The position numbers and the translations under genes are program-made. The notes beneath the pieces are model-generated. The model did no database searches. It worked only from the letters and a program-made list of their open reading frames with translations, and had not been told where the DNA came from. Positions 1 to 64,000 of a stretch of 64,000 bases of DNA are shown in pieces (the stretch's first letter is position 1; each line of letters starts with the position of its first letter). The stretch spans positions 3,162,001-3,226,000 of the forward strand of contig NZ_VFPL01000001.1 in NCBI RefSeq assembly GCF_006716645.1. The letters are read 5' to 3'. Source of the DNA: Arcticibacter tournemirensis (GTDB lineage Bacteria > Bacteroidota > Bacteroidia > Sphingobacteriales > Sphingobacteriaceae).

Positions 1-1
1 A

Positions 2-64
2 ATTATCCAACTGGAGAAGGCTAAACAGATGCTTATATCACCGGCTGTTCGCTATATCCGGTAA
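2..64 (+). CDS. Possible C-terminal end of an upstream gene (partial)
   Basis: The first 20 codons of one frame are open and end in TAA 80 bases before the first SusC gene. The encoded tail is basic and ends in RYIR. It is too short to assign a family, and an open run of this length is not rare by chance. If real, it is the last part of a gene upstream of the polysaccharide locus. Confidence 0.3.
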   Translation: MIQLEKAKQMLISPAVRYIR

Positions 65-144
65 ATTTCCCTGACTCCATATTATAAAACGATAAAAGAG
101 CAAAACTCTTTAACAGGATCAATCAATAAAACCATGAGAATTAA

Positions 145-3100
145 ATGAATAATTTTTACAAAATGAAGTATTTTAAACCGGATCTGCTCTTACAACATGT
201 AGGGAGGTCTGCCCTTTGTTTAGTATTGTTTTTGATGATAGGTGTTGCACCTGCCGCTGCCCAGTCAAAAATCATAACAGGGATTGTGAAAGACCAACAG
301 GGGGAAGTGCTGCCAGGGGTAAGTGTTCTGGTAAAGGGAACAAGCACCGGTGCAGTTACAGACATTAACGGCAAGTACCGTTTGGCTGTACCGGGGCCCA
401 AGGCTGTTCTTTCATTCAGCTTTGTAGGCTTGGGAACTCAGGAGCTTGCTGTTGGAGACAAAGCAGTGCTCGATGTTACACTAAGAGATGATGCCAAAAG
501 CCTGGAGGAAGTAGTGGTAGTAGGTTATGGCGTTCAGAAGAGAGCAACATTAACGGGAGCGATTAATACCGTAAGCAGTAAAGAAATTTTACAGTCGCCC
601 ACTTCGAATGTTACCAATAGCCTGGCCGGACGGCTTCCCGGGGTCTCTGTTATTCAGCAGAGCGGGCAGCCCGGACTTAATTCTTCTACTATTAAGATCA
701 GGGGAGTAGCCACATACAACACCGGAAACCAGGGGGCTATAGTTATAGTAGATGGTGTTGAGCGGAATAGCTTTGGCGACATAGATCCGAACGAAATAGA
801 GTCTATATCAGTGCTCAAAGACGCATCCTCCACAGCAATTTTTGGTATCCGTGGAGCAAACGGCGTGATCATCGTGACAACGAAGGCTGGTAAAGAAGGA
901 AGTCCCCGGATCAGTTACACGGGGAATGCCAGTATACAAACCTATACAGGAATTCCCAAAGCAGTCAATTCTTACGATAATACGAGGCTGATGAATGAGG
1001 CACGGATAAACGATGATCTTCCAGCCTTATGGACAGACCAGCAGCTGGAGAAGTTTAAAGACGGATCTGATCCTCTTGGTTATCCGGATGTAAATTGGTT
1101 TGACTACGTAACACGGAAATATTATCCGCAAACACAGCATAACCTGAATGTGAGCGGGGGAACTAAAATCGTAAAATACTACGCATCTGTGGGCTACCTG
1201 TTTGAAGACGGTATTTTCAAGAAATTCGATTCTCCATACGGAATTCGTTCAACACCTTCTTACAACAGATACAATTTCCGGTCGAACCTCGATTTTAATT
1301 TCACAAAAGATCTTCAGATGAGCGTACGCCTGGGCGGACGTCTTGGCAAACGATATATGCCTTCGGGCCCGACGGGATCGAGTTTCGCTTATGATAATAT
1401 GAACGGGATGATCTCGCGCATACTTCAGACGCCCTCTTTCGCTTACCCGGTTATGTTACCTGATGGAAAAATCACAGGAAACCAGGAAGTAGGTACAAAC
1501 GTGTGGAACCCCTATGCTGTATTGACACGCTGGGGAACAAGGAATGACGATAATAACTCAATTGAAAGTACTTTCGACGTAAATTATAAGCTGGATAAAC
1601 TGGTAAAAGGCTTATCATTTAAAGGGCTGTTTGGCTACGATTCCTACTATAACAGTACCGCGCGCCGTGCCGCCTGGTGGGCATCGTATCTATATGACCG
1701 CGAAACCGGCGAAACTAAGCTTGCTGGCGACAGCAGGGACCGGGACGAGCCGCTCGGAGACATCAGCTCGTCATACGATGGAAGCATCAAAATGAACCTT
1801 CAGCTCGGTTTTAATTACTCAAGGACCTTTGGCCGTCACAATCTGTCGGCAGTTTTACTTGCTACAAGGCAATTGAACCAGTTTGAAGGCGACGGTAAAA
1901 ATGCAGCTCCGGAAGCAGTACAGGGAGTGGTGAACCGCACTACGTACAATTTCGGTGAAAAGTATTTTGCCGAGATAAACATGGCCTACAATGGTTCTGA
2001 GCAATTCGCACCATATACCATAAGCAAAGGTAAGCAATATGGTTTTTTTCCTGCAGCGTCTATAGGCTGGACCGTCACAAAGGAAGAGTTCATGAAAGAT
2101 GTTACCTGGCTTAATTATTTAAAGATTCGGGGGTCATACGGTAAGGTTGGAAATGATCGCCTTTATAAAGGCGACGATAAGCTACGATTTTTATATCTCA
2201 CAGAATACTCCCGCGTAAGCAATGGCGTAACTTTCGGAATCCCAGGACAGCAGACCGGCAGGCCTATCGTCGATATACTTTCCCGCGGAAACACGGAGAT
2301 TACCTGGGAAACGGGTGTTAAAAGAAATATTGGATTTGAAAGCCGGTTTCTTAAGGAGAAGTTAACGTTGAATGTCGACCTGTTCGAGGAAACCAGGTCC
2401 GATATCCTTTCTGAAAGAACGGTTAGCCGGGGTGCTGGTCTGCTTACCTTCGGCGACAATTATCCTTATCTCAACGTTGGTAAAGTGAAGAACAAAGGGT
2501 ATGAAATTGAACTTAACTTCAGGGATAGGACAGGGGAGTTTGGCTATGGGATCAATACACAGTTTTCGTTTAATAAGAACAAAATTCTTAATGCCGACGA
2601 ACCCTTATACATGCCTGGTTATCAAAAGACAGAGGGAAAACCAGTAGGTCAATTCTTTGGATATCTGACGGATGGCTTTTTTACATCAGAAGAAGACATT
2701 GCCGAGTATAGTTCAAGGATCACACCCATTGGAAATGTTATTCCCGGTGACCTGAAATATGTGGATTATAACCAGGACGGAAGGATCAATTCGGATGACC
2801 GCGTCCCTATCGGCTATTCGAGAAACCCGGAATATATTTTCAGTTTTTCTCCCAACTTCTCATGGAAAGGGCTCTCCCTGTCTGTATTGCTGCAAGGCGT
2901 AGCCAACGTAAGTTCGGATGTGGTTCTGACCGAGAAGAATAATGGTTTTCAAATATATGAACATCAGCTTAACCGCTGGACACAAGAAACGGCGGCTACG
3001 GCGACATGGCCTGCCCTGCATTGGAAGGGTAATAATTATTATAATTATCAGCTCAACGACTTTATACTTCAGGACGCCTCTTATATCAAGCTCCGGAACG

Positions 3101-3315
3101 TTGAAATATCTTATAACTTCCCAAAGAAGTGGCTGCAACCACTAAAGGTTTCTTCGCTGCGGTTATTCTTTAGCGGCCAGAACCTGCATACCTGGACAAA
3201 GTTCAAGATGTATCTTGATCCCGAGGCCTTGAATGACTTTAATACGGATTTTTCTAAGCAGTCCATTTATCCAACCTCGAGGATTTATAACCTGGGAGTA
3301 AACATTCAATTGTAG
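145..3315 (+). CDS. SusC/RagA-type TonB-dependent outer-membrane receptor (first of two)
   Basis: This 1056-residue protein should form an outer-membrane beta-barrel that imports oligosaccharides using TonB energy, together with the SusD lipoprotein encoded next. In order it shows a signal peptide ending in APAAAQ near residue 40, a carboxypeptidase-regulatory-like beta-sandwich (about 43-115), the canonical SusC TonB-box region EEVVVVGYG at 121-129, a plug domain (about 130-245) with the typical VDGVERN and LKDASSTAIFG segments, and a barrel ending in a terminal aromatic-rich strand. Length is normal for SusC. The start could also be the ATG seven codons in, which leaves the signal peptide intact. 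Only four bases separate it from the next gene, so they are certainly cotranscribed. Substrate is inferred from the downstream hydrolases (xylan or another uronic-acid-decorated glycan). Confidence 0.93.
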   Translation: MNNFYKMKYFKPDLLLQHVGRSALCLVLFLMIGVAPAAAQSKIITGIVKDQQGEVLPGVSVLVKGTSTGAVTDINGKYRLAVPGPKAVLSFSFVGLGTQELAVGDKAVLDVTLRDDAKSLEEVVVVGYGVQKRATLTGAINTVSSKEILQSPTSNVTNSLAGRLPGVSVIQQSGQPGLNSSTIKIRGVATYNTGNQGAIVIVDGVERNSFGDIDPNEIESISVLKDASSTAIFGIRGANGVIIVTTKAGKEGSPRISYTGNASIQTYTGIPKAVNSYDNTRLMNEARINDDLPALWTDQQLEKFKDGSDPLGYPDVNWFDYVTRKYYPQTQHNLNVSGGTKIVKYYASVGYLFEDGIFKKFDSPYGIRSTPSYNRYNFRSNLDFNFTKDLQMSVRLGGRLGKRYMPSGPTGSSFAYDNMNGMISRILQTPSFAYPVMLPDGKITGNQEVGTNVWNPYAVLTRWGTRNDDNNSIESTFDVNYKLDKLVKGLSFKGLFGYDSYYNSTARRAAWWASYLYDRETGETKLAGDSRDRDEPLGDISSSYDGSIKMNLQLGFNYSRTFGRHNLSAVLLATRQLNQFEGDGKNAAPEAVQGVVNRTTYNFGEKYFAEINMAYNGSEQFAPYTISKGKQYGFFPAASIGWTVTKEEFMKDVTWLNYLKIRGSYGKVGNDRLYKGDDKLRFLYLTEYSRVSNGVTFGIPGQQTGRPIVDILSRGNTEITWETGVKRNIGFESRFLKEKLTLNVDLFEETRSDILSERTVSRGAGLLTFGDNYPYLNVGKVKNKGYEIELNFRDRTGEFGYGINTQFSFNKNKILNADEPLYMPGYQKTEGKPVGQFFGYLTDGFFTSEEDIAEYSSRITPIGNVIPGDLKYVDYNQDGRINSDDRVPIGYSRNPEYIFSFSPNFSWKGLSLSVLLQGVANVSSDVVLTEKNNGFQIYEHQLNRWTQETAATATWPALHWKGNNYYNYQLNDFILQDASYIKLRNVEISYNFPKKWLQPLKVSSLRLFFSGQNLHTWTKFKMYLDPEALNDFNTDFSKQSIYPTSRIYNLGVNIQL

Positions 3316-3319
3316 AGAC

Positions 3320-5047
3320 ATGAAAAGAATAACCATAGTAATATATACATTCATTGTGCTTTCGCTGCTTTCATCCTGCGTAAAGGATTACTTGAACAGG
3401 GCGCCTGACATAGCACTTACCGAGGAGGCTGTGTTTGCCGATCCGACCCTTGCTTCGCAGTTTGCGGATAATGCATATAATTTCCTGGTCAATGATTATG
3501 CGCGTTTGAACGGACATAGAGGTATTACAGGCCAGTTTTCGGATGAAGCGGTGTCGTCTAATAACGACGTATCGATCCGAACGATAAACCAGGGAAATTA
3601 CCACGATCATTATGAACGGGGAGGTGAAGGGATCAACGATATAAAGGATGTTTACTGGAGATGTTACCAGGGAATCAGGATTACAAATGTGGTGCTTTCC
3701 AAGCTTGAAACCACTCCCTGGCCTGCTGACGGCGTTTTAAAGACCAGAGTGGAAGGAGAAATGCATTTTCTGAGGGCTTTCTTTTATTTTGAGCTTACGA
3801 AACGATTTGACGGAGTAGTGCTGATAAAGGACGCGTTCGACCAGTTTGATGATATCGACTTTCCGAGGAATAGCTATGAAGAATGTGTGGCTTTTATGCT
3901 GGACGAACTCAATATTGCAGAGGATAAACTCGAACTTGACTACTCCGCGGGCGACTATGGAAGAGCAACCAAAGGAGCTGTTATGGCGCTGCGCGCAAGG
4001 GTCCTTCTGTATGCTGCCAGTCCTCTGCATAACGCAGGTGATGATCTTACCAAATGGGCAGATGCAGCTGATGCTGCGAAAAAGGTGATTGACCTTAATA
4101 AATATACTCTTACAGGGACAAGTTACGACCAGGTCTTAAACATGGCTCAATCTGATGAGTATATTATGATCAAACCACGGGGACCGAGGGGAAATAACGA
4201 TGGAATTATAGTTGACTTTGCACAGTCGCCAGGTTCCGGCGGTACTCAGGGTACGCTGAATCCCACTCAAAACCACGTGGACCTTTATGAGGTTGTTCAG
4301 CGCGCAGTCCCCACTAATCCTAACAGCCCCATTGTGAGCAGTGCGCCGTTAGTGAATGGCAGTGCGCCTGGTTACAACGAGCAGAAACCATATGAAAACC
4401 GCGATCCCCGATTCTATGCAAACGTCATCTATAATGATATGCCATGGCAGGGAAGAAGAATGGATATGTACAGCCAAAAATCGGGTTTAGGGTACGACTT
4501 TATCGAAGGAAATACCAATTATACTGTTACGTGCTACTATTCCAAAAAAATGTGGCCCGAAGTGTATAAGAGGAATGTTTCAGGATCTACGCTCATCAAC
4601 TATATCTTCTTTCGCTATGGGGAAGTCCTTCTCAATTATGCAGAAGCAATGAATGAGGCCTATGGTCCCGACGCAGTCCCCAACGGATATACATTAAGTG
4701 CGCGTCAGGCAATACAGCAAGTGAGGGACAGAGTAGGTATGCCTTCACTACCGGCGGGATTAAATAAGGATGACATGCGTGCCCGCATAAGGAACGAACG
4801 GGCAGTGGAACTGGCATTTGAAGATTTTCGCTGGTATGACATTCTGCGCTGGAGAGCTAAAGAGATTATAACACAACCCATGTTTGGAATGAGGGTAGTT
4901 AAGAATGCAAATGGGTCTTTCACCTATACCCGCACCAGGCTGACCAGTTCCTATCAGAAAGTTCATGAGCCTTACATGGATCTTTATCCTATTCCGAGAA
5001 GCGAGATCTATAAAAGCCAGAAATTAAAGCAAAATCCGGGATGGTAA
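3320..5047 (+). CDS. SusD/RagB-type surface glycan-binding lipoprotein (first of two)
   Basis: This 575-residue SusD-family lipoprotein should cap the preceding SusC barrel on the cell surface and capture glycan chains. The lipobox LSSC gives a lipidated Cys20. After it come the TPR-like helices typical of the family (segments such as GEMHFLRAFFYFELTKRF and ALRARVLLYAASPLHN), and the conserved C-terminal part (FRYGEVLLNYAEAMNE, then AFEDFRWYDILRWR, ending LKQNPGW). Length is normal. It follows the SusC stop by four bases and is followed 26 bases later by a second SusC gene. Confidence 0.92.
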   Translation: MKRITIVIYTFIVLSLLSSCVKDYLNRAPDIALTEEAVFADPTLASQFADNAYNFLVNDYARLNGHRGITGQFSDEAVSSNNDVSIRTINQGNYHDHYERGGEGINDIKDVYWRCYQGIRITNVVLSKLETTPWPADGVLKTRVEGEMHFLRAFFYFELTKRFDGVVLIKDAFDQFDDIDFPRNSYEECVAFMLDELNIAEDKLELDYSAGDYGRATKGAVMALRARVLLYAASPLHNAGDDLTKWADAADAAKKVIDLNKYTLTGTSYDQVLNMAQSDEYIMIKPRGPRGNNDGIIVDFAQSPGSGGTQGTLNPTQNHVDLYEVVQRAVPTNPNSPIVSSAPLVNGSAPGYNEQKPYENRDPRFYANVIYNDMPWQGRRMDMYSQKSGLGYDFIEGNTNYTVTCYYSKKMWPEVYKRNVSGSTLINYIFFRYGEVLLNYAEAMNEAYGPDAVPNGYTLSARQAIQQVRDRVGMPSLPAGLNKDDMRARIRNERAVELAFEDFRWYDILRWRAKEIITQPMFGMRVVKNANGSFTYTRTRLTSSYQKVHEPYMDLYPIPRSEIYKSQKLKQNPGW

Positions 5048-5073
5048 TAAGAACACATTTAATCTATTTTCAA

Positions 5074-8000
5074 ATGAAATCGAAGATTTTAATATATATA
5101 CTACTCCTGGCCTGTGTTTTGTCGGGCAGGGAGGCTGCAGCGCAGGATCCCGATAATACAGTGACAGCAAGCGGGATTTTAAAGGAAAGTAACGGACGTC
5201 CTGTAGAAGGTGTTACCATTCTGATTCAAGAAACAACTACTGAGAACAAGAGTTTACCTGACGGCCGCTTTTCAGTAGAAGCAACACGTAAAGACTTGGT
5301 TATATTCAAAAAGCAAGGGTATAATACGGTTATTAAGCCGGCGTCGGCACTCAATAGTGCAGTAGTTATCATGACGCCATCCCTTATTGACGCGGGCGAC
5401 GACGACGATGTGGCTATTCCGTTTGGCGTTCGTAAGAAGAGGAATATTTCGGCCTCAATCAGCACTGTTTCGGGCTCCGACTTACCCCGACTTCCTATCT
5501 CATCACTGCCTAATACATTAGCCGGCAGGTTGCCGGGTTTATATGTGCAGCAGATGGGGTCGAGGCCAGGAACAGATGATGCTTCCTTCCTTGTTCGCGG
5601 ACGATCATCTTACAATAGTAATCAGGCTCCTTTAATATTGGTTGACGGCGTTGAAAGGGATTTCGTTAACATGGATGTTAATGAAGTTGAAACTATAAGC
5701 GTACTTAAGGATGCAGCGTCGATCTCCTGGTATGGAATGCGGGGAGCCAACGGCGTGGTTTTAGTTACAACAAAACGGGGAAGCGCAACATCAACTAAAC
5801 TGACTTTTGATGCCCAGGGCGGAGTTCAAATGCCGGTCTATAAAACGCGTCCACTGGATTCATATTCTTATGCTACCCTGTTCAATCAGGCGAAGATAAA
5901 TGATGGTGCGGCTCCTCAATACAGCGAGGCAGACCTTGCTGCTTATCAGAGCGGTTCTGATCCGTACAAGTACCCCAATAACAATTACGTCGATCGGTTT
6001 TTGGGAGATGCCGCCCCGATACAGCGATACGTGGCAACTGTTAGCGGCGGAAATTCATTCGCTAAGTACTTTACATTGTTGAACGTATACAACCAGACAG
6101 GCCTTCTTAAAGGAGACGAAAATTCGAAGTATAAAACGAATGCGAACTACAGGAAGTATAATTTCAGAACTAACCTCGACCTGCATGTTACGAAAACACT
6201 TGATGCAACGATTGATTTCGGTGGAAGGGTAGAAGAGATCAGGTATCCGAGCTCGGGCATCCAGACTTTTATGAGCACTATTAACACCACTCCTCCCAAT
6301 GCATTTCCTCTCCTGAATCCCGATGGTACTTACGGTGGTTCAAATCTCTTCAGTGGAAATCCTCTGGCGATGCTCAACAGCAATGGAAATATTAATGACC
6401 TGGCACGGACACTTCTGGCAACAATTAGTGTGAGGCAGCAATTGAATTTCCTGAAGGGGCTGTCTGCGAATGCGTTGTATAGCTACGACATTCAGGGGAT
6501 GTACCAATACGGTTATACTCAGAATTATGCAAGGTTCGGTTATGACAGTAACGGGCAGTTGGTGCAGATCGGATCTGATGAGAATACACCAGTAAATTAC
6601 AAGAGCAGCGCCTTCACTGGGAATGTGCGGAGCAATGACTTTTGGATTGGCCTCGATTATGATAAAACTTTAGGTGAACACATATTTAACTTTTCAACAC
6701 GTCTGCAGAGAAGAGTTCTCGCGGTTCCTAATGCACTCGATCAAAAGAGGGAAGGAATATCGAACAGACTTTCTTATAGTTTTAAGTCGAAATACTTTGC
6801 GGATATAGTAGCTACCTATTCAGGTTCGCAGGAGTTTGAACCAGGCAGAAGGTTCGGATGGTTTCCCGCAATTTCAGCCGGATGGATCATCTCCGACGAA
6901 GATTTCTTTAAACCGGCAACCTCGTTTATTGATTATCTAAAAATCAGGGGCTCATATGGTGTAGTAGGGAGTGATGACGTCAATGTGCGGGCATCCGCTT
7001 TTTATAACTATTATAACAGGAGCAGTGAAGGATATAATTTCGGGACAAGTTATACCAACGCCAACGGCAGTTCAGAGGGGTCGCTGGCGAATCCCTATCT
7101 CACCTGGGAAAGGGCAAAGAAGGCAAGCATAGGTTTTGATGCAAAGCTTTTTAAGCAATCTGTCGATGTTTCTTTTGATTATTTTGATGAGCACAGGGAC
7201 CATCTTCTTACTTCCGACATTCTACCGCGAACGATCGGTCAAAGCAGGGTTCAGGTTAACGAAGGAAAAGCAAAGTATTCAGGATATGAAACCGCCCTCA
7301 ATTTTAGAAAGTCATTCAATAAGGTTACTCTTGGCCTTAACGGCAACTTTACATGGGTAGAAAGTAAGGTACTTGCCTTGAATGAGGCGGCAAATCTTCC
7401 TGCATTCCAAAGTGAGGTGGGCGGGAACATCGGCCGGGTAGCCATCTTTAACCGCGAGGGGGACATTACATACCAGCGCTTGTTCCTGATTTCGGAGGGG
7501 CTTTTTCAATCGCAGGAAGAGATTGACGCAGCACCGCAGCAACTCTTTTCAACGGTAACACGTCCGGGCGATATCAGATACAAGGATATGAACGACGACC
7601 GGATTATCAACAGCCAGGATATGGTTGCCCAAAACTACTCAGATGCACCTAAAGCTTATTATGGTTTCGGACTTTCTCTAAAATATCGGGCTTTTGATAT
7701 ATCCGCCCAGTTTCAGGGTGTGTACGGGCGTACCATATCCATTATCAACGTTGTCAACTCCGGATCTTCATCCAACGGGTATCTGAATCAGTTCAGCACT
7801 CAAAGCTGGACTCCGGAAAACGCATCTACCGCCGTTTATCCGAGGATGACCCTGAATAACAGGGGGAATAATACACAGCAGTCTGATTTCTGGCTTCGCT
7901 CGGGCGACTACACCAGATTAAAGGTAGCCGAACTGGGATACAGCTTGTCGTCGACAGGACTGAAGTCGGTTCATATTAATTCGATGCGGATTTATCTTAC

Positions 8001-8130
8001 AGGGTTTAACCTGCTTACATTCAGCAAACTGAATAAGCTTGATATAGACCCGGAGATTCCTTCGTCGGGGTACAATACTTCATATCCGTACGTAAGGACA
8101 TTCGCACTGGGGGTAAATGTTAAGTTTTAA
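5074..8130 (+). CDS. SusC/RagA-type TonB-dependent receptor (second), atypical TonB-box region
   Basis: This second SusC paralogue has about 1018 residues. I place the start at the ATG at 5074, which opens directly on a signal peptide ending REAAAQ; an upstream ATG at 5041 would overlap the SusD stop and add a non-signal leader. A carboxypeptidase-regulatory-like domain follows. The usual EVVVVGYG stretch before the plug is replaced by an acidic run and DDVAIPFGVRKKR, so the TonB contact looks diverged. Plug (VDGVERDF, LKDAASISWYGMRGANGV) and barrel are intact, with a normal C-terminal strand. It pairs with the SusD gene that starts ten bases after its stop. Tandem SusCD pairs are a hallmark of the Bacteroidetes xylan core locus. 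Confidence 0.92.
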   Translation: MKSKILIYILLLACVLSGREAAAQDPDNTVTASGILKESNGRPVEGVTILIQETTTENKSLPDGRFSVEATRKDLVIFKKQGYNTVIKPASALNSAVVIMTPSLIDAGDDDDVAIPFGVRKKRNISASISTVSGSDLPRLPISSLPNTLAGRLPGLYVQQMGSRPGTDDASFLVRGRSSYNSNQAPLILVDGVERDFVNMDVNEVETISVLKDAASISWYGMRGANGVVLVTTKRGSATSTKLTFDAQGGVQMPVYKTRPLDSYSYATLFNQAKINDGAAPQYSEADLAAYQSGSDPYKYPNNNYVDRFLGDAAPIQRYVATVSGGNSFAKYFTLLNVYNQTGLLKGDENSKYKTNANYRKYNFRTNLDLHVTKTLDATIDFGGRVEEIRYPSSGIQTFMSTINTTPPNAFPLLNPDGTYGGSNLFSGNPLAMLNSNGNINDLARTLLATISVRQQLNFLKGLSANALYSYDIQGMYQYGYTQNYARFGYDSNGQLVQIGSDENTPVNYKSSAFTGNVRSNDFWIGLDYDKTLGEHIFNFSTRLQRRVLAVPNALDQKREGISNRLSYSFKSKYFADIVATYSGSQEFEPGRRFGWFPAISAGWIISDEDFFKPATSFIDYLKIRGSYGVVGSDDVNVRASAFYNYYNRSSEGYNFGTSYTNANGSSEGSLANPYLTWERAKKASIGFDAKLFKQSVDVSFDYFDEHRDHLLTSDILPRTIGQSRVQVNEGKAKYSGYETALNFRKSFNKVTLGLNGNFTWVESKVLALNEAANLPAFQSEVGGNIGRVAIFNREGDITYQRLFLISEGLFQSQEEIDAAPQQLFSTVTRPGDIRYKDMNDDRIINSQDMVAQNYSDAPKAYYGFGLSLKYRAFDISAQFQGVYGRTISIINVVNSGSSSNGYLNQFSTQSWTPENASTAVYPRMTLNNRGNNTQQSDFWLRSGDYTRLKVAELGYSLSSTGLKSVHINSMRIYLTGFNLLTFSKLNKLDIDPEIPSSGYNTSYPYVRTFALGVNVKF

Positions 8131-8140
8131 AACACATACG

Positions 8141-9841
8141 ATGAAAAGAACTTATTTTAAATCAATCATATTTATAATCCCGGTATTGTTCCTGGGATGT
8201 GAAAAAAGCAGTTATCTGACGGACGGCAAAGATACCGGAGGCAGCAACGTTACCGAACAGCAGTTCTGGCAGCATAAAGACTGGGTTAGGAATTTTCTCA
8301 ATAATATATACACCCATGTTCCGGACGAATACAATATGGATGGTGATGGCGGTATGTTAGCTTCTGCCTCGGATGAGGCTGTCAATTCAAACCCTAACTC
8401 GTCTGTTACGTATCCTAATGGCAGTACCTGGGGGGCTGCCAGGACTTTCAACGATGTTTACGGAGACATGTATACCGGGATCCGAAAAACCAACCTGTTT
8501 ATAGAGCATGTTGCTTCCAGCGGCATCCTGCCGGAAAACGAAGAAAACGAAGAGGGTACGAATAATCTTGCCCGGCAGATTCAGCGCTCTAAAGGACAGG
8601 CCTTTTTCCTGCGTGCTCTTTTCCATTTTGAACTGGTAAAAAGATATGGAGCCATTCCTTTAGTAACGCGGGTAATTGGAGAAACTGAAGACAGCAATCT
8701 CCCAAGAAATACCTATCAGGAATGTGTCGATCAGATTGTCAGGGACTGCGATTCTGCGATTACGTTGCTCCCTTTGTGGACTGGGTCGTGGACAAATTCT
8801 AATAAGGGCCGGGCTACGCAAACGGCAGCAATGGCCTTGAAATCGCGCATGCTTCTTTATGCAGCGAGCCCATTGAACAATCCTTCAGGTGATCAGGCGA
8901 AATGGAGGCTTGCTGCAGACGCTGCCAACCAGTTGATCGCCGTAAACAAACACAAACTGCACTCCTCGTATAGCCAGATATTCCTGTTTGGCCAGGCTGC
9001 GTATAATGACGAGGTGATTTTTGCTTCAAGGGCGAACAATCGGAATGATATTGAACAGAATAATGCTCCGATAAGTTATTCGGGTGCTAAAGGAAGACTG
9101 AACCCAACACAGGAGATCGTTGACGCCTTTGAAACAAAAAATGGAACTGCTCCTTCAGAAACGAACCCTGCATTAAACCGCGACCCGCGTTTTGATCTTG
9201 TGATTGTTTATAATGGTAAATCATTCAAGAATGTGGCAGTACAAACATATGTTGGCGGAAAAGACGGATTGAACCTCAGCGTTAACGCAACGCGAACCGG
9301 TTACTACATGAAGAAATTTATGAACGAAGGTGCCGTAACCTGGAATGTTCCGACGCCAACCAATTCCCGTCGTCCCTGGGTGCTATTTCGTTATGCCGAA
9401 ATCCTCTTAAATTACGCAGAAGCTGTGAATGAACTGGTTGGTCCGGATGTGCTTCCTGTGGCTTCCGCCGGTGCTCCTGCTTTCACCTTAACGGCAAGAC
9501 AGGCTGTTAATCTGATCAGAGACCGGACGGGTATCAAGATGCCGCTTATACCCCTGGGACAAAGTCAGGATCAGATGCGTGAACGTATCAAACGCGAAAG
9601 AAGGATAGAACTTTGTTTTGAAGGACACCGGTTTTACGATGTGAGAAGATGGAAGGAGGGAGAAACTTATTTCAACAAGCCTGTAACAGGAATGCAGATT
9701 GTAAAAAATGCTGATAATACGTTCTCTTACCAAAGGTTCACGGTTGAGAACCGCGTGTTTCAAGCGAAGAATTACTGGTTTCCATTTTCGATCAATGATA
9801 TCAACAGGCAGCCTGCCTTAACACAGAATCCAGGATATTAA
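8141..9841 (+). CDS. SusD/RagB-type surface glycan-binding lipoprotein (second)
   Basis: This 566-residue SusD homologue partners the second SusC. The ATG at 8141 is chosen because it gives a compact lipoprotein signal with lipobox FLGC and lipidated Cys20; an in-frame ATG at 8117 lies inside the SusC end and would lengthen the leader. Family segments are visible: GQAFFLRALFHFELVKRY, ALKSRMLLYAASPLNN, LFRYAEILLNYAEAVNE, ERRIELCFEGHRFYDVRRW and a C-terminal TQNPGY. It is the last transport gene of the locus; the hydrolases start 91 bases later. Confidence 0.92.
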   Translation: MKRTYFKSIIFIIPVLFLGCEKSSYLTDGKDTGGSNVTEQQFWQHKDWVRNFLNNIYTHVPDEYNMDGDGGMLASASDEAVNSNPNSSVTYPNGSTWGAARTFNDVYGDMYTGIRKTNLFIEHVASSGILPENEENEEGTNNLARQIQRSKGQAFFLRALFHFELVKRYGAIPLVTRVIGETEDSNLPRNTYQECVDQIVRDCDSAITLLPLWTGSWTNSNKGRATQTAAMALKSRMLLYAASPLNNPSGDQAKWRLAADAANQLIAVNKHKLHSSYSQIFLFGQAAYNDEVIFASRANNRNDIEQNNAPISYSGAKGRLNPTQEIVDAFETKNGTAPSETNPALNRDPRFDLVIVYNGKSFKNVAVQTYVGGKDGLNLSVNATRTGYYMKKFMNEGAVTWNVPTPTNSRRPWVLFRYAEILLNYAEAVNELVGPDVLPVASAGAPAFTLTARQAVNLIRDRTGIKMPLIPLGQSQDQMRERIKRERRIELCFEGHRFYDVRRWKEGETYFNKPVTGMQIVKNADNTFSYQRFTVENRVFQAKNYWFPFSINDINRQPALTQNPGY

Positions 9842-9932
9842 GCGTAACGTGTAATCAAATGAATTTACTTATAACATACCCCAAAACTCTACGGCCACTT
9901 TAACTGGAAGTGATCCTGAGCACCATAATTTT

Positions 9933-11789
9933 ATGAAGAAAAATAGTTATATATCCCTTTTGATCCTGGTCATATCTTTATTTTCAAGGATAAGTGCTGC
10001 ACAGGAAAATTTGATACAAAACATCTCTGCACGAAGTATAATCAGCCTCAATGGCAGATGGAACTACATTATTGATCCGTACGAAAATGGCTATTATGAT
10101 TATCGTCGCGAGGCATTCGATCAGTCAAAATCAGGTACAGGAGGTTACTTTGATGATAAGAAGCAGGAGGATAAGTCTGAGCTTTTAGAATACGACTTCG
10201 ACCATTCTCCAACTCTTGCCGTTCCGGGCGACTGGAATTCGCAGGTTGAAAAACTCGACTTGTACGAAGGTACGATATGGTACCGTAATAAATTTACGGC
10301 TGCACCAAAGCAAGGCAAACGCTATTTCCTTTACTTCGGTGCAGTAAATTATGAAGCGCATGTGTACCTGAACGGGAAGAAACTCGGAATGCATAAGGGT
10401 GGTTTTACGCCATTCCAGTTCGATATTACAGACCGTTTAAGGGCAGGCGAAAACAGTGTAGTGGTAAAGGCCGATAACACCCGAAAAAAAGAAGAGGTGC
10501 CGACTATCAATACCGACTGGTGGAATTACGGCGGCATTACGAGAGATGTATTTATTGCCGAGACCCCGGCATCGTACATCAGCGATTATCAGATTCAGCT
10601 GTCCAAAGGAAGCATGGGCCAGATTGAAGGATTTATACAGCTGTCGGGAGCGGAAAAATCGCAGAAGGTGACAGTTGAAATACCGGCGGCCGGAATAAAA
10701 ACAATAGTAAAAGCGGACACTTCAGGCCGCGCGCTGATTAAGCTTGCAGTTAACAACCTTGAGTACTGGTCGCCTGAAAGTCCGAAGCTATACGATGTAA
10801 CTATAAGTACATCAAACGACCATATAAGTGATAAGATTGGCTTCAGAAGCATTGTTACTAAGGGGAAAGACATCCTTTTAAACGGCAAACCTGTGTTTCT
10901 CCGGGGGATCTCTATTCACGATGAAAACCCGCTAATAGCTGGAAGAGCGCGTTCAGAAGGCGACCTCAGAATGCTGCTCACCTGGGCTAAAGAGCTGAAC
11001 TGCAATTTCGTTCGTCTCGCGCATTATCCGCATAACGAGCAAATGGTTCGGCTTGCCGATGAAATGGGGCTTATGGTATGGGCGGAAGTGCCGGTGTACT
11101 GGACTATCGCCTGGGATAATCCGGAAACTTATAAGAACGCCGAAGCTCAGATGAGCACTCTGATCACCAGAGATAAAAACAGGGCAGCCGTAATAGTCTG
11201 GTCCGTAGGAAACGAAACTCCCTTAAGTGATTCGAGATACAGGTTCATGAGCAACATGGTAACGCATGTCAGATCAATGGATAACACCCGGCTTGTAGCT
11301 GCAGCGCTCGAAGTTCATAGAAAAGGATTTGAAGTTATTGTGGATGATTCATTGGGAGAGAAGATTGATCTCGCCAGTTTCAATGAGTATGGTGCCTGGT
11401 ATTGGGGCGGGACTCCTAAGGAGCTGTCAAAATATCACTTTAACATTAAGTACGATAAGCCCGTTGTTATCACCGAGTTTGGCGGCGATGCGCTCGCGGG
11501 ATTTCATGGCGATGAAGATACCCGATGGACCGAGGAATACCAGGAAGCCCTGTATGTAAGTCAATTGAACATGCTGAGCAAGATCGATGGGCTGAGAGGC
11601 ATGACCCCCTGGATCCTGGCTGACTTTAAGTCGCCCAGGAGACCTCATCCCTTGTACCAGAACTTCTATAACAGGAAAGGTCTTTATTCAGAAACAGGGA
11701 AAAAGAAGAAGGCATTCTTTATCCTGAAAAAATTCTACGACGATACGGAAAAGAAATATAATACAAAGAGTTATGGTGCAAGCAAGTAA
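9933..11789 (+). CDS. Glycoside hydrolase family 2, probable exported beta-glucuronidase
   Basis: This 618-residue enzyme should release terminal uronic acid residues from glycan side chains. It has a signal peptide ending in SAAQ, a GH2 jelly-roll sugar-binding domain (about 30-210), an immunoglobulin-like domain (about 215-305) and a clan-A TIM barrel. The acid/base is E428 in VGNETP and the nucleophile E515 in ITEFGG. Residues 580-583 read NRKG, which fits the NxKG motif that GH2 glucuronidases use to bind the uronate carboxylate; this favours beta-glucuronidase over beta-galactosidase. The length is usual for glucuronidases. The next hydrolase overlaps its end by 17 bases, which indicates translational coupling. 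Confidence 0.85.
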   Translation: MKKNSYISLLILVISLFSRISAAQENLIQNISARSIISLNGRWNYIIDPYENGYYDYRREAFDQSKSGTGGYFDDKKQEDKSELLEYDFDHSPTLAVPGDWNSQVEKLDLYEGTIWYRNKFTAAPKQGKRYFLYFGAVNYEAHVYLNGKKLGMHKGGFTPFQFDITDRLRAGENSVVVKADNTRKKEEVPTINTDWWNYGGITRDVFIAETPASYISDYQIQLSKGSMGQIEGFIQLSGAEKSQKVTVEIPAAGIKTIVKADTSGRALIKLAVNNLEYWSPESPKLYDVTISTSNDHISDKIGFRSIVTKGKDILLNGKPVFLRGISIHDENPLIAGRARSEGDLRMLLTWAKELNCNFVRLAHYPHNEQMVRLADEMGLMVWAEVPVYWTIAWDNPETYKNAEAQMSTLITRDKNRAAVIVWSVGNETPLSDSRYRFMSNMVTHVRSMDNTRLVAAALEVHRKGFEVIVDDSLGEKIDLASFNEYGAWYWGGTPKELSKYHFNIKYDKPVVITEFGGDALAGFHGDEDTRWTEEYQEALYVSQLNMLSKIDGLRGMTPWILADFKSPRRPHPLYQNFYNRKGLYSETGKKKKAFFILKKFYDDTEKKYNTKSYGASK

Positions 11790-13200
11790 GTATATACTTT
11801 TTCTTTGTCTTATCTCTGGCTTCGCTTTTGGACAGGACAGCACGGAATATGCATTGAAAGTAGCGGCAAGAAAGGGAATTAACCATGCTGATGGCAGTAA
11901 CGCGTTTACAGCGTATAAAGATTATCCTACACGTACTATCGGACAGCTTAAACAGTTCGTGCCGAAAGAAGTTAAGCTTAACAGATATGGAGGCAGGACG
12001 GATAAGCGTACAAAGCCTACCGGTTTTTTTTATGTGAAGAAAATAGACGACAGATGGTGGGCTGTCGATCCCGAAGGCTGTTATTATCTGCACAATGCTA
12101 TGAATGCTGTAAACATGGGACGCTCGGACAGGAACCAGCAGGCATTAAAGGAGAAGTTTGTGGATGAAACAGGCTGGATAACGAAGACACATCAGATACT
12201 TGTTGAAAATGGGTTTAATGGTGCCGGTGCATGGTCCAATGTAAACCTTATAAGAAAGTCGACCCTGCAGAACAAGAAACCTCTCGCCTATACCATAAAC
12301 CTTGACTGGATGAGTGGTTATGGTGATAAGCGGGGTGGGACGTTTCAGGTACCGGGACACAAAGGTTATCCGAACAACGTAATCTTTGTATTCGATCCGG
12401 GGTTCGAAGCTTATTGTGAGGAGCAAGCAAGAAAACTAACTGAATATAAGGATGATAAAAACCTTTTTGGCTACTTCTCGGATAACGAGATGCCTCTGGG
12501 CATGAAGAACCTCGACGGATATCTAACATTGAAAGATCAGAACGATCCCGGGTATCAGGCGGCGATAAAATGGCTGGCAACAAAAGGAATAAGCCGAGAT
12601 CAAATAACAGACCAGCACCGTGCCGAATTCCTTGGTTTTGTGTCTGAGAGATATTTTTCTATCGTAGCTAAGGCGATAAAGAAATACGATCCAAACCATA
12701 TGTACCTGGGCTGCCGGTTTTATGGCAGTCAGCGCAATTATCCCGATCTGTTTAAAGCAGCCGGTAAGTATGCCGATATAATCTCTATAAACTATTACAA
12801 TAACTGGACGCCACAGAAGGACTTTATGCGTAAATGGGAGGAATGGTCAGGCAAGCCTTTCATTGTTACAGAGTGGTATGTAAAAGCTGACGATTCAGGG
12901 CTTGGCAATACAGCAGGGGCAGGATGGATTGTTAAAACTCAGGAAGACAGAGGATTATTTTATCAGAACTTTACTCTTGGTTTACTTGAGTCGGGCAGCT
13001 GCGTGGGCTGGCACTGGTTTAAATATATGGACAATGACCCCACACAGAAGGGTGCGGAACCCTCCAACACAAATGCAAACAAGGGGATAGTTGACAATTA
13101 CTATAATCTGTATCAACCTCTCGTGGAAAAGATGAAACAGTTGGATTTACAGATGTACACTTTGGCCGATTATTTTAATTCGCGTAATAGAAAGCAATGA
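11773..13200 (+). CDS. Clan-A glycoside hydrolase, agarase/GH50-like
   Basis: This 475-residue secreted protein (signal peptide ending in FAFG) resembles GH50-type agarases in its motif order: a WWAVDPEG segment near residue 95, LFGYFSDNEMP at 231-241 with probable acid/base E239, MYLGCRF at 310-316, then ADIISINYY, and PFIVTEWY with probable nucleophile E367. These are the two carboxylates of a clan-A TIM barrel. Family membership is by motif only; a divergent GH5 or an unclassified family is possible, and the true substrate is not evident. An agarase-like fold beside a GH10 xylanase is unexpected. The gene overlaps the GH2 gene upstream and the GH10 gene downstream (ATGA), so the three hydrolases form one translationally coupled block. 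Confidence 0.65.
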   Translation: MVQASKYILFLCLISGFAFGQDSTEYALKVAARKGINHADGSNAFTAYKDYPTRTIGQLKQFVPKEVKLNRYGGRTDKRTKPTGFFYVKKIDDRWWAVDPEGCYYLHNAMNAVNMGRSDRNQQALKEKFVDETGWITKTHQILVENGFNGAGAWSNVNLIRKSTLQNKKPLAYTINLDWMSGYGDKRGGTFQVPGHKGYPNNVIFVFDPGFEAYCEEQARKLTEYKDDKNLFGYFSDNEMPLGMKNLDGYLTLKDQNDPGYQAAIKWLATKGISRDQITDQHRAEFLGFVSERYFSIVAKAIKKYDPNHMYLGCRFYGSQRNYPDLFKAAGKYADIISINYYNNWTPQKDFMRKWEEWSGKPFIVTEWYVKADDSGLGNTAGAGWIVKTQEDRGLFYQNFTLGLLESGSCVGWHWFKYMDNDPTQKGAEPSNTNANKGIVDNYYNLYQPLVEKMKQLDLQMYTLADYFNSRNRKQ

Positions 13201-14279
13201 AGAAACTACCGTTAATATTTTATCTGATACTTATTTTTGGACAGTTAGCTTGTTCGAAAGGCAAAGAGGAACCGCCAAAGCCAGAGCCTAAGCCAGAGCC
13301 CGAGCAGCCTGCTGAGGAAGTCACCTTACAAAAGAGCCTTCCTTTTCCTATTGGGGCCGCCGTAAATATAAGTCTTCTAAAAAACAAAACTGCATACCGC
13401 GAACTGGTTACCAAGGAGTTCAATAGTCTGACACCCGAAAGCGCTATGAAGGCGGGCGTTATACACCCACAGGAGAATACCTACAACTGGACAGATGCCG
13501 ACTACCTGGTTAATTTTGCAAAAGAGAATAATAAACGGGTACACGGACATACCCTTATCTGGTATAAGTCGCTGCCATCGTGGATAACGAACTATCAGGG
13601 AGATGCTGCAGCATGGGAAACACTGTTTAAATCACATATACAAACTATAGTTGCACATTTTAAAGGTAAGGTTGTTTCATGGGATGTTGTAAACGAAGCA
13701 ATTGCCGATGATGGGACTATGCGCAGCAGTATCTGGCTTGAAAAGTTAGGACCCGACTATATAGCACGCGCATTTCAATATGCACATGAAGCCGATCCGG
13801 ATGCTCTTCTTTTTTACAACGACTATGGCCATGAATACGGTCCTACAAAAAGAGGCGCTATCCTCGACCTGGTGAATAACCTGAAAAACAGGAATATTCC
13901 CATTCACGGAATTGGCTTGCAGATGCATACAAGATATACCATGCCGGATAATAATCTAGCCAGTGCCATTAATACGGCTACACAAACCGGACTCAAGGTG
14001 CATATTGCAGAACTGGATATTGCAATGAATCCTGACAATATTCAGAGCCTCACTTTTTCGCCTGCCCTGGCGGAACAGCAGTCGCAGAAATATAAGTTTA
14101 TTGTGAAGACGTTTAACGCCATTCCTAAAAGTCAGCAGTTCGGGATAACGACCTGGAACGTTTCAGACGCCGACAGCTGGATTCCCGGGAACTATGATCG
14201 TCCAGACTGGCCTCTTCCTTTCGATAGTAACTATGCAAAGAAACCTGCCTATCAGGGAATCATTGATGGAGTGAAATAA
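13197..14279 (+). CDS. GH10 endo-1,4-beta-xylanase lipoprotein
   Basis: This 360-residue enzyme cuts internal beta-1,4-xylosidic bonds. The lipobox QLAC gives lipidated Cys19, followed by a proline/glutamate/lysine linker (about 25-40) that would hold the catalytic domain away from the membrane. The GH10 barrel spans about 48-358: acid/base E167 in WDVVNEA, nucleophile E272 in HIAELDIA, and the conserved HGHTLIW and WNVSDADSW segments. Length is that of a minimal GH10 domain with no carbohydrate-binding module. Its ATG overlaps the stop of the preceding hydrolase. It closes the polysaccharide locus, with a terminator about 100 bases downstream. Confidence 0.93.
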   Translation: MKKLPLIFYLILIFGQLACSKGKEEPPKPEPKPEPEQPAEEVTLQKSLPFPIGAAVNISLLKNKTAYRELVTKEFNSLTPESAMKAGVIHPQENTYNWTDADYLVNFAKENNKRVHGHTLIWYKSLPSWITNYQGDAAAWETLFKSHIQTIVAHFKGKVVSWDVVNEAIADDGTMRSSIWLEKLGPDYIARAFQYAHEADPDALLFYNDYGHEYGPTKRGAILDLVNNLKNRNIPIHGIGLQMHTRYTMPDNNLASAINTATQTGLKVHIAELDIAMNPDNIQSLTFSPALAEQQSQKYKFIVKTFNAIPKSQQFGITTWNVSDADSWIPGNYDRPDWPLPFDSNYAKKPAYQGIIDGVK

Positions 14280-14381
14280 GAGCGCAACGTTTTAGTATAC
14301 TTTGATAGGTATTGACTTTGATAAGTATAGAAAGTTTTAAAAAAAGTTCGGTGCGACGAACTGGATCGCCGGAAGTATTAA

Positions 14382-14413
14382 GGCTGGTTTTTTGTTTGCA
14401 AAACCGGCCTTTT
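14382..14413 (+). terminator. Rho-independent terminator of the polysaccharide locus
   Basis: Arms 14382-14391 and 14400-14409 (GGCTGGTTTT / AAAACCGGCC) pair with one G-T wobble around an 8-base loop and are followed by TTTT. It lies 100 bases after the GH10 stop and before the next gene. Confidence 0.7.
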
Positions 14414-14525
14414 CTGCGTTTTGAGGCGTGCAGTGACGATGTTAAAAGATGTTAATGTGCTGGTTTTTATGTTTTTAAAAACGATTTTTACGGAGTGAAA
14501 CAACCTTTTGATTCGCTTTATCACG

Positions 14526-15179
14526 ATGGAAAGTAAAAAATTGAAAACCCAACTTCCGGCGCTTTTGCTTCTTGTTCTTACAGCCGGCATTGTAAACGCT
14601 CAGGATTCCTCTAAAGTTACCTACGGAATCAAGGTCGGTATTAATAATAACAGTACAACGAGGTCGAGTACTTTTGACGAGGTAAATCCGCCAAAAATGA
14701 AAAACTTCAGATCTTACAGCGTTACCGTCATAGTGGACGTCCCGCTCACCAGTGTCTTGTCGGTTCAACCGGGACTAGAGTTAACTACGAAGGGACAGCA
14801 GAAAGGCGCCTCTACCGGCGGTAGTGACGATGTGGAATACAGAGTGACATACCTTCAGGCTCCGATAAATCTCATTGCTAAATACAGGAACTTCTTTTTA
14901 GGTGCGGGAGGTTACTTCGCCAGGGCATTGAAGGGAACATACGAAAGCGGTTCTGTTAAAGATGACCTTAAGTTCGGCAGTTCTTATATAAGCTCTGCCA
15001 GTAAGAAAAATGATGACTGGGAGCAATATGATTACGGCGCCAGCATGTTATTTGGCTATAAATTAAAAAAGTTCACGTTTAATGTAAACTATCAATACGG
15101 TTTAAAAGATATTGATCCAAATCCATATTATAGGTCGAAAAACCGGGGTGTTTCGCTTGAATTAGGTTTCATTTTCTGA
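14526..15179 (+). CDS. Small outer-membrane beta-barrel protein (OMP_b-brl_2 / PorT-like)
   Basis: This about 217-residue protein has a signal peptide ending in GIVNAQ and alternating amphipathic strands (KVTYGIKVGINNN, YSVTVIVDVPLTS, LSVQPGLELTTKG, and a final GVSLELGFIF with a terminal Phe), as expected for the small outer-membrane barrel family common in Bacteroidota. No enzymatic motif is present. I chose the ATG at 14526 since it begins the signal peptide; an ATG 18 bases upstream adds six residues. It is a single-gene unit between the polysaccharide locus and ade. Function unknown. Confidence 0.75.
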   Translation: MESKKLKTQLPALLLLVLTAGIVNAQDSSKVTYGIKVGINNNSTTRSSTFDEVNPPKMKNFRSYSVTVIVDVPLTSVLSVQPGLELTTKGQQKGASTGGSDDVEYRVTYLQAPINLIAKYRNFFLGAGGYFARALKGTYESGSVKDDLKFGSSYISSASKKNDDWEQYDYGASMLFGYKLKKFTFNVNYQYGLKDIDPNPYYRSKNRGVSLELGFIF

Positions 15180-15258
15180 GCAAAGTACTCTATTCAACAG
15201 TTTAAATGTATATTTATTCGTTTTGCAAACGGACAGATTAATTTAACATTTTTGTTGC

Positions 15259-16908
15259 ATGGAATATTTTGTTCAGGGGAATTTGGTAGATGTATTTGCA
15301 GGAAGAATCTATGCGGCTAAAGTGCATGTGCTGAACGGGAAAATTGCATCTGTTGAACCGACTGAGCATTCCGCAGAACATTACATTCTTCCCGGATTTA
15401 TCGATGCGCATGTGCATATTGAGAGTTCGATGCTTATACCTTCCGAATTTGCCAGACTTGCGGTAGTACATGGGACAGTAGCGACTGTAAGCGACCCGCA
15501 CGAGATAGCTAACGTATGTGGCGTGACCGGCGTGGAATTTATGATCGAGAATGGCAAAACGGTACCCTTTAAGTTCTGCTTTGGCGCTCCGTCCTGTGTT
15601 CCGGCAACGGTTTTTGAAACTTCGGGAGCAACTTTAGATGCAGACGCAATAGAACGCCTTTTAATGGATGGCGACATTGGTTATCTGACGGAGGTGATGA
15701 ACTTCCCCGGCGTGCTAAATCAGGATCAGGACCTTATGAAAAAAATAGCCCTTGCACGCCGGATCGGAAAACCGGTAGATGGCCATGCGCCTGGGCTAAG
15801 GGGAGAGGCTCTCAGGAAATACGTCGGTGCGGGAATCAGTACAGACCACGAGTGTTTCACCCAAGAAGAAGCGCTTGAGAAGTTAGGTTATGGAATGAAG
15901 ATCCTGATCAGGGAAGGAAGTGCGGCAAAGAATTTTGAAGCGCTGGTCTGCCTGATCGACCAGTATTCAGAGCGGGTTATGTTCTGCAGCGACGACAAGC
16001 ATCCCGATAGTCTTGCTGCCGGACATATTAATCAGCTTTGCGCGAGAGCAGTGGCAAAAGGGATAGATATATTTAAAGTACTACGTGCCGCTTGTATCAA
16101 CCCTGTGGAACACTACCGGCTAAAGGTGGGGTTGTTAAAGTCGGGGGATCCCGCCGACTTCCTGATCGTGAAGGACCTTACTAACTTCGAAGTACTGAAA
16201 ACATATATCGACGGCCGACTCGTCGCCGAAAACGGAAGGACATATATTCCCCGCGGCAAGCATACAGGAGATATGATCAATAACTTCAATTGCAGCAAGA
16301 AGACCGCAGCAGATTTTACGGTTCCAGCTTCAGCTATTAGTGTATCTCCCAAGGAAATTCCGGTGATCGAAGCACGCGACGGCCAGCTGATTACTGGAAC
16401 TTTATATATGGAGCCGAAAATCATAGATGGCAATATCCAAAGCGATAGCGAAAGAGACCTGTTAAAAATAGCAGTTGTAAACCGTTATCAGAATGCACCT
16501 GTGGCTACTGCTTTTATTAAGAACTTTGGCCTGAAGACCGGTGCAATTGCATCTTCGGTGGCGCACGATAGTCATAATATAGTAGCCGTAGGGGTGGACG
16601 AGGCCAGTATCTGTTCCGCCGTAAATCTTCTCATTAATAGTAAGGGCGGCATTTCACTCGTCAACGGAAAGGAAGAACAACTGTTAGCTCTTCCTGTCGG
16701 AGGACTGATGTCGGATAGCGATGGTTATGAGGTCGCCCGGAAATATTCAGAGATGGATGCAGCAGCAAAAGCCCTTGGTTCTGAGCTTGCTTCACCCTAC
16801 ATGACACTGTCGTTCATGTCCCTTCTCGTTATTCCTGAACTGAAATTAAGCGATAAAGGATTATTTGACGGGCTTAAATTTAGGCATTTATATACCATTG
16901 TAACCTGA
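15259..16908 (+). CDS. ade: Adenine deaminase
   Basis: This 549-residue amidohydrolase should deaminate adenine to hypoxanthine in purine salvage, in the cytoplasm. The N-terminal composite beta-domain is followed by the metal-binding [12 protein letters not shown] segment (H51, H53), SDPHEIANV, the mid-barrel histidine in [19 protein letters not shown] and the [10 protein letters not shown] metal ligand. The C-terminal AdeC-specific domain is recognisable from [14 protein letters not shown] and LPVGGLMSD. Length is slightly below the E. coli enzyme. It stands alone on the plus strand, ending 15 bases from the convergent LytTR regulator. Confidence 0.92.
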
Positions 16909-16923
16909 ATACTTCATTTTTAA

Positions 16924-17652
16924 TCACATCCAGCGGCTCAGGAAGTTGTTAAACGCTTCTTTGTACTGATCTCCTACTGTGATATATTTATCTCCGATCT
17001 GGACGGTGTTGCGGGTAACGGATTTGATTTTGTCGAGGGGAATAATGTATGAACGATGAACGCGTATAAACTGCTGAGAGGGTAGCTTTTGCTCGAGTGA
17101 TTTAAGGCTTATTAGGGAGAGTATAGGTTTCTCGCCGGTATTGAGATATACTTTCGCGTAGTCTTTCAGTCCCTCGATATAGAGGATGTCCTTGTATTGT
17201 ACCTTCACTAATTGGTATTCCGACTTTAGAAAAAGGCAGTGGCTGTACCCTTCTGTATCTTTGCTGGTTCCGAAGGCTTCTTTGAGTTCTTTCAGCGAGA
17301 GTGCTTTGTTTGCCGCTCCCAGAAACTCTTCATAATTAAAAGGCTTCAACAGGTAATCCAAGGCGTTCACTTTATAACCTTCGAGGGCGAAATGGTTAAA
17401 TGCAGTAGTGAAGATGATAGCAGGAGACGACGACGTCTTACTAAGTATGCGAGCCAGTTCCATGCCACTGAGGTCGGGCATCTGAACGTCGAGGAAGAGT
17501 ATATCGGGCTTCAGTTCATGCAGGTTCTGGAGTGCTTCAGCAGCACTGCTGTATTTTCCCACCAGCTGTAGGAATGGTGTTTGCTCAATAAAGCTGCATA
17601 TCAGCCCGAGGGCTAAAGGCTCATCGTCTACGGCTATACATTTTAATATCAT
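16924..17652 (-). CDS. LytTR-family response regulator
   Basis: This 242-residue regulator pairs with the LytS-type kinase encoded upstream. The receiver domain covers about 1-120 with the acidic pocket D9/D10 and phosphoacceptor D55 in FLDVQMPD. The LytTR DNA-binding domain covers about 140-242 (YKDILYIEGLKDYAKVYL, FIRVHRSYIIPLDKI). Its start codon overlaps the kinase stop by four bases, so the pair is translationally coupled. The pair is transcribed away from the TolC-MacAB operon, which is a plausible but unproven target. Confidence 0.92.
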   Translation of the reverse strand: MILKCIAVDDEPLALGLICSFIEQTPFLQLVGKYSSAAEALQNLHELKPDILFLDVQMPDLSGMELARILSKTSSSPAIIFTTAFNHFALEGYKVNALDYLLKPFNYEEFLGAANKALSLKELKEAFGTSKDTEGYSHCLFLKSEYQLVKVQYKDILYIEGLKDYAKVYLNTGEKPILSLISLKSLEQKLPSQQFIRVHRSYIIPLDKIKSVTRNTVQIGDKYITVGDQYKEAFNNFLSRWM

Positions 17653-18716
17653 GATAAATCGAGAGTTAGGTTAACACGGAATTCCCTGGCGGCGGACTTT
17701 TCTGCCGCTTCAAGGGTATATTTTCCTGGGTAAAGCAGATCTAGTCTTCTTCTTGTGTTGTTCATTCCAATTCCGCTGCTTTCTTCCTCCAGCACCACGC
17801 TCCTTTCGGAATAAACGGTATTGCGTATGTCGAGTTTCAAAATCCTTGCATTAACGTTTATGTCAATATTTATATAGCCGGGTTGCAGTGCGCTTACTCC
17901 GTGTTTAAAGGCGTTTTCTACAAAGGGAAGCAGCAGCATCGGTGCTATTTGCGGGTCGTTGGCTAGCGACGGGGCATTAAACTGAACGGTTACTTTATCT
18001 GTGAGCCTTAGCTTCATTAGCTCGATGTAGTCTACTATAAAGGAAATTTCCTTGCTTAGAAGGGCCGACTGGCTCTGTGTTTCGTAAAGCAGGTAACGCA
18101 TCATGCGCGAAAGCTTGTGCAGTGCCTGCCTCGAACTTTCTACGTCAATATGGGTTAGGGCATAAATGTTATTGAGAGTATTAAAAAAGAAGTGCGGATT
18201 TATCTGTGCCCTGAGGTAGGAGAGTTCTGAGCTGACCTTTTCCTGCTCAAGCAATTGCCTTTTTCTTGCTTCCTGCTGGCTCTTCTGAATGGCTGTTACA
18301 CTGGTACTGATACCCAGTATAAGAAACGAAACCATCAGGATGAAGATATCGAAGGGCGGGCGGACAGGCCTGTTTGATCCAGGCTTCCTCAATGTTTTAT
18401 CCATGAGCTCAGGCAAGTGAAGAGCGCGTTCTGAAAGTTGCAAAATAAGGGTTATTCCCGCGGAGAGTAAAATAACCAGTAGTATAAACCCGAGAATGTG
18501 ATTTTTTAATAGCACCCTAGGCACTATAATGATAGAGTTGAGGTAATATGCTGTCGTAAGAAGAACAAATATTTCGGTCTGCTTGATCCAGAATTCTGCC
18601 GGTAATCGTACCCCCCAGGTTGAGGGTAGGTATAACAGCAGAAGTAATCCGAACAGGAGCCAGAGCATCACTTGCACCACAATTGTTATCCAAGGGTTCT
18701 TTTCGTTCTGTATCAT
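17649..18716 (-). CDS. LytS/YehU-type membrane sensor histidine kinase
   Basis: This 355-residue kinase has four hydrophobic segments in its first 145 residues (about 10-30, 47-66, 75-95, 122-142), a short coiled linker, and the His_kinase domain with phosphoacceptor H175 in RAQINPHFFFNTLNNI. The ATPase region carries LLPFVENAFKHG and GIGMNNTRRRL. There is no extracytoplasmic sensor domain, so the signal is probably sensed within or near the membrane. It forms an operon with the LytTR regulator downstream. Confidence 0.9.
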   Translation of the reverse strand: MIQNEKNPWITIVVQVMLWLLFGLLLLLYLPSTWGVRLPAEFWIKQTEIFVLLTTAYYLNSIIIVPRVLLKNHILGFILLVILLSAGITLILQLSERALHLPELMDKTLRKPGSNRPVRPPFDIFILMVSFLILGISTSVTAIQKSQQEARKRQLLEQEKVSSELSYLRAQINPHFFFNTLNNIYALTHIDVESSRQALHKLSRMMRYLLYETQSQSALLSKEISFIVDYIELMKLRLTDKVTVQFNAPSLANDPQIAPMLLLPFVENAFKHGVSALQPGYINIDINVNARILKLDIRNTVYSERSVVLEEESSGIGMNNTRRRLDLLYPGKYTLEAAEKSAAREFRVNLTLDLS

Positions 18717-18997
18717 AATTGTTATCGGCTAAACAAGTATACTCAAGATTTTTGTACCAATGCTTAAAAATCGGCTGAAGGGATCTTTTTCCTGCCGGAG
18801 GGTTGGTTTTTGTCGTCGCTACTTGTAATTGAATGTGGATACAAGCTCAATTACCACCTTTATCTGTAAAGTACGAACACTTGTCTATGTTCATCGGGCC
18901 TATGTCTATTCTGTTCATTTTTATAAAATAACACTCGTTGTTTTGAATTAGTCAACGCTTAACATGGCCTGACGTTTAAATTGATTCAAATATTTAC

Positions 18998-20317
18998 ATG
19001 GTTTATAAGATTGTTAAAAAACTCATTTTCTGCTTTATCTGCCTGATGTGCTTCAGGGCAGATGCCCAGGATACAAACGCGACGGACTTGCCCGAAGTAT
19101 GGGATCTGCAGACATGCTTGAATTATGCGAGAAAGAATAACATTAAAATCAACTCGTTAAGGCTGAGCAAGAAGAGCAGTGAGCAAAATCTTCTGCTCGC
19201 CAGGGCGGCGATCCTGCCTGATCTTTATGGTTCTGCAAATCAGACGCTCCGCCACGTGGAGACCGGCGGCGGCAGTTCTTCCGGATCTTACGGCCTGAGT
19301 ACGTCGTGGACACTTTATAACGGCGGTTATCTGAAGACCAATATCAGGCAGCAGGATCTGTTGATGCAGCAGGCCAACATGAGCGTTCTTGAACAGGAAA
19401 ACGACCTTACCCTCCAGATCACACAGGCATACCTCAATATTCTGCTTGATAAGGAGAGCGTCGTTTACTCGCGGGATTTGGTGTATACTTCGACTGCTCA
19501 ACTGGAGCAGGCGCGGGAGCGTTACAAGGCGGGAAGTATAGCCCGCCGCGATGTGGTTCAGTTTGAAGCTCAGCTCGCAAATGATCAGTATACTCTTACT
19601 TCTTCGGAAAACGCACAGAGGCAGGATCTGCTGGCGCTTAAACAGTTGCTTCAGCTTCCGCACGAAACGAATGTGGACATAGCGAAACCTGATACTGTTA
19701 TTGCTGAAGTGGTAATTCCGTCTCTCGAACAGGTGAGACACTATGCCCTGCAGAACCGTCCAGAAGTAAAAAACAGTGAGCTTGGGCTTCAGAGCGCCCA
19801 GCTCGGTCTGGACAAAGCACAGGCGGGCTATAAGCCTGCACTTACGGTCGGAGCAAACCTTGGAACAAGCTATGCCGGCAATAGCTCCTACAATGCCTCA
19901 CTGGGCCAGCTCGGCGATAATTTTTCGCAACAGATCGGAGTGACGCTGTCGGTGCCAATCTTCACTAAAAGAACTAATAAGACAAATGTAGAACTGGCAA
20001 AGATTAACATTGATCAGGCAAACCTTACTTTAGAAAACACCCGTACCGTTTTGTCGCAAACTGTAGAACAGGCTTATATAAAGGCTGTTAATGCACAAAG
20101 TCAGTATAAGGCTGCGGCAGAGCAATTTCAGTACAGCAAGGAGGTATACCGGATTGCTAATGAAGAACTCAGGCTGGGGGCCGCCAATGTCTACGATTTT
20201 TATCAGCAGCGAAACTCATATGTACAGGCTTTACAACAGTATATACAGGCTAAGTACAACGCCGCTCTTTCGGTCGGTATATATGACTTTTACTCAGGAA
20301 TTCCTATGAAACTTTAG
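18998..20317 (+). CDS. TolC-family outer-membrane efflux protein
   Basis: This 439-residue protein should form the outer-membrane channel of a tripartite pump. It has a signal peptide ending in FRADAQ and two OEP repeats rich in long amphipathic helices (LTLQITQAYLNILLDKE; then TRTVLSQTVEQAYIKA in the second half). Length fits the TolC family. It is the first gene of a four-gene operon followed after seven bases by the periplasmic adaptor, then the MacB-type ATPase and permease. Exported substrate (drug, peptide or other) cannot be read from the sequence. Confidence 0.9.
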   Translation: MVYKIVKKLIFCFICLMCFRADAQDTNATDLPEVWDLQTCLNYARKNNIKINSLRLSKKSSEQNLLLARAAILPDLYGSANQTLRHVETGGGSSSGSYGLSTSWTLYNGGYLKTNIRQQDLLMQQANMSVLEQENDLTLQITQAYLNILLDKESVVYSRDLVYTSTAQLEQARERYKAGSIARRDVVQFEAQLANDQYTLTSSENAQRQDLLALKQLLQLPHETNVDIAKPDTVIAEVVIPSLEQVRHYALQNRPEVKNSELGLQSAQLGLDKAQAGYKPALTVGANLGTSYAGNSSYNASLGQLGDNFSQQIGVTLSVPIFTKRTNKTNVELAKINIDQANLTLENTRTVLSQTVEQAYIKAVNAQSQYKAAAEQFQYSKEVYRIANEELRLGAANVYDFYQQRNSYVQALQQYIQAKYNAALSVGIYDFYSGIPMKL

Positions 20318-20324
20318 TGCGAAT

Positions 20325-21542
20325 ATGAAAAAAAGCAAAAAAATAATTTTTCTGATACTGGGCCTGGTATTCATTGTGGTACTATGGCTGTTGTTCTTTA
20401 GAAAGAAGGAACAGGTTATTACGTTCGAGACAGAGAAGCCGCAGAGAGGCAGCATTTCTGAGTCAGTTACTGCTACCGGTACCATCCAGCCTGTAGATAC
20501 CACTTCTGTGGGAAGCCGGGTGTCGGGAACCATCGAAGAACTGCACGCTGATTATAATTCGAGTGTGAAAAAAGGGGAGTTGCTGGCTGTTCTTGATCCT
20601 TCACTGATGCAGGCAACGGTTGATCAGTTTAAGGCGAGCCTGGCTGAAGCAAAAAGCAATCAGGTATACCAGGAAAGCAACTTCAACAGGCAAAAACAGC
20701 TCTACCAGACGGGCTCTGTGAGTCGTGCGGAATATGAACTGGCTTTGAACAGTTATAATAATGCGAAGGCGGGTGTCAGAAATATCCAGGCGCAGCTTTA
20801 CTCGGCTCAACGGAATCTTTCATTTACCAAAATATATGCACCGGTAGATGGCGTGATATTAAACAGGACGGTAAGTGTAGGACAAACAGTTGCGGCAAGT
20901 TTTAATACTCCTACTTTGTTTACAATTGCTAAGGATATAACAAAGATGCAAGTTCAGGCAAAAGTGGACGAGGCCGACATTGGAAACGTGCAGAAAGGCC
21001 AGAGGGCAACCTTTACGGTTGATGCGTATCTGAAGGATTTGTTTGAGGGTACTGTTGAAGAAATCAGACTGAGTCCCGTAGTATCCTCTAATGTTGTAAC
21101 CTATACCACAATCATCAATGCGCCTAACGAGAATAAGAAGCTGAAGCCGGGAATGACCGCAAATATCACCATTTATACGAAAGAATCGAGAAATGCACTT
21201 TTAATCCCGGCAAAGGCCTTAAAATATAGCCCTGATTCTTCACTTGGTCGTCAATACGTTGTTGTTCCCTTAAAGCATTCTTATCCTCATCCTGGTGGTA
21301 AATCAGGGGAAGCATCTCAGACGACAACCAACGACAATGAGGGGTACGTATGGATCTTGGATGCAAATAAAATTGTGCAGAAAAAAGTAAGCACGGGTTT
21401 AAATAATAATACGCAGGTAGAGGTGCTTAATGGGCTAAATGCAAACGACGTATTGATAACTGGCATGCAGAGCGGAGTTACTGCAGCTACTGGTGCTGCG
21501 TCGAGCCCATTCATGCCTAAACCTCCAGGAAGAAAGAAATGA
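20325..21542 (+). CDS. Periplasmic adaptor (membrane fusion) protein, MacA-like
   Basis: This 405-residue adaptor links the inner-membrane ABC permease to the TolC channel. A single N-terminal membrane anchor (about 6-24) is followed by the barrel-sandwich (lipoyl-like) halves (VGSRVSGTIEELHADYNS and SFTKIYAPVDGVILNRT) flanking a coiled-coil hairpin (about 90-160), then a beta-barrel domain (MQVQAKVDEADIGNV). The C-terminal part contains a low-complexity insert with PHPGGKSGE and ends in a basic PPGRKK. The next start codon overlaps its stop by four bases (ATGA). Confidence 0.9.
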   Translation: MKKSKKIIFLILGLVFIVVLWLLFFRKKEQVITFETEKPQRGSISESVTATGTIQPVDTTSVGSRVSGTIEELHADYNSSVKKGELLAVLDPSLMQATVDQFKASLAEAKSNQVYQESNFNRQKQLYQTGSVSRAEYELALNSYNNAKAGVRNIQAQLYSAQRNLSFTKIYAPVDGVILNRTVSVGQTVAASFNTPTLFTIAKDITKMQVQAKVDEADIGNVQKGQRATFTVDAYLKDLFEGTVEEIRLSPVVSSNVVTYTTIINAPNENKKLKPGMTANITIYTKESRNALLIPAKALKYSPDSSLGRQYVVVPLKHSYPHPGGKSGEASQTTTNDNEGYVWILDANKIVQKKVSTGLNNNTQVEVLNGLNANDVLITGMQSGVTAATGAASSPFMPKPPGRKK

Positions 21543-22288
21543 GCAGGAAAATCTTAGAAATAGAGAACCTCAAACGGGAGTTTTTGGTAGGTTCTGAAGT
21601 CGTAAGGGCATTAAAGGGCGTTTCATTTAATGTCGAAGCGGGAGAGTTTGTAACGATTATGGGAAGCAGCGGTTCGGGGAAAACTACGATGCTGAATATT
21701 CTTGGTTGCCTCGATCAGCCTACAGATGGCAAGTATCTGCTGGATGGTGTCAATATTAAGGGACTTAACCGGAATGACCTGTCACGTTTCAGAAATAGGA
21801 AAATTGGCTTTATTTTTCAGGCCTATAATTTGTTGCCGAGAACGAGCGCCCTCGAAAATGTGGAACTACCACTCTTTTACAACTCTTTTGTTTCGGCAAA
21901 AGAACGTAGGGAAAGGGCGGTGTATGCACTCGAGGCAGTAAAACTTGCCGATCGTTTAGATCATACTCCTAACCAGCTTTCGGGCGGACAGCAGCAGAGA
22001 GTAGCCATTGCAAGGGCATTGGTGAACGAGCCGGTGATGATCCTTGCTGACGAGGCGACAGGTAATCTGGATACCAGGACTTCTTATGAAATTATGGCTC
22101 TGATGCAGGATCTGAATCAGCAACAAAAGAAAACGATCGTATTTGTGACGCATGAACCGGATATAGCTGGTTTCAGCAGCAGGACGATCATGCTGCGTGA
22201 CGGGAGATTGCAGAAAGACAGTTTGAATGAAAGCAGGAAATCGGCCAGTGAAGCTTTAGAGTTACTGCCGGTTTCGGATGATTATTAG
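21539..22288 (+). CDS. MacB-type ABC transporter ATP-binding protein
   Basis: This 249-residue ATPase powers the tripartite efflux system. All nucleotide-binding motifs are present: Walker [10 protein letters not shown] near residue 43, the Q-loop [11 protein letters not shown], signature LSGGQQQRV, Walker [13 protein letters not shown], and the H-loop FVTHEP. In E. coli MacB the ATPase and permease are fused; here they are separate genes six bases apart, the common arrangement in Bacteroidota. Highly similar to the LolD/MacB-N family, but the adaptor and TolC neighbours favour MacB. Confidence 0.92.
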
Positions 22289-22294
22289 TAGATT

Positions 22295-23512
22295 ATGAAT
22301 CCGGCAAATTTGATAAGAATAGCTCTGAGAGCATTACAGCGCAATAAGCTGCGGGCATTTTTAACAATGCTTGGGATTATTATAGGTGTTGCAGCCGTTA
22401 TTACAATGATGTCGATAGGTGAGGGCTCTAAGGAAAGTATTCAGACGTCCTTGTCGAACATGGGTTCGAATATGCTCACCATCATGCCTTCGAGCAACGA
22501 ACCTGGGGTGAGAATGGCTGGGAGCAGCTTTCAAACCCTCACACTCAAGGACGCGGAGGCTATTCAGAAGGGAGCTACTAATGTTACAGCGGTATCGCCG
22601 CAGGTGGCTTCAAGCGGACAGGTAATAAAGGGAGCGCTTAACTGGTCGACCTCTATACAGGGAGTAAGTCCCGATTATCTGGAGATCCGAAAGCTGAGCC
22701 TGAAAGACGGTATTGTTTTTTCTGATGATGACGTCCGTTCTTCGGCTAAAGTATGCCTCCTGGGACAAACGGTTGTGAAAAATCTGTTTTCTACCGGCGA
22801 GGACCCTATCGGAAAGATCATTCGTTTTAATAAGATTCCTTTTAAGGTGATAGGAGTTCTATCGGAAAAAGGGCAAAGTAGCTTTGGGCAGGACCAGGAC
22901 GATATTATCCTGGCCCCATATACGACGGTTATGAAACGAATACTAGCGGCAACCTATCTTCAAAGTATTTATACTTCTGCCAAAAGTGAGGCTGTTTCTG
23001 ACGCTGCTACCGACGAAATAAGTACTATCCTGCGTCAGACCCACAGACTGAGGCAGGGTGAGGAAGATGATTTTGCTGTGCGGAGCCAGGCTGAGCTGAT
23101 TAAGACGCTTGGTTCAACCAGCAGCATGTTGACCGGCCTTCTAACGGCTGTTGCAAGTATTTCCCTTGTTATTGGCGGGATTGGTATTATGAACATTATG
23201 TATGTGTCGGTTACAGAACGTACCAGAGAAATTGGCCTTCGCATGTCTATAGGAGCGCGGGGAATTGATATTCTACTTCAGTTCCTTATCGAAGCGATAA
23301 TGATCAGCGTTACGGGCGGGCTGATCGGGGTTGTTCTGGGTGTTTCAGCCGCGCTGGGCATTGCTTCCGCTCTTAACTGGCCAACGATCATTTCGGAGTC
23401 GTCGATCATCATCTCCTTTATAGTATGTGCTCTGACCGGTATATTCTTTGGATACTATCCTGCACAAAAGGCATCGAAGCTCGATCCGATCGAAGCTCTT
23501 AGGTATGAATAA
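22295..23512 (+). CDS. MacB-type ABC transporter permease (FtsX fold)
   Basis: This 405-residue permease has the MacB/FtsX layout: one membrane helix near residues 17-40 (RAFLTMLGIIIGVAAVITM), a large periplasmic domain (about 45-275), then three helices at the C-terminus. The conserved segments IGGIGIMNIMYVSVTERTRE and GYYPAQKASKLDPIEAL are present. It ends the operon; a heptamer-repeat array follows 24 bases after the stop, between this gene and the convergent thioesterase. Confidence 0.92.
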   Translation: MNPANLIRIALRALQRNKLRAFLTMLGIIIGVAAVITMMSIGEGSKESIQTSLSNMGSNMLTIMPSSNEPGVRMAGSSFQTLTLKDAEAIQKGATNVTAVSPQVASSGQVIKGALNWSTSIQGVSPDYLEIRKLSLKDGIVFSDDDVRSSAKVCLLGQTVVKNLFSTGEDPIGKIIRFNKIPFKVIGVLSEKGQSSFGQDQDDIILAPYTTVMKRILAATYLQSIYTSAKSEAVSDAATDEISTILRQTHRLRQGEEDDFAVRSQAELIKTLGSTSSMLTGLLTAVASISLVIGGIGIMNIMYVSVTERTREIGLRMSIGARGIDILLQFLIEAIMISVTGGLIGVVLGVSAALGIASALNWPTIISESSIIISFIVCALTGIFFGYYPAQKASKLDPIEALRYE

Positions 23513-23535
23513 TATCCTTAACGGTGCTTGAGAAT

Positions 23536-23570
23536 CTTACGACACACAACCCGCAACATACAACTTACAA
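23536..23570 (-). repeat. Heptamer-periodic intergenic array R1
   Basis: Read on the minus strand, five contiguous 7-base units occur, four of them of the form TTGnnnG (for example TTGTATG and TTGCGGG) and the last TCGTAAG. The array begins a few bases after the thioesterase stop codon, in a convergent intergenic region. The flank ATTTAGAGTT at its edge is shared exactly with array R3. Confidence 0.7.
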
Positions 23571-23574
23571 AACT

Positions 23575-23997
23575 CTAAATTGAGTATTTCTCAATCATTT
23601 CTTCCGTAACTTTTGCGCTCCTGCCTGTTTTAGTATCGATCAGGACATAGTCAAACCAGCCGTCGCAGCAAAGCTTGGTCGTTTTCTTGTTGTTGATTTT
23701 AAACTCAACGCGGCAGCCTTTGTCGTTTAATTCCGTGATGCCGGTCTCAATAATAATAATGTCGCCCATACCAAGAGGTCGTTTATAATCAACATATGCT
23801 GTTTTAACCACCCATCCATAGCCCTGGTTCAGAAATTCCTCCATGGGCATTCCATAGTATTGTTCCATTTGCTCGTACCTGGCTGCAAGGACATAGTCAA
23901 AATACTTACTGTTATGTACATGGTGAAACATGTCGATGTCATCGGGTCTCACTTTAAATTCTGTGCGAAACCTGCTGTATTTTTTTTCGGTGCTCAT
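23575..23997 (-). CDS. Acyl-CoA thioesterase, hot-dog fold (4HBT family)
   Basis: This 140-residue protein should hydrolyse acyl-CoA thioesters. The hot-dog signature is clear: FKVRPDDIDMFHHVHNSKYFDYVLAARYEQM, with the catalytic Asp in the D-x-H-HVHN context and the central helix, then strands ending in the GDIIIIETGI and RVEFKINNK segments. Length is typical for the YbgC/FadM-like group. The start is the ATG at 23997; the frame extends upstream only to a TTG. The physiological acyl group is not evident. Its 3' end meets the convergent macB-type permease gene. Confidence 0.88.
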   Translation of the reverse strand: MSTEKKYSRFRTEFKVRPDDIDMFHHVHNSKYFDYVLAARYEQMEQYYGMPMEEFLNQGYGWVVKTAYVDYKRPLGMGDIIIIETGITELNDKGCRVEFKINNKKTTKLCCDGWFDYVLIDTKTGRSAKVTEEMIEKYSI

Positions 23998-24067
23998 TTC
24001 TGAGTACAAAGTTGCTATATTGATCCGACTATTAAAACAAGGCTGAGCAATTTAAGCTGCTGTATTC

Positions 24068-25315
24068 TTAAACAAACTCAAAAACGGTTATTTCGGGGAG
24101 GATGCCCACCCTGCCCGGATAACCCAGAAAGCCAAAGCCCCGGTTTACGTAGAGCTTGTGATCGCCAGAGCCATATAGTCCAGCCCACTCTTTATAGACC
24201 CATTGAACAGGACTCCATTTGATACCCCCAAGCTCTATCCCAAACTGCATTCCGTGTGTATGACCTGAAAGGGTTAGGTTGATATCCGGATATTGTACTT
24301 TTACCTCCGCTTTCCAGTGACTGGGGTCGTGGCTCATTAATATTTTAAAGGGGTATTTTTCGGAGCCGGGGTAAGCCTTGTTCATCTGGCCGTATTTCGG
24401 AAAGCCTGCTTTCGCTCCCCAATTCTCGATCCCTAATAGCGCAATTTCGTCGCCATTCCGCTTTATCGCCACATGCTCATTCATCAGCAGCCGCCAGCCC
24501 AGTTCTTTGTGTATTTGCTTCAACCGGTGGAGGTTTTCCTTTTTATCAATAGCTGCCTGGCCCTGCGGATAGGTTCCCCAATAGTAGTCGCCATAATCGT
24601 GGTTGCCTAAAATGCTGTATACTCCAAGCGGCGCTTTTATCCTGCTGAACACGTCCATATATTCGTCCATTTCGACAGCCCGGTCATTTACAAGGTCGCC
24701 GGTAAAAAGAACCATTTCTGGCTTCTCTTTCAGGATGAGGTCAATACCTTTGTTTACGCTTTTTTTATTCTGAAGACTGCCGCTGTGGATGTCGCTGATC
24801 TGTATGAATTTCATTCCCCTGAAGCCGGATGGGAGCGAGGCGAACTTCAATTTTATGTGCCTTACCCTATACCGGTATTTGTTTGTATAACCCCATAACA
24901 AAGCTAAAAACAAGCCGCCGCCGATACAGAATCCCATAGATGTAAGAAGGACAGAGCGGTTTACCTCTATACCTGCCGTACCGCCGTTCTGTAGCGCTCT
25001 TGCTAACCATATTAATAGCCGGCGAAAATCATCTATAAAGAAAACAGCCAGGGCTGCGATCTTTGAAAGCTGCAACCCAGTCAGCATGGTAAACAGATCG
25101 TTCCGGAACTTTTTCAGGGTACTTAGCGATTGGATATAAGGGAATAACACCAGGGCGGAAATACTGAGTGCCGTCAGAAGCCAGTAAATCAGGTAAACCG
25201 TTGCACGCAGGCTTTCGGGAATGTTGCTGCAGATGAAGCGCAGTGCGCCGAATATGTACCAGTCGGCCAGTAACAGGAGCATGGAAATGATCCACCTCGA
25301 ACTTGAACTTCTCAT
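24068..25315 (-). CDS. Membrane-anchored metallophosphoesterase
   Basis: This 415-residue protein combines an N-terminal half with about four membrane helices (within residues 1-150) and a C-terminal calcineurin-like phosphoesterase domain. The metal-site motifs are all present: FIQISDIHSGS, FTGDLVNDRA, LGNHDYGDY, LMSHDPSHW and LSGHTHGMQFG. This architecture matches the YkuE/LpxG-like group, some of which act on lipid-linked substrates (for example UDP-diacylglucosamine), but the substrate is not determined. It lies 28 bases after the sugar transferase gene on the same strand. Confidence 0.88.
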   Translation of the reverse strand: MRSSSSRWIISMLLLLADWYIFGALRFICSNIPESLRATVYLIYWLLTALSISALVLFPYIQSLSTLKKFRNDLFTMLTGLQLSKIAALAVFFIDDFRRLLIWLARALQNGGTAGIEVNRSVLLTSMGFCIGGGLFLALLWGYTNKYRYRVRHIKLKFASLPSGFRGMKFIQISDIHSGSLQNKKSVNKGIDLILKEKPEMVLFTGDLVNDRAVEMDEYMDVFSRIKAPLGVYSILGNHDYGDYYWGTYPQGQAAIDKKENLHRLKQIHKELGWRLLMNEHVAIKRNGDEIALLGIENWGAKAGFPKYGQMNKAYPGSEKYPFKILMSHDPSHWKAEVKVQYPDINLTLSGHTHGMQFGIELGGIKWSPVQWVYKEWAGLYGSGDHKLYVNRGFGFLGYPGRVGILPEITVFEFV

Positions 25316-25343
25316 TTAAATTCTACTTATTCGGCAACCCGCG

Positions 25344-26432
25344 TTACACTTCTTCCTTTTGCAAAAGTGCTGGAAACGTCTTGAGGATGATTTTCATATC
25401 GAGCCAGAAAGAATGATTGGATGCGTAAAAATTATCCAGCTTCTTTCGTTCTCTTTCAGACATATCCATTTTACCTCTCTTACTTATCTGCCATAATCCG
25501 GTCAACCCAGCCGGACCGAGGAAACGGGTAGTCCACTCGTTAGATGTGAGCATTTCGGCTTCATAAAGTGGCAAGGGGCGGTTTCCGACCATCGACATAT
25601 CACCTTTCAGTACATTGAACAACTGGGGAAGTTCGTCGATACTGGTATTGCGTATGAACTTTCCTATTTTCGTAATACGAGGATCGTCTTTGATCTTAAC
25701 AAATGCGGCTTTCCCGCTTTCTTCAGCTGCGTACTGGTTGAGATTGCTTAGGTTGTTAATCTCTTTATCAGCGCCGCTTCGCATTGACCGAAACTTATAA
25801 AAATCAAATATTCTATAACCTGTACCAACACGCTTGCTTTTATAGATAACCGGGCCTTTGGATTCCAGCCGGATAAGTATCGCAATGATGAGAAAGAAAG
25901 GCGCCAGAATAAGCAATGATATGCCCGATACTAAAATATCGAAGATCCTTTTCGTGGGCGGTATGTTGTATACCACGTCTACCTGTTTGGAAAGTTCTGT
26001 AAGACGCGGCCTGATAAGTTTAAATTTAACGAGGAATATCAGCCGTTCGCAAAGATCCTCTGCGGGAAATGGGTAGGTGTAAAAGTCGTGGACCTTCAAA
26101 GTCATAGCTTCTGCCTTCCATGTTTTATTTGTAAAAGCAGATAAAACGACAATGATCATTCCATGCAGCAGATGGTTTGCTTTTATCTTACGTACGAATT
26201 CAATCCACAGACCATTATTATCCGCTTCGATAAGAAGGATGTCGGGTAATGTGAGCAGAGATTGTTCATTCAGATATTGTTCTATCGACTGGATATCGAG
26301 CTCAAACGGATCCATCTCGAACTGGTCCGCCAGTTGTGAAAATACAAAGTCTCTCAGTTCGGTACCTGCATAAACCACTTTTGCATTAACGCCCGTGCGG
26401 TGAGAAAGATTAATGTTAGGTGCCAAAATCAT
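25344..26432 (-). CDS. Polyprenyl-phosphate sugar-1-phosphate transferase with N-terminal degenerate receiver domain
   Basis: The C-terminal half (about 160-362) is a bacterial sugar transferase (WcaJ/WbaP catalytic type): a membrane segment near 166-188, then KRVGTGYRIFDFYKFRSMR, RITKIGKFIRNTSIDELPQLFNVLKGDMSMVGNRP split over the usual spacing, and GLTGLWQISKRG. It would start exopolysaccharide or capsule repeat units on undecaprenyl phosphate. The first 140 residues look like a response-regulator receiver (LPDILLIEAD, then IIVVLSAFTNKTW and VHDFYTYPF), but the phosphoacceptor Asp is Glu69 and the conserved Lys of KPF is Tyr120. It therefore should not be phosphorylated and may mimic the active state. 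A true receiver gene lies 17 bases upstream in the same operon. Confidence 0.87.
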   Translation of the reverse strand: MILAPNINLSHRTGVNAKVVYAGTELRDFVFSQLADQFEMDPFELDIQSIEQYLNEQSLLTLPDILLIEADNNGLWIEFVRKIKANHLLHGMIIVVLSAFTNKTWKAEAMTLKVHDFYTYPFPAEDLCERLIFLVKFKLIRPRLTELSKQVDVVYNIPPTKRIFDILVSGISLLILAPFFLIIAILIRLESKGPVIYKSKRVGTGYRIFDFYKFRSMRSGADKEINNLSNLNQYAAEESGKAAFVKIKDDPRITKIGKFIRNTSIDELPQLFNVLKGDMSMVGNRPLPLYEAEMLTSNEWTTRFLGPAGLTGLWQISKRGKMDMSERERKKLDNFYASNHSFWLDMKIILKTFPALLQKEEV

Positions 26433-26449
26433 TAATTTTTGCCGTAAAA

Positions 26450-26830
26450 TTACTGTTTTTCCAATGTTGATAGCAACGCTTCAATTCTGGATTTTAATGT
26501 AGCGGGATTAAATGGCTTCTCTAAAAAGCTCTCCACTTTAATCTGCATTTGATTTATCTTCTCTTCGAGGTTTTCAGCCCCCGACAAAAGAATAACCGGT
26601 GTATCTCTGTAATATCCGCTAATTTTTAAATTCCTCACAAACGAACTTCCGTCGAAATACGGCATCTGAAGGTCGGATATTATCAGATCGGGGTCATTCC
26701 CCTGGTCCAGCCAGTCAATCGCTTCAACACCGCTATTTTTTATTATAAGTTCATAATCCTTTGAAAGCACAAAGTTTAAGAGCTTTAGAATACTGATTTC
26801 GTCATCTACTACTAATATTTGCTTTTTCAT
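26450..26830 (-). CDS. Single-domain response regulator (CheY-like)
   Basis: This 126-residue protein is a complete receiver domain with no output domain: acidic pocket D9/D10, phosphoacceptor D53 in IISDLQMP, switch Ser83 in LLSGAEN, and Lys105 in FLEKPF. It lies 17 bases upstream of the sugar transferase whose own receiver is degenerate, which suggests the two proteins could act together, perhaps by receiver-receiver contact controlling polysaccharide synthesis. No histidine kinase gene is adjacent, so its phosphodonor is unknown. Confidence 0.9.
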   Translation of the reverse strand: MKKQILVVDDEISILKLLNFVLSKDYELIIKNSGVEAIDWLDQGNDPDLIISDLQMPYFDGSSFVRNLKISGYYRDTPVILLSGAENLEEKINQMQIKVESFLEKPFNPATLKSRIEALLSTLEKQ

Positions 26831-27182
26831 TTGTTAGCATTACCCCTCAATTTGACAGTTTCCAAGATTACCGTTTGTGTTCGACAGTATACGGAAATAA
26901 AGTTGCAAAGTTCTACTAATGTAAATATTTATAAACATACTTCAAAGAGCTACCAGTTGGCAACTTTTTGGTTTTTGTTATAAACTTTGCGATAAATCTT
27001 ACGATTTGTTAAAATATTTAAAATAAAATTTTACTTTTACTAAATATTGATTCTTATCAGGCCTAATAAATAGTGGAATTATTCAGAATCGATTAACCAC
27101 TCTCCGCTAAAGTCAGAAGTAGTCGTTGCAAAAAAATTACAATACTCTGCTGAAAATAGGCGATGGGAAAGGTAGATTTATT
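26831..27182. other. AT-rich divergent intergenic region upstream of the receiver gene and gltA
   Basis: About 350 bases separate the minus-strand receiver gene from gltA. The stretch is strongly A+T rich between roughly 26920 and 27060, with several TTTACTTTTA-like runs. No convincing gene or structured RNA was seen in it; it most likely holds the two divergent promoters. Confidence 0.5.
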
Positions 27183-27190
27183 TAATTTTG
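27183..27190 (+). promoter_or_regulatory. Candidate promoter -7 box for gltA
   Basis: TAATTTTG matches the Bacteroidota -7 consensus TAnnTTTG exactly and lies 20 bases before the chosen gltA start codon. A clear TTG at the -33 position was not found, so the call is tentative. Its position inside the upstream ATG extension supports the downstream start at 27211. Confidence 0.35.
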
Positions 27191-27210
27191 TGTTACAACA
27201 TCCAAATTAT

Positions 27211-28500
27211 ATGTCAGAAACAGCTTCTTTAACTCTTGGTGATAAAACGTATGAACTTCCGGTAATTACTGGTACTGAAAATGAAAAAGCAATAGATATT
27301 TCTAAGCTTCGCGATCAAAGTGGTTACATAACACTTGATACTGGATTTAAAAACACTGGCGCCACTACCAGTTCCATAACCTTTCTTGACGGGGAACAAG
27401 GTATATTAAAATACAGGGGTTATCCTATTGAGCAACTTGCGGAAAAGGCTTCTTTTATTGAAGTAGCTTATTTGTTGATCTACGGAGAGCTTCCTACCCA
27501 GGCTCAGATTGACGATTTTCAATACAAGATCAGCCATCAGACACTTTTACATGAGGACATGAAGAAATTCTTCGATGCATTTCCTCATAATGCTCATCCA
27601 ATGGGTCAGTTGTGCTCACTGGTTAGCTCTCTCTCGGCATTTTCACCTGAGAGTCTTAACCCGAATCCGACAAAAGAAGAGACTAATCTTGCGGTGATAA
27701 AACTGCTTGCTAAAATGCCCACCATCGTTTCCTGGATCTATAAGGGGTCATTGGGTGCGCCGTTTATCTATCCTCAGCATAAGCTTAAATATGTCAATAA
27801 CTTTATGCACATGACCTTTGGCCGCTTGACGGAGGAAGTTATTATTGACCCGGTAGTGATAGATGCCCTTGATAAACTTCTTATTCTGCATGCTGATCAC
27901 GAGCAAAACTGTTCTACATCTACCGTTAGAATGGTGGGATCTTCGGGCAGTAACCTGTATGCTTCTGTCTCAGCCGGTATTTCTGCGTTATGGGGACCTC
28001 TGCATGGCGGTGCCAACCAGGCGGTAATAGAAATGCTTGAGCGAATAAAGAATGATGGGGGTGATACAGAAAAATGGATTAACAAAGCCAAAGATAAAGA
28101 TGATGATTTCAGGCTAATGGGTTTTGGTCACAGGGTGTATAAGAACTTTGATCCCCGTGCAAAGATCATTAAGCGGGCATGTGATAATGTTCTTGAGAAA
28201 CTCGGAATTAACGACCCTATTCTGGAAATAGCTAAAAAGCTTGAAGAAGCAGCACTCCACGATCCTTATTTTGTGGAACGCAAACTTTATCCTAACGTCG
28301 ATTTTTATTCTGGAATTATTTACAGGGCACTCGGGTTCCCGACAGAAATGTTTACAGTTTTGTTCGCCCTTGGCCGTTTACCGGGATGGATTTCCCAGTG
28401 GCTTGAATTGAGAGACAACAAAGAGCCTATAGGCCGTCCAAGGCAGATTTATACCGGCGAAACCAGACGGGAATATGTAGAGATATCCCAGAGAGGGTAA
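27211..28500 (+). CDS. gltA: Citrate synthase (type II)
   Basis: This 429-residue enzyme condenses oxaloacetate and acetyl-CoA into citrate, the first step of the TCA cycle. Catalytic residues are visible in LHADHEQNCSTSTVR (His), FGHRVYKNFDPRA (His) and LYPNVDFYSG (Asp). The N-terminal beta-rich extension with TSSITFLDGEQGILKYRGYPI is typical of the hexameric type II enzymes. I start at the ATG at 27211 (MSETASL); an in-frame ATG at 27163 adds 16 residues that cover a promoter-like box and resemble no citrate synthase N-terminus. A strong bidirectional terminator follows. Confidence 0.95.
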   Translation: MSETASLTLGDKTYELPVITGTENEKAIDISKLRDQSGYITLDTGFKNTGATTSSITFLDGEQGILKYRGYPIEQLAEKASFIEVAYLLIYGELPTQAQIDDFQYKISHQTLLHEDMKKFFDAFPHNAHPMGQLCSLVSSLSAFSPESLNPNPTKEETNLAVIKLLAKMPTIVSWIYKGSLGAPFIYPQHKLKYVNNFMHMTFGRLTEEVIIDPVVIDALDKLLILHADHEQNCSTSTVRMVGSSGSNLYASVSAGISALWGPLHGGANQAVIEMLERIKNDGGDTEKWINKAKDKDDDFRLMGFGHRVYKNFDPRAKIIKRACDNVLEKLGINDPILEIAKKLEEAALHDPYFVERKLYPNVDFYSGIIYRALGFPTEMFTVLFALGRLPGWISQWLELRDNKEPIGRPRQIYTGETRREYVEISQRG

Positions 28501-28514
28501 GGCGCAGTGGAGAG

Positions 28515-28659
28515 TTGAAGGTTGAAAGTTTAATGTAATAAGTAAAAAAAGCTGCGATGTCGTCGCAGCTTTTTTATTTAAAGAAGTTTAGTCGTATCGT
28601 TAACTTAAAACGTATGACTTTTCACTTTCCATTTTGAACTTTCAGCTTTCAACTTACAA
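28515..28659. repeat. Heptamer-periodic arrays R2 flanking the gltA terminator as an inverted repeat
   Basis: Four heptamers run on the plus strand from 28515 (TTGAAGG, TTGAAAG and two variants), and seven run on the minus strand over 28611-28659 (TTGTAAG, TTGAAAG, CTGAAAG and variants), with units facing each other. The best arms are 28513-28530 and 28637-28654, 16 of 18 paired. The minus-strand array overlaps the nupC stop codon. A terminator sits between the arms. Confidence 0.75.
28544..28575. terminator. Bidirectional terminator between gltA and nupC
   Basis: Perfect stem GCTGCGA / TCGCAGC (28551-28557 and 28563-28569), flanked by an A-run upstream and a T-run downstream that extend the stem and give a U-tract in both directions. 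It separates two convergent genes. Confidence 0.9.
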
Positions 28660-29928
28660 AAGAATGCCTGCTATAGTTGCAGAAAGATAAGAGGCCAGGG
28701 TTCCGCAGATGAGTGCTTTGACTCCAAGCCGTGCAAGATCAGTACGGCGTTCGGGTGCGAGTTCGCCGATGCCGCCAACCTGAATGGCGATAGAGCTGAA
28801 ATTAGCAAATCCGCATAACGCAAAGCTGGTTATGATGAGGGTTTTGGGATCTATTACGCCTTTCACTTTTGCCAGGTCGAGGTAAGCTACAAATTCGTTG
28901 ATCACCATTTTTGTGCCCATCAGGGAGCCTGCAGTTTGAATATCTTTTCCGGGCACGCCCATTGCCCATGCAAAAATCGAGAAAAATGCGCCCAGTATCT
29001 GCTTGAGATTTAAAGTATGAACGTCAATGCCTATATAGGAAAGAGACACTCCTATATTACCGAGCCCCATACCCACCCAACCCAGGACGTAGTCTATCAG
29101 AGCAATGATGGCAATGAACCCAATAAGCATAGCAATTACATTTAAACCGACTTTTAAGCCGTCACTGGCTCCGTGAGAAATGGAGTCGACGAGATTTGCA
29201 CTCGTCTTTTTGATTTCTAAAGAAACCTGGCCCTTCGTTTCTGACACCTGGGTCTCGGGCCAGACTATTTTTGATATCACTAAAGCTGCCGGCGCTGCCA
29301 TAATACTGGCTGCCAGGAGGTATTCTGCTGGTACTCCAAGTGAAATATAGACAGCCATTACTCCTCCTGCTATACAGGCCATACTACCTGTCATTGATGC
29401 CAGCAGCTCCGACATGGTCATTCCTTTAAGATAAGGTTTGATCATAATCTGCGCTTCCACCTGCCCAACGAATGCACTCGCAATGTTCGATAGAGCTTCT
29501 GATCCCGAAACTCCCATTATTTTATAAACTGCATAGGCGAATACTTTCACGATGCGTTGCATAATACCAAGGTAATAAGCAACACTAACTAACACAGCGA
29601 CGAAAATGATAGTGGGAATAATGCTGAAAAAGAAGATCATTTCATTGCCAGGCCCAAATGCTCTGCCCATAAACTCCCTGTTCACCAGGGGACCGAACAC
29701 AAAGTCGGCTCCTGCCTGCGAAAAACTAAGGATTTTTGTGACGGCTGCTCCGAGCCAGGCAAAAATGTGCTTGCCCACAGGAACTTTCAAGATAAACACT
29801 GCCAGCAACAACTGGATGGCAATACCAGAAAACACAAGACGGTAGTTGATGGCTTTACGGTTGTTAGACATCAAAAATGCGATGGCAAAAATCAGCACGA
29901 TACCAATTATGCCTGTAAATCGTTCCAT
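28654..29928 (-). CDS. nupC: Concentrative nucleoside transporter (NupC family)
   Basis: This 424-residue inner-membrane protein imports nucleosides by proton or sodium symport. It has the CNT family layout: a leading helical domain, the gate region near GNEMIFFFSIIPTIIFVAVL, the nucleoside-binding segments GQVEAQIMIKPYL and MTGSMACIAGGVMAVYI, and the C-terminal NEFVAYLDLAKV and FALCGFANFSSIAIQVGGIG blocks. Multiple membrane helices are evident. It lies upstream (in transcription order after) of the bifunctional nuclease gene on the same strand, 56 bases apart, so cotranscription is possible. Confidence 0.92.
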   Translation of the reverse strand: MERFTGIIGIVLIFAIAFLMSNNRKAINYRLVFSGIAIQLLLAVFILKVPVGKHIFAWLGAAVTKILSFSQAGADFVFGPLVNREFMGRAFGPGNEMIFFFSIIPTIIFVAVLVSVAYYLGIMQRIVKVFAYAVYKIMGVSGSEALSNIASAFVGQVEAQIMIKPYLKGMTMSELLASMTGSMACIAGGVMAVYISLGVPAEYLLAASIMAAPAALVISKIVWPETQVSETKGQVSLEIKKTSANLVDSISHGASDGLKVGLNVIAMLIGFIAIIALIDYVLGWVGMGLGNIGVSLSYIGIDVHTLNLKQILGAFFSIFAWAMGVPGKDIQTAGSLMGTKMVINEFVAYLDLAKVKGVIDPKTLIITSFALCGFANFSSIAIQVGGIGELAPERRTDLARLGVKALICGTLASYLSATIAGILL

Positions 29929-29984
29929 AAATTATAAAAGGGGAGTATAAAGGTGTAATATATTGAGAATTGCAATTGCTATGA

Positions 29985-30584
29985 TTATGAAGATTTTCTT
30001 CTGGACAGTTCGTCCCTTATTTTTACTGCTTTTTCGTATGCCTCTTCCGACAGCGCCTGCTGTAGTTTGTCTTTTAGCTCATCATCGCTCATGCTGGCGT
30101 AATTGACAGAGGATTCTACGACTTTTTCGTCTGCAGGTGTACCTTCCATATTTTCAAGGAAAACAAAGTCATTTCCTTCAATCATTATTCCGGCTGTCGA
30201 TAAAATAAACTCGTATGTATGAATAGGACACTCAAAGCGTACCGCAAGTGCAATAGCATCGGACGTTCGTGCGTCTATTTCCATGGTCTTCTTCCCGTCG
30301 CTGCACACCAGCTTTGCATAGAAGATTCCATCAATAAGATTATAGATAATAACTTCCTGAATATTGATGCCGAACGATAAGGCGAAGGATTTAAAGAGAT
30401 CGTGTGTTAAGGGCCGGGTGGGAGTCATTTTTTCTATTTCGATCGCTATGGCTTGCGCTTCGAACCCCCCGATGATAATTGGCAGCCGCCGTCGACCGTT
30501 CACTTCTCCCAAAACCAAAGCATAAGCTCCCGATTGCGTCTGGCTATAAGATAGTCCTACTATATCTAATTTAATTTTTTTCAT
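29985..30584 (-). CDS. Bifunctional nuclease (DUF151) domain protein with UVR motif
   Basis: This 199-residue protein has an N-terminal DUF151/bifunctional-nuclease domain (about 1-130: LPIIIGGFEAQAIAIEIEKM, RPLTHDLFKSF, DARTSDAIALAVRFECPI) and a C-terminal UvrB/UvrC-type helical motif (about 163-195: DDELKDKLQQALSEEAYEKA followed by VKIRDELSR). The family is widespread and conserved, but its biochemical role in bacteria is uncertain; nuclease activity is known from plant relatives. The gene is followed on the same strand by nupC. Confidence 0.88.
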   Translation of the reverse strand: MKKIKLDIVGLSYSQTQSGAYALVLGEVNGRRRLPIIIGGFEAQAIAIEIEKMTPTRPLTHDLFKSFALSFGINIQEVIIYNLIDGIFYAKLVCSDGKKTMEIDARTSDAIALAVRFECPIHTYEFILSTAGIMIEGNDFVFLENMEGTPADEKVVESSVNYASMSDDELKDKLQQALSEEAYEKAVKIRDELSRRKSS

Positions 30585-30726
30585 GTCTCACTGGCCTTAA
30601 CCTTCTGTGTTGCTTAAATTCTGCATTTTAAAACCTTACTAATATGTCAGGTATGTTCCAGGATAATCCTGTATCTTGCCGTTATTTGCAAAAGCCCTGC
30701 CAGGATATGGCATAGAAAAAGCAATG

Positions 30727-30757
30727 TTGTACTTTACCATTAGTAAATTTACTTTTG
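30727..30757 (+). promoter_or_regulatory. Candidate Bacteroidota promoter upstream of the TPR gene
   Basis: TTG at 30727 and TACTTTTG at 30750-30757 are separated by 20 bases, which fits the Bacteroidota consensus (TTTG, about 19-20 bases, TAnnTTTG). It is the best two-box promoter in the window and lies 73 bases before the TPR gene, likely also driving chrA. Confidence 0.5.
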
Positions 30758-30830
30758 CAGTTGTTCGGAGAATAACATCAACGGATAATTTATTTTTTGC
30801 AAATTTAGTTTAAAAAAGCATCTTTTTAAA

Positions 30831-31163
30831 ATGAAGGCAGCTCGTTTACAAAAGCTTTTGGAATTTTCTGAAAAAGAAACATCGGACCCTTTTCTAAAGT
30901 ATGCACTGGCTACCGAGTATTTAAATCTTGGCGACACAGAATCAGCTCTGAAATATTTTGAAGACCTTGTCTTAAATCATGAAGATTATGTGGGGACTTA
31001 TTATCATTTGGGTAAGCTATATGAGGGGCTGGAGAGAACCGAAGACGCGCTGAAGACCTATCAGAAAGGAATGGACGTGGCCAGCCGTGCCGGGAACACT
31101 CACACCCTATCAGAATTACAGGCAGCGTACAGGTCTGCAAACTTAAACTACGAGGACGACTGA
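30831..31163 (+). CDS. Small tetratricopeptide-repeat protein
   Basis: This 110-residue cytoplasmic protein consists almost wholly of TPR helices: DPFLKYALATEYLNLGDTES followed by a second repeat VGTYYHLGKLYEGLERTEDAL, with the usual small and aromatic residues at TPR consensus positions. Such proteins mediate protein contacts; no enzymatic function is indicated. It ends one base before the TTG start of chrA, so the two are likely cotranscribed. Confidence 0.8.
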   Translation: MKAARLQKLLEFSEKETSDPFLKYALATEYLNLGDTESALKYFEDLVLNHEDYVGTYYHLGKLYEGLERTEDALKTYQKGMDVASRAGNTHTLSELQAAYRSANLNYEDD

Positions 31164-31164
31164 T

Positions 31165-32364
31165 TTGAATGCCAGAAAACTTCTTTTTTTGCGTGACGCC
31201 GCATTGTTCACGCTCACCGCATTCGGCGGACCGCAGGCACATATCAGCATTCTTCTGAAAGAATTTGTAAAAAAGAGACAGTATATCAGCGAAAGTGATC
31301 TTCTTGAGCTTAATGCATTTACTCAAATACTTCCCGGCCCTTCTTCTACACAGACGATTATAGGTATTGCTTATAAGGTGGGTGGGTTACAGATGGCGTT
31401 GCTTACTTTCCTGGTCTGGATCATTCCTTCCGCTACTGCTATGTGTCTTATCGCCCTGGCATATTCTTCTCTTGGCCAGAAGGAAAGGTTTGATCACGTT
31501 CTGCAATTTGTTCAGCCTGTTGCCGTTGGCACAGTAGGCTATGCCGCTTTCACTCTGGCCAGATCCGTTTTAAAAACGAGAACAACGATGTGGCTTGCAA
31601 TAGGAGCGGTTATTGTAACTCTTATACTCAAAAATGCATTTGTGTTTCCTATACTTATACTCATTGGAGGAATCATTTCTTCAGCTCTGGAAACCACTGC
31701 AGAGGAAAATGCGCTGAGGGTAAAGTTATTTGCTGGGATTAACAGAAATAAAGTACTCTATTTCCTTGGTGTTCTGCTGGTATTTGCGATTCTCGGTGCA
31801 ATTATAAATCAAACCTCGCCGTTCAGTTTACCTATTCGTCTTTTCGAAAATTTCTACCGTAACGGAATTATTATTTTTGGTGGGGGACAGGTGTTGGTAC
31901 CGCTGATGTTTACCGAATTTGTCGAGATGAAACATTATCTTTCGTCAGAGCAGTTTATCACAGGGTATGCTTTTCAGCAAATCGTACCGGGGCCGACCTT
32001 TTCGTTTTCATCATTCTTAGGAGCAATGGCAATGAAAAATTCAGGCAGTGGAATAGGGGGGCAAGTTGTAGGCAGCATTGTAGCAACCCTCGGAATTAAC
32101 TTACCTGGAGCGATCCTTGTATTATTTTTTGTTCCTTTTTGGAGTGACCTGAAAAAGATCACCAGAATAAAGAATTCTTTGTCGGGAATTAATGCTGTTG
32201 CTGTAGGCTTTATTATAGCGGCCTTTATATTCCTAATGAAACCGATAGGAGTGAGCTTCCTGTCTATGGGACTGGTGATCTCAACTTTTCTTATTCTATA
32301 TCTAACCAACATCAGGACACCCTTTCTGATTATAGCAGGTGTTCTGATGGGTTTGCTGGTCTAG
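31165..32364 (+). CDS. chrA: Chromate transporter, two-domain ChrA (CHR family)
   Basis: This 399-residue inner-membrane protein has the duplicated CHR layout. Each half opens with the family motif: FTLTAFGGPQAHISIL near residue 15, and FYRNGIIIFGGGQVLVPLM near residue 230; each carries a PGP signature (QILPGPSSTQ and QIVPGPTFSF). About ten membrane segments are visible. Substrate in uncharacterised members may be chromate or another anion. The start is a TTG one base after the TPR stop: the family motif begins so close to it that no later ATG can be used. The stop abuts the convergent dnaB stop with no gap. Confidence 0.88.
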   Translation: MNARKLLFLRDAALFTLTAFGGPQAHISILLKEFVKKRQYISESDLLELNAFTQILPGPSSTQTIIGIAYKVGGLQMALLTFLVWIIPSATAMCLIALAYSSLGQKERFDHVLQFVQPVAVGTVGYAAFTLARSVLKTRTTMWLAIGAVIVTLILKNAFVFPILILIGGIISSALETTAEENALRVKLFAGINRNKVLYFLGVLLVFAILGAIINQTSPFSLPIRLFENFYRNGIIIFGGGQVLVPLMFTEFVEMKHYLSSEQFITGYAFQQIVPGPTFSFSSFLGAMAMKNSGSGIGGQVVGSIVATLGINLPGAILVLFFVPFWSDLKKITRIKNSLSGINAVAVGFIIAAFIFLMKPIGVSFLSMGLVISTFLILYLTNIRTPFLIIAGVLMGLLV

Positions 32365-33939
32365 CTAGAATGGAGGTTCTTCATCTATATCATCCATCCT
32401 GGAGGGGCGGATGATAAAGTTGCCTGGTTTATCGAAATCGGATGAAGGCGCCATGCCGGCAAAAGGATCGGAACCTCCAGATAAAGCAGCTGAAGCTGAA
32501 AAGTCTTCTTCCAGGTCGGCGAACTTAACGTATTTACCAACGAAGCGTAAAGGAACGGTTCCGGTTTCGCCATTACGGTGTTTCGCAATGATTACTTCAC
32601 CTACACCAATAGTCGATCGGCCCTCTTCATCCTCTGTTAATCCATAATATTCAGGGCGATAAAGGAACAATACCATATCGGCGTCCTGCTCAATGGATCC
32701 TGATTCACGTAAGTCTGACAACATTGGCTTTTTGCTTGCGCCAGGGCGGCTTTCTACTGCACGACTCAGCTGCGACAGCGCTATCACAGGAACATTCAGC
32801 TCCTTTGCCACAGACTTTAAAGCTCTTGATATACTACCAATCTCCTGTTCACGGTTTCCGCCGCCTTTTCCTTCGCCTTTACCATGCATCAGCTGCAAAT
32901 AATCGACGATGATCATCTGAATATCGTATTGAGCTTTTAACCGCCGGCATTTTGCTCTGAACTCAAAAATATTGAGAGCGGGGGTATCGTCGATGAAGAG
33001 GGGGGCTTCGGTAAGCGTGCCGATCTTCGAATGAAGCTGCTGCCATTCCCACTCAGCAAGACTGCCTTTACGCAGTTTTTCCTGCTCAATTTCTGCTTCG
33101 CCCGAGATCAAACGATTAACGAGCTGAACGGATGACATTTCCAGAGAGAATACAACTACCGGCTTGCCAAATTGTACAGCCGCATTACGGGCACAACTTA
33201 AAACGAAGGCCGTCTTACCCATTGCCGGACGTGCTGCTATAATGACAAGATCGGAAGGCTGCCATCCTGAAGTCATCCTGTCAAGTGCGGTAAAGCCCGA
33301 AGGAACACCCGTTAACCCGTCAACTTTATCACGAAGCTTTTCGAGTGATTCGAGTGATTCACGCACGATGTCGTCCATTTTTCTCGTATCCCGTCTGAGG
33401 TTGTTCTGGGCTATATCGAACAGATTCTTTTCTGCGAGATCAAGAAGGTCGAAAATATCGGTAGTATCCTCATAAGCGTTGCTAATGATATCCGTAGAGA
33501 TACGTATCAACTCACGCTGGATATATTTCTGAGAAACAATGCGGGCGTGAAATTCTATATTGGCAGCAGATACCACACGGTTGGTAAGCTCTGTAATGTA
33601 ATAGGCGCCGCCGATCATTTCAAGATCACCTTGCTGCCGCAGTTGAGCTGTAACTGTAAGAATATCGACTGGTGATGACTTCTGAAATAAGGCATGTATA
33701 GCCTCAAATATTTTCTGATGACTTTCTTTGTAAAAAACTTCCGGCTTAAGAATATCTATTACGGCAGAAAGGGCATCTTTTTCAAGCATTAATGCACCAA
33801 GCACCGCTTCTTCGAGGTCTACAGCCTGGGGAGGAAGTTTTCCGAGGCCACTGACCAAATTGTTTAATTTGGTACGCCGCTCCGAAAAGGGCATAATTTT
33901 TCCTGAATAGTTGCCTTGATTTTCCTTTTCTAAACTCAT
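32365..33939 (-). CDS. dnaB: Replicative DNA helicase DnaB
   Basis: This 524-residue hexameric helicase unwinds DNA at the replication fork. The N-terminal DnaB domain spans about 25-135 (PPQAVDLEEAVLGALMLEKD), the RecA-like motor about 190-470 with Walker A AARPAMGKTAF, the Walker B region MIIVDYLQLM, and SQLSRAVE with an arginine-rich motif. No intein is present. The start at 33939 (MSLEKENQ) is chosen over an upstream in-frame codon because a perfect TACTTTTG promoter box ends five bases before it. The C-terminus (DDIDEEPPF) is acidic as in other bacterial DnaB proteins. Confidence 0.95.
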   Translation of the reverse strand: MSLEKENQGNYSGKIMPFSERRTKLNNLVSGLGKLPPQAVDLEEAVLGALMLEKDALSAVIDILKPEVFYKESHQKIFEAIHALFQKSSPVDILTVTAQLRQQGDLEMIGGAYYITELTNRVVSAANIEFHARIVSQKYIQRELIRISTDIISNAYEDTTDIFDLLDLAEKNLFDIAQNNLRRDTRKMDDIVRESLESLEKLRDKVDGLTGVPSGFTALDRMTSGWQPSDLVIIAARPAMGKTAFVLSCARNAAVQFGKPVVVFSLEMSSVQLVNRLISGEAEIEQEKLRKGSLAEWEWQQLHSKIGTLTEAPLFIDDTPALNIFEFRAKCRRLKAQYDIQMIIVDYLQLMHGKGEGKGGGNREQEIGSISRALKSVAKELNVPVIALSQLSRAVESRPGASKKPMLSDLRESGSIEQDADMVLFLYRPEYYGLTEDEEGRSTIGVGEVIIAKHRNGETGTVPLRFVGKYVKFADLEEDFSASAALSGGSDPFAGMAPSSDFDKPGNFIIRPSRMDDIDEEPPF

Positions 33940-33944
33940 CGTTG

Positions 33945-33952
33945 CAAAAGTA
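33945..33952 (-). promoter_or_regulatory. Candidate promoter -7 box for dnaB, nearly leaderless
   Basis: TACTTTTG on the minus strand matches TAnnTTTG exactly and ends five bases before the dnaB ATG. If used, the transcript would begin at or within a base or two of the start codon. Confidence 0.4.
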
Positions 33953-34196
33953 CACAATAAGCTTGTTTTGTTTGTACACAAGGGCAGTTTTACACTTACT
34001 TATTTTTGTTAAAAAACCGCCTTTTCTATTCACAATTGAATGTGGAAAATATGTTAATAGTCCAGAAGATGAGGCTCTCAGCCTTATTTAGTTTATGTTA
34101 ATAACTTTTGATTTTGTTAGAAACGAAATAAAAGCGACCGGGAAAAGCCTATTTCTGATTAAAATATCAGTACTTTGCATGCTAAAATTTTTATTA

Positions 34197-34958
34197 ATGA
34201 ACACTAACCCGGATAAGCCAGCGCAGGAAAACAACCAAATGGTGTTTGGAATCCGCGCGGTAATTGAGGCCGTAAAAAGCGGGAAAGATATTGAGTCAGT
34301 TTACGTGCAGAGAGGCCTTACAGGAGGCCTGTATCTTGAGCTGAAGGCTGTTCTGAAAGAACATCAGCTCGTCTTTCAGTCGGTTCCCATAGAGAAGCTT
34401 AACCGCATTACCCGTAAGAACCACCAGGGGGTTATAGGTATCATATCTCCGGTAACCTATCAGAACATTGAAAATATAATTCAGGAAGTGTATGAGCGGG
34501 GAGAAGTTCCCCTGATACTGCTGCTGGATGGCATTACCGACGTTCGTAATCTAGGCGCTATTGCAAGAACGGCAGAATGTGCCGGCGTTCATGCTCTTGT
34601 TGTTCCTGCAAAGGGTTCAGCCCAGATCAATTCAGACGCTATCAAAACGTCAGCAGGAGCGCTTTTTAAAATCCCGGTGTGCCGTCACGACAGTCTGCTA
34701 AAAGTATGCCGTTACCTTCGCGAGTCAGGCTTACAAATAGTGGCATGCACCGAAAAGACGAACGACTATCTTTATACTGTTAACTACACGGTTCCTACGG
34801 TTGTTGTTATGGGATCTGAGGAAAGCGGTATTTCATCAGAAATAATACGTACAGCTGATCATCTTGCAAAAATTCCAATGCACGGCGAAATAGCGTCACT
34901 CAACGTTTCAGTTTCTGCGGGAATCATTTTGTATGAGGTGGTCAGACAGAGAATGTGA
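34197..34958 (+). CDS. rlmB: 23S rRNA 2'-O-ribose methyltransferase, RlmB/SpoU type
   Basis: This about 253-residue SPOUT methyltransferase should methylate the ribose of a guanosine in 23S rRNA. It has the N-terminal substrate-binding domain (MVFGIRAVIEAVKSGK, HQGVIGIISP) and the knotted SpoU catalytic domain with motif 1 LLDGITDVRNLGAIARTAEC, motif 2 VVVMGSEESGIS and motif 3 IPMHGEIASLNVSVSAGIIL. The ATG at 34197 is preferred because family members begin shortly before the QMVFGI motif; in-frame ATGs at 34179 and 34095 are possible. Confidence 0.88.
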   Translation: MNTNPDKPAQENNQMVFGIRAVIEAVKSGKDIESVYVQRGLTGGLYLELKAVLKEHQLVFQSVPIEKLNRITRKNHQGVIGIISPVTYQNIENIIQEVYERGEVPLILLLDGITDVRNLGAIARTAECAGVHALVVPAKGSAQINSDAIKTSAGALFKIPVCRHDSLLKVCRYLRESGLQIVACTEKTNDYLYTVNYTVPTVVVMGSEESGISSEIIRTADHLAKIPMHGEIASLNVSVSAGIILYEVVRQRM

Positions 34959-35088
34959 TTGCAGGTTGTGGGTTGTGGGTTGCAGGGATATCAATTAAAG
35001 AGCGGGGATATGGAGAAAGCCTGTAACAGGCTTTTTAAGTTTCCTGCATCGCAACCTCAACATTCAACTCACAACCCACAACCCACAA
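34959..35088. repeat. Heptamer-periodic arrays R3 as an inverted repeat around a terminator
   Basis: The first base after the rlmB stop starts four plus-strand heptamers (TTGCAGG, TTGTGGG, TTGTGGG, TTGCAGG). Five minus-strand heptamers occupy 35054-35088. The arms 34965-34982 and 35072-35089 are an 18-base perfect inverted repeat, with a short terminator hairpin between. The whole convergent gap can fold as one nested structure. Confidence 0.8.
35016..35036. terminator. Terminator hairpin inside repeat R3
   Basis: AAAGCCTG / CAGGCTTT (35016-35023 and 35027-35034) with a 3-base loop, followed by further T residues. It lies between convergent rlmB and the mannose-1-phosphate guanylyltransferase gene. 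Confidence 0.65.
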
Positions 35089-35104
35089 CATACACCTCAT
35101 AACT

Positions 35105-36187
35105 CTAAATGTATTCCGTGCCAAATTTCGATTTTACGTCTGAGACGATCTCTTTAACTCTTTGTTCCTGACTTTTGTGGCAGATCATTAAGGTATTATT
35201 TGCTTCCACAACGATGTAGTCATCCAGGCCTTGTAATACTACCAGTTTATCAGGCGGTACATTAACAATACAATTTGACGAATCGTACATCATGACTTTT
35301 TTCGAATGCTGTACAGCATTTCCGAGGTAATCTTTCTCTGAAAGTTCGTAAACAGAAGCCCAGGTACCGAGGTCGGACCAGCCGAAGTCTGTTGGCAAAA
35401 CGTAAACATTTGACGCTTTCTCCATAATGCCATAGTCAATAGAGATATTGGTACATTGATAATACGCATTTTGAATAAAAGGCTGCTCGGCAGGAGTATT
35501 GAAGTTTTTGTCGCCTTCTTTGAATATCTCATTCATTTCATGAAGGTGCTGATCAAAAGCATTCAGTATGGAGGAAACAGACCATACGAAGATGCCCGCA
35601 TTCCATAAGAACTCTCCGCTATGCACAAAAGTATTGGCCAGTTCAGCATTCGGTTTTTCGGTAAAGGTTTTCACCTTGTAAAGGTTTCCCTCCAGGGTGT
35701 GCTGGGTAAATTGAATGTAACCATAGCCAGTATCAGGTCTCGACGGTTTAATTCCGAGGGTTATCAGGCAATTATTTCGCGATGCAGCATCAAGAGAGAA
35801 ATTAATATCCTTGACAAATTCCTCTGTATCCAGTATAAGGTGATCTGCGGGAGATACAACGATAGAAGCTTCGGGATTCAGCATCGCGATTTTATGACAA
35901 GCATAGGCGATGCAAGGAGCCGTATTGCGCATTACCGGTTCCCCGAGTATCTGGTCGGCAGCCAATTGAGGCAATTGCTCTGCTACCAGCGACTTATAAT
36001 TGTCGTTGGTGACGATATATATATTTCCGGCAGGGACGATTTTTAAGAAGCGCTCATACGTTTGTTGAATCAGGGTTTTTCCGGTACCAAGGATATCAAT
36101 AAATTGTTTAGGATGAGCAGTACGGCTAATGGGCCAGAAACGGCTTCCTATGCCCCCTGCCATAATAACAGCATAAAAGTTCTTCAT
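35105..36187 (-). CDS. manC: Mannose-1-phosphate guanylyltransferase
   Basis: This 360-residue enzyme makes GDP-mannose for surface polysaccharides. The nucleotidyltransferase signature is at the N-terminus (MAGGIGSRFWPISRTAHPKQF), followed by the ADHLI segment, VKTFTEKPN and WNAGIFVW, and a short left-handed helix end (FGWSDLGTWASVYEL). It is the single-domain type: the C-terminal phosphomannose isomerase domain of two-domain ManC proteins is absent. The neighbouring kdsD on the same strand, 77 bases upstream, also belongs to surface-sugar synthesis. Confidence 0.9.
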   Translation of the reverse strand: MKNFYAVIMAGGIGSRFWPISRTAHPKQFIDILGTGKTLIQQTYERFLKIVPAGNIYIVTNDNYKSLVAEQLPQLAADQILGEPVMRNTAPCIAYACHKIAMLNPEASIVVSPADHLILDTEEFVKDINFSLDAASRNNCLITLGIKPSRPDTGYGYIQFTQHTLEGNLYKVKTFTEKPNAELANTFVHSGEFLWNAGIFVWSVSSILNAFDQHLHEMNEIFKEGDKNFNTPAEQPFIQNAYYQCTNISIDYGIMEKASNVYVLPTDFGWSDLGTWASVYELSEKDYLGNAVQHSKKVMMYDSSNCIVNVPPDKLVVLQGLDDYIVVEANNTLMICHKSQEQRVKEIVSDVKSKFGTEYI

Positions 36188-36264
36188 TTAACTTGTAATA
36201 AGATTAGTACCGTTTTTGTTTGAAATGGTATTCCTTATCCATCAACAGCGTCTTAAATCTGTAT

Positions 36265-37230
36265 TTAAATAATACCTTCTTTTAGCAGATCGTGCAAATG
36301 CACTACACCTTTGTATTCGCCATTATCCGCAACGATAAGCTGAGTGATATTATTTGATCGCATCAATTCAAGTGCGTTTACTGCGAGCTCGCTGCTCTCA
36401 ATTTTCCTAGGGGATTTTGACATAATGTCTTTGGCTTCCAGACCGTGAACGCTGTCGTATTTCTCCATCATCCTTCTGATATCTCCGTCAGTAATAATCC
36501 CTTCTATCGTTCCCTTATTAACAACAACTGTTGCGCCCAGCCGGTCTCTTGTAATGCCGATGATGACCTCTTTGACCGATGCATGGGGTGGGACTTCAGG
36601 TTTTTCGTTATTAATATACAGATCGCTTACTTTCAGATACAAGCGTTTCCCAAGGGATCCTCCGGGATGAAACTTAGCGAAATCCTCGCTGCTGAAACTA
36701 CGGCATTCGAGCAGACATACTGCCAGGATATCACCCATAACAAGCTGCGCGGTGGTACTTGTTGTAGGGGCAAGGTTAAGCGGGCATGCTTCTTTTTCTA
36801 CAGTGGTATCAAGCACATAGTCTGCCTGCCGGGCAAGATAAGATTCTTTATCGCCCACCATTCCTACCAATGTGTTTCCGCCATGTTTGAGTAAGGGAAC
36901 AAGAATTTTAATCTCCGAAGTATTACCACTTTTCGAAATGCAGATCACTAAATCGTCTTTCTGTATTATTCCAAGATCGCCGTGAACCGCATCTGCTGCG
37001 TGCATGAATACTGATGGTGTGCCAGTGGAATTAAAGGTTGCCACAATTTTCTGAGCGATTAACGCACTCTTTCCCACACCAGTAACTACGACGCGCCCTT
37101 TTAGCGAGAGAATGCGCTCTATTATCACATAAAAGTCATTATTTATTCTTTCTGCGAGGCCTGATATTCCTTCGACTTCTGCCTCCAGGGTTCTTTTTGC
37201 TATTTGTAATACTTCAGTATTTGTTTTCAA
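36265..37230 (-). CDS. kdsD: D-arabinose-5-phosphate isomerase (KpsF/GutQ family)
   Basis: This 321-residue enzyme converts ribulose-5-phosphate to arabinose-5-phosphate, the first step toward Kdo of lipopolysaccharide. An SIS sugar-isomerase domain (about 30-180: VVVTGVGKSALIAQKIVATFNSTG, VICISKSGNTSEI, PTTSTTAQLVMGD) is followed by two CBS domains (about 205-321). The start must be the TTG at 37230: a TAA stands directly before it and no ATG or GTG lies before the conserved SIS motifs. The next Kdo gene, kdsA, is about 2.3 kb away beyond recQ on the opposite strand. Confidence 0.9.
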   Translation of the reverse strand: MKTNTEVLQIAKRTLEAEVEGISGLAERINNDFYVIIERILSLKGRVVVTGVGKSALIAQKIVATFNSTGTPSVFMHAADAVHGDLGIIQKDDLVICISKSGNTSEIKILVPLLKHGGNTLVGMVGDKESYLARQADYVLDTTVEKEACPLNLAPTTSTTAQLVMGDILAVCLLECRSFSSEDFAKFHPGGSLGKRLYLKVSDLYINNEKPEVPPHASVKEVIIGITRDRLGATVVVNKGTIEGIITDGDIRRMMEKYDSVHGLEAKDIMSKSPRKIESSELAVNALELMRSNNITQLIVADNGEYKGVVHLHDLLKEGII

Positions 37231-37325
37231 TTAGAAATTTTTTAATTAAACATACTAATTCACGGCAAAAATATGTTATTTTGGGGTTAAGTTTAGGTTT
37301 TCTAAATTTTTTCCCACGGAGGACG

Positions 37326-39515
37326 ATGGAGATCAAGAAATCATTATTTGATAATTTACAGAATTTTTTCGGCTTTGATAACTTCAAAGGCGAACAGGAA
37401 GCAATAATAACCAATATCTTACAGAAGAAAGATACATTTGTAATAATGCCGACGGGGGGTGGTAAATCCATATGTTACCAGCTGCCAGCGCTAATGAGCG
37501 GCGGAACTGCGGTTGTTATTTCGCCGCTGATTGCCCTGATGAAGAATCAGGTAGATCAGCTCCGTGCCTTTGGTGGCACAGAAAGTATAGCACACTTTTT
37601 AAACTCGTCACTTAACAAATCGGAGATAGCGAAAGTAAAGCAGGATGTATTAAGCGGAGAAACCAAGTTGCTGTATGTAGCACCGGAATCGCTTTCAAAA
37701 GCTGAAAATATAGATTTTCTACGGTTGATCACTGTCTCATTTGTCGCAGTTGACGAGGCCCACTGTATTTCGGAGTGGGGGCATGATTTCAGACCGGAAT
37801 ATCGTAAAATACGCCAGGTTATCAGTAATATCGGTGACAGTATTCCCATTATAGCATTAACCGCAACAGCTACACCAAAAGTTCAGCAGGACATTATTAA
37901 GAACCTGCAAATGAACAACGCAACCTTATTTAAATCATCGTTCAACCGGTCGAACCTTTATTACGAGGTACGTGCAAAGCGGAACGTGATGAAAGAAATT
38001 ATCCGGTTTATTAAGGCCAATCAGGGAAAGTCGGGAATTGTGTATTGCCTTAGCCGGAAAAAGGTTGAGGAGGTTTCGGAGGCCCTCAATCTCAATGGCA
38101 TAAGATCGTTACCTTATCATGCAGGCCTGGATCCCAAAACCAGGGCAGAGACACAGGATAAGTTCCTTATGGAGGAAGTGGAAGTGATTGTTGCCACCAT
38201 TGCCTTTGGAATGGGTATTGACAAGCCGGATGTTAGATATGTGATCCATCATGATATACCAAAGAGCATGGAGGGATATTATCAGGAAACGGGCCGTGCA
38301 GGTCGTGATGGCGGTGAAGGTCTTTGTGTTGCTTTTTATTCCGAGAAGGATATTGATAAACTTGCAAAATTCATGAAGGATAAGCCCGTTTCCGAAAGGG
38401 AAATAGGAACTCAGATCCTTAAAGAAGTAATTGATTATGCTGAATCAGCAGTATGCAGACGTAAACAAATCCTGCATTATTTCGGCGAGAATTTTGACGA
38501 GACAGGCTGTAACAACATGTGTGACAATTGTCGTGCCCATAAATCTCATTTTGATGCCACGCAGAAATTAAAGGATACGCTGAAACTTATCAGAGAAATG
38601 GGCGAAAAGTTCGACGACCAGCATATTATCAATGTAATAATGGGAATTGAAACATCGCAGATAGTGGCCTACAATCATAATAAGCTTGAGGCATTTGGAA
38701 GTGGCAAAGAGGACGGCCTGCATTTATGGAAGTCGTTGATGAGACAGGCTCTTCTTAATAATTATCTGTCAAAGGATATCGATAACTATGGATTGTTAAG
38801 GCTGACCAAGTCGGGGAAATCGTTTATTGAAAGTCCTCATACGCTTAAGTTTGTCCTCAACAGAGAGATGGAAACAGCCGAGGATGACCAGGATGAAGGT
38901 TCACAACAGGGCGCGGCTGCTCTCGATGAGGAGCTTTTGAAGATGCTTAAGGATCTTAGGAAGAAGATAGCCAAACAAAAGAACCTTCCCCCTTTTGTAA
39001 TATTCCAGGATCCTTCGCTTGAAGAGATGTGTATTCATTACCCTGTCAATCTTGAAGAGCTTAAGCAGATACATGGTGTTGGTTCGGGTAAGGCGATGAA
39101 ATTCGGAACCCCGTTTGTAAATCTGATCAGTAAATATGTGGAAGATAATGAGATTGACAGACCTGTGGACCTGGTTATCAAAAGTGCCGCTAACAAGTCG
39201 GCTCTAAAAGTATCTATTATCCAGAACATCGACCGGCATATCGCTCTTGAAGATATAGCCTCATCAAAAGGACTTTCCTACGAAGATATTTTAAGAGAGG
39301 TAGAGTCTATTGTTAACTCAGGAACCAAACTGAATCTCAGTTATTATATCGACGAGATGATTGATGAAGATCGTCAGGACGAGGTTTTTGACTATTTTAG
39401 AGCTACTGAAGTAGATTCCATTGATGCTGCTCTAAAGGAGCTTGGCACAGATGACTATACCAGAGAAGAGCTTCAGCTGATGCGTATTAAATTTTTATCT
39501 GAATTAGGAAATTAA
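37326..39515 (+). CDS. recQ: ATP-dependent DNA helicase RecQ
   Basis: This 729-residue helicase unwinds DNA 3' to 5' during recombination and repair. Helicase motifs run in order: MPTGGGKSICYQ (Walker A, about 41-52), VDEAHCISEWG (DEAH, 143-146), LTATATPKV, then the second RecA domain with QETGRAGRDG. The zinc-binding RQC region has the CRRKQILHYFG segment and CNNMCDNC. An HRDC domain follows near residues 530-610 and a C-terminal helical extension ends the protein, as in other Bacteroidota RecQ proteins. I start at the ATG at 37326 (MEIKKSLF); an upstream in-frame start would overlap kdsD and add 43 unrelated residues. The stop overlaps the kdsA start codon. Confidence 0.93.
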   Translation: MEIKKSLFDNLQNFFGFDNFKGEQEAIITNILQKKDTFVIMPTGGGKSICYQLPALMSGGTAVVISPLIALMKNQVDQLRAFGGTESIAHFLNSSLNKSEIAKVKQDVLSGETKLLYVAPESLSKAENIDFLRLITVSFVAVDEAHCISEWGHDFRPEYRKIRQVISNIGDSIPIIALTATATPKVQQDIIKNLQMNNATLFKSSFNRSNLYYEVRAKRNVMKEIIRFIKANQGKSGIVYCLSRKKVEEVSEALNLNGIRSLPYHAGLDPKTRAETQDKFLMEEVEVIVATIAFGMGIDKPDVRYVIHHDIPKSMEGYYQETGRAGRDGGEGLCVAFYSEKDIDKLAKFMKDKPVSEREIGTQILKEVIDYAESAVCRRKQILHYFGENFDETGCNNMCDNCRAHKSHFDATQKLKDTLKLIREMGEKFDDQHIINVIMGIETSQIVAYNHNKLEAFGSGKEDGLHLWKSLMRQALLNNYLSKDIDNYGLLRLTKSGKSFIESPHTLKFVLNREMETAEDDQDEGSQQGAAALDEELLKMLKDLRKKIAKQKNLPPFVIFQDPSLEEMCIHYPVNLEELKQIHGVGSGKAMKFGTPFVNLISKYVEDNEIDRPVDLVIKSAANKSALKVSIIQNIDRHIALEDIASSKGLSYEDILREVESIVNSGTKLNLSYYIDEMIDEDRQDEVFDYFRATEVDSIDAALKELGTDDYTREELQLMRIKFLSELGN

Positions 39516-40327
39516 TGTTAGATCATATTCCTGGTATTAAATATACCAACAGTTCCAATTTCTTTCTGATGGCCGGACCTTGTGCTATCGAAGGAGAAGA
39601 TATAGTTCTTAGAATTGCAGAACGTATTGTTGAAATTACCGATAAGCTACAAATACCCTTAATATTTAAAGGCTCTTACAGGAAAGCGAATCGATCGCGT
39701 ATTGATTCGTTCACTGGAATCGGAGATGAGAAGGCACTTAAGATTCTGGCTAAAGTAAGCCGTGAATTTGGTGTTCCTACTGTGACTGATATTCATGAAA
39801 GTGTTGAGGCTGCAATGGCAGCCTGCTACGTTGATGTGCTTCAGATCCCCGCATTTCTTTGCAGGCAGACAGATCTTTTGATTGCTGCTGCTAAAACCGG
39901 AAAAACAGTTAATATTAAAAAAGGCCAGTTTCTTTCAGCCGCTTCAATGGGTTTTGCTGTTGATAAAGTGAAAGATTCGGGCAATTCGAATGTGATATTA
40001 ACTGACCGGGGAAATACATTCGGCTATCAGGATCTTATAGTTGATTTCAGAGGCATTCCGGAAATGCAGTCATTTGGCGTACCCGTGGTAATGGACTGTA
40101 CGCATTCCCTACAGCAGCCTAATCAGGTTACCGGCGTTACAGGAGGCAAACCAGCTCTGATAGAAACAATTGCTAAAGCTGCCATAGCCGTTGGAGCCGA
40201 TGGTTTATTCATTGAGACGCATCCCGAGCCCGAATATGCAAAGTCGGATGGCGCGAATATGCTTCATCTTAATGTTCTTGAGCCCTTATTGGAGAAGCTG
40301 ATAAGAATACGCCAGGCTGTGATTTAA
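39515..40327 (+). CDS. kdsA: 3-deoxy-D-manno-octulosonate 8-phosphate synthase
   Basis: This 270-residue aldolase-type enzyme joins phosphoenolpyruvate and arabinose-5-phosphate to Kdo-8-phosphate for lipopolysaccharide. The family blocks are intact: FLMAGPCAIEGED, IFKGSYRKANRSR, TDIHESVEAA, ILQ-type IPAFLCRQTDLL, VNIKKGQFLS, VILTDRGNTFGYQDL, PVVMDCTHSLQQP and FIETHPEP. Its ATG overlaps the recQ stop by one base (TAATG), so it is coupled to recQ translation, an unusual partner. A terminator follows. Confidence 0.95.
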   Translation: MLDHIPGIKYTNSSNFFLMAGPCAIEGEDIVLRIAERIVEITDKLQIPLIFKGSYRKANRSRIDSFTGIGDEKALKILAKVSREFGVPTVTDIHESVEAAMAACYVDVLQIPAFLCRQTDLLIAAAKTGKTVNIKKGQFLSAASMGFAVDKVKDSGNSNVILTDRGNTFGYQDLIVDFRGIPEMQSFGVPVVMDCTHSLQQPNQVTGVTGGKPALIETIAKAAIAVGADGLFIETHPEPEYAKSDGANMLHLNVLEPLLEKLIRIRQAVI

Positions 40328-40380
40328 TTACCTGACTTAGAAAATGAAGCAATCGTTGACCCTGACGCGTTTGCTCCGGG

Positions 40381-40419
40381 GGCGGATTCGTATGAACAGC
40401 ATCGGCAATCCGCCTTTTT
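40381..40419 (+). terminator. Rho-independent terminator after kdsA
   Basis: GGCGGATT (40381-40388) pairs perfectly with AATCCGCC (40407-40414) across an 18-base loop and is followed by TTTTT. Confidence 0.65.
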
Positions 40420-40454
40420 CCAACAGCTTTCAGCTTTCAGCTTTCAACTTTTAA
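40420..40454 (-). repeat. Heptamer-periodic intergenic array R4
   Basis: On the minus strand five contiguous heptamers occur, all of the form YTnnnnG (TTGAAAG, CTGAAAG twice, and two variants). The words are the same as in array R2. It starts directly at the U-tract of the kdsA terminator and lies between codirectional kdsA and gatB. Confidence 0.65.
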
Positions 40455-40497
40455 CTATATTTGACAAATCGGCTTTCATCTAAAAGTACAAAGGATA

Positions 40498-41961
40498 ATG
40501 ACAGAAGAAGTTCTGCAGAAATACGAACTGGTAGTAGGTCTTGAAATACATGCCCAGCTTTTAACTGATACAAAAATCTTTTCATCCGATCCTGCATCTT
40601 TCGGCAGCGAACCTAACAGGAATACAAGTATTATCTCTGTCGGGCTTCCGGGCACACTGCCTAAAATAAATAAAAAAGTAGTGTCATATGCTGTTAAAAT
40701 GGGTTTGGCAACCAATTGCACCATTAACAGGATAAATCGGTTTGACCGCAAGAACTACTTTTACGCAGATCTTCCTAAGGGCTATCAAATTACCCAGGAT
40801 GAATATCCTATATGTCAGAAGGGCTATGTTCCCGTAGTGTTAAAGGATAAGAGCGAGACACGTGTCCGCATAAATCGTATCCATATGGAGGAGGATGCAG
40901 GCAAAAGCATGCACGATAAAGATGATATTTATTCTTTAATTGATCTTAACAGAGCGGGAGTTCCTTTGATCGAGATTGTATCAGAGCCGGACATCAGATC
41001 GGCAGAAGAAGCTGCTGCCTATTTTACCGAGATACGGAAGCTCGTTCGCTATCTTAACATCTGCGACGGAAATATGGAGGAGGGAAGCCTTCGCTGTGAT
41101 GCCAACATTTCCGTAAGGCTTAGAGGCGAAACAACTTATGGCGCGAGATGTGAAGTGAAGAATCTTAATTCCATTCGTAACCTTCAGCGGGCTGTGAACT
41201 ATGAATTCAAGCGCCAGGTTCAATTGGTTGAGCAAGGAGAAAAGATTGAACAGAATACTCTTAATTTTGATGCAGCCACCGGTGTAACATCAGTTCTGAG
41301 GTCTAAAGAAATGGCAAATGATTATCGCTATTTCCCAGAGCCGGATCTGCCGCCTCTTCACTTGTCGGAGGAATGGATAGAGGACTTGAGAAAACAACTT
41401 CCCGAACTGCCCGAGCAACGCATTAAACGATATACGGAACAGTTTGGGCTTAAAGCACATGATGCTTATCTTCTTACAGGAGATAAAGCAGTAGCTGATT
41501 ATTTTGAATTACTTTCAAAACATACCACTCATTACAGAGTTGCCGCTAACTGGATCAACGGCCCCATACAATCATACCTCAACGAAAGTGGTAAAGACAT
41601 ATCTCAACTGGATATCAAAGTCTCTTCATTGGCTGAGGTGATTGCCCTAATACAGGATGGAAAAATAAACAATTCAGCAGCTGTGCAGCAGCTATTCCCT
41701 GCACTTATAAACAGACCAGCCACATCGGTTAGGGAGCTTGTTGAGGAAATGAACCTATTGATAGATACCGGAGCTGATCAGCTTCAACAGTTCATTGATG
41801 AAGCAGTTAGCCGTTACCCGGATAAGGTGAAAGAATACCATAAAGGCAAAAAAGGCGTTTTAGGTTTGTTTATGGGTGATGTGATGAAGTTATCTAAAGG
41901 TAAGATCGACCCCAAGACCGCCAATCAATTATTAATTAACAAATTAGAATCTTTAAAGTGA
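40498..41961 (+). CDS. gatB: Aspartyl/glutamyl-tRNA amidotransferase subunit B
   Basis: This 487-residue subunit of GatCAB phosphorylates and helps amidate Glu-tRNAGln or Asp-tRNAAsn. The kinase cradle domain has VVGLEIHAQL, SVGLPGTLP, RKNYFYADLPKGYQITQ, EEDAGKSMH and MEEGSLRCDANISVR; the C-terminal helical and tail (GatB_Yqey) domains end with LGLFMGDVMKLSKGKIDP. Length is typical. The next gene begins with a GTG that overlaps its stop codon (GTGA). Confidence 0.95.
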   Translation: MTEEVLQKYELVVGLEIHAQLLTDTKIFSSDPASFGSEPNRNTSIISVGLPGTLPKINKKVVSYAVKMGLATNCTINRINRFDRKNYFYADLPKGYQITQDEYPICQKGYVPVVLKDKSETRVRINRIHMEEDAGKSMHDKDDIYSLIDLNRAGVPLIEIVSEPDIRSAEEAAAYFTEIRKLVRYLNICDGNMEEGSLRCDANISVRLRGETTYGARCEVKNLNSIRNLQRAVNYEFKRQVQLVEQGEKIEQNTLNFDAATGVTSVLRSKEMANDYRYFPEPDLPPLHLSEEWIEDLRKQLPELPEQRIKRYTEQFGLKAHDAYLLTGDKAVADYFELLSKHTTHYRVAANWINGPIQSYLNESGKDISQLDIKVSSLAEVIALIQDGKINNSAAVQQLFPALINRPATSVRELVEEMNLLIDTGADQLQQFIDEAVSRYPDKVKEYHKGKKGVLGLFMGDVMKLSKGKIDPKTANQLLINKLESLK

Positions 41962-43055
41962 AGCGTATTGCAGGACTGATTTTGATTTTTGTGGCAGTTC
42001 TCGCTGCTTGCAAAAATAATGACGAATTTTCGTTGAAGGGGACGCTAAAGAATGCTCCTGGATTGAAGAAAGTATTGCTCTACCAGCAAAATAAGCTTGT
42101 TGACTCGGCTTTTCTAAGCGAAAGCAATGAGTTTAAGTTCCGTGTCGCTTCGCCAGAGCCTGAGTTTTATTATATCGTTGCAAATGACAAAAACTACCTC
42201 TTTGTTGCCAGGAATGGTGATGAGCTCGTTTTCGAGGCCGATTACAATAACCCCACAGGTGAATATGTGATAGAAGGTTCAGATGACGCGGAAAAGCTAA
42301 AGGAGTTTAACACCATAAGTAATAAGTATGGAAAAATATTTCTTGCCATACGGAATGAGTATGAAAGAAAGGTATCAGGAAATCCGGCAGCAAAAGATTC
42401 CATTGAAAGAGCCATAACACCGCGCTTTGAAGAGAATATGAGAAAATTCTCTGATGAATCACTGGCTTTTGCTGAAAAGAACAAAGATAATCTTGCAGGA
42501 TTTTATGCTATCAGCTCTCTCGACCAAAATAGCTATGAAGAAGAAATGGTTAGGTACGCCGATGATCTGAAAGGCAAATATAAGGGTAACGAAGCCATTC
42601 AGGATTTTATCGCTAAGATGGAGCGGTTAAAGCCTTTAGCCAAAGGGCAGAAGGCTCCTGATTTTGAAATGGAATCAACTGATGGGAAACAGGTGAAGCT
42701 TTCGGACTTTAAGGGAAAATATGTGCTGCTTGATTTCTGGGCATCGTGGTGCGGCCCCTGTCGCATCGAAAATCCGAACCTTGTAAAACAATACAATGCT
42801 TATAGGGATAAAGGCTTTACTATCCTTAGTGTGTCGCTTGATAACGACAGGGCGAGCTGGCTAAAAGCTATAAAAGACGATAAACTTACCTGGACACACG
42901 TATCAGAGTTGAAACAATGGAACGGCAAAGTTTCTCAGCAATATTTGGTTGAGGCGATACCAGCATCTTTCCTTTTAGATAAGGAAGGGAAGATCATCGA
43001 AAAGAACTTGCGCGGAAACGAACTTGAAGTGTTTTTAAATAAGACGTTGAAATAA
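41958..43055 (+). CDS. TlpA-like thiol:disulfide lipoprotein with DUF4369 domain
   Basis: This 365-residue lipoprotein (lipobox LAAC, lipidated Cys18) combines an N-terminal DUF4369-type beta domain (about 22-110), a helical linker, and a C-terminal thioredoxin fold (about 228-365) with the redox pair WCGPC at C265 and C268 and a cis-Pro context EAIPASFLLD. Such proteins reduce or isomerise disulfides in the periplasm. It starts with GTG overlapping the gatB stop, so the start is set by coupling. Confidence 0.88.
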   Translation: MKRIAGLILIFVAVLAACKNNDEFSLKGTLKNAPGLKKVLLYQQNKLVDSAFLSESNEFKFRVASPEPEFYYIVANDKNYLFVARNGDELVFEADYNNPTGEYVIEGSDDAEKLKEFNTISNKYGKIFLAIRNEYERKVSGNPAAKDSIERAITPRFEENMRKFSDESLAFAEKNKDNLAGFYAISSLDQNSYEEEMVRYADDLKGKYKGNEAIQDFIAKMERLKPLAKGQKAPDFEMESTDGKQVKLSDFKGKYVLLDFWASWCGPCRIENPNLVKQYNAYRDKGFTILSVSLDNDRASWLKAIKDDKLTWTHVSELKQWNGKVSQQYLVEAIPASFLLDKEGKIIEKNLRGNELEVFLNKTLK

Positions 43056-43064
43056 ACTGAGCTA

Positions 43065-43132
43065 ATTGTTAAGCTATTATGATTGTTAACAATTATTTAA
43101 TATGAAATTAACTATTTGATATATTTAACAAT
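43065..43132 (+). promoter_or_regulatory. Cluster of ATTGTTAA / TTAACAAT boxes upstream of the OmpR-type regulator
   Basis: ATTGTTAA occurs at 43065-43072 and 43082-43089; the latter is half of a perfect 12-base palindrome ATTGTTAACAAT (43082-43093). TTAACAAT recurs at 43125-43132, 27 bases before the regulator gene. The same core appears again beyond the gene in the inverted repeat at 44008-44043. This could be an autoregulatory operator; it could also be chance in AT-rich DNA. Confidence 0.35.
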
Positions 43133-43158
43133 ATACTTTAGCGAAGTAAATAAAGAAC

Positions 43159-43845
43159 ATGAGTTCAGCAAAACAAAAGATCCTTATTGTCGATGATGAA
43201 CCGGATATCCGGGAATTGATTGAGTATAATCTGAAAAAAGAAGGCTACCAGGTGTTTTCTGCATCAAATGGGCAGGAAGGCATTACCGAGGCTAAAAGAG
43301 CGCGCCCCGATTTGATCATCCTTGATGTTATGATGCCGAAAATGGATGGGATAGAAGCTTGTCGCATAATGCGTACCATGAATGAGTTTAAAAGTACCTT
43401 TATGGTTTTTCTAACCGCCAGAAGTGAAGAGTATTCTGAAATTGCAGGATTTAATGTGGGGGCCGATGACTATATAGCTAAACCTATCAAACCACGGGCC
43501 CTTATTAGCCGCATAAATGCAATATTGAGGAGAAATAACCAGACGGAAGATATCATTGAAAATAAGCTTGAGATCTCCGACCTTGTGATAGACCGCGAAA
43601 CTTACCTGGTATACCAGCAAGGACAAAAGGTGGTACTTGCAAAAAAGGAATTTGAGTTGCTTTATCTGCTTGCGTCAAGGCCTGGAAAAGTATATACCCG
43701 CGACGTTATCCTTAAAAACATTTGGGAAGATTCGGTAGTGGTGACCAACAGGACTATTGATGTTCACATCAGGAAACTTCGTGAAAAGCTGGGAGATACT
43801 TACGTTTCTACCGTTAAGGGTGTTGGATATAAATTTGACGCTTAA
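43159..43845 (+). CDS. OmpR/PhoB-family response regulator (orphan)
   Basis: This 228-residue regulator has a receiver domain (about 7-122; acidic pocket D12/D13, phosphoacceptor D56 in IILDVMMP, then FLTARSE and ADDYIAKP) and a C-terminal winged-helix DNA-binding domain (about 130-228: KKEFELLYLLASRPGKVYTR, RTIDVHIRKLREKLGD, VKGVGYKF). No histidine kinase gene is adjacent; the next 500 bases hold only regulatory DNA. Its target genes are unknown. Confidence 0.92.
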   Translation: MSSAKQKILIVDDEPDIRELIEYNLKKEGYQVFSASNGQEGITEAKRARPDLIILDVMMPKMDGIEACRIMRTMNEFKSTFMVFLTARSEEYSEIAGFNVGADDYIAKPIKPRALISRINAILRRNNQTEDIIENKLEISDLVIDRETYLVYQQGQKVVLAKKEFELLYLLASRPGKVYTRDVILKNIWEDSVVVTNRTIDVHIRKLREKLGDTYVSTVKGVGYKFDA

Positions 43846-44007
43846 GAATAGCGATTGAGTGCCGGCCTCTAAAAATCACACATGACGAACGTCTTTTAAA
43901 TTTTATGCTGATATTCATTTTCACAGACCAGACGGATAAACTTATTAACAGCCTTAGGTTTTCATTTACATCACATTTCTGTTGTCAGACAGCTGATTCT
44001 TTCAGCT

Positions 44008-44043
44008 AACAATTAAAACTGCGGGTGGGAGGTTTTAATTGTT
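44008..44043. repeat. 12-bp perfect inverted repeat before the nrdB riboswitch
   Basis: AACAATTAAAAC (44008-44019) and GTTTTAATTGTT (44032-44043) are perfectly complementary around a G-rich 12-base loop. It lacks a following T-run, so it is not a standard terminator, though it may stabilise the regulator transcript end or be a protein site. It lies 163 bases after the regulator stop. Confidence 0.5.
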
Positions 44044-44078
44044 AAAAACTTCTCTCCATGTATTTATCTGTTTAAACT

Positions 44079-44086
44079 TACTTTTG
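44079..44086 (+). promoter_or_regulatory. Candidate promoter -7 box for the nrdBA operon
   Basis: TACTTTTG, an exact TAnnTTTG match, lies about 30 bases before the cobalamin riboswitch aptamer, the expected place for a transcript carrying the whole aptamer. No good -33 TTG was seen. Confidence 0.4.
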
Positions 44087-44112
44087 CTTTTGTAAGTTCT
44101 TTTTAAAAGACT

Positions 44113-44270
44113 GTATTGGTTCATTGCTCCGGTGGAGGAATGATTAAATGGGAACCGTGTGAAATTCACGGGCTGACGTGCAACTGTGTAAAGACTGAGG
44201 TCTTAAAGCCAGACACCTGCCACTATAGTTTGTCCGAAACTTTCACGAATAAGGTTTTGGCAGGAATCCT
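44113..44270 (+). promoter_or_regulatory. Cobalamin riboswitch upstream of nrdB-nrdA
   Basis: The conserved aptamer parts are present in order: the TTAAATGGGAACC segment (44144-44156), a GTGTGAAATTCACGGGCTG arm, GCAACTGTG (44180-44188), and the B12 box AAAGCCAGACACCTGCC at 44205-44221. A small hairpin AGTTT/AAACT follows, as in the kissing-loop stem. Further on, GGCAGG (44259-44264) is complementary to CCTGCC of the B12 box, a possible switching helix. A 6-bp GC-rich hairpin (44282-44297) stands before nrdB. Cobalamin riboswitches normally switch genes off when B12 is plentiful, which fits a B12-independent reductase. The 5' boundary is approximate. Confidence 0.88.
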
Positions 44271-44349
44271 TTCTGTTGTTTAACGCCTCCCGGCGTTGCT
44301 CTGCGGTCAGCTCTTTGCCTCACCTGTTATTTCATTAAACATTTAAATT

Positions 44350-45324
44350 ATGATTATGCAACAGGATGAATTATTACTAAGGGAGAACAAGGATCGTTTC
44401 GTTATCCTTCCCATCAACTATCCCAACATCTGGGAAATGTACAAAAAACATGAAGCGAGTTTCTGGACCGCCGAAGAGATTGATCTTTCGGCAGATATGA
44501 AAGACTGGCAGGGGCTTAATGATGGCGAGCGTCATTTTATTTCGCATGTACTCGCATTCTTTGCTGCCAGTGATGGTATTGTGAATGAAAACCTCGCGGT
44601 GAATTTCATGAGCGAGGTACAGGTTCCGGAAGCAAGATGTTTTTATGGATTTCAGATTATGATGGAGAATATCCATTCTGAGACTTATGCTCTGCTTATT
44701 GACACCTATGTTAAGGATCCTCAGGAAAAGGATCATTTGTTCCATGCTATCGATACAGTTCCCTGCGTGAAAGAAAAAGCCGAATGGGCATTAAAATGGA
44801 TAGAGAACGGCAGCTTTGCGGAGAGGCTTGTTGCTTTTGCTGCTGTAGAAGGCATCTTTTTTAGTGGCAGCTTCTGTTCAATCTTCTGGCTGAAAAAAAG
44901 AGGACTGATGCCCGGACTGACTTTCAGCAATGAGCTAATCTCAAGAGACGAGGGGATGCATTGCGAGTTCGCCTGCCTGCTTTACGGCATGCTAAATAAA
45001 AAATTACCTGAATCCAAAGTGAGAGAAATAATTACGGATGCAGTTAGAATAGAAAAAAAGTTTGTAACAGACGCCCTTCCGGTAGACCTCATCGGCATGA
45101 ATGCAAAGCTTATGGGGCAATATATTGAGTTCGTAGCCGACCGATGGCTTGGAGAGCTGGGTTGTGAGAAAGTTTATAATGCTTCTAACCCTTTCGATTT
45201 CATGGAAATGATCTCGCTGCAGGGAAAGACTAACTTTTTTGAAAAACGCGTTGGAGACTATCAAAAAAGTGGCGTAATGGCCGGAAATGAAGGACAGTCG
45301 TTTTCGCTTGACGAAGACTTTTAA
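44350..45324 (+). CDS. nrdB: Class Ia ribonucleoside-diphosphate reductase, beta (radical) subunit
   Basis: This 324-residue subunit carries the diiron-tyrosyl radical cofactor for aerobic dNTP synthesis. It is of the eukaryote-like R2 group: [30 protein letters not shown] with the probable radical Tyr113, the ligands E106 and H109, and [11 protein letters not shown]. The C-terminus FSLDEDF is the tail that docks into the alpha subunit. Two near ATGs (44350, 44356) could start it. It is the first gene after the cobalamin riboswitch; nrdA follows after a 197-base repeat-filled gap, the reverse of the usual nrdA-nrdB order. Confidence 0.94.
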
Positions 45325-45326
45325 TT

Positions 45327-45515
45327 TAGTATCAAGTACTTAGTATCAAGTATCAAGATGCTCTTACGCGATTTGTCTTGATATCAGATACCAGCTACGT
45401 TACTGCGCCCAGTCTTGATACTTGATACCAGATACTTGATACTAAAACTTGATACTAGATACCAGCTACTTTACTGCGGCTAGTCTTGATACTTGATACT
45501 AGCTACTTGATACTA
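45327..45515. repeat. Heptamer-periodic repeat R5 filling the nrdB-nrdA gap
   Basis: Nearly the whole gap is built of 7-base units of the GATACTT / AAGTATC type. Arms 45327-45357 and 45485-45515 form a 31-base inverted repeat with 29 matches. Inside it, 45386-45427 is repeated at 45457-45498 with a few mismatches (period 71). The array starts three bases after the nrdB stop and ends six bases before the nrdA start. Confidence 0.88.
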
Positions 45516-45521
45516 AGAAAT

Positions 45522-47900
45522 ATGTTTGTAATAAAAAGAGACGGAAGAACTGAATCCGTAAAATTCGATAAAATAACGGCTCGCATTGAGAAGCTTTGCT
45601 ATGGATTAAACCACGTGCTTGTTGACCCTGTTGATGTTGCAAAAAAAGTAATAGAAGGTATCTTTGATGGAGTAACCACTTCTGAACTCGACAATCTAGC
45701 TGCAGAGACCGCGGCATCTTTAACAACCAGGCACCCCGACTATGCACTGCTGGCATCGCGGATTGCTGTGTCAAACCTTCATAAAAACACCATAAAATCG
45801 TTCTCAGAAACGATGAAGAGGCTGTACAACTACACCGACCGTAATACCGGAAAGGCAGCGTCATTGATAGCTGATGATGTATGGGCGATAATTGAATCGA
45901 ACGCTTCACTGCTGGATAGTACTATTATATACGACCGCGATTTTGGATTCGATTATTTTGGGTTTAAAACGCTTGAGAAATCATATCTGCTTAAGCTGGA
46001 TGGACGAATTGCCGAACGGCCGCAGCACATGTTTATGCGTGTGGCAGTGGGCATCCATAAAGAAGATATTGAAAGCGCTATAAAGACCTATCATCTGATG
46101 AGTGAACGCTGGTTTACTCACGCCACTCCTACATTGTTCAATGCCGGTACGCCAAAACCTCAGATGTCGTCATGCTTTCTTCTGACCATGAAAGACGACA
46201 GCATTGAAGGGATATATGATACACTTAAACAAACCGCAAAGATTTCGCAGAGTGCCGGTGGTATTGGTTTAAGTATTCATAATGTAAGAGCAACCGGGTC
46301 GTATATAAGTGGTACTAATGGCACCAGCAACGGAATTATACCCATGCTGAAAGTCTTTAACGACACAGCAAGATATGTAGATCAGGGAGGAGGTAAACGG
46401 AAAGGCGCCTTTGCCATTTATCTTGAACCTTGGCATGCAGATGTTTTTGAATTCCTGGACCTTCGTAAAAACCATGGAAAGGAAGAAATGCGGGCACGCG
46501 ATTTATTTTACGCTTTATGGGTATCAGATCTGTTTATGAAGAGGGTAGAGGCAAACGAAGACTGGAGCTTGTTCTGCCCGCACGAAGCTCCCGGTCTGGC
46601 GGAATGCTGGGGGGAAGAGTTTGAAACTCTCTATATACAATATGAAAAGGAGGGCAGGGCCCGTAAGGTGATAAAAGCACAGGAACTTTGGTTTGCCATT
46701 TTAGATGCCCAGGTAGAAACAGGAACTCCTTACCTGTTGTACAAAGATGCTGCAAACCGAAAGTCTAATCAGCAAAATCTCGGAACAATTAAAAGTTCGA
46801 ACCTTTGCACTGAAATAATGGAATATACATCAGCAGATGAAGTGGCTGTATGTAATCTGGCTTCTCTCGCATTGCCGAGGTTTGTTTCGGAGGGCGTTTT
46901 TGATCACCAGAAGCTATATGAGGTGACTTATCAGGCGACCGTAAATCTTAATAAGATTATAGACAATAACTATTATCCCGTTGATGAAGCACGGAACTCT
47001 AATTTAAGACACCGCCCTATTGGACTAGGTGTACAGGGTCTCGCCGATGCTTTTATTCTGCTGCGTATGCCTTTTGAAAGTGAAGAAGCGAAACAGCTTA
47101 ATAAGGACATTTTTGAAACAATTTATTATGCTGCGACGACTGCTTCAAAAGACCTGGCTGTGAAAGACGGCGCGTATGAGTCATTCAAAGGATCGCCGCT
47201 CTCTGAAGGTAAGTTCCAGTTTGATTTGTGGGGAGTGAAGCCCGGCAGCGGGCGCTGGGACTGGGAAAACCTCCGTCTTGATGTGATGAACCACGGTGTG
47301 AGAAACTCCTTGCTGGTGGCGCCCATGCCGACAGCGTCGACCTCGCAGATCCTTGGTAACAATGAATGTTTTGAGCCCTATACTTCTAACATCTATACCC
47401 GCCGGGTCCTAAGCGGCGAGTTTATAATTGTAAATAAGCATCTTCTGCGCGATCTCGTAGACCTTGGTCTTTGGAGTAACGATATAAAAAACCGGATCAT
47501 TACGGCGAATGGTTCTATTCAGGACATTACCGAAATACCGCAGGACATCAAGGAGCTCTACAAAACCGTTTGGGAGATTAAGATGCGAACGATAATCGAC
47601 ATGGCTGCCGACCGCGGAGCCTATATTTGCCAGTCGCAGTCGCTTAACCTTTTCCTGAACGCTCCTAATGCTGCTAAATTAACATCCATGCACTTTTATG
47701 CATGGAAGAAGGGGCTCAAGACAGGAATGTATTATCTTCGCACCCAGGCAGCATCGCAGGCTGTTAAATTTACAGTAGAGAACCAGGGAGGGAAGAATAT
47801 GGATCCGGTAATTCCGGCACATGTTAAACAGGTAGAAGATGAAATTCCTACAGGGCCGGTTTGTTCTATGGAGGATGGCTGTATTTCCTGCTCGGGATAG
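45522..47900 (+). CDS. nrdA: Class Ia ribonucleoside-diphosphate reductase, alpha (catalytic) subunit
   Basis: This about 792-residue subunit reduces ribonucleoside diphosphates. An ATP-cone allosteric domain opens the protein ([17 protein letters not shown]), followed by the ten-stranded barrel with [15 protein letters not shown] (active-site cysteines), [17 protein letters not shown], and [20 protein letters not shown]. The C-terminal tail GCISCSG holds the reducible cysteine pair that meets thioredoxin. The start at 45522 (MFVIKRDG) is preferred; the frame runs 12 codons further upstream but only into the repeat, with no ATG. Confidence 0.95.
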
Positions 47901-47926
47901 GATGACGAGATTAACTGAATATTATA

Positions 47927-48136
47927 ATGCTGACTAAACATGAAATCATTCCATGTGAACGCTGCGGTAAACGAATTGAGTGTAAGGCTAATTCGTTTAC
48001 ACGCTGTCAGTGTAATACCGTTCGGCTTAATCTGAATGAAGTTCAGTATATAAGCGAATTGTTCGAAGGGTGCCTATGTGCAGATTGCCTGGTTGATTTA
48101 AAAAATGAGTTTAATGCTTTAAACCATCTGCATTAA
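47927..48136 (+). CDS. Small cysteine-rich CWC-family protein
   Basis: This 69-residue protein has paired cysteines in the pattern CERCG, ECK, CQC and CLCADC, which fits the cysteine-rich CWC family (a probable small metal-binding domain of unknown function). It starts 26 bases after nrdA on the same strand, so it is likely part of the riboswitch-controlled nrdBA transcript. A role linked to redox or metal supply for the reductase is only a guess. Confidence 0.7.
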   Translation: MLTKHEIIPCERCGKRIECKANSFTRCQCNTVRLNLNEVQYISELFEGCLCADCLVDLKNEFNALNHLH

Positions 48137-48154
48137 ACGAAATAAAGCAAAATA

Positions 48155-48254
48155 GTGTTAAGTATACGCGATAAGTCGTAACTTTTAAGTATAAATCGAC
48201 TGATAATCTTTGAATTATAAAAATGAAACAAGTCGTTTTACCTTTAACATAATA
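48155..48254. repeat. Dispersed ~95-bp intergenic repeat, copy A
   Basis: This gap between convergent genes is clearly related to 53981-54075. The best core is 48183-48210 against 54007-54034, where TAAATCGACTGATAATCTT differs from its partner by one base. The similarity runs through almost the entire gap on both sides of the core. No open frame is shared. Confidence 0.6.
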
Positions 48255-48968
48255 CTAATTCCGGATTACAATATCAATAGTCTCACTCCTCAGGGCTGAA
48301 AGGTCAATAGGTGCAGAGCGCTGTATATTACCTAAGGTTGTGGTGTTGTGTACAATATTTTGCAGGTAATAGGTACCTCGATAGCGTCTGTCCGAGAGGT
48401 AATTGATCATTTCCTGAAGATCAGCTGTACTTAGCAATTCAGAGTGGACGGTAGTGCGTACTTCGAATGGAATGGAACTCCGGTTTAAAATATCGAATGT
48501 CTCAGCAAACTGCCTGAAACGCGCGGAACGTGTAACCTTAGCATACTTTGAAGCAGTTGCTTTAAAGTCGAGTGCAACATAATCAACATGCTGATTCTCA
48601 ATCAACCTTCTGACCATTGCAGGGTTGGACCCGTTGGTGTCTATCTTAACAAGCATTCCGAGTTTTTTTACTGCTGCAGCAAACAGATCCATGTTCTTAT
48701 GCATAGTACATTCGCCGCCGCTGAAGACCACGCCGTCAAGCAGTCCTTTCCTGGAAATAATGAATTTTAGCGTTTCAAAATAGCTGATCTTCCCCTTACC
48801 AGATACAATTTCGGGATTGTAGCAATAAGGACACTTCATATTGCAGCCTGCAAACCATATGATGCAGGCTGTTTTATCCGGGTAATCCAGTAAAGTAAAC
48901 GGAGATATGTTATAAACAGGATTGACTGAGAGTTTCTGTATGGAAAGGAATTCGTTGTTTGTGTTCAC
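48255..48968 (-). CDS. nrdG: Anaerobic ribonucleotide reductase activating protein (radical SAM)
   Basis: This about 237-residue enzyme uses S-adenosylmethionine to put the glycyl radical on NrdD. The radical SAM cluster motif is CNMKCPYC in WFAGCNMKCPYCYNPEIV, preceded by ISPFTLLDYPDKTACI; VFSGGECTMHK holds the GGE motif. No ATG is available in the N-terminal region. I chose the GTG at 48968; the frame also has a TTG at 48995. Either start lies inside the small glycyl-radical frame upstream, in another phase, so translation of the two is coupled. The length fits the NrdG2-like group. Confidence 0.88.
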   Translation of the reverse strand: MNTNNEFLSIQKLSVNPVYNISPFTLLDYPDKTACIIWFAGCNMKCPYCYNPEIVSGKGKISYFETLKFIISRKGLLDGVVFSGGECTMHKNMDLFAAAVKKLGMLVKIDTNGSNPAMVRRLIENQHVDYVALDFKATASKYAKVTRSARFRQFAETFDILNRSSIPFEVRTTVHSELLSTADLQEMINYLSDRRYRGTYYLQNIVHNTTTLGNIQRSAPIDLSALRSETIDIVIRN

Positions 48969-49092
48969 CTTTTTTGCCCGTGTTAAAACTTTCAACTGGT
49001 CTGTGATACCCCATTACCCGGGTATAAACAAGACATTTGTTTCTTTTCGATTCGTTTAGAGATAGTAATTCTTGCTCTTTTTTAGTTTTCAT
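48910..49092 (-). CDS. Separately encoded glycyl-radical segment of NrdD
   Basis: This 60-codon frame encodes the part missing from the nrdD product. It reads YTRVMGYHRPVESFN, then TGKKGEHKQR, which corresponds to the radical-bearing loop at the C-terminus of class III reductases (RVxGY, then FNxGKxxExKxR); the radical would sit on Gly28. Its ATG overlaps the nrdD stop region by 11 bases in the +1 phase, and its end overlaps the nrdG start. Either nrdD is naturally split with a small radical subunit, or one base is missing: a single extra A in the GAAAAC run just before the nrdD stop would join both frames into one protein of about 755 residues. The sequence alone cannot decide between a split gene, a mutation and a sequencing error. 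Confidence 0.8.
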   Translation of the reverse strand: MKTKKEQELLSLNESKRNKCLVYTRVMGYHRPVESFNTGKKGEHKQRIPFHTETLSQSCL

Positions 49093-51199
49093 TTTCTGTT
49101 ATCAGTTTATGTTGTAATTCATTTAATAACTGGCCGTCGCAAAGTGGGCAGTACTCGTGTTCTCCGTTAAGATATCCATGTACCGGGCAAATGCTGAAAA
49201 CAGGAGTTACTGTTATGTACGGCAGCCGGAAATTAGAAAGCACCTTTTTAACGAGTTTACGGCAAGCTTCCGGCGAACTAAGCCTTTCACGCATGTAGAG
49301 GTGTAAAACGGTACCACCGGTATATTTGCATTGCAATTCATCCTGCAACAGCAGCGCTTCGAATGGGTCGTCGGTATAATCCACGGGGATCTGCGAGCTG
49401 TTTGTATAATAAATATTCGCGTCTTCACCCGCCTGAATAATGTCAGGAAAGCGTTTCCTGTCTTCCCTGGCGAAGCGATAAGTAGTACCTTCAGCAGGCG
49501 TTGCTTCGAGGTTATACAGGTTGCCGGTTTCTTCCTGAAAGCTGGTCATACGCTCGCGGATATAGTCGAGTAGCCCAGCAGCAAAGTTTCTTCCTTCTTC
49601 TGTTACGATGGAAATGCTATCGTCGCTGAAGTTCCGGATCATCTCATTGATTCCGTTTACGCCGATGGTTGAAAAATGATTCCTGAAATGGGTGAGATAT
49701 CGCCGGGTGTAAGGATAGAGACCACGATCAAACATTTCCTGAATAAATTTTCGTTTCTTCTCGAGAGTTGAGCCGGCAGTGTTCAAGAGATAGTCCAGTC
49801 TTTCATACAAAGCCTTTTTGTTCCCTTTGTACACAAAGCCAAGCCGGGCCATATTTATCGTTACTACCCCTATGCTTCCTGTCATTTCAGCGCTGCCGAA
49901 TAAGCCGTTCCCTCTCTTAAGCAGCTCACGCAGATCAAGCTGCAGCCGGCAGCACATGCTCCGTACAGCATTGGGCTTGTAGGCATTTGGGTTTTCAACT
50001 CTATTTCCGTTCTCATCTGTCGTATACTGGCTGCCTATAAAGTTTTGAAAATAAGAAGAGCCGATTTTAGCCGTATTTTCAAACAGCAGGTCGGTATTTT
50101 CGCCGTGCCAGTCGAAGTCTTCAGTGATGTTGACCGTTGGAATGGGGAAGGTGAACGGCTGTCCGTTTGCATCGCCTTCGGTCATTACCGTATAATATGC
50201 TTTGTTTATCAGATTCATTTCATCCTGGAAATGTCCGTAACACAGATCCTCCAGGCATCCGGCGCCTTTTTCATGTGCCGCCCTTTCAAGTTCAGGGTCA
50301 TTAATTCCGCTAAAAAGATGAATGTCCTTTTTTGTGGGAATCTGACCTTTAAGATCCTCGGGGACCGTCCAGTCGATAGTAATATTAGTAAAAGGCGATT
50401 GCCCCCAGCGGGCAGGAACATTCAGATTATAGACAAAGCTTCTCACTGCCTTCAGAATATCACCATAAGTGAGCTTATCCTTAAAAACATAAGGAGCGAG
50501 ATAGGTATCGAACGAACTGAAGGCCTGAGCTCCGGCCCACTCACTTTGCAAAATACCCAGGAAGTTTGACATCTGTCCCAGCGCTTCCCTGAAGTGGCTT
50601 GGCGGGGTGCTTTCAACCCGACCTCTCACTCCATTAAAGCCCTCATTGAGTAAAGCCCGGAGGCTCCATCCGGCGCAATAGCCAGTCAGGCAATCGAGAT
50701 CGTGAATATGGATATCACCGTTCCTGTGTGCATAGCCCTCTTCTTTTGAATAAACCTTATCCAGCCAGTAGTTGGCTATTACCTTACCTGCCACGTTGTT
50801 AACCATTCCGGCGTTGGAGTAGGAGGTATTTGCATTTGCATTAATCCTCCAGTCGGTTTGATTAATGTATTCCTCTATAGTCTGAGAGCTGTCTACAAAA
50901 GTCGTATCATCTGCTAAACCTTTTATGTGTTCTCTTTGCAGTTTCCTGGTATGCCGGTAAAGCATAAAAGAGCGCATCACACCGAAATATCTACCCGAGA
51001 AAAGCTCCTGCTCGATGATGTCCTGAATTTCCTCTACTGCCCAGACCTCTTTTTCAGAAAGTTTTTTCAGGGAGTTTTTAAGTATTGATTCGTCGCAGGT
51101 AATATTTACACTTTTGAACCCTTTCTCAATGGCATCTTTGATCTTGTAAGGTTTGAAGAGTTCGAACTCTCCATTTCGTTTAATTACGTAGTTCACCAT
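49082..51199 (-). CDS. nrdD: Anaerobic (class III) ribonucleoside-triphosphate reductase, without its glycyl-radical end
   Basis: This 705-residue protein reduces ribonucleotides under anoxia. It opens with an ATP-cone (YVIKRNGEFELFKPYKIKDAI), then the NrdD barrel (HIHDLDCLTGYCAGWSLR, FNTFSS-like AQAFSSFDTYLAPYV, VNITEDFDW, CCRLQLDLRELLKRGNGLFG) and ends with the four-cysteine zinc site CPVHGYLNGEHEYCPLC. The frame stops 12 residues after the zinc site, before the radical glycine loop, which is found in the next overlapping frame. A cobalamin riboswitch precedes it on the same strand. The protein should be inactive unless the separate segment is supplied. Confidence 0.9.
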   Translation of the reverse strand: MVNYVIKRNGEFELFKPYKIKDAIEKGFKSVNITCDESILKNSLKKLSEKEVWAVEEIQDIIEQELFSGRYFGVMRSFMLYRHTRKLQREHIKGLADDTTFVDSSQTIEEYINQTDWRINANANTSYSNAGMVNNVAGKVIANYWLDKVYSKEEGYAHRNGDIHIHDLDCLTGYCAGWSLRALLNEGFNGVRGRVESTPPSHFREALGQMSNFLGILQSEWAGAQAFSSFDTYLAPYVFKDKLTYGDILKAVRSFVYNLNVPARWGQSPFTNITIDWTVPEDLKGQIPTKKDIHLFSGINDPELERAAHEKGAGCLEDLCYGHFQDEMNLINKAYYTVMTEGDANGQPFTFPIPTVNITEDFDWHGENTDLLFENTAKIGSSYFQNFIGSQYTTDENGNRVENPNAYKPNAVRSMCCRLQLDLRELLKRGNGLFGSAEMTGSIGVVTINMARLGFVYKGNKKALYERLDYLLNTAGSTLEKKRKFIQEMFDRGLYPYTRRYLTHFRNHFSTIGVNGINEMIRNFSDDSISIVTEEGRNFAAGLLDYIRERMTSFQEETGNLYNLEATPAEGTTYRFAREDRKRFPDIIQAGEDANIYYTNSSQIPVDYTDDPFEALLLQDELQCKYTGGTVLHLYMRERLSSPEACRKLVKKVLSNFRLPYITVTPVFSICPVHGYLNGEHEYCPLCDGQLLNELQHKLITENEN

Positions 51200-51289
51200 A
51201 TATCTTTTTTTTAATTAAAAGCATACGGATGGGATGAAAAAAGAAGAGATTTACGGCTTTTCCTTTTGCAATACCTTTCACCCGAAAGC

Positions 51290-51478
51290 TACAAACACGC
51301 TTCGGCAGGTATTCTGACTTGCTCCAGTTTAACAGCCTTCCCATACGTTGAAGAGGTACAGTGACGTTGTTTGTTAAACACAATTACGGAGCTTACAGCT
51401 ACGGGGATAGTCCCGGACTTACACCGGGTTCCCTTTTAATCCCCTTATTGAATAAGGAGAACCGAAAACGATGCAAGT
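51290..51478 (-). promoter_or_regulatory. Cobalamin riboswitch upstream of nrdD-nrdG
   Basis: On the minus strand the aptamer reads in order: TTAAAAGGGAACCCGGTG, an AAGTCCGGG arm, the GTAGCTGTAAGC segment, a TCACTG, GGGAAGGC, and the B12 box AAGTCAGAATACCTGCC (51304-51320). A hairpin CTTTC/GAAAG with a GGGT loop (51275-51288) follows, as expected for the kissing-loop stem. About 75 bases then lead to the nrdD ATG. No intrinsic terminator was seen, so control is probably on translation. The far edge near 51478 is approximate. Confidence 0.9.
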
Positions 51479-51542
51479 GTATAAGGAAAGTTCGGATTCT
51501 GCTTAAGAAAGATTTCAACAATCGACTTTTTATGTGAAGAAG

Positions 51543-51605
51543 TTGCGGGTTGTGGGACGTGGGTTGTAGGTGGTGAGTTGTATGTTGCGTGTGGTGAGTT
51601 GCAAA
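51543..51605 (+). repeat. Heptamer-periodic intergenic array R7
   Basis: Nine contiguous 7-base units run without any gap: six begin TTG (such as TTGCGGG, TTGTGGG, TTGTATG), two are TGGTGAG and one ACGTGGG; all but the last end in G. It is the only array lying between divergent genes (nrdD riboswitch and the pseudouridine synthase), and it has no inverted partner. Confidence 0.75.
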
Positions 51606-51695
51606 ATGAGAGCTGTATGCTGTAAGTATAAATCTCTCAAAGCCTGTTTGTTGGTGTATTTCAGTAAACTCGTCTGATTTGATAAACCTAATTGT

Positions 51696-51703
51696 TACTT
51701 TTG
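51696..51703 (+). promoter_or_regulatory. Candidate promoter -7 box for the pseudouridine synthase, nearly leaderless
   Basis: TACTTTTG matches TAnnTTTG exactly and ends five bases before an in-frame GTG and eleven before the ATG. TTTG at 51678 is too close to be an ideal -33 element. Confidence 0.35.
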
Positions 51704-51714
51704 TACCCGTGAAA

Positions 51715-52428
51715 ATGCCAAGAATACAGGATTTAATCCTTTTTGAAAATGACGATCTTTTTGTGGTTAATAAGCCGCCGTTTATCAGTTCACTTGATGA
51801 GAGGGAAGGCGGTGAGTTAAGTATGCTTCGGCTCGCAAAGAACTATATCAAAGATGCACAGGTATGTCATAGACTGGATAAAGAAACTTCAGGCTGCCTG
51901 ATCATCGCTAAGAACCCGGAGGCGTACCGGCTGGTTTCCATGCAATTTGAACACCGTAAAGTAAAGAAGATATATCATGCCATTGTGAACGGTACCCATG
52001 TGTTTAATGAACTTAAAGTTGATCTTCCCATTTTAAATCTGGGTAATAAAAACGTGAGTATCAGCAGGCAGGATGGGAAGGCGGCTGAGACTATTTTCAA
52101 CTCCCTTCGATATTTCAAGCATTATACGCTGATTGAGTGCCAGCCTGTAACAGGCAGGATGCACCAAATCCGTATCCACCTTGCTACGCAAAAAGCTTCG
52201 ATAGCAGGTGATGAAATGTATGGTGGCAAACCTGTGTTTCTCTCACATATAAAAAGGGGATACCACCTAGGTAAAGATCAGGAAGAGCTTCCGATAATGA
52301 AACGGTTTGCACTTCACGCAAAGGAGCTGACGTTCCGGATTAACAGTGAGACTGAAATAACGGTAAATGCTCCTTATCCCAAAGACTTCGCTACACTGCT
52401 GAAGCAGCTTGAGAAGTTTGACGATTGA
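51715..52428 (+). CDS. RluA-family RNA pseudouridine synthase
   Basis: This 237-residue enzyme isomerises uridine to pseudouridine in rRNA or tRNA. The catalytic motif HRLDKETSGCLI carries the essential Asp; FVVNKPP-like LFVVNKPPFISS, KVKKIYHAIVNGTH, GRMHQIRIHLA and KRFALHAKEL follow in family order. There is no S4 domain. The ATG at 51715 is used; a GTG two codons upstream at 51709 sits at the same distance from its promoter box as the dnaB start does and may be the real one. Target nucleotide unknown. The stop lies at the edge of array R6. Confidence 0.88.
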   Translation: MPRIQDLILFENDDLFVVNKPPFISSLDEREGGELSMLRLAKNYIKDAQVCHRLDKETSGCLIIAKNPEAYRLVSMQFEHRKVKKIYHAIVNGTHVFNELKVDLPILNLGNKNVSISRQDGKAAETIFNSLRYFKHYTLIECQPVTGRMHQIRIHLATQKASIAGDEMYGGKPVFLSHIKRGYHLGKDQEELPIMKRFALHAKELTFRINSETEITVNAPYPKDFATLLKQLEKFDD

Positions 52429-52492
52429 CAAGGGACAATGGACAACTGTCCCCTGTCCCTTGTCTATTCAACTGTCCATTGTCACTTGTCTA
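52427..52492. repeat. Heptamer-periodic array R6 spanning a convergent gap
   Basis: The gap is built of YTGTCnn heptamers: three on the minus strand from 52427 and six on the plus strand to 52492, with one 5-base interruption. Arms GACAAGGGACA (52427-52437) and TGTCCCTTGTC (52454-52464) are perfectly complementary. Both ends overlap the stop codons of the flanking genes. Confidence 0.8.
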
Positions 52493-53875
52493 AGTGTATC
52501 CGAGTATCTTTAATACCTGCTTGCTGTTCTGCTCTTCTCCGAATACCTCAAAGTTGAAGGTTTCATCTCTGTTCCTTCGGATAATTACGTGCTTTGGAGA
52601 GGGCAGAAGGCAATGATGGATACCTCCATAGCCACTTAATACTTCCTGGTAAGCGCCGGTATGAAAGAAGCCAATGTATTGAACTTTACGGGTTTTGGGC
52701 ATGAAAACGCTATTCATGTGGGCCTCCTGATTATAGTAATCCTGGCCATCGCAGGTTATACCGCCAAGATTGACACGCTCATATTCCGAGTCCCAGTTAT
52801 TTACAGGCATCAGAATATATTTCTGGTTCAAGGCCCATACGTCGGGAAGATTGGTGATAAAAGAGCCGTCGAGCATAAGCCATTTTTCCCTATCATTCTG
52901 TTGTTTACGTCCCAGTACCTTATAAAGGATACCTGAAGCTTCTGCAACCGTATACTTTCCAAACTCCGTAATAATGTCGGGTTCCATCACATCGTGTTCA
53001 GCGCAGATTTCTTTTATCCTCTTGACGATCTCATTTACCATGTATTCATAGTCGAAATCAAAAACAAGAGAATCCTTGAAAGGCATTCCGCCGCCGATAT
53101 CAAGAGTAGTGAGGTCGGGATTTATTTTTTTGAACTTACAGTAAAGAGTAACATATTTCTCAAGTTCATTCCAGTAATAAGGAGTGTCAGAAATTCCCGA
53201 GTTGATGAAAAAATGCAGGAGTTTGACCTTAAAATTAGGATTGGGGGCGATTTTGTTGTTATAAAACTCAATAACATCCTCCATCCTTATTCCAAGCCTG
53301 GATGTATAGAACTGAGAGTCGGGCTGCTCTTCAGCAGCTATCCTCATCCCAAGACTGCAGGGAAGGTCCAGTTCGTCATCGTAAATGTTAAATTCCTCTT
53401 TATTATCCAGAACAGGAATGATATTCTTAAACCCGTCGTGAAACATGTCGATGATATACTGTTTGTATTGGTATGTTTTAAATCCGTTGCAGATCACCGT
53501 AATATCCTTGTTGACTACACCTTTTTTCTCAAGTGCGTCTATCATAGGCATATCAAAGGCCGATGATGTTTCAAGATGTATGTCATTCTTCAGCGCCTCT
53601 TCAACAACATGCCGGAAGTGAGAGCTTTTTGTACAATAACAATACAGGTAACTGCCACGGTAATTGTTGTTAATGATAGCATGCTGAAATAATAATTTTG
53701 CCTGCTGTATCTTTTTAGTTATAAGAGGCAGGTATGTGAAGCGCAGCGGAGTTCCGTACGTTTCAATCATTTCCATCAGGTTAAGGTCGTGGAAGTATAG
53801 TTCATCGTCAATAACCTCAAACCCATCCTGGGGGAAACCTACACTTAGATCAAGAAATTCCTCGTAGCTCTGCAT
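52490..53875 (-). CDS. speA: Arginine decarboxylase, PLP fold III
   Basis: This 461-residue enzyme should decarboxylate arginine to agmatine for polyamine synthesis. It has the alanine-racemase-fold PLP domain with the probable Schiff-base Lys83 in YCYCTKSSHF, TSSAFDMP, the glycine loop LDIGGGMPF, and a C-terminal beta domain with ITCDGQDYY and GFFHTGAYQEVLSGYGGIHHC, where the active-site cysteine or aspartate contacts lie. At 461 residues it is shorter than the E. coli biosynthetic enzyme (about 650), as usual for the Bacteroidota type. The related diaminopimelate or ornithine decarboxylases are less likely, but the substrate is not proven. Arginine-related genes lie upstream. Confidence 0.8.
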   Translation of the reverse strand: MQSYEEFLDLSVGFPQDGFEVIDDELYFHDLNLMEMIETYGTPLRFTYLPLITKKIQQAKLLFQHAIINNNYRGSYLYCYCTKSSHFRHVVEEALKNDIHLETSSAFDMPMIDALEKKGVVNKDITVICNGFKTYQYKQYIIDMFHDGFKNIIPVLDNKEEFNIYDDELDLPCSLGMRIAAEEQPDSQFYTSRLGIRMEDVIEFYNNKIAPNPNFKVKLLHFFINSGISDTPYYWNELEKYVTLYCKFKKINPDLTTLDIGGGMPFKDSLVFDFDYEYMVNEIVKRIKEICAEHDVMEPDIITEFGKYTVAEASGILYKVLGRKQQNDREKWLMLDGSFITNLPDVWALNQKYILMPVNNWDSEYERVNLGGITCDGQDYYNQEAHMNSVFMPKTRKVQYIGFFHTGAYQEVLSGYGGIHHCLLPSPKHVIIRRNRDETFNFEVFGEEQNSKQVLKILGYT

Positions 53876-53980
53876 TAATTAAAATTTCCGCAAAAATGTG
53901 ATTTTTTAATGAATAATTATCAAGAAACGATGAACTGAAAAAAAGAATACCGGAGAAATGACAATAGCAGGAAAGTAGTA

Positions 53981-54075
53981 GTGGGTTATACGTAATAAGT
54001 TCCAAATTTTAAGTACAAATCGGCTGATAATCTTGATTTCATAGAAAGACAATAAGTCATTTGCTTTAATATTAC
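53981..54075. repeat. Dispersed ~95-bp intergenic repeat, copy B
   Basis: This copy lies between speA and ctlX and matches 48155-48254 in the same orientation with a nearly identical core (54007-54034). Its end runs into the ctlX stop codon. Confidence 0.6.
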
Positions 54076-54986
54076 AAATTCGGTAAATGGATTTCTGCGA
54101 TCATACATCGTGCGCTCCCTCCGCCAGCAGTTTCTATAGTGTTCAAAGGGATATGAACCAGGCGCCCGTACTTGCTTAGCTGGTCTATCTGCTTATCATT
54201 TAATGCCTGAAAGGCCTGCTCGGAAAGGACAATAAGATCTTCGTTCTTCCGGTTCTTAAGCTGGAGAATATTACCGGCAAATTTCGAAATCTGCGCTAAT
54301 GTTATCTCTATGATTTGTTTACCTGTTGAGTGTATTGTATTGATTAACAATTTTTTTTCTATCTCTTCTTTAATAGCCTCTGTACATATAAGAACAAACT
54401 CCGCTCCAACACACATCATAACATTCGTATGATAAATGGCTTTGCCCTGGTTATCCAAAGCGTGAAAACAGACTATACTGTATCCACTTAGCTCTGCAAA
54501 TTTCTTTAATACTACCGTGTCGGTTCGCGGAGAAAGACAGGCATAAGCTATTTTATTGTCTCTGTCTAAAACCATGCTGCCAGTGCCTTCAAGGTATCGG
54601 TTCTGATCTTCAAAATAACTAAGGTCTCTCAGTTCTTTTATCAGGAAATGACTCCCCAAAGCTTTAATTAAATCAGTTCTTCTTTCGTGCCGCCGATTCT
54701 CTGCTTCCATAGGATATAGATACACAGAGCCATCTTCATGCGTCGAAATCCAATTATTCGGAAAAATGGAGTCGGGGGTGTGTGGTTCGGGTGTGTCCTC
54801 AAAAACAACCACATCTATATCATTGGATTTCAGTGCCTCCACGAAATTATCAAACTCATGCACCGCAGCATCCTGCACATTGAGGTATCCCGGTAGCCGA
54901 CGCTGAAAAGCATTGCTATGTGCTGTTTCCTGATTAAATTCGAATTTAACCGGCCGGACCATGAATATGGAAGATGTTGTCTGCAT
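54072..54986 (-). CDS. ctlX: Citrulline utilisation hydrolase CtlX (amidinotransferase fold)
   Basis: This 304-residue protein belongs to the guanidino-group modifying superfamily and matches the Bacteroidota CtlX group. It shows FMVRPVKFEFNQETA, TPDSIFPNNWISTHEDG with the substrate Asp/Asn, GTGSMVLDR, the catalytic-histidine segment YHTNVMMCVG, and the nucleophile Cys294 in GGGSARCMIAEIHL. CtlX is proposed to hydrolyse citrulline to ornithine, ammonia and CO2. The gene starts 11 bases after the arginine deiminase-like gene, so the two form an operon; together they could take arginine to ornithine. Confidence 0.88.
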   Translation of the reverse strand: MQTTSSIFMVRPVKFEFNQETAHSNAFQRRLPGYLNVQDAAVHEFDNFVEALKSNDIDVVVFEDTPEPHTPDSIFPNNWISTHEDGSVYLYPMEAENRRHERRTDLIKALGSHFLIKELRDLSYFEDQNRYLEGTGSMVLDRDNKIAYACLSPRTDTVVLKKFAELSGYSIVCFHALDNQGKAIYHTNVMMCVGAEFVLICTEAIKEEIEKKLLINTIHSTGKQIIEITLAQISKFAGNILQLKNRKNEDLIVLSEQAFQALNDKQIDQLSKYGRLVHIPLNTIETAGGGSARCMIAEIHLPNL

Positions 54987-54997
54987 AAATTGAGAAA

Positions 54998-56434
54998 TCA
55001 GGACTCTCTTAACAAAGGCATACTCATACAGTGGAAACCTCCTCTGGCTCGTGAAAGCTCGGCTGAAGGCATGAGGATTAACGTTTTTTCTATTTCTTCA
55101 ACAGAGAGTTCGTCGTATTCGAGTTTTTCGACGAGCTGTTCTGCATGTATAACTGAGAATCCATTTTCCCTGAATGCCTCAACAGTTTTGTCGTTACGGT
55201 CGTATCCCATTACAACTCCGTCCTTCAGGGCGAGTAAATTGCACGAGTCAGTCCACTGCTCGCGGACGTCAAAAGGAAAGTGGTTGTTGCCGGAATAAAT
55301 AAACCGGGGCGTTTCCGTGCAATTGAGATCATTCTTACTGATATCGGTGAGAAGATCTTCTATGCAGTTGTACATACGGGATGTATCAATCTTTCCTTTT
55401 TCGAACTGAAAGATCTCAGGCTTCTCCTTATTACGTTTTTCAGAAAGATAGTCTACAGGTTCTGACCCTTTATGCTGTTGTTGCGATGATATAGAACCAA
55501 GTACAACCCATGTATGCTTGTCGACTTGTGTAAAGATGGTATCGATGTGCATGAAATCACGTTTATGAGGGATCTTGACCACCGTTACTTTACTAACAAC
55601 ATCCCTGTCAAAAAGCAGCTTAATGGCTTCGCTTGCTCCACTTGCCGAAGTACGTTCGCTGCAACCTATTAATACATGATCAGGACTGACTACCATTACA
55701 TCGCCACCTTCGATCGTCGTTTTCTCGCCATGCTCTTCCCCCGGGCGCAGAAAATACTGTACCGTATCGGGAATTTCAAGTATATTTTCCCTGTATTCTC
55801 TGAATAGAGGATGATTGAAAAAGATATATCGCGCGAGGAGTGTTTCTCTGGATCTGGCTTTTTTTGCTGGTTTGTTAAGCAGGATGAAATTATTGATGGT
55901 AATTCCGATATCCCTGGTAAATATCAGATTGGGAACCGGGGGAAATATCATGTTACCATGAGGCATTGAACCCGAGATGAAGATACTTGATAGTTCTGAA
56001 GGAGACGTGTTGATCAGCTCCTGCTGCAATTTATAGCTGCAACCTTCAATTGCACATACAGATGCTGTTAATTTTTTACGGATATCACTTTGTTCAAGGA
56101 TTTCACAGAGAAGTCGCTCGAATTCAATCACTTTTCCGGAGGCATGGAAACCCTGTTTTGATGGTTTGAAGAACTCGCGTTTACTTGCGGGGGAGTCAAT
56201 AAAAGACAATCTCCCTTTTATCCTTTCAGGATCAAGAAAATAAAGAAGTATCTTGACGTAATAATCATATTCTTTTCTTCTCACTGTATCCAAATGCAGG
56301 ATATCTTCAAAGAGCCAATCCTGTGCTTTTGAAGGAGCTACTCTTCCGATACCACTGTCGGGACTATGAATGATCAAAGATCTTAATGTAGCGGTTTCGG
56401 AATTCACAGAAAGCTTGAAATGGCTATTTTCCAT
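54998..56434 (-). CDS. Arginine deiminase-like protein
   Basis: This 478-residue enzyme should convert arginine to citrulline and ammonia. The pentein-fold motifs of ArcA are present: NLIFTRDIG, IEGGDVMVVSPDHVLIGCSERTS, FMHIDTIFTQVD (catalytic His), CNLLALKDGVVMGYDRN, and the nucleophile Cys469 in RARGGFHCMSMPL. It is about 70 residues longer than classical arginine deiminases, mostly from a longer N-terminal region and an insert near 320-370. No carbamate kinase or ornithine transcarbamylase gene is nearby, so this is not the ATP-yielding pathway; ctlX follows directly. Confidence 0.87.
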   Translation of the reverse strand: MENSHFKLSVNSETATLRSLIIHSPDSGIGRVAPSKAQDWLFEDILHLDTVRRKEYDYYVKILLYFLDPERIKGRLSFIDSPASKREFFKPSKQGFHASGKVIEFERLLCEILEQSDIRKKLTASVCAIEGCSYKLQQELINTSPSELSSIFISGSMPHGNMIFPPVPNLIFTRDIGITINNFILLNKPAKKARSRETLLARYIFFNHPLFREYRENILEIPDTVQYFLRPGEEHGEKTTIEGGDVMVVSPDHVLIGCSERTSASGASEAIKLLFDRDVVSKVTVVKIPHKRDFMHIDTIFTQVDKHTWVVLGSISSQQQHKGSEPVDYLSEKRNKEKPEIFQFEKGKIDTSRMYNCIEDLLTDISKNDLNCTETPRFIYSGNNHFPFDVREQWTDSCNLLALKDGVVMGYDRNDKTVEAFRENGFSVIHAEQLVEKLEYDELSVEEIEKTLILMPSAELSRARGGFHCMSMPLLRES

Positions 56435-56454
56435 AAAAATTGTGATGTCGTATA

Positions 56455-56462
56455 CAAATTTA
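56455..56462 (-). promoter_or_regulatory. Candidate promoter -7 box for the arginine deiminase-ctlX operon
   Basis: TAAATTTG on the minus strand matches TAnnTTTG exactly, 20 bases before the start codon. A -33 TTG was not evident. Confidence 0.35.
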
Positions 56463-56507
56463 CTGGATTTATGCGAATATAAGCTGAGGCTTTTTGATGG
56501 TAATGAT

Positions 56508-56515
56508 TAATTTTG
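56508..56515 (+). promoter_or_regulatory. Candidate promoter -7 box for argS, nearly leaderless
   Basis: TAATTTTG matches TAnnTTTG exactly and ends four bases before the argS ATG, the same layout as at dnaB. Confidence 0.4.
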
Positions 56516-56519
56516 GCAC

Positions 56520-58286
56520 ATGGATTTTATAGTACAGGGAACGTTACAGGCCGTAAAAGCACTTTATAGCACAGAACTTAAGGAATCTGATATCAATTTG
56601 CAGGAAACCCGCAAGGAGTTTGAAGGAGAGATAACGATAGTGACGTTTCCACTTACCCGCTTTTCAAAGAAATCGCCGGAACAGACCGGCTCAGAAATAG
56701 GAGAGTACCTCCAGGAACACAGACCTGAAATTTCAGGATTTAATGTCATCAAAGGTTTTTTAAACCTGTCGCTCGACAGCACATATCTGCTTCAGGTTTT
56801 CAGCGATACGATTTCAAACAGCGCCTTTGGCGACATTCCTTCAAACGGGAAAAAGGTAATGGTGGAATATTCCTCGCCTAACACAAATAAACCTCTGCAC
56901 CTTGGACATATCAGGAACAACCTTCTCGGCTATTCTGTAGCGCAGATACTTGCAGCATCTGGTTACGAAGTTATTAAGGCAAATCTGGTAAACGACAGGG
57001 GGATACATATTTGTAAGTCAATGCTTGCATGGCAAAGGTTTGGCAATGGCGAAACTCCCAAGAGCAGCGGCTTAAAAGGCGATCATCTTGTGGGCAAATA
57101 CTATGTCATCTTCGATAAAGAATACAAGAAACAAATCGATGAACTGAAAGCCGAAGGCCAGACCGAAGAGGAGGCCAGGAAAAATGCGCCGCTGATCAAA
57201 GAAGCACAGTTAATGCTCAGGAAATGGGAAACAGGGGATGAGGAGGTGATCAGCCTTTGGAAGATGATGAACAACTGGGTGTATGAAGGCTTTGATGTGA
57301 CTTACAAGAAGCTAGGCGTAAGCTTTGATAAATATTATTATGAATCTGGCACCTATCTCCTTGGAAAGGATATCATTGAAGAAGGGCTCGAAAAAGGAGT
57401 GTTCTTCAGGAAAGAAGATAACTCTGTATGGATAGATTTAACAGCGGACGGCCTGGATGAAAAGCTTGTACTGCGCGGCGATGGCACTTCTGTTTATATC
57501 ACTCAGGACCTGGGCACTGCACAACTGAAGTACAATGATTTTAAAATGGACGAGTCTATCTACGTGGTTGGTAACGAACAGGATTATCATTTTAAGGTAT
57601 TGTTCCTTATACTCAATAAATTAGGAAAGTCCTGGGCTCAGGGATTATATCATTTATCATATGGAATGGTGGATCTTCCTTCGGGTAAGATGAAGTCACG
57701 GGAAGGAACTGTAGTTGATGCCGACGACCTGATCGATGAAATGATTGATACAGCGCGCGGGCGTACCGAAGAGTTGGGTAAAGTAGAAGGCCTGCCAGAA
57801 GAGGAGAAACAAAATCTGTACAGAATGATCGGTCTTGGAGCTCTGAAGTACTTTCTTTTGAAGGTTGAGCCAAAGAAACGACTACTTTTTGACCCAAATG
57901 AATCAATAGATTTCCAGGGACATACGGGTCCATTTATTCAATATACTCACGCACGTATCCGTTCTGTACTTTCTAAAGCAGGCATTGAGAAACTTGAATA
58001 CATCGGAATCAACGGCGTGTCTCCAACAGAACGCGAGCTAATACTTGCGCTGAGTAAGTACCCTTCCGTTTTAGCTGAATCAGCTAAGGAGTTTAGTCCT
58101 GCACAACTCGCTAATTATGCCTACGACCTGGCAAAACTTTACAATAAGTTTTACCATGAGGAGCCCATATTGAAGGTTGAAGATATTAATATCCGTAATT
58201 TCCGGCTTTCTTTGTCATCCGTAACCGCAAGTATTATCAGGAAAAGCATGGGCTTATTAGGCATTGAAGTGCCCGAACGCATGTAA
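56520..58286 (+). CDS. argS: Arginyl-tRNA synthetase
   Basis: This 588-residue class I synthetase charges tRNAArg. An N-terminal additional domain (about 1-90) is followed by the HIGH-type motif in SSPNTNKPLHLGHIRNN; the KMSK position reads SGKMKSREG. The family helical anticodon-binding domain ends with SIIRKSMGLLGIEVPERM. Length is normal. It is divergent from the arginine deiminase-ctlX operon, 85 bases apart, so arginine use in translation and arginine breakdown share one control region. Confidence 0.95.
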   Translation: MDFIVQGTLQAVKALYSTELKESDINLQETRKEFEGEITIVTFPLTRFSKKSPEQTGSEIGEYLQEHRPEISGFNVIKGFLNLSLDSTYLLQVFSDTISNSAFGDIPSNGKKVMVEYSSPNTNKPLHLGHIRNNLLGYSVAQILAASGYEVIKANLVNDRGIHICKSMLAWQRFGNGETPKSSGLKGDHLVGKYYVIFDKEYKKQIDELKAEGQTEEEARKNAPLIKEAQLMLRKWETGDEEVISLWKMMNNWVYEGFDVTYKKLGVSFDKYYYESGTYLLGKDIIEEGLEKGVFFRKEDNSVWIDLTADGLDEKLVLRGDGTSVYITQDLGTAQLKYNDFKMDESIYVVGNEQDYHFKVLFLILNKLGKSWAQGLYHLSYGMVDLPSGKMKSREGTVVDADDLIDEMIDTARGRTEELGKVEGLPEEEKQNLYRMIGLGALKYFLLKVEPKKRLLFDPNESIDFQGHTGPFIQYTHARIRSVLSKAGIEKLEYIGINGVSPTERELILALSKYPSVLAESAKEFSPAQLANYAYDLAKLYNKFYHEEPILKVEDINIRNFRLSLSSVTASIIRKSMGLLGIEVPERM

Positions 58287-58388
58287 GATTATTGATACAA
58301 GGGGAGTTATTCTTTAAGATATTGGTTTCTGAAAAACAGTATATTCAAAAAGCGGTTTATAAGACGTTAATTACATAAACAGAAGCCG

Positions 58389-58640
58389 ATGAAGCAATTA
58401 TTCTTTATTTGTCATGATACAAAAACAGCAGTGCAGGCAGGCAATGGAGTCGCGGGGATACCCTGCATCCAGGCCGAACGAATTGCTGCTTTAAACGCCT
58501 TCCTTACCCTCAATCATCAAAAAAATATTATTCCTGTATGGGATGATGATGACGAATTTGAAGAGATATTAGATACTTATACTTTTATTACCGTCGACGA
58601 CGCCAATAAAAGCATATATAGTAACGAAGCACTTGGCTAA
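58389..58640 (+). CDS. Small hypothetical protein
   Basis: An 83-codon frame 102 bases after argS. The product is mixed and slightly acidic, with a central DDDDEFEEILDTYTF stretch and no signal peptide, membrane segment or cysteine motif. I do not recognise the family. A strong terminator whose stem includes the stop codon supports its being a real transcribed gene. Confidence 0.6.
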   Translation: MKQLFFICHDTKTAVQAGNGVAGIPCIQAERIAALNAFLTLNHQKNIIPVWDDDDEFEEILDTYTFITVDDANKSIYSNEALG

Positions 58641-58665
58641 AAAGGGAGTAAAATGCTCCCTTTTT
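58639..58665. terminator. Bidirectional terminator between convergent genes
   Basis: AAAAAGGGAG (58639-58648) and CTCCCTTTTT (58656-58665) are perfectly complementary with a 7-base loop and give T-runs in both directions. It overlaps the stop codon of the small plus-strand gene and ends five bases before the SGNH hydrolase stop. Confidence 0.9.
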
Positions 58666-58670
58666 AGAGA

Positions 58671-59432
58671 TTAGTCTTTAATAGCTTCCAGCCAGGCAGT
58701 GGCCATTAACCGTGCCCCGGCAATGCTCGGGTGCACTCCATCTGGTGTCCAGTAAGCAGAAGGTGCTGTTTCCACCGCTTTATCGTATACTGTCTGATAA
58801 GGAATGAAAGTTGCTTTAAATGCATCTGCAAGGTCCCTGGCAACATATCTGTATTCGTGAAATGCAGGAAACCAGCTCTTATTTACTGCTGTTCCTAAAA
58901 GCGTATATGGTTCCCCGATAATAAGTTTAACATCAGGGTGTTTTTGCAATGTTCTTTCCAGTAAAGCTTTGTAATCATCCCTATATGTTTTTATGGTACC
59001 TGAGTAATTGCCGTTTTTCATGTGCCAGTAATCGTTTACACCTACCAGGATGCTTAAAACGTTCGGTTTAAGGTCGAGTGCATCGGCGTCCCATCTTTCA
59101 GCAAGCTGATATACTTTATTTCCGCTTACGCCCTTATTGAAGATCTTAAGGTCTTTAGATGGATTATTATTTAAGAGGTCTGCAGCAGCGAGAAAGGCAT
59201 AACCGGAGCCCAGCGCCTTCGCGTTGTTTGCGGAATTTTCGGAACGGCTTCTGCCTGCGTCCGTAATAGAATCCCCTTGAAAGAGGATAACATCACCTTT
59301 AGTTAATGAGATCTTTTTTATTTTATCTGCAGCGAAGGCAGACAAAACTATGTTAGGAAGGCCAAGTGTGAGGAGCCCTCCAACAGCAGCTTTTTTAATA
59401 AAGCTTCTTCTTTCGGCATCGTTAGTTTTCAT
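58671..59432 (-). CDS. SGNH/GDSL hydrolase, likely exported by Tat
   Basis: This 253-residue lipase/esterase-like enzyme shows FQGDSITDAGR with nucleophile Ser55 (block I), the GVSGNKVYQL block with Gly, VGVNDYW with Asn (block III), and the DGVHPS block with D231 and H234. The leader starts with ERRSFIKKAAVGG and a hydrophobic stretch ending AFAA, as in twin-arginine signals. Substrates in this family are often acetylated polysaccharides, but nothing here fixes the target. Confidence 0.87.
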   Translation of the reverse strand: MKTNDAERRSFIKKAAVGGLLTLGLPNIVLSAFAADKIKKISLTKGDVILFQGDSITDAGRSRSENSANNAKALGSGYAFLAAADLLNNNPSKDLKIFNKGVSGNKVYQLAERWDADALDLKPNVLSILVGVNDYWHMKNGNYSGTIKTYRDDYKALLERTLQKHPDVKLIIGEPYTLLGTAVNKSWFPAFHEYRYVARDLADAFKATFIPYQTVYDKAVETAPSAYWTPDGVHPSIAGARLMATAWLEAIKD

Positions 59433-59509
59433 GTCCGAAGTTAAGTAAGCTTTATTAAAAATCCAGTTAAAGCACGAATATTTTTAAGGAAAATTTCCTG
59501 CCTGCTGCG

Positions 59510-59698
59510 TTAGCTATAGTACCTGCTGATCGCTTTTCCGATAACACTAGCTGCGCCTTCGCCTAGTTCACCTTTTGTGATCCACCCGCCGTCATTTGGT
59601 TTAACCGAGCCCAGCCGTCTCTCTTCTTCAAATACTTCGTACTCACCGTCAGAGGGAACGATCCTAAGTGTTCGTGGTCCCCCTTCACTTATGACCAC
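59510..59698 (-). CDS. Small hypothetical protein, start uncertain
   Basis: A 62-codon frame beginning at GTG. The product (RTLRIVPSDGEYEVFEEERRL, then a GGWITKGELGEG turn and a final helix) looks like a compact beta-sheet protein of a Bacteroidota small family, but I cannot name it. The open frame continues 15 codons upstream in similar strand-like sequence (for example ANPFYVEVVI) with no ATG before an in-frame stop, so the true start may be unusual or the 5' end may be damaged. Confidence 0.5.
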   Translation of the reverse strand: MVISEGGPRTLRIVPSDGEYEVFEEERRLGSVKPNDGGWITKGELGEGAASVIGKAISRYYS

Positions 59699-59772
59699 TT
59701 CGACATAGAAAGGGTTTGCTGTTTGAAGAATAACAACTGATCCTTATTATTTGTTCGGAGGCTTCACGCTAA

Positions 59773-60405
59773 TCAGAGACTGAGAAAATGGCTGGTAAAG
59801 CTTCTGAAGTCGTTAAACTTCAAATCATACTTCTCAACCTCTCCAAAACCACATGCTAAGAAAATAAAAGGAATGCCGGCTTTTTCACTTTGCTCGCGGT
59901 CACCATCGGTATCACCAACATAAACAGGTAGCTGTAAACTATACTTATCGATAAGCAGTTTCATGTTATGGTGCTTAGGCATATTGTTTACCCCGTATGC
60001 CATCTCATCGGTTATAAATTCTGTTATTTCAGCGCGCTTCATAAACAGGCGAATAAGTCCGGCGGGACAATTGCTTACGATGAATAATTTGTACATGGAG
60101 GAGAGTTGACAGATTCCTTCCTGCATACCTTCAAAAAGATTACCCTGTCCTTTTTCTATCAAACTGCTCCTTTGGCGGTTTATAAACCCATAAATTTCCT
60201 GACGCTCATCTTCGTTGTATTCGGGCAGCACGATAGAAAGTACCTTTTTACCTTCAACCCCCATCAATGGTTTAATGTCGTCTTTCGTGACCATTTTTTG
60301 AACGCCGGCTTCTTTTAGTCCTGCATTCCACGACGAAACGTACAGGTCCATGGGATCCCATAGCGTTCCATCCATATCAAAAATTATACTGTCTGGCTTT
60401 TTCAT
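59773..60405 (-). CDS. HAD-superfamily hydrolase, phosphoglycolate phosphatase-like
   Basis: This 210-residue phosphatase has HAD motif I FDMDGTLWD (D10 nucleophile, D12), a helical cap in residues 17-80, motif II FIVSNCP, the motif III lysine in PKHHNMK, and motif IV VYVGDTDGDREQSEKAG. It is of the beta-phosphoglucomutase/Gph type with a C1 cap. Substrate unknown. Confidence 0.87.
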   Translation of the reverse strand: MKKPDSIIFDMDGTLWDPMDLYVSSWNAGLKEAGVQKMVTKDDIKPLMGVEGKKVLSIVLPEYNEDERQEIYGFINRQRSSLIEKGQGNLFEGMQEGICQLSSMYKLFIVSNCPAGLIRLFMKRAEITEFITDEMAYGVNNMPKHHNMKLLIDKYSLQLPVYVGDTDGDREQSEKAGIPFIFLACGFGEVEKYDLKFNDFRSFTSHFLSL

Positions 60406-60498
60406 TATTTTTAGTTGGCAATATTATGAAATTTCATAGGATGATAGAGTAATCTATTAAAATGATATCCGGAGACATGCATTTAAAGCATTTTTATC

Positions 60499-60506
60499 TA
60501 AGTTTG
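60499..60506 (+). promoter_or_regulatory. Candidate promoter -7 box for the Sir2 gene
   Basis: TAAGTTTG matches TAnnTTTG exactly, 41 bases before the start codon; no clear -33 element. Confidence 0.3.
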
Positions 60507-60547
60507 TTTGAGGCTGGCAGCTAAAAACATTTCGCAAAACAAAAGAT

Positions 60548-61234
60548 ATGAGACAGAAGGTTGCGGTACTTACGGGAGCTGGAATCTCCGCCGAAAGCGG
60601 GTTAAATACTTTTCGTGATTCCGATGGTTTATGGGAGGGGTATGATATAAATGACGTGGCGACTCCCGAAGCCTGGCATAGAAATCCAAAACTCGTACAG
60701 CATTTCTATAATCTGCGTCGCAAAGCCGTACTTGAAGCAGAGCCCAATGCCGCGCATAGAGCGCTTGTAAGGCTCGAGGAAAAATATGATGTCACGATCG
60801 TCACGCAAAATATAGACGACTTACACGAACGTGCCGGCTCTTCGGATATCATCCATCTTCATGGAATTATAACAAAATCGCAGTCAGATGTTAATCCTAA
60901 CCTGACTTATCCGATTGAAGGGTGGGAACTGAAAATGGGGGAGAAGTGCGAACTTGGATCGCAGCTAAGGCCTCATGTAGTCTGGTTCGGTGAGGCTGTT
61001 CCGATGATTGAAAAGGCAGCGGAGGCTTGCTTAAAAGCGGATATTTTTCTCATAATCGGAACATCTCTTGTGGTATATCCGGCAGCCGGACTTGTAAGCT
61101 ATGTGCCGGCACAAGCTCGTAAGATCCTTGTCGATCCTAAAGCGCCCCCGGTTTCGGGAATTTCAAACCTCGAAGTGATCGCCGAAAAGGCCAGCACAGG
61201 TGTACCAAGGGCTGTGAATAGTCTTTGTTTATAG
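60548..61234 (+). CDS. Sir2-family NAD-dependent protein deacylase, zinc site lost
   Basis: This 228-residue sirtuin removes acyl groups from lysines using NAD. It shows GAGISAESGLNTFRDSDGLWEGY, TQNIDDLHERAG and the catalytic His105 in IIHLHG, then GTSLVVYPAAGLV. Y54 and R57 (YNLR) match the Tyr-x-x-Arg pair of SIRT5/CobB-type enzymes that favour succinyl or malonyl lysine. The two CxxC zinc-binding pairs of most sirtuins are absent between residues 106 and 150, as in some other Bacteroidota members. Convergent with the CDF transporter gene 15 bases away. Confidence 0.9.
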   Translation: MRQKVAVLTGAGISAESGLNTFRDSDGLWEGYDINDVATPEAWHRNPKLVQHFYNLRRKAVLEAEPNAAHRALVRLEEKYDVTIVTQNIDDLHERAGSSDIIHLHGIITKSQSDVNPNLTYPIEGWELKMGEKCELGSQLRPHVVWFGEAVPMIEKAAEACLKADIFLIIGTSLVVYPAAGLVSYVPAQARKILVDPKAPPVSGISNLEVIAEKASTGVPRAVNSLCL

Positions 61235-61249
61235 CACGCCCTGAAGAAC

Positions 61250-62047
61250 CTAAGTTTTCGAAAGCTGGAGTATTTTGAAAGCTCCCCGCGCCACAATTGC
61301 AAAGACAATAGTTCCTGCGACAAGATCGGGCATGTTTGAGCCGGTTAGATAAACCAGTACTCCTGCGATAATTACTCCGATATTTGCAATTACATCATTC
61401 GAGGTGAATATCATGCTTGCCTGCATATGAGCTTCCTTGCATTTTGACCGCTGTAGTAAAGTTAAGCTTAAGCCATTACCTGCCAGAGCGAGGAGAGAGA
61501 CGATTATCATCATTTGAAAGGAGACGTCTTCTCCATAGCCTAAGAATCTTCTAATCACCTCGGCAAAGCCCAGTAGCGCCAATACTAACTGGAAATAACC
61601 GCTGATTTTTGCTATACTGTTTTTTCGGGCGACAGTAGCTCCTATAGCTAACAACGCTAAGCCGTAAATGATGCTGTCGGCTAACATATCAAGGCTATCA
61701 GCCACAAGCCCCATAGAGTTAGCAAAAAAACCAGTGATCATTTCCAGTATAAAAAAGAAGAAGTTTATAGCCAATACCTGATATAATAACTTTCTGTCCT
61801 CTTGCTCAGTGGCAGGTACGAGAGTGTCTGCCACAATTTCTGTCTTTGTAAGTTCGCTGTTCAGCTTTAGGCTCTCTATGGCCATGGATATCTGGAGTGG
61901 ATTTGATAAGTGATATACATCCAGCCTGCGCGCCTTAATGTCAAAATCTAAATAACGAATTTCTTTTATGCCGTCCAGTCTCATCCGGATCAAATGCTCT
62001 TCTGCAGGACAATCCATTTTTAATATACGAAATGTTGATCTATTCAT
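61250..62047 (-). CDS. Cation transporter: HMA-like domain fused to a CDF-type membrane domain
   Basis: This 265-residue protein begins with a heavy-metal-associated-like ferredoxin fold (about 1-70; FRILKMDCPAEEHLIRM with a single Cys in place of CxxC), followed by a CDF-type membrane part with five or six helices (GLVADSLDMLADSIIYGLALLAI, with the D-x3-D metal site in transmembrane helix 2; then SNDVIANIGVIIAGVLV with a second N/D-x3-N site). The usual cytoplasmic C-terminal CDF domain is missing. It likely exports divalent metals. It overlaps the DUF72 gene by eight bases. Confidence 0.82.
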   Translation of the reverse strand: MNRSTFRILKMDCPAEEHLIRMRLDGIKEIRYLDFDIKARRLDVYHLSNPLQISMAIESLKLNSELTKTEIVADTLVPATEQEDRKLLYQVLAINFFFFILEMITGFFANSMGLVADSLDMLADSIIYGLALLAIGATVARKNSIAKISGYFQLVLALLGFAEVIRRFLGYGEDVSFQMMIIVSLLALAGNGLSLTLLQRSKCKEAHMQASMIFTSNDVIANIGVIIAGVLVYLTGSNMPDLVAGTIVFAIVARGAFKILQLSKT

Positions 62048-62819
62048 CCGAGGCGTCTCTATCTTTTAACTCATTGACAAAGTGGTTGAGTGTTTGCAGG
62101 TTTTTAACGGCATCGCCCATGGTATTGTTAAAATACGAAAATATTGTCTTCCCGTCCTGCATCCATTCATTGATATACAGTGCATATTCGTAAAGAAAAT
62201 CGTCGGTATAACTACCCCTATATCCGCCGTTTGGACCATGAAATCGCAGATACATGAAATCTCCAGCTACATCATTCAATGGAGTGGCAGAGGCGGGCAG
62301 ATCATGAATAACGAATCCCATACTGTACTGATCCAAAAGCTCATAGATATCTTCAACATACCACGACCTGTTGCGAAACTCCAAAAATATCTTCCATGAG
62401 TTATCCTCATCTGCGCTCCTTATTTCAGCGAGCAATCTATCCAGTCCGAAAAGATCGAATGCTTGACCAGGAGGAAATTGCACCAGTAAACATCCTTTTT
62501 TATCACCTGCCCGGTTGATTGTGTCCATAAACCTCCTGACGGCGTCGGGATTAAAAACAAGCCCTTTATTATGTGTTATTTCACGCCATAATTTAAAAGT
62601 AAACTTGAAGTTCTCAGGGACGCTGGCAGCCCATTTTTCAACGGTTGCCGGTTGAGGGATTTTATAAAAAGAGCTGTTTACCTCAAGGCTGTTAAATAAG
62701 GAAGCATAAAAAGTAAGTCTGCTTTTATCTCTGAATTCCACAGGGAAGGCCTGCTTGTTCCGAACAGGCAAAGTAATATTACTGGTTCCTGAATAAAAAT
62801 CTCCTATAACTTGCGGCAT
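62040..62819 (-). CDS. DUF72 (YecE-like) protein
   Basis: This 259-residue cytoplasmic protein is of the DUF72 TIM-barrel family: the GTSNITLP opening, FNSLEVNSSFYKIPQPATVEKWAASVPENFKFTFK core region, LVQFPPG, FLEFRNRSWY and MYLRFHGPNGGYRGSYTDD. Function is unknown. Its stop overlaps the start of the CDF transporter gene, so the two are cotranscribed and translation-coupled. Confidence 0.88.
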   Translation of the reverse strand: MPQVIGDFYSGTSNITLPVRNKQAFPVEFRDKSRLTFYASLFNSLEVNSSFYKIPQPATVEKWAASVPENFKFTFKLWREITHNKGLVFNPDAVRRFMDTINRAGDKKGCLLVQFPPGQAFDLFGLDRLLAEIRSADEDNSWKIFLEFRNRSWYVEDIYELLDQYSMGFVIHDLPASATPLNDVAGDFMYLRFHGPNGGYRGSYTDDFLYEYALYINEWMQDGKTIFSYFNNTMGDAVKNLQTLNHFVNELKDRDASDE

Positions 62820-62907
62820 CTGCTATACAAAAAAATGTAATGTGTTTTTAAACAGATTATCACGTCTGAAGTTCTATATACCTGAAATAATAGCCCTCCG
62901 GATACTT

Positions 62908-64000
62908 CTATTCCTTTGGGGTCTCGCTTTCAGCAGCACTTTTTTTCTTAAACGGATTGATTCCCTTAATAAGTCCTTTTCCTGTTTCCTTCAGACTTTT
63001 TTCAGCAGGTTGTTTATTCCCTGAAGTATCCGTGCTGCCCGATAACTTTTTGGAAAGCTGGGCTGCCGCACTCTGAAGGAGCTGTTTCTTTGCTGAAGCT
63101 ACAGAATCTTTTACAGCAGAAACAGCTGCTTGTTTAGCCACTTCCACTTTAGTACGAACAAATTCCGCCGACTGTTCCTTCATCGACTGTGCAAGACTTG
63201 CTGCGCTCTGTTTCAGAGCGGTCTTTACAACCGGATGAGTAACAGATCCCTCCAGCTTAATCTGGAGATCAACTTTATCGCCTATATTAAGAGGAATACC
63301 TTTGTTGTTCACTTTTGTTACCAGTCCGTTAACCAAAGAATTGCCTTTGGCACCCATCAGGGCCCGCGGTACTTTCATATTGATGGTATAATCAAGGCTC
63401 TGATCAAGTCCATGGAGTCCGCCAATTTCCATATCAATATCCTTCACCTTCATGTTAAAGGGCTTAACAAGAACTTTACCAGCTGCAAATTCAAAATAGC
63501 TTTTAATGTCTTTAACCGAGATCTGCTGCAGTGCGCTGATATTAAGTGTGTTTGCCATTTTTTCCAGCGGCTGAAACTTATTTAAAACACCTTCAAGTAA
63601 CAAAACATTTCCTTTTCCCGTAAGCGAGGAGAGATCGGGCATCATACCTTCACCCAGTTTTCCCTTCATATCTAAGTTGGAGCTAAGGGTTCCGGCGAGG
63701 AATTTTCCGACAGGCATAAGCTTTTGAACAGTATTGAAGGCAAAAAAAGTTTTTTGTATGTCAACGCCTTTTACATCATAATTAAGAGAAACATCCGGAT
63801 GTTTTTTATCGGTCTTTGTCGAATAATAACCGTTGATCGCCATGGTACCGTCAAGCGCTTCTCCTTTAACGTCCGAAAGCTTAACAGCTTCATCTTCTAT
63901 CCTGAGAGTACCAGAAAGGTTACTGATGTCAAGCTTATCATAGTGAACAGAACCTGCTTTTGCATTCAGTTGCAGGTCGAGGTTAGCAGGAACAGCAAAT
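62908..64000 (-). CDS. AsmA-like protein, C-terminal part (truncated by window edge)
   Basis: The frame is open to the right edge, so at least 363 residues of a longer protein are seen; the start is outside. It has the AsmA C-terminal pattern: long beta-rich repeats such as VPANLDLQLNAKAGSVHYDK, LTGKGNVLLLEGVLNKF, KVPRALMGAKGNSLVNGLV and IPLNIGDKVDLQIKLEGSV, then a lysine/alanine-rich helical tail (about the last 110 residues). AsmA-type proteins bridge the envelope and affect outer-membrane lipid transport. An internal ATG at 63843 is not the start. Confidence 0.82.
   Translation of the reverse strand, partial: FAVPANLDLQLNAKAGSVHYDKLDISNLSGTLRIEDEAVKLSDVKGEALDGTMAINGYYSTKTDKKHPDVSLNYDVKGVDIQKTFFAFNTVQKLMPVGKFLAGTLSSNLDMKGKLGEGMMPDLSSLTGKGNVLLLEGVLNKFQPLEKMANTLNISALQQISVKDIKSYFEFAAGKVLVKPFNMKVKDIDMEIGGLHGLDQSLDYTINMKVPRALMGAKGNSLVNGLVTKVNNKGIPLNIGDKVDLQIKLEGSVTHPVVKTALKQSAASLAQSMKEQSAEFVRTKVEVAKQAAVSAVKDSVASAKKQLLQSAAAQLSKKLSGSTDTSGNKQPAEKSLKETGKGLIKGINPFKKKSAAESETPKE

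Follow-up and report, generated by a model that had tools for sequence, protein, structure and literature searches.

A class III ribonucleotide reductase of Arcticibacter tournemirensis with its glycyl-radical loop encoded in a separate open reading frame

In A. tournemirensis the nrdD gene ends without a glycyl-radical loop and the loop is encoded by the next, overlapping open reading frame (ORF). This raises the question of whether the locus encodes a working enzyme of two chains or an ordinary nrdD that has been broken. The window analysed was a 64,000 nt stretch of the genome (accession: NZ_VFPL01000001.1) and all coordinates given here are positions within it. Our conclusion is that the two ORFs very probably encode a working anaerobic (class III) ribonucleotide reductase (RNR) that consists of two polypeptides; expression, interaction and catalysis are inferred, as there is no biochemistry. 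The split looks like a working design rather than a sequencing error because it is kept across several bacterial phyla and some phages carry the small radical gene alone. The NCBI annotation already names both chains; no paper on the split was found in the literature searched, although many RNR papers lay outside that search.

Division of NrdD between two overlapping ORFs

The large chain, nrdD (49,082–51,199, reverse strand), encoded 705 amino acids and matched Pfam NRDD (1.5e-161), the ATP-cone (9.9e-16) and NF006126 (1074 bits). It consisted of an ATP-cone (amino acids 4–86), the NRDD barrel (amino acids 122–688) and a zinc ribbon, without a glycyl-radical loop. C175, C416 and C417, which we take to be the first-strand cysteine and the two finger-loop cysteines (roles assigned from alignment), were invariant in 41/41 large chains; C416 and C417 form part of an MCCR motif (49,949–49,954, reverse strand). 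The residues of the putative zinc site CPVHGYLNGEHEYCPLC (C671, H674, C684 and C687; 49,139–49,189, reverse strand), for which there are no metal-binding data, were also invariant in the large-chain alignment. This site was the last conserved block of the chain, with the invariant columns ending at D688, and nrdD ran on for 18 residues past C687, not the 12 residues after the zinc site claimed by a sequence-only reading of the locus.

The small ORF (48,910–49,092, reverse strand) encoded a putative radical subunit of 60 amino acids containing the glycyl-radical loop RVMGYHRPVESFNTGKKGEHKQR, with the motifs RVMGYHRP and TGKKGEHKQR, in a frame offset by +1 relative to nrdD. Both frames named by the sequence-only reading were present. 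The presumed radical glycine, G28, is encoded by the GGG codon at 49,009–49,011 (reverse strand), as judged from sequence and alignment. The 562 positions of Pfam NRDD were divided between the two ORFs, with positions 2–528 on the large chain and 530–561 on the small ORF, whose match (4.3e-07) began where that of the large chain ended. A match of this strength over complementary positions excludes the small ORF having arisen by chance. NRDD was the only match of the small chain over a cut-off, there being none to Gly_radical (PF01228), and the small ORF was 71–78% identical to separate ORFs of three congeners. No related solved structure was found with the small ORF or its alignment alone. Placing it on the single-chain NrdD structures 4coi and 8p23 required a fused congener (G003) as a bridge; the radical segment of G003 aligned with the radical loop of both structures, and through it RVMGY paired with their radical-loop stretch.

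The activase gene nrdG (NrdG2, radical-SAM; 48,255–48,995, reverse strand; TIGR02495, 1.6e-59) overlapped the small gene in its 3′ portion, and the nrdG frame was open. Its start codon is unsure, being either TTG at 48,995 or GTG at 48,968, with no ATG ahead of the core. By sequence, the locus satisfied the class III criteria of barrel cysteines, a C-terminal zinc site and a nearby NrdG, but lacked a glycyl-radical loop on the same polypeptide, and because the loop is on a separate ORF the enzyme was filed as a two-chain variant. The host also has an aerobic (class I) RNR beside these genes, consisting of an alpha chain (45,486–47,900, forward strand; TIGR02506, 1.2e-218) and a beta-like gene (44,350–45,324, forward strand) that was named by reading its translation, without a profile scan. 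Scans for sigma-70 promoters and terminators gave no more matches than shuffled sequence.

The two ORFs overlapped by 11 nt (49,082–49,092, reverse strand). The ATG of the small gene (49,092–49,090) was upstream of the nrdD TAA (49,084–49,082) and did not touch it, so that an earlier claim that this ATG overlaps the stop is not correct. A further claim, that restoring one A would join both frames, failed: an extra base leads into the third frame. That frame begins at 49,088, is interrupted by two stops and runs on as nrdG. The small frame begins at 49,089, and joining it to nrdD needs one base fewer or two more.

Conservation of the split among relatives

The first alternative to a true split is that an ordinary fused nrdD was broken, either by a mistake in sequencing or assembly or by the recent loss of one base. 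In its favour, the two frames abut and a fused congener exists. Against it, one added base misses the small frame, as shown above, and the same split was found in other genomes of the family and in other phyla. Whether all close relatives are fused, a check raised by the sequence-only reading, had the opposite outcome: 33 of the 35 NrdD-bearing genomes in the family sample were split, one was fused and one was cut at a contig end. Linker lengths also disagree with a broken fusion. In eight fused relatives 8–16 residues separated the last zinc cysteine from the radical motif, whereas joining the window chains would give a linker of approximately 40 residues (18 + 24, minus any overlap). Split relatives had a tail of 9–32 residues after the last zinc cysteine (n = 121), and their small chains began with an ATG 18–34 residues ahead of the motif (79/79 named split loci). 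Error or base loss is all but ruled out; relatives and frame arithmetic together support a genuine split in which a small subunit bears the radical, and do not support a one-base loss.

Beyond the family sample, the split was found in 11 of the 22 genomes with NrdD in the class sample (the family sample already includes two of these 11), in 58/75 NrdD-bearing genomes of Campylobacterota, and in 79 of the best 80 loci from a scan of 84,980 species, for which the search patterns were derived from split members. The motif count in one survey carries no weight, because one of the search patterns demanded the motif. Two partial cases (G348 and G909) were counted as neither split nor fused, and Thiothrix (L208) was excluded from the counts as its large chain is itself in two frames. 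The split was also present on proteobacterial plasmids. On that of Cupriavidus necator the gene order was large, small, nrdG, the small gene of strain H16 being H16_RS32675, and nrdDG of this species is reported to be essential for complete denitrification (PMC2864759, citing Siedow 1999).

A second alternative is that ribosomes still make one fused protein, through programmed frameshifting or by reading through the stop. The overlap of the window ORFs is consistent with this, as are 16 Campylobacterota genomes in which both parts lie in a single frame interrupted by one or two stops; in the two of these inspected (G779 and G900) the stop sat between the two parts. The genomes G792 and G859 were at first taken as re-fusions, and were assigned to the split group because a stop was found between the parts. 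Against a fused product, all frame relations (0, +1 and +2) occurred across 42 loci, with the small ATG being 41 nt inside nrdD at its furthest upstream and 321 nt past the nrdD stop at its furthest downstream, and an ATG stood 18–34 residues ahead of the motif in all 79 named split loci. Moreover, the genes were not always adjacent: in one campylobacterotal genome (G864) the large gene was ~95 kb from the small gene and nrdG pair on a 1.85-Mb contig, and in Campylobacter showae the large and small genes were on different contigs, with no large gene adjoining the small gene (L152). Frameshifting or read-through can hardly be maintained.

The third alternative is an operon in decay, with both products non-functional, and draws on the presence of the class I RNR in the same host. 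The active-site cysteines are conserved and nrdG is open. In ten pairs of small genes few protein changes (pN 0.066–0.140) were seen against many silent ones (pS 0.50–1.07, saturated), and 24 columns were invariant among 20 small chains. The small gene is therefore likely to be under purifying selection, and decay is most improbable.

The fused congener was nested within the split Arcticibacter clade (support 100/95) in a tree of 48 of the 160 large chains collected, from which L212 was left out. A first quick tree, built without G003 and with one faulty row (L101), was discarded and replaced by this one. Sequence shows that the domains are divided between two chains, that this division is conserved, that the two genes are independent of each other in some genomes, and that natural fusions sit within groups of split forms.

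Free copies of the small gene and a possible oxygen link

A fourth alternative is that the small protein serves as a spare for the repair of a complete NrdD, in the manner of YfiD/GrcA for pyruvate formate-lyase (PFL). This is supported by additional, unlinked copies of the small gene in the neighbourhood of prophage genes (G864, G900 and C. showae), by an orphan small gene on an Allochromatium plasmid and by phage contigs that carry the small gene without the large chain (46/49 viral loci in the available stretch; 41 of the 49 viral records were searched whole). Against it, a whole-genome NRDD search of the host found one large chain without the loop, one small chain and no other NRDD match, and no complete NrdD was found in any of the 33 split family genomes. 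The sole PF01228 match of the host was a 750-amino-acid frame elsewhere, and the small chain had no match to this family, to which YfiD and PFL belong. As the small chain is the only carrier of a radical loop of the NRDD family found in this genome, we regard it as a subunit here, and the spare-part reading as very improbable. The comparison with YfiD made by the sequence-only reading is apt as an idea and fails as kinship, the Pfam families being different.

By analogy, the prophage and viral copies may point to a swappable radical part, as YfiD is for PFL. A bolder reading is that the small chain is a mobile, interchangeable subunit carried alone by phages and some plasmids, that phages thereby activate or reactivate the split RNR of the host during infection at low oxygen, and that PHROG family 4132 is a phage-borne radical cofactor; we consider this slightly more likely to be wrong than right. 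PHROG family 4132 is currently of unknown function, and the small gene was directly ahead of an endolysin gene in some cases. Protein searches of the phage collection found no free copy in any annotated isolate. The window small chain had two matches there, one inside a fused frame and the other in the ANMV-1 virus (annotated as a reductase; the gene itself was not inspected). Of two phage copies searched against the same collection, one had no match and the other matched ANMV-1 again.

In the Bacteroidia set a COX1-family oxidase was found in 10/10 split genomes versus 0/11 others. These others have different NrdD types (six by HMM, four by Pfam score) or are unresolved (G665), so this fit is confounded with NrdD type, and the fused G003 likewise has the oxidase. 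In Campylobacterota it was found in 16/16 fused versus 10/14 split genomes, which counts against a simple connection to oxygen. Near nrdD, small ORFs of the COX1 family resembled NorB in size; an NCBIfam scan of four of them named none as NorB.

A proposed two-chain enzyme

In the enzyme we propose, the large chain would supply the ATP-cone, barrel, active-site cysteines and zinc ribbon, and the separate small protein (60 amino acids here) the glycyl-radical loop. On the small chain, G28 would lose a hydrogen to NrdG, and docking of this chain in the barrel would allow the radical to reach the finger-loop cysteines. That both chains are made, dock, are activated and act in trans, and that this is of benefit, is inferred; physical interaction rests on homology and the natural fusions only. 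Modelled by itself with AlphaFold, the large chain gave a structure of middling quality (pLDDT 72), which is silent on docking. The benefit we prefer is cheap replacement of the part destroyed by oxygen (or NO), at the loss of 60 rather than 700 amino acids. It is weakly tested, and the balance tips slightly against it.

The proposed enzyme shares with single-chain NrdD (Thermotoga maritima 4coi, Prevotella copri 8p23 and phage T4 1h78) the barrel family, finger-loop cysteines, zinc site, radical-loop sequence and adjoining NrdG, but in those enzymes the loop is their own C-terminus. It resembles YfiD/GrcA, of which Y06I is the T4 counterpart, in having a small stand-alone glycyl-radical protein. 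Autonomous glycyl radical cofactors are described as replacing an oxygen-cleaved part (PMC12288474, where YfiD is not named). The small chain here would be the sole radical carrier of its family and not a repair copy. In Pseudomonas aeruginosa the catalytic chain of the class II RNR is likewise encoded as two adjacent ORFs, NrdJa and NrdJb (PMC4009431, PMC4860495); class II enzymes are B12-dependent and are not known to use a glycyl radical. Phage nrdD is also known in pieces, and some cellular organisms are said, without detail, to contain split RNR genes (PMC3653736). The phage cases given there are introns, inteins or unexplained fragmentation, with no free radical subunit described in the relevant sections of that paper.

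Class III RNRs are regarded as a single catalytic chain served by an activase. With a widespread two-chain form the radical carrier would become separable, and its activation, docking and oxygen damage could be studied apart from the barrel. Annotation and RNR phylogenies would misjudge the split group wherever they require the main chain to bear the radical motif. The split form also gives a possible role to a phage protein family that has none assigned, and hints at a way in which bacteria exposed to oxygen might keep a reductase that oxygen damages in service.

The nrdD locus and its separate radical gene

Analysis of the locus revealed nrdD (51199-49082, minus strand), encoding a large chain of 705 aa with the C-terminal end ...CPLCDGQLLNELQHKLITENEN, to be followed by a small ORF of 60 aa (49092-48910, minus strand) that overlapped nrdD by 11 nt and was in turn overlapped by nrdG on the same strand. 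The Pfam family NRDD (562 positions) was divided between the two, with profile positions 2-528 on the large chain and 530-561 on the small chain, and no further NRDD match was found anywhere in the genome. The only pyruvate formate-lyase-type radical domain in the genome lay within an ordinary 750-aa frame. NCBIfam matched the large chain to NF006126 (1074 bits) and nrdG to NrdG2. The nrdG gene (48258-48995, minus strand) starts at TTG 48995 or GTG 48968 and has no ATG before its conserved core, as was the case at 62 of the 104 loci checked, this one included; its start codon, or its coupling to the small gene, deserves attention. A small gene for a cysteine-rich CWC protein (47927-48136) was also observed directly after class I nrdA, before the end of nrdG.

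The sequence-only reading had offered either a true split enzyme or the loss of one base in an A-run near the nrdD stop. The latter failed: the small ORF reads one base ahead of nrdD, and adding a base leads at 49088 into a frame with two internal stops that then runs on as nrdG. The true split held in the comparison with close relatives. Nine of 100 relatives had a radical segment; in eight (this genome included) it lay on its own frame of 58-68 aa, and in one, the congener G003, it was fused. True NrdD was present in 35 of 399 family genomes, of which 33 were split, one was fused (G003) and one was cut by a contig end (G348). As one added base misses the small frame and relatives share the split, a sequencing error can be almost entirely ruled out.

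At 42 split loci the small frame was offset from nrdD by +1 (29 loci), +2 (11) or 0 (2); its ATG lay between 41 nt inside nrdD and 321 nt past the nrdD stop, and the genes overlapped in 35. The last invariant column of the large chain was D688, immediately past the zinc site, and a variable tail extended 9-32 aa beyond the last zinc cysteine (n = 121); in eight fused relatives only 8-16 residues separated this cysteine from the radical-loop motif. The small chain had a variable N-terminus, then the near-invariant RxKCLVYTRVMGYHRPVESFNxGKxxEHxxRxxF, with 24 invariant columns in 20 chosen sequences. Alignment via G003 placed its RVMGY on the part of 4coi and 8p23 that forms the radical loop; the radical of the P. 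copri enzyme is at Gly711 (PMC11226230). When the large chain was modelled with AlphaFold (pLDDT 72), its top 36 structure matches were all class III reductases. Comparison of the small gene with 10 others, over 35 codons of which some also code for nrdG, gave 0.50-1.07 synonymous (saturated) versus 0.066-0.140 nonsynonymous changes per site.

No description of NrdD with a separate radical subunit was found in the literature searched, although many reductase papers lay outside its coverage; PMC3653736 notes, giving no further detail, that RNR genes are split in some cellular organisms. Within that limit, the two-chain NrdD is likely to be an undescribed variant. Automated annotation has already named both parts, the large chain as 'ribonucleoside triphosphate reductase' and the small chain as 'nrdD' in RefSeq; one GenBank record labels the small chain hypothetical.

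Distribution of split and fused forms

Among 395 genomes from the class, 22 matched; NrdD was split in 11, occupied one open frame in 10 and had internal stops in one (G665). Six of the 10 one-frame proteins were checked by HMM and were far NrdD types, scoring 114-142 bits versus 1450 for the fused G003. In the class survey the main NrdD of genome G092 was one full frame. A second frame in G092 (L061:1483-1809, minus strand; 108 aa), directly preceding an NrdG-like frame, carried a zinc site and a radical loop (RVIGYMKR) that belong to another NrdD type, and could be a remnant or spare part of that type.

NrdD matches were found in 75 of 150 Campylobacterota genomes. These comprised 58 split (57 called by Pfam, G891 by HMM), two fused of the same type (G925 and G850), 14 higher-scoring in one frame, and one partial (G909). 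All three of the 14 that were checked were of a far NrdD type. Sixteen of the 58 appear as one frame with internal stop codons; in the two opened (G779 and G900) the stop separates the large part from the small part.

A scan of 84,980 species, one genome each, returned at least 587 confirmed relatives. The best 80 comprised 79 split and one small gene without an adjoining large gene; the scan patterns were drawn from split members and so do not measure the frequency of the fused form. Named hosts were Flavobacterium, Algoriphagus, Belliella, Sphingobacterium, Pedobacter and Chitinophaga (Bacteroidota), Balneolaceae, and Campylobacter, Sulfurimonas, Aliarcobacter and Poseidonibacter (Campylobacterota). 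Plasmids carried the split form in Cupriavidus, Bradyrhizobium, Shinella, Azospira, Sulfuricystis, Cereibacter, Aquabacterium, Paracoccus and Sulfuricurvum, and the fused form in Actinomyces oris, Acidiphilium and Geoalkalibacter. On L113, a contig labelled Epsilonproteobacteria, the small chain resembles that of Arcticibacter by eye; contamination of that MAG is possible.

Extra small genes and phages

More than one small gene per large gene was found in G864 (three), Campylobacter showae (two) and G900 (two), the extra copies lying near phage genes. In G864 these are DUF5675 and a holin-like gene (under the Pfam cut-off), in G900 a terminase, and in C. showae a baseplate J gene at a distance of approximately 4 kb. 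An Allochromatium plasmid carried an orphan small gene; the 7 kb examined, on the plasmid and not the chromosome, contained no large gene.

In IMG/VR the small gene was found at 49 loci. The large chain was absent from the stretch around 46 of these and from 38 of 41 viral records searched whole; such records may often be fragments, so this does not prove absence. The closest viral small chain (L252) showed 81% identity to that of the window over 48 residues. The window's small chain and four phage copies were scanned, and all five matched PHROG 4132 (unknown function). Among 12 scanned genes directly downstream of phage copies, six matched endolysin families, one a family of unknown function, and five nothing.

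Three further viral sequences were observed. One phage small gene (L296:2956-3126) has an in-frame TGA at the family's glycine position (NxGK), decoded as Gly under code 25; this points to a host of SR1/Gracilibacteria type. In a gut phage, an NrdD that carries its own radical loop (L211:2459-4888) runs on beyond the loop into a segment with CPNC, glutaredoxin-like by eye and possibly a built-in reductant. In a viral nrdD frame of 964 aa (L281:868-3759), approximately 366 unmatched aa separate the barrel from the zinc site and may be an intein.

Gene independence and the evolution of the split

Oxygen cuts the glycyl-radical chain at its glycine (PMC12288474), and a separate 60-aa radical carrier would therefore be cheap to replace. 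COX1-family genes of NorB size lay within 10 kb of nrdD in five of nine split Bacteroidia. In four Bacteroidia regions other than this locus (L304, L305, L306 and L307) a COX1-family gene lay near split nrdD, with the iron-sulfur repair protein RIC in two, Rrf2 regulators in three and a confirmed cytochrome c in one; in C. necator a nitric-oxide reductase lay upstream of the split locus. The neighbourhood is consistent with oxygen or NO damage. No COX1-family gene was found near nrdD in the window's own genome. That such damage is the reason for the split is an inference, and it was not supported by the oxidase survey in Campylobacterota, which did not separate split from fused.

The large and small genes are independent of each other. 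In G864 the large gene (at 104 kb) and small gene plus nrdG (at 9 kb) were apart on the same 1.85-Mb contig, in C. showae they were on different contigs, and in G916 and G893 another gene was interposed. The small gene remained beside nrdG in all four, as expected if NrdG acts on the small chain. The order in G917 was large gene, nrdG, small gene.

A tree of 48 large chains required at least seven changes between split and fused (6-7 in bootstraps; starred branches force five), and the two forms clustered no more than in shuffles; its deep order is unsure because of long branches. The fused G003 fell within the split Arcticibacter clade (support 100/95), and G925 and G850 were nested among split Campylobacterota. 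These nested fusions are natural evidence, from sequence alone, that the two chains act as one unit.
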